In this document: positions 1 through 44,317 of the stretch, piece after piece
How positions within the stretch are numbered: position 1 is the first letter of the stretch
Layout of the letters: the number at the start of each line of letters is the position of its first letter
NCBI RefSeq assembly: GCF_001696715.1
Contig: NZ_MBFM01000005.1
Coordinates: forward strand, 575,818-620,134
Source of the DNA: Thauera phenolivorans
Lineage (GTDB): Bacteria > Pseudomonadota > Gammaproteobacteria > Burkholderiales > Rhodocyclaceae
DNA: 44,317 nucleotides
Reading direction: 5' to 3'
Position numbers and translations under genes: made by a program
The notes under the pieces: generated by a model
Seen by the model: only the letters and a program-made list of their open reading frames with translations
Database searches by the model: none
What the model was told of the DNA's origin: nothing

Positions 1-719
<719 letters not shown>

Positions 720-721
720 GC

Positions 722-1936
722 ATGAGTCTGCGCTCCTGGCTCGACAGCATCGAGCATCATTTCGAAAAGGGCGGGCGTTTCGAGAAGTGGTACGCCCTGT
801 ACGAAGCGGCCGACACCTTCATGTACCGCCCGGCCAGCGTCACCCGCACCACCGCCCACGTGCGCGACGGTCTCGACCTCAAGCGCATGATGATCATCGT
901 CTGGCTGTGCACTTTCCCGGCGATGTTCTTCGGCATGTGGAACGTCGGCTACCAGGCCAACACCATCCTCGCCGCCGACGCCGGGCTGATGGCGGGGCAG
1001 GAGGGTTGGCGACTCGCCCTGATCGGCGCCCTGGCGGGCTTCGATCCGGCGAGCCTGTGGGACAACTTCATCCACGGCGCGGCCTATTTCCTGCCGATCT
1101 ACGCGGTCACCTTCATCGTCGGCGGCTTCTGGGAGGTGCTTTTCGCCACCATCCGCCGCCACGAGGTCAACGAAGGCTTCTTCGTCACCTCGGTGCTGTT
1201 CGCGCTGATCTGCCCGCCCGACATCCCGCTGTGGCAGGTGGCGATGGGCATCAGCTTCGGCGTGGTGATCGGCAAGGAGGTATTCGGCGGCACCGGCAAG
1301 AACTTCCTCAACCCGGCGCTGACCGGTCGCGCCTTCCTGTTCTTCGCCTATCCGGCGCAGATCTCGGGCGACGCGGTGTGGACCGCGGTCGACGGCTTCA
1401 CCGGCGCCACCGCGCTGTCGCTCGGCGCCGCCGGCGGCGTGGGCCAGATCGTCGCCGGCGGGATCGACTGGATGGACGCCTTCGTCGGCACCATCCACGG
1501 CTCGATCGGCGAGACCAGCACGCTCGCGATCCTGATCGGCGGCGCGGTGCTGCTGCTGACCAAGATCGCCTCGTGGCGGATCGTCTCCGGCGTCATGCTC
1601 GGCATGATCGGCATGAGCCTGCTGTTCAACGCCCTGGGCTCCGACAGCAACCCGATGTTCGGCATGCCCTGGCACTGGCACCTGGTGCTCGGCGGCTTCG
1701 CCTTCGGCATGATCTTCATGGCAACCGATCCGGTGTCGGCCTCGATGACGAATACCGGCAAGTGGATCTTCGGCGCGCTGATCGGTGTCATGGTGGTGCT
1801 GATCCGGGTGGTGAACCCCGCCTTCCCCGAGGGCATGATGCTGGCGATCCTGTTTGGCAACCTGTGTGCGCCGCTGATCGACCACTTCGTGATCGCGGCC
1901 AACGTCAAGCGGAGGATGGCGCGCAATGTCCAATAA
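722..1936 (+). CDS. nqrB: Na+-NQR subunit B (covalent FMN, membrane)
   Basis: NqrB is the large membrane subunit of Na+-NQR. It carries a covalently bound FMN, and riboflavin and sodium transfer are attributed to it in the family. The 404-residue length fits the usual 400-415. It begins [14 protein letters not shown] and has many hydrophobic segments from about residue 55 onward. The FMN-threonine motif is visible as FTGATALS, placing the attachment threonine at about T230 (family consensus S/T-G-A-T). The ATG at 722 follows an AAGGAGG-type site. A much longer upstream extension of this frame is a shadow of nqrA. The 3' end overlaps nqrC by 11 bases, which suggests translational coupling. Confidence 0.97.
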
Positions 1937-2714
1937 GGAATCCACTTCCCGCACCCTGCTGGTGGCGCTCGCGGTCAGCCTCGTCAGTTCCGTGTTCGTG
2001 GCGGGGGCGGCGGTCTCGCTGAAGCCGCTGCAGACGCAGAACCGCCTGCTCGACAAGCAGCGCAGCATCGCGGCCATCGCCGGCATGGGCGGGCGGGAGT
2101 TGCCCGCGGCGCAGGTGCGCGAGCTCTTCGGCGAGACCATCAAGGCCAGGCTGGTGAATCTCGAAACCGGCGAGTTCGCCGACGAGTTCGACCCCGTGAC
2201 CTTCGACCCGCTGAAGGCGGCCAAGGACCCGCAGCTGTCCACCGTGCTCGCCGCGGGCGAGGACATCGCCTCGATCAAGCGTCGCGAGCGCTTCACCACG
2301 GTGTACCTGATCGAGGGCGCGCAGGGCGAAATCGAGACCCTCATCCTGCCGATCCGCGGCTACGGTCTGTGGTCCACGCTGCACGGTTTCATGGCGCTCG
2401 AGGGCGACCTCAACACCGTCGTCGGTCTCGGCTTCCACGAGCATGCCGAGACCCCCGGCCTCGGTGGCGAGGTCGACAACCCGCGCTGGCGCGGGCAGTG
2501 GGAGGGCAAGCGGCTGTTCGACGAGCAGGGCGAGGTCGCGGTGCAGGTCGTCAAGGGCGGCGTCGATCCGCAGAGTGCGATGGCGGCCTACCAGGTCGAC
2601 GCGCTCGCCGGTGCGACACTGACCAGCAACGGCGTGAATAACCTGCTGCATTTCTGGCTCGGCGAACAGGGCTTCGGCCCCTTCCTCGCCAAGCTGCGTT
2701 CGAAGGAGGCGTGA
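1926..2714 (+). CDS. nqrC: Na+-NQR subunit C (covalent FMN, periplasmic)
   Basis: NqrC anchors in the membrane by one N-terminal helix (about residues 10-31, [18 protein letters not shown]) and carries a covalently bound FMN on its periplasmic domain. The protein has 262 residues, normal for the family. The flavinylation motif [10 protein letters not shown] is present, with the acceptor threonine at about T231. The start overlaps the end of nqrB by 11 bases, and the stop lies just before nqrD. FMN attachment in this family needs the transferase ApbE, which is not in the window. Confidence 0.97.
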
Positions 2715-2716
2715 TC

Positions 2717-3382
2717 ATGGCCAAGCTCACTCCGAAGGAAGTCCTGCTCAATCCGCTGTTCAACAACAACCCGATCGCGCTGCAGATCCTCGGCATCTGT
2801 TCCGCACTGGCGGTGACGACCAACCTCAACACCGCACTGGTGATGTCGGTCGCGCTCACGCTGGTGACGGCCTTCTCCAACCTGTTCGTGTCGCTGATCC
2901 GGGCGCAGATCCCGAGCTCGATCCGCATGATCGTGCAGGTGGTGATCATCGCCTCGCTGGTGATCGTGGTCGACCAGACCCTCAAGGCCTTCGCCTACAG
3001 CCTGTCCAAGCAGCTGTCGGTGTTCGTCGGCCTGATCATCACCAACTGCATCGTGATGGGCCGCGCCGAGGGCTTCGCGATGCAGAACCCGCCCTTCCTT
3101 TCCTTCCTCGACGGTCTCGGCAACGGACTCGGCTACAGCCTGGTGCTGATCGCGGTCGGCGTGGTGCGCGAGCTGTTCGGCGCCGGCAAGCTGTTCGGCA
3201 TCACCATCCTGCAGCCGGTGACCGAAGGCGGCTGGTACCAGCCCAACGGTCTGCTGCTGCTGCCGCCCTCGGCCTTCTTCCTGATCGGCCTGCTGATCTG
3301 GGGGCTGCGCGAATGGAAGCGTGAGCAGGTCGAGCACACGCAGTTCAAGATGGCGCCGCAGGTGCGCAAGGAGGCGTTCTGA
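2717..3382 (+). CDS. nqrD: Na+-NQR subunit D (membrane)
   Basis: NqrD is one of the two small, related membrane subunits (with NqrE) that form the core of Na+-NQR. I place the start at ATG 2717, giving [19 protein letters not shown], because GGAGG at 2705-2709 sits 7 bases upstream. The GTG at 2711 would leave almost no spacer. This gives 221 residues, slightly longer than the usual ~210, with about six hydrophobic segments. [19 protein letters not shown] is typical of the NqrD/RnfE family; the nqr context excludes Rnf. It shares one base with nqrE (TGATG). Confidence 0.96.
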
Positions 3383-3990
3383 TGGAACACTATCTGAGCC
3401 TCTTCATCCGCGCCGTGTTCATCGAGAACATGGCGCTGGCCTTCTTCCTCGGCATGTGCACCTTCATCGCGATCTCGAAGAAGGTCGAGACCGCGATCGG
3501 CCTGGGCATCGCGGTGGTGGTGGTGCAGACCCTCGTCGTGCCGCTCAACAACCTCGTCTATCACACCTTCCTCGCCGATGGCGCGCTCGCCTGGGCGGGA
3601 CTGCCCGACGTCGATCTGTCCTTCATCGGCCTGCTGTCCTTCATCGGCATCATCGCGGCGACGGTGCAGATCCTGGAGATGCTGCTCGACAAGTACGTCC
3701 CCAGCCTCTACAACGCGCTCGGCGTCTTCCTGCCGCTGATCACGGTCAACTGCGCGATCATGGGCGGCGTGCTGTTCATGGTGGAGCGAGACTACACCTT
3801 CGGCGAATCGGTGGTCTATGGCCTGGGCTCGGGCTTCTCCTGGGGCCTGGCGATCGCCCTGCTGGCGGCCATCCGCGAGAAGCTGAAGTACAGCGACGTG
3901 CCCGAGGGCCTGCAGGGTCTGGGCATCACCTTCATCACCATCGGTCTGATGTCGCTGGGCTTCATGTCCTTCTCCGGTGTGCAGCTGTAA
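3382..3990 (+). CDS. nqrE: Na+-NQR subunit E (membrane)
   Basis: NqrE is the partner of NqrD in the membrane core of Na+-NQR and belongs to the NqrE/RnfA family. It has 202 residues, a typical length, with about six transmembrane segments. It begins [20 protein letters not shown] and contains the family-typical stretch [16 protein letters not shown]; such half-helix stretches in NqrD and NqrE carry cysteines that ligate an intramembrane iron centre in known structures, and a cysteine is present here. The start overlaps the nqrD stop by one base. A GGAGG between the stop and nqrF serves the next gene. Confidence 0.96.
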
Positions 3991-4005
3991 GGAGGCAGTC
4001 AAACG

Positions 4006-5229
4006 ATGAATACCGAAATCGTCCTGGGCATCGGCATGTTCACCGTCACCGTGGTGGTGCTGGCGGTGATCATCCTGTTCGCCCGTTCCAAGCTCGTCGC
4101 CAGCGGCGACGTTACCATCGACGTCAACGGCGAGAAGACGCTCACCGTTCCCGCCGGCGGCAAGCTGCTGCAGACGCTCGCCGAAAGCGGCCTCTTCCTG
4201 CCCTCGGCCTGCGGCGGCGGCGGCACCTGCGCGCAGTGCAAGTGCGTGGTCAAGGAGGGCGGTGGCTCGATGCTGCCCACCGAAGAGTCGCACTTCACCA
4301 AGCGCGAGGCCAAGGAAGGCTGGCGCCTGTCCTGCCAGACCCCGGTCAAGCAGGACATGAAGGTCGAGGTCCCCGAAGAGGTTTTCGGGGTGAAGAAGTG
4401 GGAATGCACGGTGGAGTCCAATCCCAACGTCGCCACCTTCATCAAGGAGCTCACCCTGCGCCTGCCCGAGGGCGAGAACGTCGACTTCCGCGCCGGCGGC
4501 TACGTGCAGCTCGAGTGCCCGCCGCACGTTGTCCACTACAAGGACTTCGCCATCGAGGAGCGCTTCCATGGCGACTGGGACAAGTTCAACATCTGGCGCT
4601 ACGTCTCCAAGGTGGACGAGACCGTGATCCGGGCCTACTCGATGGCGAACTACCCGGAAGAGCGGGGTGTGGTGAAGTTCAACATCCGCGTCGCCACGCC
4701 GCCGCCGGGCCGTGACGACATTCCGCCGGGCAAGATGTCGTCGTGGGTCTTCAACCTGAAGAAGGGCGACAAGGTCACCGTGTATGGCCCGTTCGGCGAG
4801 TTCTTCGCGCGCGAGACCGACAACGAGATGGTCTTCATCGGCGGCGGCGCCGGCATGGCGCCGATGCGATCGCACATCTTCGACCAGCTCAAGCGCTTGC
4901 ACAGCAAGCGCAAGATCAGCTTCTGGTATGGTGCGCGCTCGCTGCGCGAGGCCTTCTACGTGAAGGACTTCGACGAACTCGCGGCGGAGAACCCGAACTT
5001 CACCTGGCACCTGGCGCTGTCCGATCCGCTGCCGGAAGACAACTGGACAGGTCCCACCGGCTTCATCCACAACGTGCTGTACGAGAACTACCTTAAGGAC
5101 CACCCGGCGCCCGAGGATTGCGAGTTCTACATGTGCGGCCCGCCGATGATGAACGCGGCGGTGATCAAGCTGCTGCTCGACCTCGGCGTCGAGCGCGAGA
5201 ACATCATGCTCGACGACTTCGGCGGCTGA
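4006..5229 (+). CDS. nqrF: Na+-NQR subunit F (NADH dehydrogenase, FAD, 2Fe-2S)
   Basis: NqrF takes electrons from NADH through FAD to a 2Fe-2S centre, starting the Na+-NQR electron path. Its 407 residues match the usual length. In order: an N-terminal membrane helix (about 4-24), a ferredoxin domain with cluster cysteines C69, C75, C78 and C110 ([10 protein letters not shown] and LSCQTP), an FAD domain with RAYSMANYP at about 210, and a C-terminal NADH-binding domain with [12 protein letters not shown] at about 285 and [12 protein letters not shown] near 375. It is the last gene of the operon, preceded by AAGGAGG at 3990-3996 and followed by a strong hairpin. Confidence 0.97.
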
Positions 5230-5258
5230 GCGGCGCGCGCGCCACAACCCGCATCAGC

Positions 5259-5307
5259 CCGCTGCCCGCCCCCTTCGCCCTGCGAGGGGCGCGGGCAGCG
5301 GCTTTAT
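5259..5307 (+). terminator. Terminator hairpin after nqrF
   Basis: A long GC-rich stem begins 29 bases after the nqrF stop. Bases 5259-5269 pair with 5291-5301 (11 bp), and an inner stem pairs 5270-5273 with 5286-5289 and 5075-style continuation at 5275-5278 with 5282-5285, closing on a 3-base loop. It is followed by CTTTAT, a weak T tract. The position suits termination of the nqr operon before the next gene's ribosome site at about 5325. Confidence 0.75.
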
Positions 5308-5339
5308 CGGTACTCGAAACAGACAGGAGAACGATCCAG

Positions 5340-6140
5340 ATGGCCGGAACCGCTTTGCTCGACGTCACCGACGGCGTCGCCACCCTGACCCTCAACCGCC
5401 CCGACGCGCTCAACGCGCTGTCGGTGGAGATGATGCAGGACTTGCAGGCCTGCGTGCGCACGCTGCCGGGGCGCGATGACGTCGCCGTCGTCGTCGTCAC
5501 CGGCGCAGGCGATCATTTCATGGCCGGGGGCGACCTGAAGGACTTCGCGACGCAGCTCCACCTCTCGCCGCAGGCCCGCCACGCCGCCTTCCGCGCGATG
5601 ATCGAGCAGTACATCAACCCGACCGTGGTCATGCTGCAGCAGCTGCGTCAGCCGGTGGTCGCGAAGGTGCGCGGGGCCTGCGCCGGCTTCGGCCTGTCGC
5701 TGATGGCCGGCTGCGACCTGGCGATCTGCGCCGACGACGCGAAGTTCACCACCGCCTATGCGGCGATCGCGCTGTCGGGCGACGGCGGGGCGTCCTACTT
5801 TCTGTCGCAGATCCTCGGCCGGCGCAAGGCCGCCGAGCTGTTGCTGCTCGGCGACCGCTTCGATTCCGCCGAAGCCGAGCGCCTCGGCCTCGTCAATCGC
5901 TGCGTCGCCGGGGCCGCACTCGATGTCGAGGTCGACAAGCTGGTCGCCCGCCTCAAGCGCGGGCCGCGCCGCGCCTATGCGGAAATCAAGGCCCTGCTCG
6001 CCGCGGCGCCCTCGAACCAGCTCGAGTCCCAGTTGCAGAGCGAGGCCGAGGCCTTCGCCCGCTGCAGCGCGAGCGCCGACTTCGCCGAGGGCGTCACCGC
6101 CTTCCTCGACAAGCGCAAGCCGGGCTTCACCGGGGCCTGA
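5340..6140 (+). CDS. Enoyl-CoA hydratase/isomerase (crotonase) family protein
   Basis: A 266-residue crotonase-fold protein that acts on an acyl-CoA. The oxyanion-hole elements are visible as FMAGGDLKDF (about residue 60) and RGACAGFGLSLMAGCDLAIC (about 110-130). The positions holding the two catalytic glutamates in true enoyl-CoA hydratases do not look conserved: the second region reads ALSGDGG, with Asp. This pattern is more common in isomerase-type members such as PaaG or in uncharacterised hydratases, so the reaction cannot be fixed. The start at ATG 5340 is supported by CAGGAG about 10 bases upstream. It stands alone between the nqr terminator and a convergent gene. Confidence 0.88.
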   Translation: MAGTALLDVTDGVATLTLNRPDALNALSVEMMQDLQACVRTLPGRDDVAVVVVTGAGDHFMAGGDLKDFATQLHLSPQARHAAFRAMIEQYINPTVVMLQQLRQPVVAKVRGACAGFGLSLMAGCDLAICADDAKFTTAYAAIALSGDGGASYFLSQILGRRKAAELLLLGDRFDSAEAERLGLVNRCVAGAALDVEVDKLVARLKRGPRRAYAEIKALLAAAPSNQLESQLQSEAEAFARCSASADFAEGVTAFLDKRKPGFTGA

Positions 6141-6156
6141 GCGGCGGCGTCCGGCC

Positions 6157-6933
6157 TCAGCGGCTCAGCCGGTAGGCGAGCAGGCCGAGCCACTCGTGCA
6201 GCGCGTACCAGCCGGCGTAGGCGGTGTGCTGGCTCGGCACCAGGCTGATCACGCGATCGCCGTCCTCCCGGCTGCCCAGCCAGGCGGTGGGGGCGGGGAT
6301 CACGGTCAGGCCCTGGGCCTCGAACTCGGTCTGCGCACGCCGCATGTGGGCGGCATGGGTGACGAGCAGAATGCGGTTCACCCCGGCGGCCTTCAGCCGC
6401 ACCGCGGAGAACTGCGCGTTCTGGCGAGTGTCGCGCGACGCGGTCTCGCGCCAGCGCACCGCGATGCCGAAATCGCGCCGCAGCGCTTCTTCCATCAGGC
6501 TCGCTTCGGCGATCTCGCCGGTCGGTGCGCCGCCGGTGACCAAGACCGGCAGGCCGCTCTCGCGCGCGAGCCGGGCGCCGTAGCGCAGGCGCTCGAGCGC
6601 GAGGCGATTCACCGTCTCGCCGCCGAACTCGGGCGCATAGGTGCGCTTGCCGGCGCCGAGGATCACGATCGCCTCGGCGGCGCGCATCGAGCGCGCATCG
6701 AGCGCGCGCTCGGCCTCCAGCCCGTTCAGCAGCCAGCCGACGCTGATCGGATGCACCAGCAGCAGGTTGAGCACCACGCCGCCCCAGGCGAGGGCGATGC
6801 CGAGCCGGCGCCGGCGCCCGAGCAGCAGCAGGCCGAGCGCGATCGGCAGCAGCGGCAGCAGCGGCGGCAGCACCAGCACGGCGACCATCTTCTTGAGCCA
6901 GAACAGCAGCAGCGATAAGTCGAACGTCATCAT
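6157..6933 (-). CDS. ElyC/YdcF family (DUF218) envelope protein
   Basis: A 258-residue protein with two N-terminal membrane helices (about residues 15-38 and 44-62) followed by a DUF218 domain beginning [16 protein letters not shown] at about 86. [18 protein letters not shown] and [12 protein letters not shown] are further typical DUF218 motifs. Length and layout match ElyC (E. coli YcbC), linked to lipid-carrier and peptidoglycan homeostasis, more closely than the shorter YdcF. The biochemical activity of the family is poorly defined. The start codon could be either of two consecutive ATGs (6933 or 6930). It converges on the crotonase gene with 16 bases between stops and diverges from ridA. 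Confidence 0.87.
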
Positions 6934-7020
6934 TGGGAAGCGGTGCGCTTGCGGGGGACGGCGGCCATTGTGCCGCAGATCCGGGGCCCGGCCACATGCC
7001 GGCAGCGGGCGCGGGCGGAT

Positions 7021-7026
7021 TACAAT
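7021..7026 (+). promoter_or_regulatory. Candidate -10 element upstream of ridA-recG
   Basis: TACAAT lies 33 bases before the ridA ATG. There is no convincing -35 at the usual distance, so this rests on the -10 match and position only. Confidence 0.45.
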
Positions 7027-7059
7027 CGCCGTTTCCCATTCGTCAGCAGGAGCCCTCCA

Positions 7060-7440
7060 ATGAGCCGCATCATCATCTCCACGCCGAACGCGCCCGCCGC
7101 GATCGGCACCTATTCACAGGCGGTCAAGGTTGGCGACACGGTCTACCTGTCCGGCCAGATCGGCCTCGACCCCGCGTCCGGACAGATGGTGGAGGGCTTC
7201 GAGGCGCAGACCGTGCGCGTGTTCGACAACCTCAAGGCGGTCGCCGAGGCGGCCGGCGGCTCGCTCGCCGATGCGGTCAAGCTCACCATCTACCTGACCG
7301 ACCTCGCCAACTTCGGCACGGTCAACGCGGTGATGTCGCGCTATTTCGACGAGCCCTATCCGGCGCGCGCCGCGGTCGGCGTGAAGGCGCTGCCGCGCGG
7401 CGCGGTGGTCGAGGCCGACGCGGTGCTCGTCCTCGGCTGA
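7060..7440 (+). CDS. ridA: RidA family reactive enamine/imine deaminase
   Basis: RidA hydrolyses reactive 2-aminoacrylate-type enamines and imines released by PLP enzymes, protecting cytosolic enzymes. The protein has 126 residues, the standard length, with [20 protein letters not shown] at the start, [10 protein letters not shown] at about 30, and a C-terminal [20 protein letters not shown] that contains the conserved substrate-binding Arg. The start at 7060 gives the family N-terminus, and AGGAG at 7048-7052 is the ribosome site. The stop overlaps the recG start by one base (TGATG), so the two are cotranscribed and probably coupled. Confidence 0.95.
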
Positions 7441-9494
7441 TGCCGCAGAGCCCGCCGGCCGCCGGCTGGCCGGGCGTCGGACCGCAGCTGGCGGGGCGTC
7501 TGGCGAAGCTCGACATCCGCCGGCCGGAGGACCTCGTCCTCCATCTGCCGCTGCGCTACGAGGACGAGACGCGGCTGACCGCGATCGCCGCCGCCCGGCC
7601 CGGTTTTCCCGCTCAGGTGGAGGGCGAGGTGGTCGCCTGCGAGGTCGTCCTGCGGCCGCGCCGCCAGCTCGTCGCCCGTGTGCAGGACGACTCCGGCATC
7701 CTCGTCGCGCGCTGGCTCAACTTCTACCCCTCGCAGCAGAAGCAGATGGCGGTCGGCCAGCGGGTGCGGCTGTTCGGCGAGGTGCGCGGCGGCTTCTTCG
7801 GCGACGAGATGGTGCATCCGCGGGTGCGCCCGGTGGCTGCCGGGGAGGGGCTGCCGCAGGCGCTGACGCCGGTGTACCCGACCACCGCCGGTCTTGGCCA
7901 GGCCACGCTGCGCAAGCTGATCGATCGCGCACTCGCCACGGTGCGACTCGACGAGCTGCTGCCGGCCGATGCCTGCGCCGTGCTCGGCCTGCCCGGCTTC
8001 GCCGAGGCGGTGCGTGCGCTCCACCACCCGGCGCCCGACGCCGACCCCGCCGCCCTCGAGTGCCGCGAACATCCCGCCTGGCGGCGGATCAAGCTGGAGG
8101 AGCTGCTGGTGCAGCAGCTCTCCCTGCGCCGTGCCTACAACGCCCGCCGCGCGCGCGGCGCGGTGGCGCTGGCGGCGCGCGGCCAGCTCACCGCCGCCTT
8201 GCGCGCCCAGTTGCCCTTTCGCCTCACCGGCGCGCAGGCGAGGGCGGCCGCCGAGATCGCCGCCGACCTCGCGGCGTCGCACCCGATGCAGCGCCTGCTG
8301 CAGGGCGACGTCGGCAGCGGCAAGACCATCGTCGCCGCGCTGGCGATGCTGCAGGCGGTCGAGAACGGCTACCAGGCCGCGCTGATGGCGCCCACCGAGA
8401 TCCTCGCCGAGCAGCACTGGCGCAAGCTCGCCGGCTGGCTCGCGCCGCTCGGGCTCGAGGTCGCCTGGCTGTCGGGCAGCCGCCGCAAGCGCGAACGCGA
8501 GGCCGAGCTCGAACGCCTCAGGAGCGGCGAACTGCAGCTCGCGGTCGGCACCCATGCGCTGATCGAGGACCCGGTGACGCTGCCGCGGCTCGCACTCGCG
8601 GTGGTGGACGAGCAGCACCGCTTCGGCGTGCGCCAGCGCCTGGCGCTGCGCGAGAAGGGCGCCGACGGCCTGCGCCCGCACATGCTGATGATGTCGGCGA
8701 CGCCGATCCCGCGCACGCTGGCGATGACGCACTACGCCGACCTCGACGTCTCGGTGCTCGACGAACTGCCGCCGGGGCGCACGCCCATCCTCACCAAGCT
8801 GGTGTCGGACGGCCGCCGCGAGGAGGTGATCGCGCGCGTCCATGCCGCCTGCCGCACCGGGCGCCAGGCCTACTGGGTATGCCCGCTGATCGAGGAGTCC
8901 GAGGCGCTGCAGCTGCAGACCGCGGTGGAGACCTTCGAGGCGCTGTCGGCGGCGCTCTCCGGGCTGCGCGTGGGGCTGGTGCATGGCCGCCTGAAGGCGG
9001 ACGAGAAGTCGGCGACGATGGCCGCCTTCGCCGCCGGCGAGCTCGACGTGCTGGTGGCGACCACGGTGATCGAGGTCGGCGTCGACGTGCCCAACGCCAG
9101 CCTGATGGTGATCGAGCACGCCGAGCGCTTCGGTCTCGCCCAGCTCCACCAGCTGCGCGGGCGGGTGGGGCGGGGCAGCGCCGAGTCGGTGTGCATCCTG
9201 ATCTACGCCCAGCCGCTGTCGCAGACCGGTCGCGAGCGCCTGAAGGTGATCTACGAGAACACCGACGGCTTCGTCATCGCGCGCGAGGACCTGCGCATCC
9301 GCGGGCCGGGCGAGTTCGTCGGCGCGCGCCAGAGCGGGCTGCCGCTGCTGCGCTACGCCGACCTCGAGGCCGATGCCGCGCTGATCGAGCCGGCGCGCGC
9401 GCTCGCCGAGCGCCTGCTGGCCGAATCTCCCGTGCTCGCCGAGCGCCTGCTGGCGCGCTGGCTGGGCGGGCGCGAGGCGCTGCTGCGGGCCTGA
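7440..9494 (+). CDS. recG: ATP-dependent DNA helicase RecG
   Basis: RecG is a monomeric helicase that regresses stalled replication forks and processes Holliday junctions and R-loops. The 684-residue product is close to E. coli RecG (693). The N-terminal wedge (OB-fold) domain covers about residues 1-160. Walker A GDVGSGKT begins at about G289, the Walker B motif is DEQH at about 390-393, and the helicase C-terminal region includes QLRGRVGRG near 570. The GDVGSGKT and DEQH combination is typical of RecG rather than PriA. The start overlaps the ridA stop, so translation is likely coupled. Confidence 0.96.
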   Translation: MPQSPPAAGWPGVGPQLAGRLAKLDIRRPEDLVLHLPLRYEDETRLTAIAAARPGFPAQVEGEVVACEVVLRPRRQLVARVQDDSGILVARWLNFYPSQQKQMAVGQRVRLFGEVRGGFFGDEMVHPRVRPVAAGEGLPQALTPVYPTTAGLGQATLRKLIDRALATVRLDELLPADACAVLGLPGFAEAVRALHHPAPDADPAALECREHPAWRRIKLEELLVQQLSLRRAYNARRARGAVALAARGQLTAALRAQLPFRLTGAQARAAAEIAADLAASHPMQRLLQGDVGSGKTIVAALAMLQAVENGYQAALMAPTEILAEQHWRKLAGWLAPLGLEVAWLSGSRRKREREAELERLRSGELQLAVGTHALIEDPVTLPRLALAVVDEQHRFGVRQRLALREKGADGLRPHMLMMSATPIPRTLAMTHYADLDVSVLDELPPGRTPILTKLVSDGRREEVIARVHAACRTGRQAYWVCPLIEESEALQLQTAVETFEALSAALSGLRVGLVHGRLKADEKSATMAAFAAGELDVLVATTVIEVGVDVPNASLMVIEHAERFGLAQLHQLRGRVGRGSAESVCILIYAQPLSQTGRERLKVIYENTDGFVIAREDLRIRGPGEFVGARQSGLPLLRYADLEADAALIEPARALAERLLAESPVLAERLLARWLGGREALLRA

Positions 9495-9545
9495 GCGCGC
9501 CGCCCGGCGCGGCCGTCGGCGCTGGCCGGGGCGGCGGCGGCGGGC

Positions 9546-9551
9546 TAAGAT
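9546..9551 (+). promoter_or_regulatory. Candidate -10 element for ubiC-ubiA
   Basis: TAAGAT lies 26 bases before the preferred ubiC start. The alternative in-frame ATG at 9550 overlaps this element, which argues against it as the start. No clear -35 was found. Confidence 0.4.
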
Positions 9552-9576
9552 GCCGGCCTTGCCCGTCAGCCCAACC

Positions 9577-10146
9577 ATGCGTCCCCGTCCCCACCACGAA
9601 ACCTGGCATCGCACGCCGCCGCGTGCAAGCGCGCCGACCGCGCTGCGGCCGTGGCTCACCGATCCCGGCTCGCTCACCGCGCGCATCCGTGCCCGCTGCG
9701 GCGAGTTTCGCGTGCAGGTGCTGCGCCAGGGGCTGGGGCGGCCGTGCCCCGACGAGGCGGCGCTGCTCGGCATGCGCCCGGGGGAGCTGGCACGGATCCG
9801 CGAGGTGCTGCTGATCGCCGACGGCCGGCCGGTGGTGTTCGCGCGCTCGCTGCTGCCGCCCGGCAACGTGCGCGGGGCCTGGCGGCTGCTGCGCGGCATC
9901 GGCAACCGCCCGCTGGGCGCGCTGCTGTTCGCCACCCCGGCGATCTCCCGTGCGCCGCTGGCCTGCGCCCGGGTCGATCGCCGCGATGCACGCTATCATC
10001 GGGCGAGCGCCGCCCTGCGCGCCGGTGGCGACGATGCACCCCTGCCGCAGTCGCTGTGGGCGCGCCGCTCGGTGTTCCGCTTTCGCGGCCGCGCGCTGAT
10101 GGTGAGCGAGTTCTTCCTTCCCGCAATCCTAGATCTGCCGAAGTGA
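9577..10146 (+). CDS. ubiC: Chorismate--pyruvate lyase
   Basis: UbiC cleaves chorismate to 4-hydroxybenzoate and pyruvate, the first dedicated step of ubiquinone synthesis. From ATG 9577 the product has 189 residues. Family features include [13 protein letters not shown] near the N-terminus, ARSLLPP in the middle, RPLGALLF at about 115, and a C-terminal [22 protein letters not shown], where the motif with the catalytic region ends in a glutamate followed by FFLP. An ATG at 9550 would add nine residues but overlaps a -10-like element, so 9577 is preferred. Four bases separate it from ubiA, the next pathway enzyme. Confidence 0.92.
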
Positions 10147-10150
10147 TCCG

Positions 10151-11026
10151 ATGACCCTGACCGAGAACCTTCCTACGCGCCTGCAGCACTACGTCCGCCT
10201 GATGCGGATCGACAAGCCGATCGGCACCCTGCTGCTGCTGTGGCCGACGCTGTGGGCGCTGTGGATCGCCGCCGGCGGCTTCCCGCCGCTCAAGGTGCTG
10301 GTGATCTTCGTGCTCGGCACCTTCCTCATGCGCTCGGCCGGCTGCGTGATCAACGACTACGCCGACCGCGACTTCGACGGCCACGTCGAGCGCACGCGCA
10401 ACCGGCCGCTCGCGGTGCGCGCAGTCAGCCCGGCGGAGGCGCTCGCGCTCGCCGCCTTCCTCGCCTTCGTCTCCTTCCTGCTGGTGCTGCAGCTCAACAC
10501 GCTGACGATCGCGCTGTCGGTGCCGGCGCTGTTCCTCGCCGCCACGTATCCCTTCACCAAGCGCTTCTTCGCGATCCCCCAGGCCTATCTCGGCATGGCC
10601 TTCGGCTTCGGCATCCCGATGGGCTTCGCCGCGGTGCTCGGCGAGGTGCCGGCGGTCGCCTGGGTGATGCTGCTGGCGAACGTGTTCTGGTCGGTCGCCT
10701 ACGACACCGAATACGCGATGGTCGACCGCCCGGACGACCTCAAGATCGGCCTCAAGACGGCGGCGATCACCTTCGGCCGCTACGACGTGCTGGCGGTGAT
10801 GCTGTGCTACGCGGCCACCTTCGCCCTGCTCGCGGTGGTGGGCGCGATGGTCGGGCTCGGCGTCGCGTGGTACCTCGGCCTGCTCGCGGCCAGCGTGCTC
10901 GCCGGTTATCACTACACCCTGATCCGGGGCCGCGAGCGCGCCCCCTGCTTCAAGGCCTTCCGCCACAACAACTGGGTCGGCGGAGTGATCTTCGCCGGCC
11001 TGGTGCTCGACCTGCTTTCGCGCTGA
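10151..11026 (+). CDS. ubiA: 4-hydroxybenzoate octaprenyltransferase
   Basis: UbiA is a membrane prenyltransferase that attaches the polyprenyl chain to 4-hydroxybenzoate, the product of UbiC encoded just upstream. The 291-residue length is typical. Both aspartate-rich, Mg-diphosphate-binding motifs are visible: NDYADRDFD at about 72-80 and [12 protein letters not shown] at about 188-199. Eight to nine hydrophobic helices surround them, starting with [14 protein letters not shown]. It is cotranscribed with ubiC. UbiD, a later enzyme in the same pathway, is encoded 1.5 kb downstream. Confidence 0.96.
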
Positions 11027-11105
11027 TCGCGCGGCGGGCGAAACCCGACGCGCACGGCCAGGTCAACAGGAAGCGGGCAGGTGCCCGCCCCCCAAGGAGA
11101 CCAGG

Positions 11106-11351
11106 ATGAAAGTCACCACGCTCGTGACAGGGCTGTGCGCCGCCCTGCTTTCCAGCTCCGCCTTTGCCTTCCACTGCCCGGCGGACATGAGGAAGATCGA
11201 TGAGGCGCTCTCCGGCAATCCGCAGATCAGCCAGCAGCAGCTGGCGCAGGTGAAGCAGTACCGCATCGACGGCGAGGTCTATCACAAGGCCGGCAAGCAT
11301 CAGGAGGCGGTCGACACGCTGGCCAAGGCGATGAAGATCCTCGGCATCTGA
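11106..11351 (+). CDS. Small exported protein of unknown function
   Basis: An 81-residue protein with a clear signal peptide ([21 protein letters not shown], cleavage after about residue 21). The mature ~60 residues, starting [14 protein letters not shown], are charged and helical and end in [19 protein letters not shown], which looks like a single TPR-type helix pair. A good ribosome site (AAGGAG, 11094-11099) precedes the ATG, and codon use matches its neighbours, so it is probably a real gene. Similar small periplasmic proteins occur in other betaproteobacteria as far as I recall, with no assigned function. It sits alone between ubiA and pyrF. Confidence 0.75.
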
Positions 11352-11408
11352 CGCCGTCCGCGAGGCCCGCCGCGGTGCGGGCGCGCGCCCTGGGTGGGCG
11401 ATCGGGCT

Positions 11409-11414
11409 TATCAT
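11409..11414 (+). promoter_or_regulatory. Candidate -10 element for pyrF
   Basis: TATCAT lies 28 bases before the pyrF ATG. The -35 region is GC-rich and unconvincing. Confidence 0.4.
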
Positions 11415-11442
11415 TCGTGCCGCACCCATCCAGGACCTCTCC

Positions 11443-12258
11443 ATGCATTTCATGACCGCCCTGAAGGCCGCCTGGCAGCAGCGCGACAGCCTGCTGTGCG
11501 TCGGCCTCGACCCCGATCCGGCGAAGTTCCCCGCTCACCTCCAGGGCCGCCCGGACGCCATCCTCGAATTCTGCACCGCGATCGTCGACGCCACCGCCGA
11601 TCTCGCTTGCTGCTTCAAGCCGCAGATCGCCTACTTTGCCGCGCATCGCGCCGAGGACCAGCTGGAGGCGCTGATCGCGCACGTCCACGCCAGGCATCCC
11701 GGCACCCCGGTGATCCTCGACGCCAAGCGTGGCGACATCGGCAGCACCGCGGAGCAGTACGCGGTCGAGGCCTTCGAGCGCTTCGACGCCGACGCGATCA
11801 CGGTCAATCCCTACATGGGCCGGGATTCGGTCGAACCGTATCTGGCCTACGGCGACAAGGGCGTCATCCTGCTTTGCCGCACCTCCAACCCGGGCGGCTC
11901 CGACCTGCAGTTCCTCGAGGTCGGCGGCGGCCTCAAGCTCTACGAGCACGTCGCCCGCCTGGTCGCAGATGAATGGAATGCGAGCGGCAACTGCGGCCTG
12001 GTGGTGGGCGCGACCTTCCCCGCCGAAATCGCGCGCGTGCGCGAACTCACCGGCGACATGCCGCTGCTGGTGCCGGGCATCGGCGCCCAGGGCGGCGACA
12101 TTGCCGCCACCCTGACCGCGGGCCGCACCGCGGAAGGCACCGGCCTGATGATCAACTCCTCGCGCGCCATCCTCTACGCCGGTAAGGGCGAGGACTTCGG
12201 CCGGGCCGCCCGCGAGCTCGCACGCCAGACCCGCGACGCGATCAACGCCCACCGCTGA
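11443..12258 (+). CDS. pyrF: Orotidine 5'-phosphate decarboxylase (type 2)
   Basis: PyrF decarboxylates OMP to UMP, the last step of de novo UMP synthesis. The 271-residue length and the motifs [10 protein letters not shown] (about 20) and catalytic [16 protein letters not shown] (about 88-103, with the Asp/Lys/Asp charge array) identify the longer type 2 subfamily found in mycobacteria and many betaproteobacteria, not the ~230-residue E. coli type. PGIGAQGGD near 208 is the phosphate-binding loop. I prefer ATG 11443 because AGGA lies about 7 bases upstream; an in-frame ATG at 11452 is possible. The gene is followed by REP-like repeats rather than by another gene. Confidence 0.95.
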
Positions 12259-12286
12259 ACGCCACCGGGACAAGCCCACCGGCGAT

Positions 12287-12465
12287 GTAGCAGCGCAGCC
12301 CCGTGCCTGATTGCGGCGCCCTAGCCGTGAAAACCGCTGCTATCGCCCTGGGGGCAGGGCTCCTACAGCGGCTGGCCGAAGGCACCGTAGGAGCCCTGCC
12401 CCAGGGTGAAAACACCCGCGTCGCTGGCACAAGCGCCGCAATCGCGCAGGGGGCTGCGCTCCTAC
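12287..12465 (+). repeat. Nested array of four GTAG-headed REP-like palindromic units
   Basis: Two inverted pairs are nested in the pyrF-ubiD gap. The outer arms are 12287-12318 and 12434-12465, 32 bases each, matching at 28 positions when one is reverse-complemented. The inner arms are 12346-12366 and 12387-12406, identical except for one extra G. Every arm starts, on one strand or the other, with GTAG followed by SAGCS (GTAGGAGC or GTAGCAGC). A GTAG head before a GC-rich palindrome is characteristic of REP elements moved by REP-associated tyrosine transposases. No transposase gene is present here. A related single hairpin lies at 37959-38016. Confidence 0.8.
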
Positions 12466-12541
12466 GCCGCCCCCGGTCAGGGAACGCCGCCGGCGGACGA
12501 TGCCTCTTCCCGAACACGACCCACACTGACGAGACGCCTGA

Positions 12542-14032
12542 ATGAAATACGACGACCTGCGCGACTTCATCACCCAGCTCGAAGCCCGCGGCGAGCTCAA
12601 GCGCATCACCGTTCCGGTCGACACGCATCTCGAGATGACCGAGATCGCCGACCGCGTGCTGCGCGCCGGTGGCCCCGCCCTGCTGTTCGAGCAGCCGATG
12701 ACGAAAGGCGTGCCGCAGCCGATTCCGGTGCTCGCCAACCTGTTCGGCACCCCCCAGCGGGTGGCGATGGGCATGGGCGAGGACGTCGCCGACGGCGACT
12801 GGAACACGCCGCTGCGCGAAGTCGGCAAGCTGCTCGCCTACCTCAAGGAGCCCGAGCCGCCCAAGGGCCTGAAGGACGCCTGGGAGAAGCTGCCGGTGCT
12901 CAAGCAGGTGCTCAACATGGCGCCCAGGGAGGTCCGTTCCGCCCCCTGCCAGCAGGTGGTGTGGGAGGGGGAGGACGTCGACCTGGCGAAACTGCCGATC
13001 CAGCACTGCTGGCCGGGCGACGCCGCGCCGCTGATCACCTGGGGCCTGGTAGTGACGCGCGGGCCGCACAAGAAGCGCCAGAACCTCGGCATCTACCGCC
13101 AGCAGGTGATCGGCCGCAACCGCGTGATCATGCGCTGGCTCGCGCACCGCGGCGGCGCGCTCGACTTCCTGGAGCACCAGCGCGCGCATCCGGGCGAGCC
13201 CTTCCCGGTGTCGGTGGTGCTCGGCTGCGACCCGGCGACCATCCTCGGCGCGGTGACGCCGGTGCCCGACTCGATCTCGGAGTACCAGTTCGCCGGCCTC
13301 CTGCGCGGCGCCAAGACCGAGCTCGTGAAGTGCATCGGCAGCGCGCTGCAGGTGCCGGCCTCGAGCGAGATCGTGCTCGAAGGCGTCATCCAGCCCGACG
13401 ACCTGGCGCCGGAGGGCCCCTACGGCGACCACACCGGCTACTACAACGAGGTCGCCGACTTCCCGGTGTTCACGATCGAGCGCATCACCATGCGGCGCGA
13501 CCCGATCTACCACAGCACCTACACCGGCAAGCCGCCCGACGAGCCGGCGATGCTCGGCCTCGCGCTCAACGAGGTCTTCGTGCCGCTGCTGCAGAAGCAA
13601 TTCACCGAGATCGTCGATTTCTACCTGCCGCCCGAGGGCTGCTCCTACCGCCTCGCCGTGGTCAGCATCCGCAAGCAGTACCCGGGCCACGCCAAGCGGG
13701 TGATGTTCGGCATCTGGAGCTTCCTGCGCCAGTTCATGTACACCAAATTCATCATCGTGGTGGATGAGGACGTCAACATCCGCGACTGGAAGGAAGTGAT
13801 CTGGGCGCTCACCACGCGCATGGACGCCACCCGCGACGCCACCCTGGTCGACAACACGCCGATCGACTACCTCGACTTCGCCAGCCCGGTGGCCGGTCTG
13901 GGCAGCAAGATGGGGCTCGATGCGACCAACAAGTGGCCGGGCGAGACGAATCGCGAGTGGGGCCGACCGATCGTCATGGACGAGGCGGTCAGGCGCAGGG
14001 TGGACGAGCGGTGGACCGAGTTCGGCCTCTGA
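12542..14032 (+). CDS. ubiD: 4-hydroxy-3-polyprenylbenzoate decarboxylase
   Basis: UbiD is a prenylated-FMN-dependent decarboxylase that removes the carboxyl group from the UbiA product in ubiquinone synthesis. The 496-residue protein is full length. It starts [22 protein letters not shown], the usual N-terminus. The cofactor and active-site segments are visible as [13 protein letters not shown] (about 198-210), [15 protein letters not shown] (about 240-254) and [23 protein letters not shown] (about 280-300), which supplies the conserved glutamate region. The prenyltransferase UbiX that makes its cofactor is not in the window. UbiD relatives act on other aromatic acids, but the length and sequence fit the ubiquinone enzyme. 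Confidence 0.95.
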
Positions 14033-14052
14033 GATCGGCCGCGGCGGACGTC

Positions 14053-14066
14053 TTGCTGCATTGCAA
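14053..14066 (+). promoter_or_regulatory. TGCA-N-TGCA palindrome, possible PhaR-type site (weak)
   Basis: TTGCTGCATTGCAA contains TGCA-T-TGCA, similar in form to the palindrome upstream of the maoC-pta operon at 40688. It is 87 bases before the membrane-protein gene at 14153. A palindrome this short can arise by chance, so this is a low-confidence call. Confidence 0.2.
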
Positions 14067-14152
14067 CTGAACGACTGCGCGGGCCGCGGGTCTGAGGTAT
14101 CTTGACGGCGAGGCCGCCCGGCCGCGCAATCCTGCATCACGAAGGAGATTCG

Positions 14153-14563
14153 ATGAGCAATCCCGTTCCCGCCCCGCTGCAGACCGGCCAGCCTACCGAG
14201 AACATGGTCACCCTGACCCACCTGATCTACGCGCTGCACGCCTTCGCGGTGTTCACCGGCGTGGTCGGTTCGGCCACCATCATCGGCAGCTTCGTCGCCA
14301 GCCTGCCGTCGATCGCCGCGGTGGTCCTGAACTACTGGAACCAGGGCGCGGTGCGCGGCACCTGGCTCGAGAGTCACTTCCGCTGGCAGATCCGCACCTT
14401 CTGGTTCGCCTTGCTCTGGATCGCGGTCGCCGTGCTGCTGTTCATCACCATCATCGGCCTGCCGTTCGCATTCCTGCTGATCATCGCCGCCGGCCTGTGG
14501 GTGCTGTACCGGGTGGTGCGTGGCTGGTGGGCGCTGCTCCAGCGCACGACGCTGCCGATCTGA
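14153..14563 (+). CDS. Small membrane protein, DUF4870-like
   Basis: A 136-residue protein with about three to four membrane segments: roughly 20-40 (THLIYALHAFAVFTGVVG), 43-60, 83-105 (FWFALLWIAVAVLLFITIIG) and 103-122. The central ESHFRWQIRTFWF resembles the basic loop between helices in DUF4870 (Tic20-like) proteins, whose function is unknown. ATG 14153 has a strong ribosome site (AAGGAG, 14142-14147), so the longer in-frame extension to 14102 is rejected. It sits 120 bases after ubiD and converges on dacB. Confidence 0.8.
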   Translation: MSNPVPAPLQTGQPTENMVTLTHLIYALHAFAVFTGVVGSATIIGSFVASLPSIAAVVLNYWNQGAVRGTWLESHFRWQIRTFWFALLWIAVAVLLFITIIGLPFAFLLIIAAGLWVLYRVVRGWWALLQRTTLPI

Positions 14564-14582
14564 GCGCCGCGCCGTCGGCGCA

Positions 14583-16043
14583 TCAGTCGGCGGCGGCGCT
14601 CCACACCCATTCGATAAGGGCATCCTGGGCCGCCTGGCTGGCACCGGCATCGGGATGGTTCACCATCATCACCACCGCATGGCGCTCGCCGTGGCGGTCG
14701 AGCACATAGCCGGCGATCGCGCGCACGCCGTTGATCGTGCCGGTCTTGATGTGGGCCTGGCCGCGCGCCGGGCTGTCGCTCAGCCGCCGGCGCGCGGTGC
14801 CGTCCTGGCCTGCGACCGGGAGAGAGGCGATGAACTCCGGCATCCATGGCCGCGCCCAGGCCGTCTGCAGCAGGCGGCCGAGACTGTCGGCGCGCACCCG
14901 CTCGATGCGGGACAGGCCGGCGCCGTTCTCGATCACCAGGCCGCCGCTGGCGATCCCCGCGGCGGCGAGGCTGTCGGCGGCGATGCGGGCGCCGCGGCTC
15001 ACCGTGTCGGACTCGGCGACTGGCGCCGACATCGCCAGCGGGCTGACGCCGAGGCTGGCCAGCAGCTGGCGGGCGATGACGTTGCTCGACCACTTGTTCA
15101 TCTCGCGCACCACCTCGGCGAGCGGTGCCGATTCGTCGGTGAACAGGGTGCGCGCCGCCGGCGGCACGACACCGCTGCGCACCCGACCCTGGATCCGACC
15201 GCCCACCTCCGACCACAGCCCGGCGACCAGCGCGGCGCCGAATTCCGCCGGCGGTAGCGGCGCCGCACTCCAGTTGCGCGCGCCGCAGCTCGCCGGCAGG
15301 CTGCCGGTCAGCAGCAGGCGTCGGCCCGGTTCCAGTCTCGCCTCGAGGTCGCGGTACCACACGCCGCAGGGCGCGTTCGTGGTGCGCAGCTGGTTGTCGA
15401 TGCTGAGCCCGGCGAGCGGCGGCTCGGCGGCCACCGTGACCCGTGCGCCCGTCTCTTCCGCGGGAAAGAGGCCGAGCTGCAGCGTGTTGTAATGCATCAG
15501 CAGGCCGTGGGGGCCGCTGTTGTAGGGGCGCAGGCCCTTGCCGTCGAAGGCGTCGGGATCGTGCGGCGGCAGGTGCAGCGCCGAGCCGTCGAGCACGATG
15601 TCGCCGGCGATGCGCTCGATGCCGAGCGCGCGAAGCCGACGCAGCAACTTCCACAGGCGCTCGTAGCCGAGCACCGGGTCGGCGCCGCCGACAAGGTGCA
15701 GATCGCCTTCCAGCACGCCGTCGCGAACCGTGCCGGTATGGGCGATGCGGGTGCGCCAGCGGTGCGCCGGGCCGAGCACCTCGAGCGCTGCGAAGGCGGT
15801 CACCAGCTTCATTACCGAGGCGGGGTTCATCGGCCGGCCGGCGTTCTCCGCGAGCGTGGGCGCCGGCGCGCCGACCGGCGCCACCCACACGGCGACCGCA
15901 TCGGCGGGGATCCGTGCATTGTCGAGGGCGAGGCGGACCGGCGTCGGCAACGCGGCGCTCGCACTCGAAAGCCAGCCGGCGAGCAGCAGGAGGGCGGCGC
16001 CACGGCGCCTGGCGGGGGGGCGGATGATGAACGGCAACTGCAT
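14583..16043 (-). CDS. dacB: D-alanyl-D-alanine carboxypeptidase/endopeptidase (PBP4)
   Basis: DacB is a periplasmic class C low-molecular-weight penicillin-binding protein that trims or cleaves peptidoglycan peptide cross-links. The 486-residue product has a basic N-terminus and signal peptide ending near residue 30. All three active-site motifs are present: SVMK with catalytic S76 and K79, SSN at 319-321, and KTG at 433-435. A large insertion between the first two motifs is typical of PBP4. It is transcribed away from the small gene at 16223 and converges on the membrane-protein gene with a 19-base gap. Confidence 0.94.
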   Translation of the reverse strand: MQLPFIIRPPARRRGAALLLLAGWLSSASAALPTPVRLALDNARIPADAVAVWVAPVGAPAPTLAENAGRPMNPASVMKLVTAFAALEVLGPAHRWRTRIAHTGTVRDGVLEGDLHLVGGADPVLGYERLWKLLRRLRALGIERIAGDIVLDGSALHLPPHDPDAFDGKGLRPYNSGPHGLLMHYNTLQLGLFPAEETGARVTVAAEPPLAGLSIDNQLRTTNAPCGVWYRDLEARLEPGRRLLLTGSLPASCGARNWSAAPLPPAEFGAALVAGLWSEVGGRIQGRVRSGVVPPAARTLFTDESAPLAEVVREMNKWSSNVIARQLLASLGVSPLAMSAPVAESDTVSRGARIAADSLAAAGIASGGLVIENGAGLSRIERVRADSLGRLLQTAWARPWMPEFIASLPVAGQDGTARRRLSDSPARGQAHIKTGTINGVRAIAGYVLDRHGERHAVVMMVNHPDAGASQAAQDALIEWVWSAAAD

Positions 16044-16087
16044 CGTGCTCGGTTGGCAAGGGGGGTGGAGGGGCGTGTCGGAACTGT

Positions 16088-16118
16088 TTGCGGCGGTGCA
16101 CCAGAGAAGGGGTACAAT
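16088..16118 (+). promoter_or_regulatory. Candidate promoter for the gene at 16223
   Basis: TTGCGG (16088-16093) and TACAAT (16113-16118) are separated by 19 bases, slightly long for sigma-70. The -10 match is good. The transcript would have a leader of about 100 bases. Confidence 0.45.
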
Positions 16119-16222
16119 CCCGCGTTTACGTCATTCAATCCGGTGGCAGCCCCGCATTCTAAGGCGCTACCCCGGCCCGCACATCCCCGCCGGGGTTCGC
16201 GGGCGAGTCTGTATGGAAGGAC

Positions 16223-16579
16223 ATGAGCGGATTCGGCCACTTTGCGCGCACCGCGCTCGAGCTCGAGCGTGAGATCGTCAAGCGCGGCATCGCCATCGGC
16301 ATCGACTGGGATGACCGGGCGCGCCTGCGCGAACTCGCGCGCGAGGCCTTGAGCTGCACCGCGGAGTGCCGTCTGGGCCTGCTGCGCAATCCCGACTACG
16401 TGGTGCGCCACAAGGGCGAGTTGTTCGCCCTCTCATCGCTGATGCTGATGACGATGCAGCAAAGCGCCCAGGTCGGTGTGCTCACCAGCGGCGGGCCGGC
16501 GTGGAAGGCCTTCGGCCGCGCCCTGTACGAGGAGTCGGAGCGCCTGAGGGCGCACCCGCAGGCCGAGGCCGGCGACTGA
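16223..16579 (+). CDS. Conserved-looking cytoplasmic protein of unknown function
   Basis: A 118-residue protein starting MSGFGHFARTALELEREIVKRG. It has no signal peptide or membrane segment and is mostly alpha-helical in character, with basic and acidic residues alternating and a more hydrophobic FALSSLMLMTMQQSAQVGV near residue 70. I do not recognise a family. Reading frame, codon use and a ribosome-site-like GGAAGG at 16213-16218, a few bases before the ATG, support it as a gene. It converges on lysA, with one base between the stop codons, and diverges from dacB across 179 bases. No function can be inferred from the context. Confidence 0.68.
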   Translation: MSGFGHFARTALELEREIVKRGIAIGIDWDDRARLRELAREALSCTAECRLGLLRNPDYVVRHKGELFALSSLMLMTMQQSAQVGVLTSGGPAWKAFGRALYEESERLRAHPQAEAGD

Positions 16580-16580
16580 C

Positions 16581-17858
16581 TCAGCGCAGTGCGTGCTCGC
16601 CCGCGTAAAGCGCCGCCACCGTCTCGCGCTCGCGCACCAGATGGGCGTGGTCGCGGTCGACGATGACCTCCGCCGCACGCGGGCGGGTGTTGTAGTTCGA
16701 GCTCATGGTCATGCCGTAGGCGCCGGCCGAGAGGATCGCCAGCAGGTCGCCCTCGGCGACCGCGAGGCTGCGGTCGTGGGCGAGGAAGTCGCCGCTCTCG
16801 CAGATCGGCCCGACCACCTCGTAGCGCGCGGCGTCGGCCGCGCGCGGCGCGACCTCCACCACCTCGTGCCAGGCGTCGTACAGCGCCGGGCGGGCGAGGT
16901 CGTTCATCGCCGCGTCGACGATCGCGAAGTTCTTCTCCTCGCCCGGCTTGAGGTATTCGATGCGGGTCAGCAGCAGGCCGGCGTTGCCCACCAGCGAGCG
17001 ACCCGGTTCGAAGCACAGCGTCTCGCTGCGGCCGGCGAACACCGCCAGCAGCGGCGCGAGGTAGTCGGCCACGGTGGGCGCCCGTTCGTCACGGTAGCGG
17101 ATGCCGACGCCGCCGCCGAGGTCGATGTGCTCGAGGGTGATGCCTTCGGCGGCAAGCTGGTCGACCAGGCCGAGCACCTTCTGCCCCGCCTCGGCCATCG
17201 GCGCCGGGTCGAGCAGCTGGGAGCCGATGTGGCAGGCGATGCCGCTGATGTGCAGGTTGGGCAGGCTGGTGGCGCGGCGGTACAGCGTCAGCGCCTCGTC
17301 GAAGGCGACGCCGAACTTGTTGCTCTTGAGTCCGGTGGAGATGTAGGGGTGGGTCTTGGGGTCGACGTCCGGATTGACCCGCAGCGCGATCGGCGCCTTG
17401 CGGCCGAGTTCGCCCGCCACCGCATCGAGCCGCTCGAGCTCGGCGGCGGATTCGACGTTGAAGCAGCCGATGCCCGCCTCGAGCGCCTGGCGCATCTCCT
17501 CGCGACGCTTGCCGACGCCGGAGAACACGACCTTGGCGGGATCTCCGCCGGCCGCGATCACGCGCGCCAGCTCGCCGCCGGAGACGATGTCGAAGCCTGC
17601 GCCGAGCGCGGCGAACACCGACAGGATGCCGAGGTTGGAGTTGGCCTTGACCGCGTAGCACACCAGTGAGCGGCGGTCGCCGAGGGCCTCGCGCCAGGCT
17701 TCGAAGGCGGCGGTGAGGGCCGCGCGCGAATAGACGTAGGTGGGGGTGCCGAAGCGCTCGGCGATCGCCGGCAGGGCGAGGTCTTCGACGTGGAGGATGC
17801 CGTCGATGCTGCGCAGGGTGGGCATCGGCAGGGCAGGGGCTGTCTGGGGAGTGTTCAT
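16581..17858 (-). CDS. lysA: Diaminopimelate decarboxylase
   Basis: LysA converts meso-diaminopimelate to L-lysine with PLP, the last step of lysine synthesis. The 425-residue protein shows the PLP lysine in YAVKANSN (K71), an HIGSQ motif near 210, DLGGGVGIRY near 250 for phosphate binding, EPGRSLVGNAG near 292, and the cross-subunit active-site motif CESGDFLA near 360. The start at 17858 overlaps the lptM stop by four bases, so lptM-lysA is an operon. The ~425-residue length and motifs distinguish it from arginine or ornithine decarboxylases of the same fold. Confidence 0.96.
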   Translation of the reverse strand: MNTPQTAPALPMPTLRSIDGILHVEDLALPAIAERFGTPTYVYSRAALTAAFEAWREALGDRRSLVCYAVKANSNLGILSVFAALGAGFDIVSGGELARVIAAGGDPAKVVFSGVGKRREEMRQALEAGIGCFNVESAAELERLDAVAGELGRKAPIALRVNPDVDPKTHPYISTGLKSNKFGVAFDEALTLYRRATSLPNLHISGIACHIGSQLLDPAPMAEAGQKVLGLVDQLAAEGITLEHIDLGGGVGIRYRDERAPTVADYLAPLLAVFAGRSETLCFEPGRSLVGNAGLLLTRIEYLKPGEEKNFAIVDAAMNDLARPALYDAWHEVVEVAPRAADAARYEVVGPICESGDFLAHDRSLAVAEGDLLAILSAGAYGMTMSSNYNTRPRAAEVIVDRDHAHLVRERETVAALYAGEHALR

Positions 17859-18049
17859 CGAATCGGGCTTTCGCTGAGGTCGGGTTTGTTATCATCGGCG
17901 CCCGGTGCGGGCGCGGGAGACTGGGGCTGCGGGGCCTGGTCCGCGGCCGGGCGGGCGGGCGGCACCTCGGGCAGGTAGAGCGGACCCTTGATCCCGCAGC
18001 CGGACAGCGCCGCCGCACCGAGCGCAAGTGCAATGAGCGTTGCTCGCAT
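17855..18049 (-). CDS. lptM: LptM-type small lipoprotein (YifL-like)
   Basis: A 64-residue lipoprotein with signal peptide MRATLIALALGAAALSGC, lipobox cysteine C18, followed by GIKGPLYLPE. The CGIKGPLYLP segment is the hallmark of LptM (formerly YifL), which helps oxidative maturation of the LPS translocon LptD/E at the outer membrane. The tail is proline-, alanine- and aspartate-rich and disordered. ATG 18049 is chosen over an upstream TTG (18055). In E. coli the same block yifL-dapF lies next to cyaY; here lptM-lysA is divergent from cyaY, the common betaproteobacterial arrangement. Confidence 0.9.
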   Translation of the reverse strand: MRATLIALALGAAALSGCGIKGPLYLPEVPPARPAADQAPQPQSPAPAPGADDNKPDLSESPIR

Positions 18050-18095
18050 GGCCAATTTTCAGGGCAAAGCGGGAATGCTAACAGAAGGAGTCAGC

Positions 18096-18422
18096 ATGGA
18101 AGAATCTGCATTCAACGTGCTCGCCGAGGCCGAGCTGGCGCGCATCGAGGCGGCGGTCGACGCCTGCGGGGCCGAGGTCGACATCGAGCAGCAGCCCGGG
18201 GGAATCCTCGAGCTCGAGTTCGAGGACGGCAGCAAGATGATCATCAACCGCCACGTCGCCGCGCGCGAGATCTGGGTGGCGGCACGTTCGGGCGGGTTTC
18301 ACTTCCGGCCCGAGCAGGGACACTGGATCAACACCCGCGACGGGCAGGAACTCTACGCGCTGCTGTCGGCGCTGGTGGGGGCGCAGTCGGGCACCCCGGT
18401 GACCCTCCGGCCGCAGGGCTGA
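18096..18422 (+). CDS. cyaY: Iron-sulfur cluster assembly protein CyaY (frataxin)
   Basis: CyaY is the bacterial frataxin, which binds iron and tunes the IscS-IscU cluster assembly machinery. The 108-residue length is typical. The acidic first helix (FNVLAEAELARIEAAVDACG) and the beta-sheet strands ILELEFEDGSKMIINRH and EIWVAARSGGFHF followed by WINTRDGQELYALL are all recognisable. ATG 18096 has AAGGAG (18085-18090) at ideal spacing. It diverges from lptM-lysA across a 46-base gap and converges on mrcA. Confidence 0.95.
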   Translation: MEESAFNVLAEAELARIEAAVDACGAEVDIEQQPGGILELEFEDGSKMIINRHVAAREIWVAARSGGFHFRPEQGHWINTRDGQELYALLSALVGAQSGTPVTLRPQG

Positions 18423-18443
18423 ACCCCGCGACCGGCGGCGTTT

Positions 18444-20879
18444 TCAGCGCCGGATGATGACCGGCGTGCGCTCCTCGACCGGCGCCGGCATCTGCATCCG
18501 CGGCACCTGCACCTGCTGTGCTGGCGCGACTGGCGGAATCGCCTCCTGGGGCGCTTCCTGCACCGGCTGGCTGTCGCTCGCGAACATCTCTCGCAGCCAG
18601 TCGGGGACCTCGGGCGTGGGCGCGACCGGGAGCGGATTCTCCGCATAGTAGTAGTCGGTGCGGCCGCTTGCCCGAGAGCTCGAGAGACCTTGCGGCAGCG
18701 GGCGCTCGCGTTGCGGGCTGCTCTCGAGCGCGGCGCGCATGTAGTCGATCCAGATCGGCAGCGCTGCCGCGCCGCCGGTCTCGCCGCGCCCCATGTTCCT
18801 GGGCTGGCTGAAGCCCATCCAGCTCACCGCGACCACGTCCGGGTTGTAGCCGGCGAACCAGGCATCCACATAGTCGTTGGTGGTGCCGGTCTTGCCCGCG
18901 ATGTCCGAGCGCTTGAGCGTGCGGGCGCGGGTCCCGGTGCCGCGGCTCATGACGTCGCGCATCATCGAGTCCATCAGCCAGGCGTTGCGCTCGTCGATCA
19001 CGCGCGGCGCGCTTTCACCCGCCACCGGCGGATCGGTGCGGGCCAGCACGCGGCCCTCGGCGTCGTGGATCTCCTTCACGATGTAGGGCTCGATGCGGTA
19101 GCCGCCATTGGCGAACACCGCGTAGCCGGTCGCCATTTCCCACGGCGTCACGGTGCCGGCGCCGAGCGCCATCGTCAGGTAGGGCGGGTGCTTGGCCGAG
19201 TCGAAGCCGAATCGGCCGATGTAGTCCTGCGCATAGCCGGGCGTGATCGCCTGCAGCAGACGGATCGACACCATGTTCTTCGAGCGCACCAGCGCATCGC
19301 GCATCGTGATCGGTCCGGTGAAGCGGCCGTCGTAGTTCTTCGGCTCCCACGCCTGCGAGCCGGTGGTGCCGGGCGGGAAGTACAGGGGTGCGTCGTCGAG
19401 GATGCTGCCCGGCCAGAACTCGCGCTCGAGCGCGGCGGAGTAGATGAAGGGCTTGAAGCTCGAGCCCGGCTGGCGCTGCGCCTGGGTGACATGGTTGAAC
19501 TTGCTGCGCGCGAAGTCGAAGCCGCCGACCAGCGCGAGCACCGCGCCCGTGTTGGGGTCGAGCGACAGCAGCGCCGACTGGACCTGTGGCAGCTGGGTGA
19601 TCTCCCAGCCCTTGTCGCCGAGATCGCGGATGCGCACGATCGCGCCGCGGCGGATGCGCCGGCTCTGCGGCGCCTTCGCCGCGAGCATCGGGGCGGCGAA
19701 GCGCAGGCCGCTGCCGGCGATGCGGATGTGCTCGCCGCGACGGTAGACCTTCACTTCCTTGGTCGAGGCTTCGGTCACCACCGCGACGAGCAGGTCGTCG
19801 TAGTCGTGGCTTTCGCCGAGCGCCTCGTCGAGCTGTTCGTCGCTGACCGCGCCCTCGGGCAGGGTGGCGAAGGCTTCCGGGCCGCGGTAGCCATGACGGC
19901 GGTCGTAGTCGGTGACGCCCTCGCGCAGCGCGGCGTAGGCCGCCTCCTGGTCCTTGCGCGTGATCGTGGTGACGATGCGGATGCCGAGCTCGTACGCCTG
20001 TTCCCCGAACTGCTCGACCGCGATCTGGCGCGCCATCTCGGCCACGTAGTCGCCATGCACCGTCGGCCGGTAGGCGTTGTCGGCGCGCTCTTCGACGCTG
20101 GCGGCGGCGGTCCGTGCAGCGCCCTCGCGACCCACCGGGGGCGCCGCGAGCGCGTCCTCGAGCGCGGCGGCGTCGATGAAGCCGGCTTCCTTCATGCGCC
20201 GCAGCACGTATTGCTGGCGCACCGCGGCGCGCGCCGGATTGACCACCGGGTTGAAGGCGGAGGGTGCCTTCGGCAGGCCGGCGAGCATCGCCGCCTCGGG
20301 CAGGGTGATCTCCTCGAGCGGCTTGCCGAAGTAGGTGCGGGCAGCGACGGAGAAGCCGTAGGCGCGCTGGCCGAGGTAGATCTGGTTGATGTAGAGCTCG
20401 AGGATCTGGTCCTTGCTCAGGCTGCGCTCGATCTTCAGCGCGAGCAGGATCTCGTAGAGCTTGCGGTTGAAGGTCTTCTCGCGCGACAGGAAGAAGTTGC
20501 GCGCGACCTGCATCGTGATCGTCGAGGCGCCCTGGCCGCGGCCGCCGGTGGACAGGTTGGCGAGCGCCGCGCGCGCGATGCCGAAGATGTCGATCCCGGG
20601 GTGCTCGTAGAAGCGCTCGTCCTCGGCGGCGAGGATGGCCTGCTTGAGCACCGGCGGAACGTCCGCTATGCGAACTACGTCACGACGCTCCTCGCCGAAT
20701 TCGCCCAGCAGATGACCGTCGGAGGTATAAACCCTCAACGGAATGCGGGGGCGGTAGTCGGTCAGCGTTTCCAGGGAGGGGAGGTTTGGCCAGGCGTAAA
20801 GCGACACTGCCGCGAGCGTGGCCGCCCCGAGGATCGCGAGCGCGAACAGCGCCGCGATCGGATAGAGAACCCAGCGCAT
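18444..20879 (-). CDS. mrcA: Penicillin-binding protein 1A (bifunctional)
   Basis: PBP1A polymerises glycan strands and cross-links peptides in the periplasm. From ATG 20879 the protein has 811 residues, with one N-terminal membrane helix (about 4-28). The glycosyltransferase domain has the catalytic glutamate in AAEDERFYEHPG (E86) and GASTITMQVARN near 128. The transpeptidase domain has SSFK (S473, K476), SKN near 530 and KTGTTNDYVDAWFAGY (K663). An OB-like insert lies between the two domains, as in class A PBP1A. A 28-residue upstream extension of the frame overlaps a -10 element and is rejected. It is divergent from pilM, an arrangement shared with Pseudomonas and many proteobacteria. Confidence 0.95.
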   Translation of the reverse strand: MRWVLYPIAALFALAILGAATLAAVSLYAWPNLPSLETLTDYRPRIPLRVYTSDGHLLGEFGEERRDVVRIADVPPVLKQAILAAEDERFYEHPGIDIFGIARAALANLSTGGRGQGASTITMQVARNFFLSREKTFNRKLYEILLALKIERSLSKDQILELYINQIYLGQRAYGFSVAARTYFGKPLEEITLPEAAMLAGLPKAPSAFNPVVNPARAAVRQQYVLRRMKEAGFIDAAALEDALAAPPVGREGAARTAAASVEERADNAYRPTVHGDYVAEMARQIAVEQFGEQAYELGIRIVTTITRKDQEAAYAALREGVTDYDRRHGYRGPEAFATLPEGAVSDEQLDEALGESHDYDDLLVAVVTEASTKEVKVYRRGEHIRIAGSGLRFAAPMLAAKAPQSRRIRRGAIVRIRDLGDKGWEITQLPQVQSALLSLDPNTGAVLALVGGFDFARSKFNHVTQAQRQPGSSFKPFIYSAALEREFWPGSILDDAPLYFPPGTTGSQAWEPKNYDGRFTGPITMRDALVRSKNMVSIRLLQAITPGYAQDYIGRFGFDSAKHPPYLTMALGAGTVTPWEMATGYAVFANGGYRIEPYIVKEIHDAEGRVLARTDPPVAGESAPRVIDERNAWLMDSMMRDVMSRGTGTRARTLKRSDIAGKTGTTNDYVDAWFAGYNPDVVAVSWMGFSQPRNMGRGETGGAAALPIWIDYMRAALESSPQRERPLPQGLSSSRASGRTDYYYAENPLPVAPTPEVPDWLREMFASDSQPVQEAPQEAIPPVAPAQQVQVPRMQMPAPVEERTPVIIRR

Positions 20880-20909
20880 CGGGTATCCAGGCGAGTGAAT
20901 TGACCGCGC

Positions 20910-20915
20910 ATTATA
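20910..20915 (-). promoter_or_regulatory. Candidate -10 element for mrcA
   Basis: On the minus strand TATAAT is a perfect -10 hexamer, 30 bases before the mrcA ATG. No strong -35 is seen at 17 bases. A second TTGACA (20977 to 20972, minus) lies further upstream and could drive another start. Confidence 0.5.
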
Positions 20916-20982
20916 AATGAGCTCCCGTGTCGCGGTCTCAGGGGTGTTGTTACGGCGCAGCAACGCAGAAGTGTCAAAATTC

Positions 20983-21012
20983 TTTACACTTCTTCGCGTT
21001 TGTTGCTAGCAT
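20983..21012 (+). promoter_or_regulatory. Candidate pilMNOPQ promoter
   Basis: TTTACA (20983-20988) and TAGCAT (21007-21012) are 18 bases apart, a fair sigma-70 match. A further TATAAT at 21038-21043 without a good -35 may be a second start closer to pilM. The -35 lies inside an imperfect dyad at 20970-20990 that also contains a minus-strand TTGACA. Confidence 0.5.
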
Positions 21013-21067
21013 CTATGCGCCCTGGGCTGATTGCCCATATAATATACTGAAATTTAAAGGTTTTTTG

Positions 21068-22144
21068 GTGATCGATCTTTCCATTTTCAGCTCCAGGGTG
21101 GCCCAGCTGGCTGGGCTGGATATTTCATCGTCATCAATCAAGCTGGTCGAGCTGTCGATCGATGACAAGGGCGCTTACAAACTCGAGCGCTACGGGATCG
21201 AGCCGCTGCCGCGCGACGCGGTCGTCGACGGCAACATCAACAACCTCGAGGCGGCGGCCGATGCGGTCGGGCGCGCGCTGCGCCGCTTCGGCGCGCTCAA
21301 GAGCGTCGCCGTGGCGCTGCCGGCGGCCTCGGTGATCACCAAGCGGATCGTCCTCCCCGAGGGCCTGCGCGAGCAGGAGATGGAGTTCGCGGTCGAGACC
21401 GAGGCGAACCAGTACATCCCCTTCGCGCTCGACGAGGTGAACCTGGATTTCCAGGTGCTCGGCCCGGCGCGCGGCACGCACGGCGAGGTCGAGGTGCTGA
21501 TCGCCGCCTCACGCAAGGACAAGGTCGAGGACCGCGTCGCGGTGGCGCAGGCCGCCGGCCTGAAGGCCGCGGTGGTGGACGTGGAGTCCTTCGCCACCGA
21601 GTCGGCGCTGCGCCTTGTCAGCCGGCAGCTGCCCGGCGGCGACAAGGACAAGCTGATCGCCCTGGTCGACGTCGGCTCGACGACGATGGGCGTCACCGTG
21701 CTGCGCAACGGCCAGCCGGTGTATTCGCGTGAGCAGGCCTTCGGCGGCAACCAGCTCACCCAGGAGATCTCGCGCAAGTACGGCATGAGCGTGGAAGAGG
21801 CCGAGATCGCCAAGCGCACCGGCAACGGGATGCCGGACGGCTATCAGCAGGAGCTGCTGCGGCCCTTCGTTGACAGCATCGCGCTCGAGACCTCGCGCGC
21901 GCTGCAGTTCTTCTTCACCTCCACCCAGTACAACCAGATCGACCAGCTGGTGCTGGCCGGCGGTTGCGCGGTGATGCCGGGCCTCGCCGAGGTCGTGCGT
22001 GCCCGCACCCAGGTCGACGCCACGGTCGCCAACCCCTTCGCCGGCATGGCGCTGTCGTCCGCCATCCGTCCCAAGAACCTGCTCGCCGACGCCCCCTCGC
22101 TGATGGTGGCCTGCGGCCTCGCCCTGCGGAAGTTCGACGCATGA
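21068..22144 (+). CDS. pilM: Type IV pilus inner-membrane platform protein PilM
   Basis: PilM is an actin-like (FtsA-fold) cytoplasmic ATP-binding protein that binds the N-terminus of PilN and links the pilus alignment complex to the motor. GTG 21068 is taken as start, giving a 358-residue protein beginning (M)IDLSIFSSR, with AAAGG at 21056-21060 seven bases upstream. The frame is open further upstream but that part lies in the AT-rich promoter region. GLDISSSSIKLVEL near residue 17 and LVDVGSTTMGVTVL near 200 are the two phosphate-binding strands of the actin fold. The end overlaps pilN by four bases. Confidence 0.95.
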   Translation: MIDLSIFSSRVAQLAGLDISSSSIKLVELSIDDKGAYKLERYGIEPLPRDAVVDGNINNLEAAADAVGRALRRFGALKSVAVALPAASVITKRIVLPEGLREQEMEFAVETEANQYIPFALDEVNLDFQVLGPARGTHGEVEVLIAASRKDKVEDRVAVAQAAGLKAAVVDVESFATESALRLVSRQLPGGDKDKLIALVDVGSTTMGVTVLRNGQPVYSREQAFGGNQLTQEISRKYGMSVEEAEIAKRTGNGMPDGYQQELLRPFVDSIALETSRALQFFFTSTQYNQIDQLVLAGGCAVMPGLAEVVRARTQVDATVANPFAGMALSSAIRPKNLLADAPSLMVACGLALRKFDA

Positions 22145-22740
22145 TCCGGATCAACCTGCTTCCCCACCGGGAAGAAAAGCGCCGGCTGCGCCGGCAGCAG
22201 TTCTACGTGGTCTCGGCGGCGATGGCGGTCATCGGCGCCCTGGTCGGCTTCGTCGTGCATTCGGTCTACGCCGGCTACATCGAGCGCCAGGACGGCCGCA
22301 ACGCCTTCCTCAAGGCCGAGATCAAGAAGCTCGACACCGAGATCGCCGAGATCAAGCGGCTGCGTGAGCAGATCGACGCGCTGCTCGCGCGCAAGCAGGT
22401 GATCGAGTCGCTGCAGGGCCGTCGCGCCGAGACGGTGCATCTGTTCAACGAGCTGGCGACGGCGATGCCCGACGGCGTCTATCTGAAGACGATCAAGCAG
22501 ACCGGCGACCGCGTCATGCTCGGCGGCTATGCGCAGTCGAACGCCCGCGTCTCGCACCTGATGCGCAACCTCGACGGCTCGCCCTTCCTGCAGAACCCCG
22601 GCCTGGTCGAGGTCAAGGCGGCCTCGGTGAACAGCCGCCGCGTCAGCGAATTCAACCTCAACATCGGCATCGAGCGGGCCCAGCCCGAAGAGGACAAGCC
22701 CGTGGTGGCCGCGGGGCAGGACAAGGTGGCGCGCAAATGA
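22141..22740 (+). CDS. pilN: Type IV pilus alignment protein PilN
   Basis: PilN is a bitopic inner-membrane protein; its cytoplasmic tail binds PilM and its periplasmic domain pairs with PilO. The 199-residue protein starts with MIRINLLPHREEKRR, containing the INLLP motif that docks into PilM. One membrane helix (about 21-44) and a coiled coil (about 50-95) follow, then a small ferredoxin-like domain. ATGA overlap with pilM and a four-base overlap with pilO indicate tight coupling. Confidence 0.95.
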   Translation: MIRINLLPHREEKRRLRRQQFYVVSAAMAVIGALVGFVVHSVYAGYIERQDGRNAFLKAEIKKLDTEIAEIKRLREQIDALLARKQVIESLQGRRAETVHLFNELATAMPDGVYLKTIKQTGDRVMLGGYAQSNARVSHLMRNLDGSPFLQNPGLVEVKAASVNSRRVSEFNLNIGIERAQPEEDKPVVAAGQDKVARK

Positions 22741-23417
22741 AGAAGGCCGTAAACACGAAAGGCAAGCTGCCGGCGATCGACTTCCAGCGCCTGGCGAAGG
22801 ATTTCCAGGATCTCAATCCGAACGATCCCGGCATGTGGCCGCTGGCGCCGCGGGTCGCGGTCTTCGTCGGCCTGCTGCTCGCCACCCTGGCGGCGTTCTG
22901 GTGGTTCGACTGGCGCGAGCAGTCGGAGACCCTGCAGCAGCGCGAGATCGAAGAGCTCAAGCTGCGTGACGAGTGGGTCTCGAAGAAGAAGCAGGCGGTC
23001 AATCTCGACGCCCACCGCGAGCAGCTCGCCGAGATCGACCGCCAGTTCGGCGCGCTGCTCAAGCAGCTGCCCAACCGCGCCGAGATGGACTCGCTGCTGC
23101 AGGACATCAACCAGGCCGGCCTCGGCCGCGGCCTGCAGTTCGAGCTGTTCAAGCCGGGCAACGATTCGATCAAGGAGTTCTACGCCGAGATGCCGATCGA
23201 CATCCGCGTCACCGGCGGCTATCACGAGCTCGGCGAGTTCGCCGCCGACGTCGCGCGCATGCCGCGCATCGTCACCCTGAACAACGTCGGCCTGAGCGCG
23301 GACAAGGATGGCCGTCTCAAGCTGGAAGCGAAGGCGGTGACCTACCGCTACCTCGACGAGGAAGAGCTGGCGCAGCAGCGGGCGGCGGCGAAGGCGGCGA
23401 AGGAGAAGAAGAAGTGA
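22737..23417 (+). CDS. pilO: Type IV pilus alignment protein PilO
   Basis: PilO forms heterodimers with PilN in the inner membrane and periplasm, helping align the pilus machine with the PilQ secretin. It has 226 residues: a cytoplasmic tail of about 39, one membrane helix (about 40-57, VAVFVGLLLATLAAFWWF), a periplasmic coiled coil (about 60-95) and a ferredoxin-like domain with ELFKPGNDSIKEFYAEMPIDIRVTGGYHELG, typical of the family. It overlaps pilN and pilP by four bases each. The C-terminus is very Lys/Ala-rich. Confidence 0.95.
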   Translation: MKKAVNTKGKLPAIDFQRLAKDFQDLNPNDPGMWPLAPRVAVFVGLLLATLAAFWWFDWREQSETLQQREIEELKLRDEWVSKKKQAVNLDAHREQLAEIDRQFGALLKQLPNRAEMDSLLQDINQAGLGRGLQFELFKPGNDSIKEFYAEMPIDIRVTGGYHELGEFAADVARMPRIVTLNNVGLSADKDGRLKLEAKAVTYRYLDEEELAQQRAAAKAAKEKKK

Positions 23418-23953
23418 TCAGGCAGTTGGCAATCGCGCTCTGCAGTCTCGGGCTCGCCGCATGCGGCGGCGCGGACGAGCAGGACATCCAAGGCTGGATG
23501 AACGAGCAGGCCGGGGGCATGCGTGGCGCGGTCAAGCCGCTGCCCGAGATCAAGCCCTTTCCGGTGGTCGACTACGGGTCGGCGATGCTCGTCGAGCCCT
23601 TCCAGGCCGACCGCATCGAGCCCGAGCGGCAGGCGGCGCGGGGCGGGCTCAAGCCCGACCTCCAGCGCCGGCGCGAGCCGCTCGAGGCCTTCCCGCTCGA
23701 GTCGCTGAAGATGGTCGGCATGCTCGAGCAGGGCCGTGCCTCGCACGCGCTGATCCAGGCCGACGCACATATCCACCAGGTCAGGGTGGGCAATCACATG
23801 GGCCAGAACTTCGGCGTCGTCACCGCGATCGGGGTGAACCCAATGGGGGAGACCGCTGTGACGCTGAAGGAACTGGTCGAGGACATCAATGGCGACTGGG
23901 TCGAGCGCACCAGTAGCCTGCTTTTGCAGGAGCGGCAGGAGGCCGGGAAATGA
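23414..23953 (+). CDS. pilP: Type IV pilus lipoprotein PilP
   Basis: PilP is an inner-membrane lipoprotein that bridges the PilN/PilO dimer and the PilQ secretin across the periplasm. The GTG at 23414 overlaps the pilO stop (GTGA) and gives 179 residues. The signal peptide ends in lipobox LAAC with C17. A flexible proline-rich stretch follows, then a beta-sandwich domain (about 95-170) with SLKMVGMLEQG, VRVGNHMGQNFGVV and DWVERTSSLLL, characteristic of PilP. Longer versions of this frame are shadows of pilO. Confidence 0.94.
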   Translation: MIRQLAIALCSLGLAACGGADEQDIQGWMNEQAGGMRGAVKPLPEIKPFPVVDYGSAMLVEPFQADRIEPERQAARGGLKPDLQRRREPLEAFPLESLKMVGMLEQGRASHALIQADAHIHQVRVGNHMGQNFGVVTAIGVNPMGETAVTLKELVEDINGDWVERTSSLLLQERQEAGK

Positions 23954-26067
23954 AGAAGAAGCGAATCGGGATGCTGCTGCTGGCGGCGATGTTCGCCACG
24001 GGGGCGCCCCTCGGCGTCGCCAGTGCGCAGGATGGAGTGCAGGCGCAAGCCGCCGCCAACCAGATCGAAGGCCTCGAGGTCGCCGAGCACGGCGGCGCGG
24101 TTTACCTGCGGATCACCCTGCGCGAGCCGCTCGCCCAGGTGCCGGCGAGCTTCAGCGTGTCCAACCCGGCGCGCATCGCGCTCGACTTTCCGGGCACCGC
24201 CAACGCGCTCGGCCGCACGGTGCAGAACATCGAGCGCGGCGAGCTGCGCAGCGCCAACATCGTCCAGGCCGGCGACCGCACCCGGCTGGTGCTGAACCTG
24301 GTGCGGGTCGTGCCGCACGACATCCGCCTGCAGGGCCGCGACGTCATCGTCGCGCTGACACCCGCTGCGGCGCAGACGATTGACGCCGGCGTGGCCGCGC
24401 AGGCGCTCGGCAACTTCGCCGCGCCGCGCGAAGCGGCGGCCAGCGGCCAGGGCGTGCGCGACATCCAGTTCCGCCGCGGCACCAACGGCGAAGGGCGGGT
24501 GGTGGTCGACCTCGCCAACCCGGACACCGGCATCGACATCCGCCAGCAGGGCGGCAAGCTGGTGGTGGACCTGATCGGCGCCGCGCTGCCCGAGCACCTG
24601 CGCCGCCGCGCCGACGTCACCGACTTCGGCACCCCGGTCACCTACTTCACCGCGCAGCAGCAGGGCGGCAACGTGCGCCTGGTGGTGACGCCCAACGGCA
24701 TGTGGGAGCACAACGCCTACCAGAGCGACAACCAGTTCGTGCTCGAGTTGAAGCGCGTGGTCGAGGATCCGAACAAGCTGGTCCAGGGCAGCCGCGGCAA
24801 GTACCAGGGCGAGAAGCTGTCGCTGAACTTCCAGAACATCGACGTCCGCTCGGTGCTGCAGGTGATCGCCGACTTCACCGACTTCAACATCATCACCTCC
24901 GACTCGGTGCAGGGGAACCTCACCCTGCGCCTGAAGGACGTGCCCTGGGACCAGGCCCTCGACATCATCCTGCAGGCCAAGGGCCTGGACATGCGCAAGA
25001 ACGGCAACGTGATCTGGATCGCGCCGAGCGACGAACTGGCCGCGCGCGAGAAGCTGCAGCTCGAGGCGCAGGCGCAGATCGGCGACCTCGAGCCGCTCAG
25101 CACCGAGAGCTTCCAGATCAACTACCACAAGGCCAAGGAGATCTTCGACTTCCTCAAGAGCAAGGACCAGACCATGCTCTCCAAGCGCGGCAGCGTGGTG
25201 GTCGACGAGCGTAGCAACAAGGTCTTCGTCACCGACGTCGGCTCCCGCCTCGAGGCGCTGCGCAAGCTGGTCAACGAGATCGACGTCGCCCCGCGCCAGG
25301 TGCTGATCGAGGCGCGCATCGTCGAGGCGAGCAAGACCTTTACGCGCGACCTAGGGGTTCGGCTGGGTTTCGGCAGCAGGGGCGTTGCGTCACTGGATGG
25401 AGCGCGCGTCGGCTTTGGGGAGTCCAGCTTTGGAGAAGATGCCCGCGGCGACCCAATTGCCTTTACCCCCGGCGGGGCGCAGAGCGGTACTGGCTATCTC
25501 CCGAACGGCTTCGGATCGATGGCGCTGAGCATCTTCAACAGCAGGGCGACGAGATTCCTGAACCTCGAGGTACAGGCGCTCGAGTCCGACGGCCGCGGCC
25601 GCACGGTGTCCAGCCCGCGGGTGCTGACCGCCAACCAGGTCGAGGCCTCGATCGAGCAGGGCACCGAGATCCCCTACCAGGAGGCGACCAGCTCGGGCGC
25701 GACCAACGTCGAGTTCAAGAAGGCGGTGCTGGCGCTCAAGGTCAAGCCGCAGATCACCCCCGACGGTCGCCTGCAGCTGTCGATCGAGGTGAACAAGGAC
25801 CGCCCGGTGTTCGATCCCCGCTTCTCGGTGCCCTCGATCGAGACCAAGAACATCAAGAGCGAGGTGCTGATCGAGAACGGCGGCACCGTGGTCATCGGCG
25901 GCATCTACGAAGAAGTAGAGGGCGACAACGTAGCGCGCGTGCCGGTGCTCGGCGAATTGCCGCTGGTGGGCGGGCTGTTCCGCTCGACCGAACGGACCTC
26001 CGACCGCAAGGAGCTGCTGGTGTTCATCACGCCGCGCATCGTGTCCGAGGCGCTGACCCTGAGATAA
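23950..26067 (+). CDS. pilQ: Type IV pilus secretin PilQ
   Basis: PilQ forms the outer-membrane channel through which the pilus fibre passes. The 705-residue protein has a signal peptide (to about residue 26), two peptidoglycan-binding AMIN domains (about 35-130 and 160-245), an N0/STN domain (about 290-345), an N1 domain (about 385-450) and the secretin barrel (about 455-700) with VLIEARIVEASKTF and the C-terminal VPVLGELPLVGGLFR motif. It overlaps pilP by four bases and ends the operon. Bases 25340-25566 (residues about 464-539, at the start of the barrel) use clearly different codons (AGG, AGA, GGA, GTT, TCA, ATT, ACT) from the rest of the gene; see findings. Confidence 0.96.
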   Translation: MKKKRIGMLLLAAMFATGAPLGVASAQDGVQAQAAANQIEGLEVAEHGGAVYLRITLREPLAQVPASFSVSNPARIALDFPGTANALGRTVQNIERGELRSANIVQAGDRTRLVLNLVRVVPHDIRLQGRDVIVALTPAAAQTIDAGVAAQALGNFAAPREAAASGQGVRDIQFRRGTNGEGRVVVDLANPDTGIDIRQQGGKLVVDLIGAALPEHLRRRADVTDFGTPVTYFTAQQQGGNVRLVVTPNGMWEHNAYQSDNQFVLELKRVVEDPNKLVQGSRGKYQGEKLSLNFQNIDVRSVLQVIADFTDFNIITSDSVQGNLTLRLKDVPWDQALDIILQAKGLDMRKNGNVIWIAPSDELAAREKLQLEAQAQIGDLEPLSTESFQINYHKAKEIFDFLKSKDQTMLSKRGSVVVDERSNKVFVTDVGSRLEALRKLVNEIDVAPRQVLIEARIVEASKTFTRDLGVRLGFGSRGVASLDGARVGFGESSFGEDARGDPIAFTPGGAQSGTGYLPNGFGSMALSIFNSRATRFLNLEVQALESDGRGRTVSSPRVLTANQVEASIEQGTEIPYQEATSSGATNVEFKKAVLALKVKPQITPDGRLQLSIEVNKDRPVFDPRFSVPSIETKNIKSEVLIENGGTVVIGGIYEEVEGDNVARVPVLGELPLVGGLFRSTERTSDRKELLVFITPRIVSEALTLR

Positions 26068-26084
26068 GCCTTTCGCGCTGCTGA

Positions 26085-26090
26085 TACAAT
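26085..26090 (+). promoter_or_regulatory. Candidate -10 element for aroK-aroB-dgt
   Basis: TACAAT sits 18 bases after the pilQ stop. The in-frame ATG at 26089 overlaps it, which argues for the downstream GTG as the aroK start. No good -35 is visible. Confidence 0.4.
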
Positions 26091-26093
26091 GCC

Positions 26094-26136
26094 GGGGCGG
26101 GCGTTCCAGCCGGGACGCCCGCCCCGTTCTTCATTC
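26094..26136 (+). terminator. Hairpin between pilQ and aroK
   Basis: Bases 26094-26107 pair with 26112-26125: 14 bp with one G-T wobble, closed by the 4-base loop AGCC. The following bases GTTCTTCATTC are only moderately T-rich. It probably terminates the pil operon. Because it begins just after a -10-like element, it could also attenuate aroK transcription. Confidence 0.65.
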
Positions 26137-26154
26137 ACTTCCGGCGATGCGCGC

Positions 26155-26672
26155 GTGAGCTGCTTGATCCTGATCGGCATGATGGGTGCCGGCAAAACCA
26201 CCGTAGGCAAGGAGCTGGCCCGGCGCCGGGGGATGCGCTTCGTCGATTGCGACCAGGAGATCGTCGCCCGCACCGGGGTCAGCATCCCCATCATCTTCGA
26301 GATCGAGGGCGAGGAGGGTTTCCGCCGGCGCGAGTCGCTGGTGCTCGACGACCTCACCCAGGAGAGCGGCATCGTCATCGCCACCGGCGGCGGCATCGTG
26401 CTCGCGCCCGCCAACCGCGCGGTGCTGTCGCAGCGCGGGGTGGTCATCTACCTCGATGTGCCGCCACAGATCCTGTGGGAGCGCACCCGCCACGACCGCA
26501 ACCGGCCGCTGCTGCAGGTGGCCAATCCGCGCCGGCGCATCGAGGAACTCCACCGCGCGCGCGACCCGCTCTATCGCGAGGTCGCCGACCTCATCGTCGA
26601 GGGCGGCCGCGGCAACCCCGGCGCGATGGTGCGCCAGATCGAGAAAGCCCTGCTGACACTGCAAAAGTCCTA

Positions 26673-26673
<1 letters not shown>
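26155..26673 (+). CDS. aroK: Shikimate kinase
   Basis: AroK phosphorylates shikimate at O3 in the chorismate pathway. From GTG 26155 the product has 172 residues, the normal length, starting (M)[15 protein letters not shown]. Walker A is GMMGAGKTT, the shikimate-binding FVDCDQEI and the Asp/Arg pair follow, GGGIV is at about 80, and the lid region has RHDRNRPLL at about 112. An ATG at 26089 would add a 22-residue, proline- and arginine-rich extension encoded by a terminator-like hairpin, so it is rejected. The stop overlaps the aroB start by one base. Confidence 0.94.
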
Positions 26674-27751
<1,078 letters not shown>

Positions 27752-27755
<4 letters not shown>

Positions 27756-28900
27756 GCGCCGACGCCGGCTACACATACCGCCCGCGCGCCGGCTATGCGG
27801 TGAGCGAGGCGAACTCGCGCGGGCGGCGCAGCGCCGAGGCGAGCGCGGTGGCGCGCGGCGAGTTTCAGCGCGACCGCGACCGCATCGTGCACTCCACCGC
27901 CTTCCGCCGCCTCGAGTACAAGACCCAGGTTTTCGTCAATCACGAGGGCGACCTGTTCCGCACCCGCCTGACCCACAGCATCGAGGTGGCGCAGATGACG
28001 CGCGGCCTGGCGCGCGAGCTCGGCCTCAACGAGGACCTCGCCGAGGCGATCGCGCTCGCCCATGACCTTGGCCACACGCCCTTCGGCCACGCCGGCCAGG
28101 AGGCGCTCAATGCCTGCATGAAGGACTACGGCGGCTTTGAGCACAACCTGCAGTCGCTGCGCACGGTGGACCTGCTCGAGGAGCATTACGCCGCCTTCGA
28201 CGGCCTCAACCTGATGTTCGAGACCCGCGAAGGCATCCTCAAGCACTGCGCGCGCACCAATGCGGTGCATCTCGGCGAGCTCGGCCAGCGCTTCCTCGAC
28301 GGCACCCAGCCTTCGATCGAGGCCCAGCTCGCCAACCTCGCCGACGAGATCGCCTACAACAACCACGACGTGGACGACGGCCTGCGCTCCGGCCTGATCA
28401 CCCTCGAGCAGCTCGAGGCGGTGCCGATCTTCGCCGACAACCGGCGCGAGGTCGAGGCGCGCTGGCCCGGCCTCGGCGGGCGCCGCCTGATCCACGAGAC
28501 GATCCGCCGCATGATCCACCTGATGGTGATCGACCTGCTCGGGCAGACCCGCGCCAACATCGCGGCCGCCGGCGTGGAGACGCTCGCCGACGTCCATGCC
28601 GCGCCGCGCCTGGCGGCCTACTCGGACGCGTTGCTGCCGCGCCTGCAGGTGCTCAAGCGCTTCCTGCACGAGAACCTTTACCGCCACTATCAGGTGCTGC
28701 GCATGACCAACAAGGCGCGCCGCATCGTCACCGAGCTGTTCGCCGCCTTCATGGACGACCCGCGCCTGCTGCCCCCGCAGTACCAGGCCAAGGCGCGCGA
28801 GGACAAGCCCCGGGTGATCGCCGACTACATCGCCGGCATGACCGACCGTTACGCGATCCGCGAGCACCGCCGCCTGTTCGCGGTGGGGGAGATTCACTGA
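27752..28900 (+). CDS. dgt: Deoxyguanosinetriphosphate triphosphohydrolase-like protein
   Basis: An HD-domain dNTP triphosphohydrolase of the dGTPase-like type, which hydrolyses dNTPs to the nucleoside and tripolyphosphate. GTG 27752 overlaps the aroB stop (GTGA) and gives 382 residues, the length of the type 2 (short) subfamily rather than E. coli Dgt (505). The metal-binding HD pattern is visible as [22 protein letters not shown] and later [13 protein letters not shown]. The N-terminus [27 protein letters not shown] is conserved in the family. Substrate preference cannot be deduced. It is commonly found after aroB in proteobacteria. Confidence 0.92.
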
Positions 28901-28935
28901 GGCCGCGAGCGGCATGCCGCGGCGCAAAAAAAATC

Positions 28936-28964
28936 TTGAACCCCCCGTTTTCGCGGCGTATAGT
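28936..28964 (+). promoter_or_regulatory. Sigma-70 promoter upstream of gltB
   Basis: TTGAAC (28936-28941) and TATAGT (28959-28964) are exactly 17 bases apart, one of the best promoter matches in the window. Transcription would start at about 28970-28972, leaving a leader of about 210 bases before gltB. Confidence 0.72.
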
Positions 28965-29022
28965 TTTTTGCGCCTCGAAAAAAACCGCAAAGAAGCGGGT
29001 TAGTCAAGTTTTCGAGTTGTTT

Positions 29023-29041
29023 TTGCACCAACTTGGTGCCA
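29023..29041. promoter_or_regulatory. NtrC-like binding site
   Basis: TTGCACCAACTTGGTGCCA contains TGCACC-N5-GGTGCC, matching the NtrC (NRI) consensus TGCACC-N5-GGTGCA except for the last base. NtrC activates or represses nitrogen-assimilation genes, and gltBD is such a target. The site would lie about 55 bases downstream of the predicted sigma-70 start. I found no sigma-54 promoter (GG-N10-GC) between it and gltB, so repression or a roadblock is as likely as activation. Confidence 0.55.
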
Positions 29042-29049
29042 TCTTCGAA

Positions 29050-29076
29050 GCCGGTGCGTGCGCGCCCGGCTTTTTT
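29050..29076 (+). terminator. Intrinsic terminator inside the gltB leader
   Basis: GCCGG (29050-29054) pairs with CCGGC (29066-29070), extended by GCG/CGC after a one-base bulge, and six Ts follow (29071-29076). It lies about 80 bases downstream of the predicted promoter start and 103 bases before the gltB ATG. Confidence 0.65.
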
Positions 29077-29179
29077 GTGCGCGTTCGGTTTACCGGACGA
29101 GTGAGTCGACGGCTGCGGCCGTCTGAATCGCGCCAGCGCCGAGTGCGCCGGCGCCAGCGTCCAGACGAGGAAGAACGAG

Positions 29180-35323
<6,144 letters not shown>

Positions 35324-35350
35324 TATCCTCGGCGCCGAAGCGATTCGCAA

Positions 35351-35376
35351 AAGGCGGTCTGCGGGCCGCCTTTTTT
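35351..35376 (+). terminator. Intrinsic terminator of gltBD
   Basis: AAGGCGG (35351-35357) pairs with CCGCCTT (35366-35372) around an 8-base loop, and the T tract extends to 35376. It is a textbook rho-independent terminator 28 bases after the gltD stop. Confidence 0.9.
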
Positions 35377-35407
35377 AACGACCCCAACTTCCACGGAGCG
35401 CAAGCCC

Positions 35408-35842
35408 ATGCCCAAGGTCCTCGTCATCAACGGCCCCAATCTCAACCTGCTCGGCAGCCGCGAGCCGGAGATCTACGGCGCCACCACGCTCGCCGACGTC
35501 GAAGCCGGGCTGCGCGCCCAGGCCGAGGCGATCGGCGTCGAGTTGTCGTGCTTCCAGAGCAACCACGAGGGCGCGATCGTCGATCGCATCCATGCCGCGC
35601 GCGGCGAGGACGTGGCCTGGATCCTGATCAATCCGGGCGCCTACACCCACACCAGCGTGGCGATCCGCGACGCGCTCGCCGGGGTGGCGATCCCCTTCGT
35701 AGAGCTGCACATCTCCAACGTGCACAAGCGCGAACCCTTCCGCCACCACTCCTACCTGTCGGACGTCGCCGAGGCGGTGATGGCCGGCTTCGGCACCCAG
35801 GGTTACGTGCTCGCGTTGCAGTACATCGCCGCGCGCCTGTGA
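35408..35842 (+). CDS. aroQ: 3-dehydroquinate dehydratase, type II
   Basis: AroQ dehydrates 3-dehydroquinate to 3-dehydroshikimate, the step after AroB. The 144-residue length is that of the dodecameric type II enzyme, unrelated to type I Aro[18 protein letters not shown] holds the arginine and catalytic tyrosine of the active-site loop (Y at about 24-25). [12 protein letters not shown] near 52, [16 protein letters not shown] near 77 and [18 protein letters not shown] near 98 are the remaining active-site signatures. GGAG at 35395-35398 is the ribosome site. Confidence 0.96.
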
Positions 35843-35923
35843 GGCTGGCGAAGGTCTGATCACGCTGTAAAGCCTTGTCGCAATTTGCAGTGTTGCACCG
35901 AGGGGAACGAGGGGTCGGATCGC

Positions 35924-35965
35924 TAACAGGAGTTTGTTACTGGCGTACCATGCGACCTCCTGTTA
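35924..35965 (+). repeat. Inverted repeat upstream of the LtaS-like gene
   Basis: TAACAGGAG (35924-35932) and CTCCTGTTA (35957-35965) are perfect 9-base inverted arms separated by 24 bases. They end 18 bases before the GTG start. They could form an RNA hairpin in the leader or bind a dimeric regulator. No T tract follows, so a terminator is unlikely. Confidence 0.5.
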
Positions 35966-35983
35966 TCAATCCGGAGTGCTGCC

Positions 35984-37933
35984 GTGTCCGCGACCGCAAG
36001 CCGTGCCCCCGAAACTCGCGATTCGAACTTGCGCGCGGCCGCCGACCGGCGCCTGCGCCTGCGCGAATGGGCGTGGGCGTTCGGCCTGGTGGCGGCCTGG
36101 TATGTGGCGGCGCAATGGGCGATCGCGCACTTCGTCGGCGTGGCGCCGCGCCCGCAGGCGTGGCTGCGCGACCTGCTCGCCCACCTCCTGATCGGCGGCC
36201 TGCTGTTCCCGATGGCGCGCAGCGTGCTTCGCTTCGGGGTGGCGATGGCGGTGCTGTTTTCCGCCTTCACGCTAGGCAACGCGCTCAAGCTCGCGGTGCT
36301 CGGCGGGCCGGTCATGCCCGACGACTTCGTCGCCGCAAAGAATCTCTTTTTGTTGCTGGAAGGCTGGCGGCTGTGGGCGAGCGTCGCCATGCTCGCGCTG
36401 CCGCTGGTGGCGCTGATGTGGATGTTCGACTGGCGCCGTGCGCGCGCCTGGGGGGCGCTCGCCACGGTGGTGGCCGGGCTGTCGGCCGTGCTGGCGCAGC
36501 CCGCGCCGGTCGCCGCGTGGATGGACGCCCGCTTCGGCGACTGGGTGTGGAACCAGCGCGGAAACTACGAGATGCGCGGCCTGCCGATCCATCTGGTGCA
36601 GGAAGCCGCACGCAATCTCGCACGGCGCGGTGCGGCGCCGCAGGCCGATCAGGTCGATGAGGCGCTGACCCTGCTCGGTGCCACCCGGCCCAGCCCCTTC
36701 CTGAAGACCGCGATCGGCCGCCAGGGGCGCGGCGGACGCAATGTACACATGATCGTGCTCGAGTCCTTCTGGGATCCGATGGCGCTCGAAGCCGCCGGCC
36801 TCTCGGCGGATCCGCTCGATCCGGCGTTTCGCAAGCTGTGGAAGGCCACCGGCAACGCCAGGGCGCTGTCGCCGGTATTCGGCGGCTACACCGCCAACGC
36901 CGAGTTCGAGGCCTTGTGCGGCTTCCCGGTGAAGACCGACGCGGTGTTCTTCGAGGGCAGGTTGCGTCGCGACGTGCCCTGCCTGCCGCGCCACCTCGGC
37001 GAGGCCGGCTACCTCAGCTTCGCCTCGCATCCGAATGCCGCGCCGTTCTGGAACCGGATCAACGCTTACCGCCGCGTCGGCTTCGAGCACTACTGGTCCG
37101 ATCGCGACTTCGAGCTCGACGACATGAACCGCGAGTTCCTCAGCGACGCCTCGCTCTACCGCCAGGTGCTCGAGCGCGTCGGCCCGCAGCTCGAGGGCGC
37201 GCAGCCCGTGTTCAACTACGTGCTGACCTATTTCGGCCACCTCGACTACCCGCTCAACGCCGAGCGCCCCGCGCGCATCGACACCACGACGGACAACGCG
37301 CTGGTCGAGGCCTACGCCAACACCGTGTATTACAAGTCACGCGAGCTGATGGCCTTCCTCGGCGAGCTGCGCGCGCGCGACCCCGACGCGATCGTCGTGC
37401 TGTTTGGCGACCATCTCCCTTCGCTCGGCTGGAACCACGGCGGCTACGCCGAGTCTGGCCTGCTCGCGCCCAATCGGGAGCAGTTCGACGACCCGATGTT
37501 CCGCACTCTGGTGTCGACCCCGCTGGTGGTCATCGACGGCCGGCGCGGCCCACTGCGGACCGGCGACCTGCCGATCTACGCGCTGCCCGCGCTGATCCTC
37601 GACCTGCTCGGCGACGAGCGCGACAGCATGCTGCGCTTCGCCGCGCGCAGCGACGACCCGGTGCGGGTTCGGCCCCTGCCGGGCGTGCATTTCACGGTCG
37701 CCGACGAGGGCCTGACGGTGTGTCGCGAGGGCGAGCCGAGGGCCGAATGCGCGTTCTCGAACGCCTGGGTTGCGGCGATCGACGTGCTCAAGCGCGACCT
37801 CTTCAGCGGCGCACAGCATGCGCTGCAGGCGCCCACGCGGATGCAGGCGCTGCAGGCTGCGGAACTGGATTCGGAGGATGTGGCCGTCGAGGACGTCCTC
37901 GATGAGGTCGTCGACGCCACGCCGGAGGCCTGA
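35984..37933 (+). CDS. LTA synthase family membrane sulfatase-fold protein
   Basis: A 649-residue protein with five N-terminal membrane helices (about 29-48, 62-80, 83-105, 122-142, 148-168) and a large extracytoplasmic sulfatase-fold domain, the layout of lipoteichoic acid synthase (LtaS) and phosphoglycerol transferases such as OpgB. The metal and catalytic residues are recognisable: E260 in VHMIVLESFWDP, the nucleophile-position T303 in GGYTANAEFEAL, H in YFGHLDYP and D476-H477 in FGDHLPSLG. Gram-negatives lack LTA, so the acceptor is unknown; periplasmic glucans or another envelope glycan is a guess. GTG 35984 has GGAG 8 bases upstream. The C-terminal tail is acidic. Confidence 0.85.
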   Translation: MSATASRAPETRDSNLRAAADRRLRLREWAWAFGLVAAWYVAAQWAIAHFVGVAPRPQAWLRDLLAHLLIGGLLFPMARSVLRFGVAMAVLFSAFTLGNALKLAVLGGPVMPDDFVAAKNLFLLLEGWRLWASVAMLALPLVALMWMFDWRRARAWGALATVVAGLSAVLAQPAPVAAWMDARFGDWVWNQRGNYEMRGLPIHLVQEAARNLARRGAAPQADQVDEALTLLGATRPSPFLKTAIGRQGRGGRNVHMIVLESFWDPMALEAAGLSADPLDPAFRKLWKATGNARALSPVFGGYTANAEFEALCGFPVKTDAVFFEGRLRRDVPCLPRHLGEAGYLSFASHPNAAPFWNRINAYRRVGFEHYWSDRDFELDDMNREFLSDASLYRQVLERVGPQLEGAQPVFNYVLTYFGHLDYPLNAERPARIDTTTDNALVEAYANTVYYKSRELMAFLGELRARDPDAIVVLFGDHLPSLGWNHGGYAESGLLAPNREQFDDPMFRTLVSTPLVVIDGRRGPLRTGDLPIYALPALILDLLGDERDSMLRFAARSDDPVRVRPLPGVHFTVADEGLTVCREGEPRAECAFSNAWVAAIDVLKRDLFSGAQHALQAPTRMQALQAAELDSEDVAVEDVLDEVVDATPEA

Positions 37934-37958
37934 GCGTTCCGCCGGGCGGTTGCGGGCG

Positions 37959-38016
37959 TGACGCGGCGGTCGCCGCTGCTACCGGGGGCGGTGTAGCAGC
38001 GGCGACCGCCGCGTCA
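37959..38016. repeat. Perfect 24-bp hairpin, GTAG-headed REP-like, between convergent genes
   Basis: Bases 37959-37982 and 37993-38016 are perfect inverted arms of 24 bases with a 10-base loop. The core arm reads GTAGCAGCGGCGACCGCCGC inward. It shares the GTAGSAGC head with the repeats at 12287-12465. It lies between the stops of two convergent genes and could act as a bidirectional transcript end, although no T tract is present on either side. Confidence 0.75.
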
Positions 38017-38024
38017 ATACGGGC

Positions 38025-39212
38025 TCAGAGCCCGAGGACGTCCGCCGTGTAGCGCGCGATCATGCGCTCCTCGTTGGTCGGCACCACCGCGACCGCGACG
38101 CGGCTCTCGGCGGTGTCGATGCGGGTCGCATTCTCGGCGTTGGCGGCGTCGTCGATCTTCACGCCCATCCAGGCGGCGAGGGCGGTCACCTGCGTGCGCA
38201 CTTCGGCAGCGTGCTCGCCGATACCGCCGGTGAACACCAGCGCGTCGAGGCCGCCCGCGGCCGCCGCCAGCGAGCCGAGCTCGCGCGCGATGCGGTAGCA
38301 GTAGAGCTCGACCGCTTCCTTCGCCTCGGGGGCGTCGGAGGCGAGCAGGGTGCGCATGTCCTGGCTGATGCCGGACACGCCGAGCAGGCCCGATTCCTTG
38401 TAGATCAGCCGGGTCAGCGCCTTCGCGTCCATCCCCTTCTGTTCCATCAGGTAGAGCATCACACCGGGGTCGAGGCTGCCGGTGCGGGTACCCATCATCA
38501 GGCCCTCGACCGCGGTGAAGCCCATCGTCGAGGCCACACTCTTGCCGTCGCGCAGCGCGCACATCGACGAGCCGTTGCCGAGGTGGGCGATCACCACCGC
38601 GCCCTGGGCCTTGTCGCCGACCACCTCGGGCAGCTGGCGGGCGACGAAGTCGTAGGACAGGCCGTGGAAGCCGTAGCGCTTGATGCCCTCGGCGCTGAGC
38701 TTGCGCGGCAGCGCGAAGGCCTGCGCCACCGCCGGCTGGGTGCGGTGGAAGGCGGTGTCGAAGCAGGCCACCTGCGGGATGTCCGCCATCAGCGCGCTCA
38801 CCGCACGCACGGCGCGCAGGTTGTGCGGCTGGTGCAGGGGCGCCAGCGGGATCAGGCGGTCGAGTTCCCACAGCAGATCTTCGTCGAGGCGGACCGGCGC
38901 GCTGTAGCGGTCGCCGCCGTGCACGATGCGGTGGCCCGCGGCGACGATCGTCAGCCCGGGCGCGTTGGCCTCGAGCCAGCGGAACAGGTAGGCGAGGGCG
39001 TCGCGGTGCTGCTCCTCGAGATTGCCCGTCACCGCGAGGCTCTCCTGATAGCGGCGGCCGTTGCCGTTCTTTGCGCTCAGCTCCGGGGTGGCGCCGATGC
39101 CCTCGATCTGGCCGGAGACCGCGGGGGTGGCGGCCAGGGTGCCGGTTTCGTGCGGGAACAGGGCGAACTTGAGGCTCGACGAACCCGCGTTGATGACGAG
39201 AATGGCGTTCAT
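38025..39212 (-). CDS. ackA: Acetate kinase
   Basis: AckA interconverts acetyl phosphate + ADP and acetate + ATP. The 395-residue protein starts MNAILVINAGSSSLKFALF with the phosphate-binding NAGSSSLKF. HRIVHGGDRYSAPV near 95, FDTAFHRTQP (catalytic Asp) near 149, YGFHGLSYDFVA near 177, HLGNGSSM near 209 and FTGGIGEHAAEVR near 327 are all family motifs. It overlaps the upstream MaoC-phosphotransacetylase gene by four bases (39209-39212), forming an operon. Propionate or butyrate kinases have related folds, but length and motifs fit AckA. Confidence 0.94.
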   Translation of the reverse strand: MNAILVINAGSSSLKFALFPHETGTLAATPAVSGQIEGIGATPELSAKNGNGRRYQESLAVTGNLEEQHRDALAYLFRWLEANAPGLTIVAAGHRIVHGGDRYSAPVRLDEDLLWELDRLIPLAPLHQPHNLRAVRAVSALMADIPQVACFDTAFHRTQPAVAQAFALPRKLSAEGIKRYGFHGLSYDFVARQLPEVVGDKAQGAVVIAHLGNGSSMCALRDGKSVASTMGFTAVEGLMMGTRTGSLDPGVMLYLMEQKGMDAKALTRLIYKESGLLGVSGISQDMRTLLASDAPEAKEAVELYCYRIARELGSLAAAAGGLDALVFTGGIGEHAAEVRTQVTALAAWMGVKIDDAANAENATRIDTAESRVAVAVVPTNEERMIARYTADVLGL

Positions 39213-40609
39213 GCGCGAGCCTCCCGCTTGCGGTGCGCCATCAGCTGCACGACTGCGCACGAAGCGGTGCGCGTCTCGGCCGTGTCGGCGCGACTGGTCA
39301 GAACGATCGGCACGCGAGCGCCGAGCACCACGCCGGCCATCAGCGCGTCGGCGAGGTATTCGAGCTGCTTCGCGACCATGTTGCCCGACTCGAGGTCGGG
39401 AACCACCAGGATGTCGGCGTTGCCGGCGACCGCCGAGAGGATGCCCTTGGTCTTGGCGGCGACGAGCGACACCGCGTTGTCGAAGGCGAGCGGGCCGTCG
39501 AGCAGGGCGCCCTGGATCTGGCCACGGTCGGCCATCTTGCACAGCGCGGCGGCGTCGATGGTGGAGCGGATCTTGGAGGTGACCGTTTCCACCGCCGACA
39601 GGATCGCCACCTTGGGTTGCTCCAGGCCGAGCATGTGGGCCAGCTCGATCGCGTTCTTGATGATGTCGACCTTGTCCTCGAGCGTGGGCTCGATGATGAT
39701 CGCCGCGTCGGTGATCATCAGCGGGTGCGGGTAGGTCGGCACGTCGGCGAGGAAGACGTGGCTGATGCGGCGGCCGGTGCGCAGGCCGCGGATGACCTCG
39801 GTCATCAGCTCGTCGGTGTGCAGCGAACCCTTCATCAGCGCCTCGGCGCTGCCGTCGCGACACAGCGCCACCGCGGCCTCGGCGGCGGCGTGACTGTGCG
39901 GCACGTCGACGATGCGGAAGCCCTTCAGGTCGAGGTCGTTCTGCTCGGCGGTGGCGCGGATCTTCGCCTCGGGGCCCACCAGGATCGGCACCACCAGCCC
40001 GGCCTGAGCGGCCTGGATCGGGCCGGCGAGCGATTCACGGTCGCAGGGATGGACGACCGCGATCGGGATCGGCGACAGGCCGGCCGACACCGACAGCAGA
40101 TGGCGGTAGCGCAGTTCGCGGTCGTTGATGCGGACGTCGGGCAGGTGCATGCGCGGGCGCTTGATCTTCTCGCTCGGCGCGAGCACCTCGGCGGTGCCGT
40201 CGATCACCTTCAGGCCGTCCTGGTTCACCGCCAGGCAGTCGAAGATGATGTGGCTGTTGTGATCGAACTTCTCGCGGCATGTGACGGTGATCGTGACCGT
40301 ATCGCCGATCGTGATCGGGCGCCAGAAGTTCAGCCCCTGCGACACATACACGGTGCCGGGGCCGGGGAACTCGGTGCCGAGCACGGTGGAGATCAGCGTG
40401 CTGCCCCACATGCTGTGGCCGACCACCTCGCGGAACTGGCTGGAGCGGGCGAATTCGACGTCGACGTGGGTCGGGTTGACGTCGCCCGACATCGCGGCGA
40501 ACAGATGGATGTCTTCCGGGCGCAGGGTGCGCGCGATGCGCGCGCAGTCGCCGACCTGGATCTCATCGAAGGTACAGTTTTCGATGTATTGCGTTGCGGC
40601 AGGGGTCAT
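39209..40609 (-). CDS. Bifunctional enoyl-CoA hydratase (MaoC)/phosphate acyltransferase
   Basis: A fusion of an N-terminal MaoC-like (R)-specific hydratase/hot-dog domain (about residues 5-140, with LFAAMSGDVNPTHVD at about 33-47 carrying the Asp/His dyad) and a C-terminal phosphate acetyl/butyryltransferase domain (about 160-466, with LKGFRIVD, ALMKGSLHTDELM and QGALLDGPLAFDNAVS). It would hydrate an enoyl-CoA and convert an acyl-CoA to acyl phosphate, passed on to AckA. ATG 40609 gives 466 residues; an upstream ATG (40642) overlaps a minus-strand TACAAT and is rejected. Such fusions are known in betaproteobacteria. The acyl preference, acetyl or butyryl, is unclear. Confidence 0.9.
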   Translation of the reverse strand: MTPAATQYIENCTFDEIQVGDCARIARTLRPEDIHLFAAMSGDVNPTHVDVEFARSSQFREVVGHSMWGSTLISTVLGTEFPGPGTVYVSQGLNFWRPITIGDTVTITVTCREKFDHNSHIIFDCLAVNQDGLKVIDGTAEVLAPSEKIKRPRMHLPDVRINDRELRYRHLLSVSAGLSPIPIAVVHPCDRESLAGPIQAAQAGLVVPILVGPEAKIRATAEQNDLDLKGFRIVDVPHSHAAAEAAVALCRDGSAEALMKGSLHTDELMTEVIRGLRTGRRISHVFLADVPTYPHPLMITDAAIIIEPTLEDKVDIIKNAIELAHMLGLEQPKVAILSAVETVTSKIRSTIDAAALCKMADRGQIQGALLDGPLAFDNAVSLVAAKTKGILSAVAGNADILVVPDLESGNMVAKQLEYLADALMAGVVLGARVPIVLTSRADTAETRTASCAVVQLMAHRKREARA

Positions 40610-40687
40610 GTCTTTGTATTTGATGGTTCTAATGCAAGCCATTGTATCCGGGCTCCATGGCAAAAGATTGATCCTGGGCAAGGTTTT

Positions 40688-40698
40688 TTGCACTGCAA
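40688..40698. promoter_or_regulatory. Palindrome TTGCA-C-TGCAA, PhaR-like operator
   Basis: A perfect 11-base dyad lies 79 bases upstream of the maoC-pta start. On the minus strand it reads TTGTTGCAGTGCAAAA, similar to TGC-rich palindromes bound by PhaR, the repressor of polyhydroxybutyrate granule genes. The identification is from memory of the motif form and is tentative. Confidence 0.4.
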
Positions 40699-40791
40699 CA
40701 ATTTCTTGACCTTCCGCGACATAGGCCACGGCAGGGGCCCGAGGCTGCGTGGTAAACTCGCGCCCGTTCGTCAACTCCCCGGAACTCGACA

Positions 40792-42153
40792 ATGGAAGTC
40801 GTCATCCTCGCCGCCGGCCAGGGCAAGCGCATGCGCTCGGTGCTCCCCAAGGTCCTCCAGCCGATCGCCGGCAAGCCGATGCTCGGCCACGTGCTCAGCG
40901 CTGCCCGCGCCCTCGACGCCGGGCGCATCTGCGTGGTGTACGGCCACGGTGGCGAGGTGGTGCGCGAGCGGCTGGACGCCGATGACCTCGCCTGGGCGCG
41001 GCAGGAGCCTCAACTCGGCACCGGTCACGCGGTGCAGCAGGCGCTGCCCCACCTCACCGACGGTGAGTCCGCCATGGTGCTGTACGGCGACGTGCCCCTG
41101 ATCGGCGAACCCACCCTGCGCCGGCTCGCCGAGGCGGCAGGCGGTTCGCGCCTCGCGCTGCTCACGATCGCGCTCGACGACCCCACCGGCTACGGCCGCA
41201 TCCTGCGCGACGACGCCGGTCGCGTGAGCCGCATCGTCGAGGAGAAGGACGCCAGCGCCGACGAGCGCGAGGTGCGCGAGGTCAATACCGGCATTCTGGT
41301 GGCGCCGGTCGCCGCGCTGCGCGACTGGCTCGGCCGCATCGGCAACGACAACGCCCAGGGCGAGTACTACCTCACCGACATCATCGGGCTCGCCGTCGCC
41401 GACGGCGTGGAGGTCGTCACCGTGCAGCCCGACGCGGTGTGGGAAACGCTCGGCGTCAATAGCAAGCGCCAGCTCGCCGAGCTCGAGCGGGTTCATCAGC
41501 GCAACATCGCCGAGCGCCTGCTCGACGAGGGCGTGACCCTGATCGACCCGGCGCGCATCGACGTGCGCGGCGAGCTGACCTGCGGCCGCGACGTCGAGAT
41601 CGACGCCAACTGCGTGTTCGAGGGCAGGGTGGAACTCGGCGACGGTGTCAGGATCGGTGCCAACTGCGTGATCCGCAATGCCCGCATCGGCGCCGGCACC
41701 CGCGTCTCGCCCTTCTCGCTGGTGGAGCAGACCACCGCCGGCGGCGACTGCCTGATCGGCCCCTATGCCCGCACCCGGCCGGGCACCGTGCTCGGCAACA
41801 GGGTGCAACTGGGCAATTTCGTCGAAGTGAAGAACAGCAACATCGCCGACGGCTCGAAGGCCAACCACCTCGCCTATGTCGGCGACGCCGACGTCGGCGA
41901 GCGGGTCAACATCGGCGCCGGCACCATCACCTGCAACTACGACGGCGTAAACAAGTACCGCACCGTCATCGAGGACGACGTCTTCATCGGCTCCGACACC
42001 CAGCTCGTGGCACCGGTGCGGGTCGGCCGCGGCGCCACCGTCGGGGCCGGCACCACGCTCACCAAGGACGCCCCGGCCGAGCAGCTCACCGTGTCGCGCG
42101 CCAAGCAATTCAGCATCTCGTCCTGGAAGAAGCCGGAAAAGCTGCCGCGCTGA
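40792..42153 (+). CDS. glmU: Bifunctional UDP-GlcNAc pyrophosphorylase/glucosamine-1-P acetyltransferase
   Basis: GlmU acetylates glucosamine-1-phosphate and transfers UMP to make UDP-GlcNAc, the precursor of peptidoglycan and LPS. The 453-residue protein has an N-terminal nucleotidyltransferase domain (about 1-228) with [18 protein letters not shown] at about 6-23 and [10 protein letters not shown] near 97. The C-terminal left-handed beta-helix (about 250-440) has hexapeptide repeats, [17 protein letters not shown], and the acetyltransferase active-site stretch [16 protein letters not shown]. It is followed by glmS after 49 bases, the usual order, and diverges from maoC-pta across 182 bases. 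Confidence 0.96.
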
Positions 42154-42202
42154 ACGCCGCCGTCCCGCCTCCACCGAATCACGCCTTCAAGGAAGTTCCG
42201 CC

Positions 42203-44029
42203 ATGTGTGGCATCGTCACCGCCATTTCCACCCGTAACGTCGTTCCCGTGCTGCTCGAGGGCCTGCGCAAGCTCGAGTACCGCGGCTACGACTCGGCCGG
42301 GCTTGCCGTGCTCTCCGGCGAACTCGCCCGCCTGCGCGCCGCCGGCCGCGTCGCCGAACTCGCCGCGCTCGCCGACGCGCGCGAACTCTCCGCCCACATC
42401 GGCATCGCCCACACTCGCTGGGCCACCCACGGCGTGCCCTCCGAGCGCAACGCCCACCCGCACATCTCGGGCGGCCTCGCGGTGGTACACAACGGCATCA
42501 TCGAGAACTTCGAGGCGATCAAGACCCGCCTGCAGGGCGAAGGCTACGTGTTCGAGTCCGAGACCGACACCGAGGCGATCGCCCACCTGGTGCACGACAA
42601 GCTCAAGGTCGCTCCCGACCTCTTCGAGGCGGTGCGCCTGGCGACCAACGAACTGCTCGGCGCCTATGCGATCGGCGTCGTTGCCGAGGCCGATCCCTTC
42701 CGCATCATCGTCGCCCGCCGCGGCTCGCCGCTGCTGTTGGGGGTCGGCGAGGACGGCATGTACGCCGCCTCCGACACCGCCGCGCTGCTGCAGGTGACGC
42801 GCAAGGTGGTCTATCTCGAGGACGGCGACCTCGCCGAGCTGCGCCGCGACGGCTACCGCGTGGTTCTCTCCGATGGCAGCCCGGTCGAGCGCGAGGTTCA
42901 TCTGTCGAGCCTGTCGGCCGACGCGGTCGAGCTCGGCAAGTACCGTCACTACATGCAGAAGGAGATCTTCGAGCAGCCGCAGGCGCTGGCCAACACGCTG
43001 GAGATGATCGCCGGCGGCAGCGCGATCGCGCCGCAGGTCTTCGGTGCGCGCGCGGCCGAGGTCTTCGACGGCGTGCATCGGGTGCTGGTGCTCGCCTGCG
43101 GCACCAGCTTCCATGCCGGCCTGGTGGCGCGCTACTGGCTGGAATCGGTCGCGAAGATCCCCTGCACCGTCGAGATCGCCAGCGAATACCGCTACCGCGA
43201 GTCGGTGCCGTGCGAGGACACCCTGGTCGTCGTCATCTCGCAGTCGGGCGAAACCGCCGACACCCTGGCCGCGCTCAAGCATGCCAAGGCGCTCGGCATG
43301 GAGCGCACGCTGGCGATCTGCAACGTGCCGGAATCGGCGATCGTGCGCGAGGCCGCGCTGCGCTTCATCACCCGCGCCGGTCCCGAGATCGGCGTCGCCT
43401 CCACCAAGGCCTTCACCACCCAGCTCGCCGCGCTCGCGCTGCTCACGCTGGCGCTCGCCAAGCTCAAGGGCCGCCTCGACGCCGACGCCGAGGCCCGCCA
43501 GCTCGACGGCCTGCGTCACCTGCCGGTAGCCGTGCAGAAGGTGCTCGAGCTCGAACCCGAGATCGAGCGCTGGGCCCAGCGCTTCGCTTCCAAGGAGCAC
43601 GCGCTGTTCCTCGGCCGCGGCAGTCACTGGCCGATCGCGATGGAAGGCGCGCTCAAGCTCAAGGAGATCTCCTACATCCACGCCGAGGCCTACGCCGCCG
43701 GCGAACTCAAGCACGGCCCGCTCGCCCTGGTCGACCGCGACATGCCGGTGATCGCGATCGCTCCCGCCGACGAGCTGCTGGAAAAGCTCAAGTCGAACCT
43801 GCAGGAAGTCCGCGCCCGCGGCGGCGAGCTCTACGTCTTCGCCGATGCCGGCAGCGAGATCCCCGAGTCGGAAGGCGTGCACATCCTCCACATGCCCGAG
43901 CACTACGGCATGCTGTCCCCGATCCTCCACGTGATCCCGCTGCAGCTGCTGTCGTATCACGCGGCGCTGGTGAAGGGGACGGATGTGGATAAGCCGCGGA
44001 ACCTGGCGAAATCGGTGACGGTGGAGTGA
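42203..44029 (+). CDS. glmS: Glutamine--fructose-6-phosphate aminotransferase
   Basis: GlmS makes glucosamine-6-phosphate from fructose-6-phosphate and glutamine, the entry to UDP-GlcNAc synthesis completed by the adjacent glmU. The 608-residue length is standard. C2 after the start Met is the glutaminase nucleophile (MCGIVTAIS). HTRWATHG near 73, two SIS isomerase domains (about 285-425 and 455-600) and the C-terminal [12 protein letters not shown] are all present. AAGGAAG precedes the ATG. From about 43951 to the stop the codon choice shifts (TAT, GAT, GGG, CGG, AAA, repeated GCG and ACG) although the protein sequence stays conserved. Confidence 0.97.
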
Positions 44030-44049
44030 TTCCGGGAGGGGGCTGCCTT
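43951..44049 (+). other. attTn7-type target region at the 3' end of glmS
   Basis: In Tn7, TnsD (TniQ) recognises the conserved last codons of glmS and directs insertion about 25 bases beyond the stop codon. The corresponding codons here encode the conserved [12 protein letters not shown] end. The 20 bases after the stop (44030-44049) separate it from a transposon-like TGT end at 44050, matching the expected distance. The region is inferred from homology of position; protein binding is not shown. Confidence 0.65.
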
Positions 44050-44099
44050 TGTTGTCCCACGCAATTAATGTCGACAACGTGGCAATAAAGTCGAAAACG
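44050..44099 (+). mobile_element. Candidate end of a Tn7-like transposon (TnsB-type repeats)
   Basis: The sequence begins TGTTGTCCCAC, with the TGT terminus of Tn7-family ends. Two tandem repeats follow: GCAATTAATGTCGACAACG (44061-44079) and GCAATAAAGTCGAAAACG (44082-44099), starting 21 bases apart. Their core resembles TnsB sites: Tn7 itself carries GACAATAAAGTC, and the run CAATAAAGTC is identical. Closely packed sites next to glmS are what a Tn7 right end shows. The rest of the element, its other end and any tns genes lie outside the window, so a degenerate remnant cannot be excluded. Confidence 0.6.
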
Positions 44100-44124
44100 C
44101 CCGGGAGATGCCTGGGCGCTTTCG
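44092..44124 (+). terminator. Hairpin downstream of glmS, possible terminator
   Basis: CGAAA (44092-44096) pairs with TTTCG (44120-44124), and after one mismatch 44098-44105 pairs with 44111-44118 (8 bp with one G-T), closing on the loop AGATG. The bases that follow (TTTCGG) are only weakly T-rich. It partly overlaps the second TnsB-like repeat. It could end the glmUS transcript or be part of the element's end. Confidence 0.45.
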
Positions 44125-44221
44125 TTTCGGACGATGTGCGTGTTAGAGACCTCGGGGAGGCCCTCTATTCAGCGACCGACGGTCTACCTCGAATGGACAG
44201 TGTTGCGCGACTGGCAGTAGT

Positions 44222-44280
44222 TCGGCCTTATGTGGAGCTCCACATAAGGCCGATTATGTAGATGCCTCGATTATGTTGAG
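44222..44280. repeat. Perfect 32-bp palindrome plus TTATGT boxes
   Basis: Bases 44222-44253 form a perfect palindrome, two 16-base halves TCGGCCTTATGTGGAG and its complement, without a spacer. Two more related boxes follow in direct orientation: TTATGTAGAT (44254-44263) and TTATGTTGAG (44271-44280). With the two halves of the palindrome this makes four TTATGT-type boxes in 59 bases. Such clusters are typical of recombinase or partition-type protein binding sites. I cannot name the protein. Confidence 0.7.
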
Positions 44281-44317
44281 CTTCCGGGGTAGCAGGCCTT
44301 AGATCCCAGTGTGCTCG

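Follow-up and report, generated by a model that had tools for sequence, protein, structure and literature searches.

The sequence directly behind glmS in the stretch of DNA analysed here (the window: 44,317 nt of Thauera phenolivorans GCF_001696715.1, contig NZ_MBFM01000005.1, positions 575,818–620,134 of the forward strand) is very probably the right end of a Tn7-like transposon at attTn7, in a copy that is most likely a remnant, with a RIT-type element inserted 175 bp inside the end (at 44228) and contig C10 of this genome (G000) broken at that point. This reading is built on the array of repeated sites, on its fixed distance from glmS, and on two relatives in which a copy of this family sits complete at glmS, in both cases with inverted ends and a 5-bp duplication. 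In the window genome, as far as searched, neither tns genes belonging to this copy nor a second end were found, and the element is recognised through its relatives. The features of the window are as follows.

42203..44029, + strand: glmS, an open reading frame with its stop at 44029; the presumed TnsD/attTn7 target lies at its 3′ end
44030..44052, no strand: spacer from the glmS stop to the element, 23 bases, differing among relatives
44053..44062, + strand: right terminus TGTCCCACGC (family form TGTTCC...), placed by comparison with relatives
44064..44078, + strand: putative TnsB site 1, ATTAATGTCGACAAC, slightly degenerate; similar arrays occur in relatives
44084..44098, + strand: putative TnsB site 2, AATAAAGTCGAAAAC, a repeat of site 1
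44098..44118, + strand: terminator-like hairpin inside the end, a possible replacement glmS terminator; similar hairpins occur in some relatives
44119..44227, + strand: R-proximal part of the element, similar to G004 as far as about 44184 and to G017 as far as about 44225
44228..44317, − strand: end of the RIT-type element (20-bp palindrome, GGCC, inverted repeat from 44252, and interior sequence up to the contig end)

The repeat array behind glmS

The two tandem repeats after glmS reported in the initial annotation are present, at 44064 and 44084, with a period of 20 (44064–44098), and on comparison with relatives they are the right-end array of putative TnsB sites of a Tn7-like family at attTn7. 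The same annotation started the element at a TGT at 44050, 20 bp past the glmS stop; alignment with relatives (TGTTCCGCGCAATTAAAG and others) shifts the terminal TGT to 44053, 23 bp past the stop. Both the terminus and site 1 in the window differ from the family form. A pattern for the pair, written to fit this very pair, had a single match in the window and none in 100 dinucleotide shuffles, so that chance does not account for the pair, whilst the single core AATAAAGTCGA, with at most one mismatch, matched once against 0.03 expected. A pattern search of the whole window genome returned the glmS array and one single site with two mismatches, and nothing else.

The glmS 3′ region was matched in 22 of the 29 genomes of the genus, including that of the window, and the end lies behind glmS in nine of the 22 (the window genome, G001, G004, G005, G007, G009, G010, G017 and G022); G007, G009 and G010 have one site only, and the rest of the 22 have other sequence at this position. 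A scan of 199 family genomes from 68 genera recovered the tandem pattern in 19 genomes and 12 genera, and its reversed control in none. An exact scan of the genome collection returned 33 stretches, some of them the same contigs as in our G-numbered genomes; 29 belong to records whose names we take to be those of Betaproteobacteria, and 17 have a glmS match. The exact pattern had no match in viral contigs, and BLAST of the 96-bp end against plasmids gave none.

The position of the end relative to glmS and the hairpin were each counted over 52 tandem ends, with every distinct sequence counted once and the single-site ends of G007, G009 and G010 outside both sets. The two sets differ in that the distance set includes L178, with L157 outside its range, and the hairpin set includes L157, L178 having been dropped from the 53 ends found as it had too little inner sequence. 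In the distance set, glmS lies at most 400 bp upstream of 34 ends and not so in the other 18; the TGT was recognised in 31 of the 34 glmS-linked ends, and is located 22–25 bp past the stop in 30 of these, the window (23 bp) among them, and 29 bp past it in one.

Several other arrangements were seen in these loci. The tandem motif of L157 (165–199), at the start of a Rossellomorea aquimaris contig in a Bacillota-named record, has different flanks and may reflect chance, another element or contamination. Behind glmS in G028 (L038) there is a different repeat pair, AAATAAAAAGTGTAAAC / AAATAAAAACTGTCAG, perhaps another type of Tn7-like end, and sequence similar to this pair is found, inverted, beside the end in L174. 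Copies of ~0.15–0.5 kb with inverted sites at both ends, like miniature elements, are present in G199 (L129 from 1569), G118 (L123) and L169. Two right-type ends with hairpin lie inverted and 7.6 kb apart at glmS in G175 (C1:758.3–766.0 kb; L120), with no target duplication. A non-coding repeat of ~107 bp (L008 10034–10140) is found in G094, G118, G175, G005 and G065 at no more than ~250 bp from the right end, on its inner side; in G007 it is about 1 kb further in than the end, and in the window genome it flanks both RIT copies.

Complete copies in relatives and the distribution of tns genes

Tn7 makes a 5-bp target duplication, and duplications of this length were found at the family's complete copies. 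In G001, of the same genus, a 31,217-bp insertion splits native sequence that is seen as an empty site in G008 and G013; the comparison with relatives lacking the insert, which had been proposed in the initial annotation, thus sets a filled site beside empty ones. The insertion starts TGTTCCGCGCAA and ends TTGCGCGGAACA (TGTTCC...GGAACA), with 12-bp inverted termini, and is flanked on both sides by TCCGG, a 5-bp duplication when read against the empty site in G008. Its right end contains three adjacent sites at a 20-bp period, and its left end three sites spaced 54 and 69 bp. The cargo includes a SIR2-HerA pair, genes for efflux and for two-component systems, and a group II intron protein. The genome of G001, an assembly of 320 contigs rated 99% complete, gave no TniQ or TnsB-like match.

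The second complete copy, in Hydrogenophaga sp. MAG_35 (G236), spans about 58.4 kb behind glmS and has the same right-end type, GTCAG on both sides, termini TGTTCC...GAACA, and a left end of two sites 68 bp apart. Its genes specify TnsA, a TnsB-like protein, TnsD, a second TniQ protein and, at the position expected of TnsC, an AAA protein, so that the family includes, with this end type and at this site, a member with TnsABC and TnsD/TniQ. Pfam recognised TnsA, TniQ and TnsD (PF15978, 4e-53). The TnsB proteins drew no Pfam match, and the Hydrogenophaga TnsB was therefore compared with PDB sequences, where it matched the Tn7 protein 7pik (1e-35); in the same type of search the other three also matched their Tn7 counterparts, TnsC 7mbw (8e-16), TnsD 8glu (6e-11), and TnsA 1f1z (3e-16).

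In Vogesella oryzae two copies lie in tandem, with ATGAG(T), a 6-bp repeat noticed by eye, at their boundaries and a site spacing of 54/68 bp. In Vogesella aquatica a TnsD gene lies directly inside the end, and in Limnobacter parvus the right end precedes a sigma-factor gene and is followed, 8–13 kb inside, by a tnsABC-tniQ operon. Inverted TGT...ACA termini are present in G001 and G236, with the window showing the TGT half only; close right-end and spaced left-end arrays are present in G001, G236 and V. oryzae; and the 5-bp target duplication is seen in relatives only (G001 and G236). Judged by sequence, the relatives' copies are of Tn7 architecture. Left ends proposed by script for 13 right ends gave an exact 5-bp duplication in two cases, four of five bases in one (G145), the 6-bp repeat of V. 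oryzae, and no duplication in nine; the left-end rule is loose, so some of these 13 pairs may be due to chance. Genus-flank and duplication comparisons reached at most ~20 kb downstream of most ends, and the absence of a left end applies to that span.

The TnsB survey covered 56 genomes: 22 of the 29 of the genus, 16 of the family and 18 reached by way of loci. In these three sets 9, 15 and 7 genomes, respectively, are glmS-linked. Two of these 31 glmS-linked genomes, G065 and G236, have a close TnsB, 41–43% identical to the Limnobacter parvus protein; the other 29, G001 included, have none above 40% identity. Any TnsB match at all was obtained in seven of the 31, the weaker ones being in G000, G010, G035, G061 and G239, and none in the remaining 24. 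These counts, together with the clean, cargo-only copy of 31.2 kb in G001, its target duplication intact, lead us to suggest, tentatively, that the betaproteobacterial glmS site may be held mainly by transposase-less Tn7-like elements (cargo-only, mini and solo ends) with a common end code, which rare autonomous members, like that of Hydrogenophaga, would mobilise in trans; surveys anchored on TnsB would miss them. TniQ genes, some of them from other elements, were found in 10 of 29 genus genomes, 9 of 16 family genomes and 13 of the 18 genomes behind the 19 loci of the loci set. A TniQ match is missing in seven of the nine genus genomes carrying the end.

The RIT-type element and the probable continuation of the island

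The right edge of the window is the end of contig C10, and its last 90 bases are those of a RIT-type element which begins at 44228. The presence of this element 175 bp inside the end breaks the assembly, which explains why the contig ends where it does. A full RIT copy was located at C1:739.8–743.0 kb (L008 6811–10040), with 3182 bp between the outer repeats; it has the three adjacent, overlapping tyrosine recombinase genes of the RIT class (L008 6948–9908), with Phage_integrase in all three. The two copies are oppositely oriented relative to similar flanks, with a palindrome on one side and GCAGCTGAGG on the other. This arrangement suggests that RIT prefers targets near CGGCC.

At its right end, C1 bears the opposite end of this RIT repeat, and the likely order is therefore C10, RIT, C1 reversed. 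When the RIT is removed, the window and the C1 end are collinear with right ends of other genera (G094 best, G118 and others), including a block ~180 bp inside which is also present next to both RIT copies. The C10–C1 join is drawn from repeat junctions and collinearity rather than from reads; on this basis, the island probably continues on C1 reversed. This part includes an addiction-module (toxin-antitoxin-like) pair, an integrase, a transposase of IS type, a HAD-type protein, an AAA ATPase and the second RIT copy; the undescribed cargo anticipated in the initial annotation was borne out only weakly. About 27 kb into reversed C1 lie matches, at 81–89% identity, to the genes located behind glmS in G024 and G026, so that the island probably ends before that point. 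For G004, whose glmS region gives the best match within the genus, the downstream flank did not turn up in the 98 kb of reversed C1.

No left-end site was detected in these 98 kb, and no TniQ or TnsB-like match near the likely continuation, the latter result resting on TniQ and two TnsB queries; a search with the Mu-transpos_C family gave no match, and its controls likewise gave none. One refuting outcome named in the initial annotation, the lack of a matching inverted end and of tns genes over ~100 kb, applies to the window genome as far as searched. The Tn7-like end proposed there is nonetheless upheld by relatives, which show such an end at attTn7, through the inverted end, 5-bp duplication and empty site of G001 and the linked tnsABCD at the same site in Hydrogenophaga MAG_35. 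The wording of the annotation, a Tn7-like transposon or its remnant, is narrowed towards the second half: with neither tns genes alongside nor a left end that could be recognised, the copy in the window genome is most likely a transposase-less remnant.

TniQ and TnsB-like matches occur in the window genome only at C1:27–34 kb behind sodB, more than 700 kb from the C1 end. A separate Tn7-like element is located there (G000:C1:24.65–35.1 kb; L012 4654–15131), with TnsA-like (by eye), TnsB-like, TnsC-like, TnsD (PF15978) and second TniQ genes; it has three ACAATATATTCGTAA sites with a terminator-like hairpin after them, and no left end was found in the stretches examined. A copy of this operon, 95% identical over 25 kb, is carried by G010. 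The operon was considered as the other part of the glmS element and rejected, given its distance, the different motif of its three sites and its location behind sodB.

Mechanism, competing readings and known systems

In the mechanism outlined for this copy, TnsD would have bound the end of glmS and TnsABC would have inserted the element 23 bp downstream, with its right end adjoining the gene; guidance by TnsD is suggested by the fixed distance and by the relative with tns genes. A RIT element has split the copy by inserting at 44228, and the hairpin at 44098–44118 may now end glmS transcription.

A related possibility is that the end is domesticated, the rest of the element having been lost and the end kept since its hairpin replaced the displaced glmS terminator. 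A hairpin with a T-rich stretch is positioned within 110 nt inside 14 of the 52 ends, compared with 7 of 1040 shuffles, and G004 keeps the end though synteny with G005 resumes 281 bp past the stop. Tn7 itself reportedly inserts into the glmS terminator, going by the title of Gay et al. 1986. We regard domestication as rather unlikely: 38 of the 52 ends, the window's included, have no such hairpin under this rule, which missed the window's own. The latter was found by a looser rule only; it abuts the second repeat and, with one found against 0.4 in shuffles of the short region, is weak evidence when taken alone.

It is improbable that the window copy is a still mobile, transposase-less element, with a left end beyond 98 kb or too diverged and movement in trans by the TnsABC+D of another element. 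Such an arrangement has a parallel in G001, a genome with no TniQ or TnsB-like match whose cargo-only copy has its two ends and a duplication, and both window sites are still recognisable; against it stand the failure to find a left-end site over 98 kb of reversed C1, the G024/G026 flank genes that place the probable end of the island earlier, and the degeneracy of site 1 and the terminus. The adjoining terminator-like hairpin, the one-site versions in G007, G009 and G010, and the seven of nine end-carrying genus genomes without a TniQ match could each be accommodated by native glmS 3′ regulatory or terminator sequence merely resembling a Tn7 end. This we consider very improbable and have rejected, as G001 and MAG_35 have exact insertion boundaries, an inverted second end and a duplication, G001 has its empty-site counterparts, and the same arrays occur away from glmS in 18 of the 52 ends (for example at the sigma-factor gene in Limnobacter parvus, and in Vogesella). 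The right end of a Tn7-like transposon, in a remnant copy, is thus the reading that we retain.

Tn7 inserts about 20 bp after glmS (available portion of PMC2918618), and has close TnsB sites at its right end, next to the target, and spaced sites at its left end (available portion of PMC11406308). Compared with Tn7 at attTn7 of Escherichia coli, as those portions describe it, the family is alike in its distance from glmS, its close and spaced site arrays, the 5-bp duplication in relatives and the TnsABCD homologues of MAG_35. It differs in its 20-bp site CAATAAAGTCGAAAAC, the terminus TGTTCC and the second tniQ gene, and in that the window genome has no tns genes with the end. The TnsB-anchored catalogue of Benler et al. 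2021 (PMC8649781), which in its available text comprises 6,549 Tn7-like transposons, likewise defines boundaries by arrays of ~20-bp TnsB sites; that survey, as described there, scans around tnsB, so that ends and elements lacking tnsB (the window, G001) fall outside its method. Among the literature matches listed, no title or abstract start concerned this end family or tns-less copies at glmS. A simple sequence rule, TGTTCC and then CAATAAAGTCGAAAAC at a 20-bp period, 22–25 bp after glmS, offers a means of locating transposase-less Tn7-like islands and, with them, their defence cargo, such as the SIR2-HerA pair of G001.

RIT (recombinase in trio) elements are around 3,500 bp according to the available part of PMC3414803, and the copies described here share with the elements of that account the trio of overlapping recombinase genes, the end inverted repeat with palindrome, and the presence of two copies per genome. 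They differ from them in their opposite orientation relative to similar flanks, and in that one of the two lies inside a Tn7-like end.
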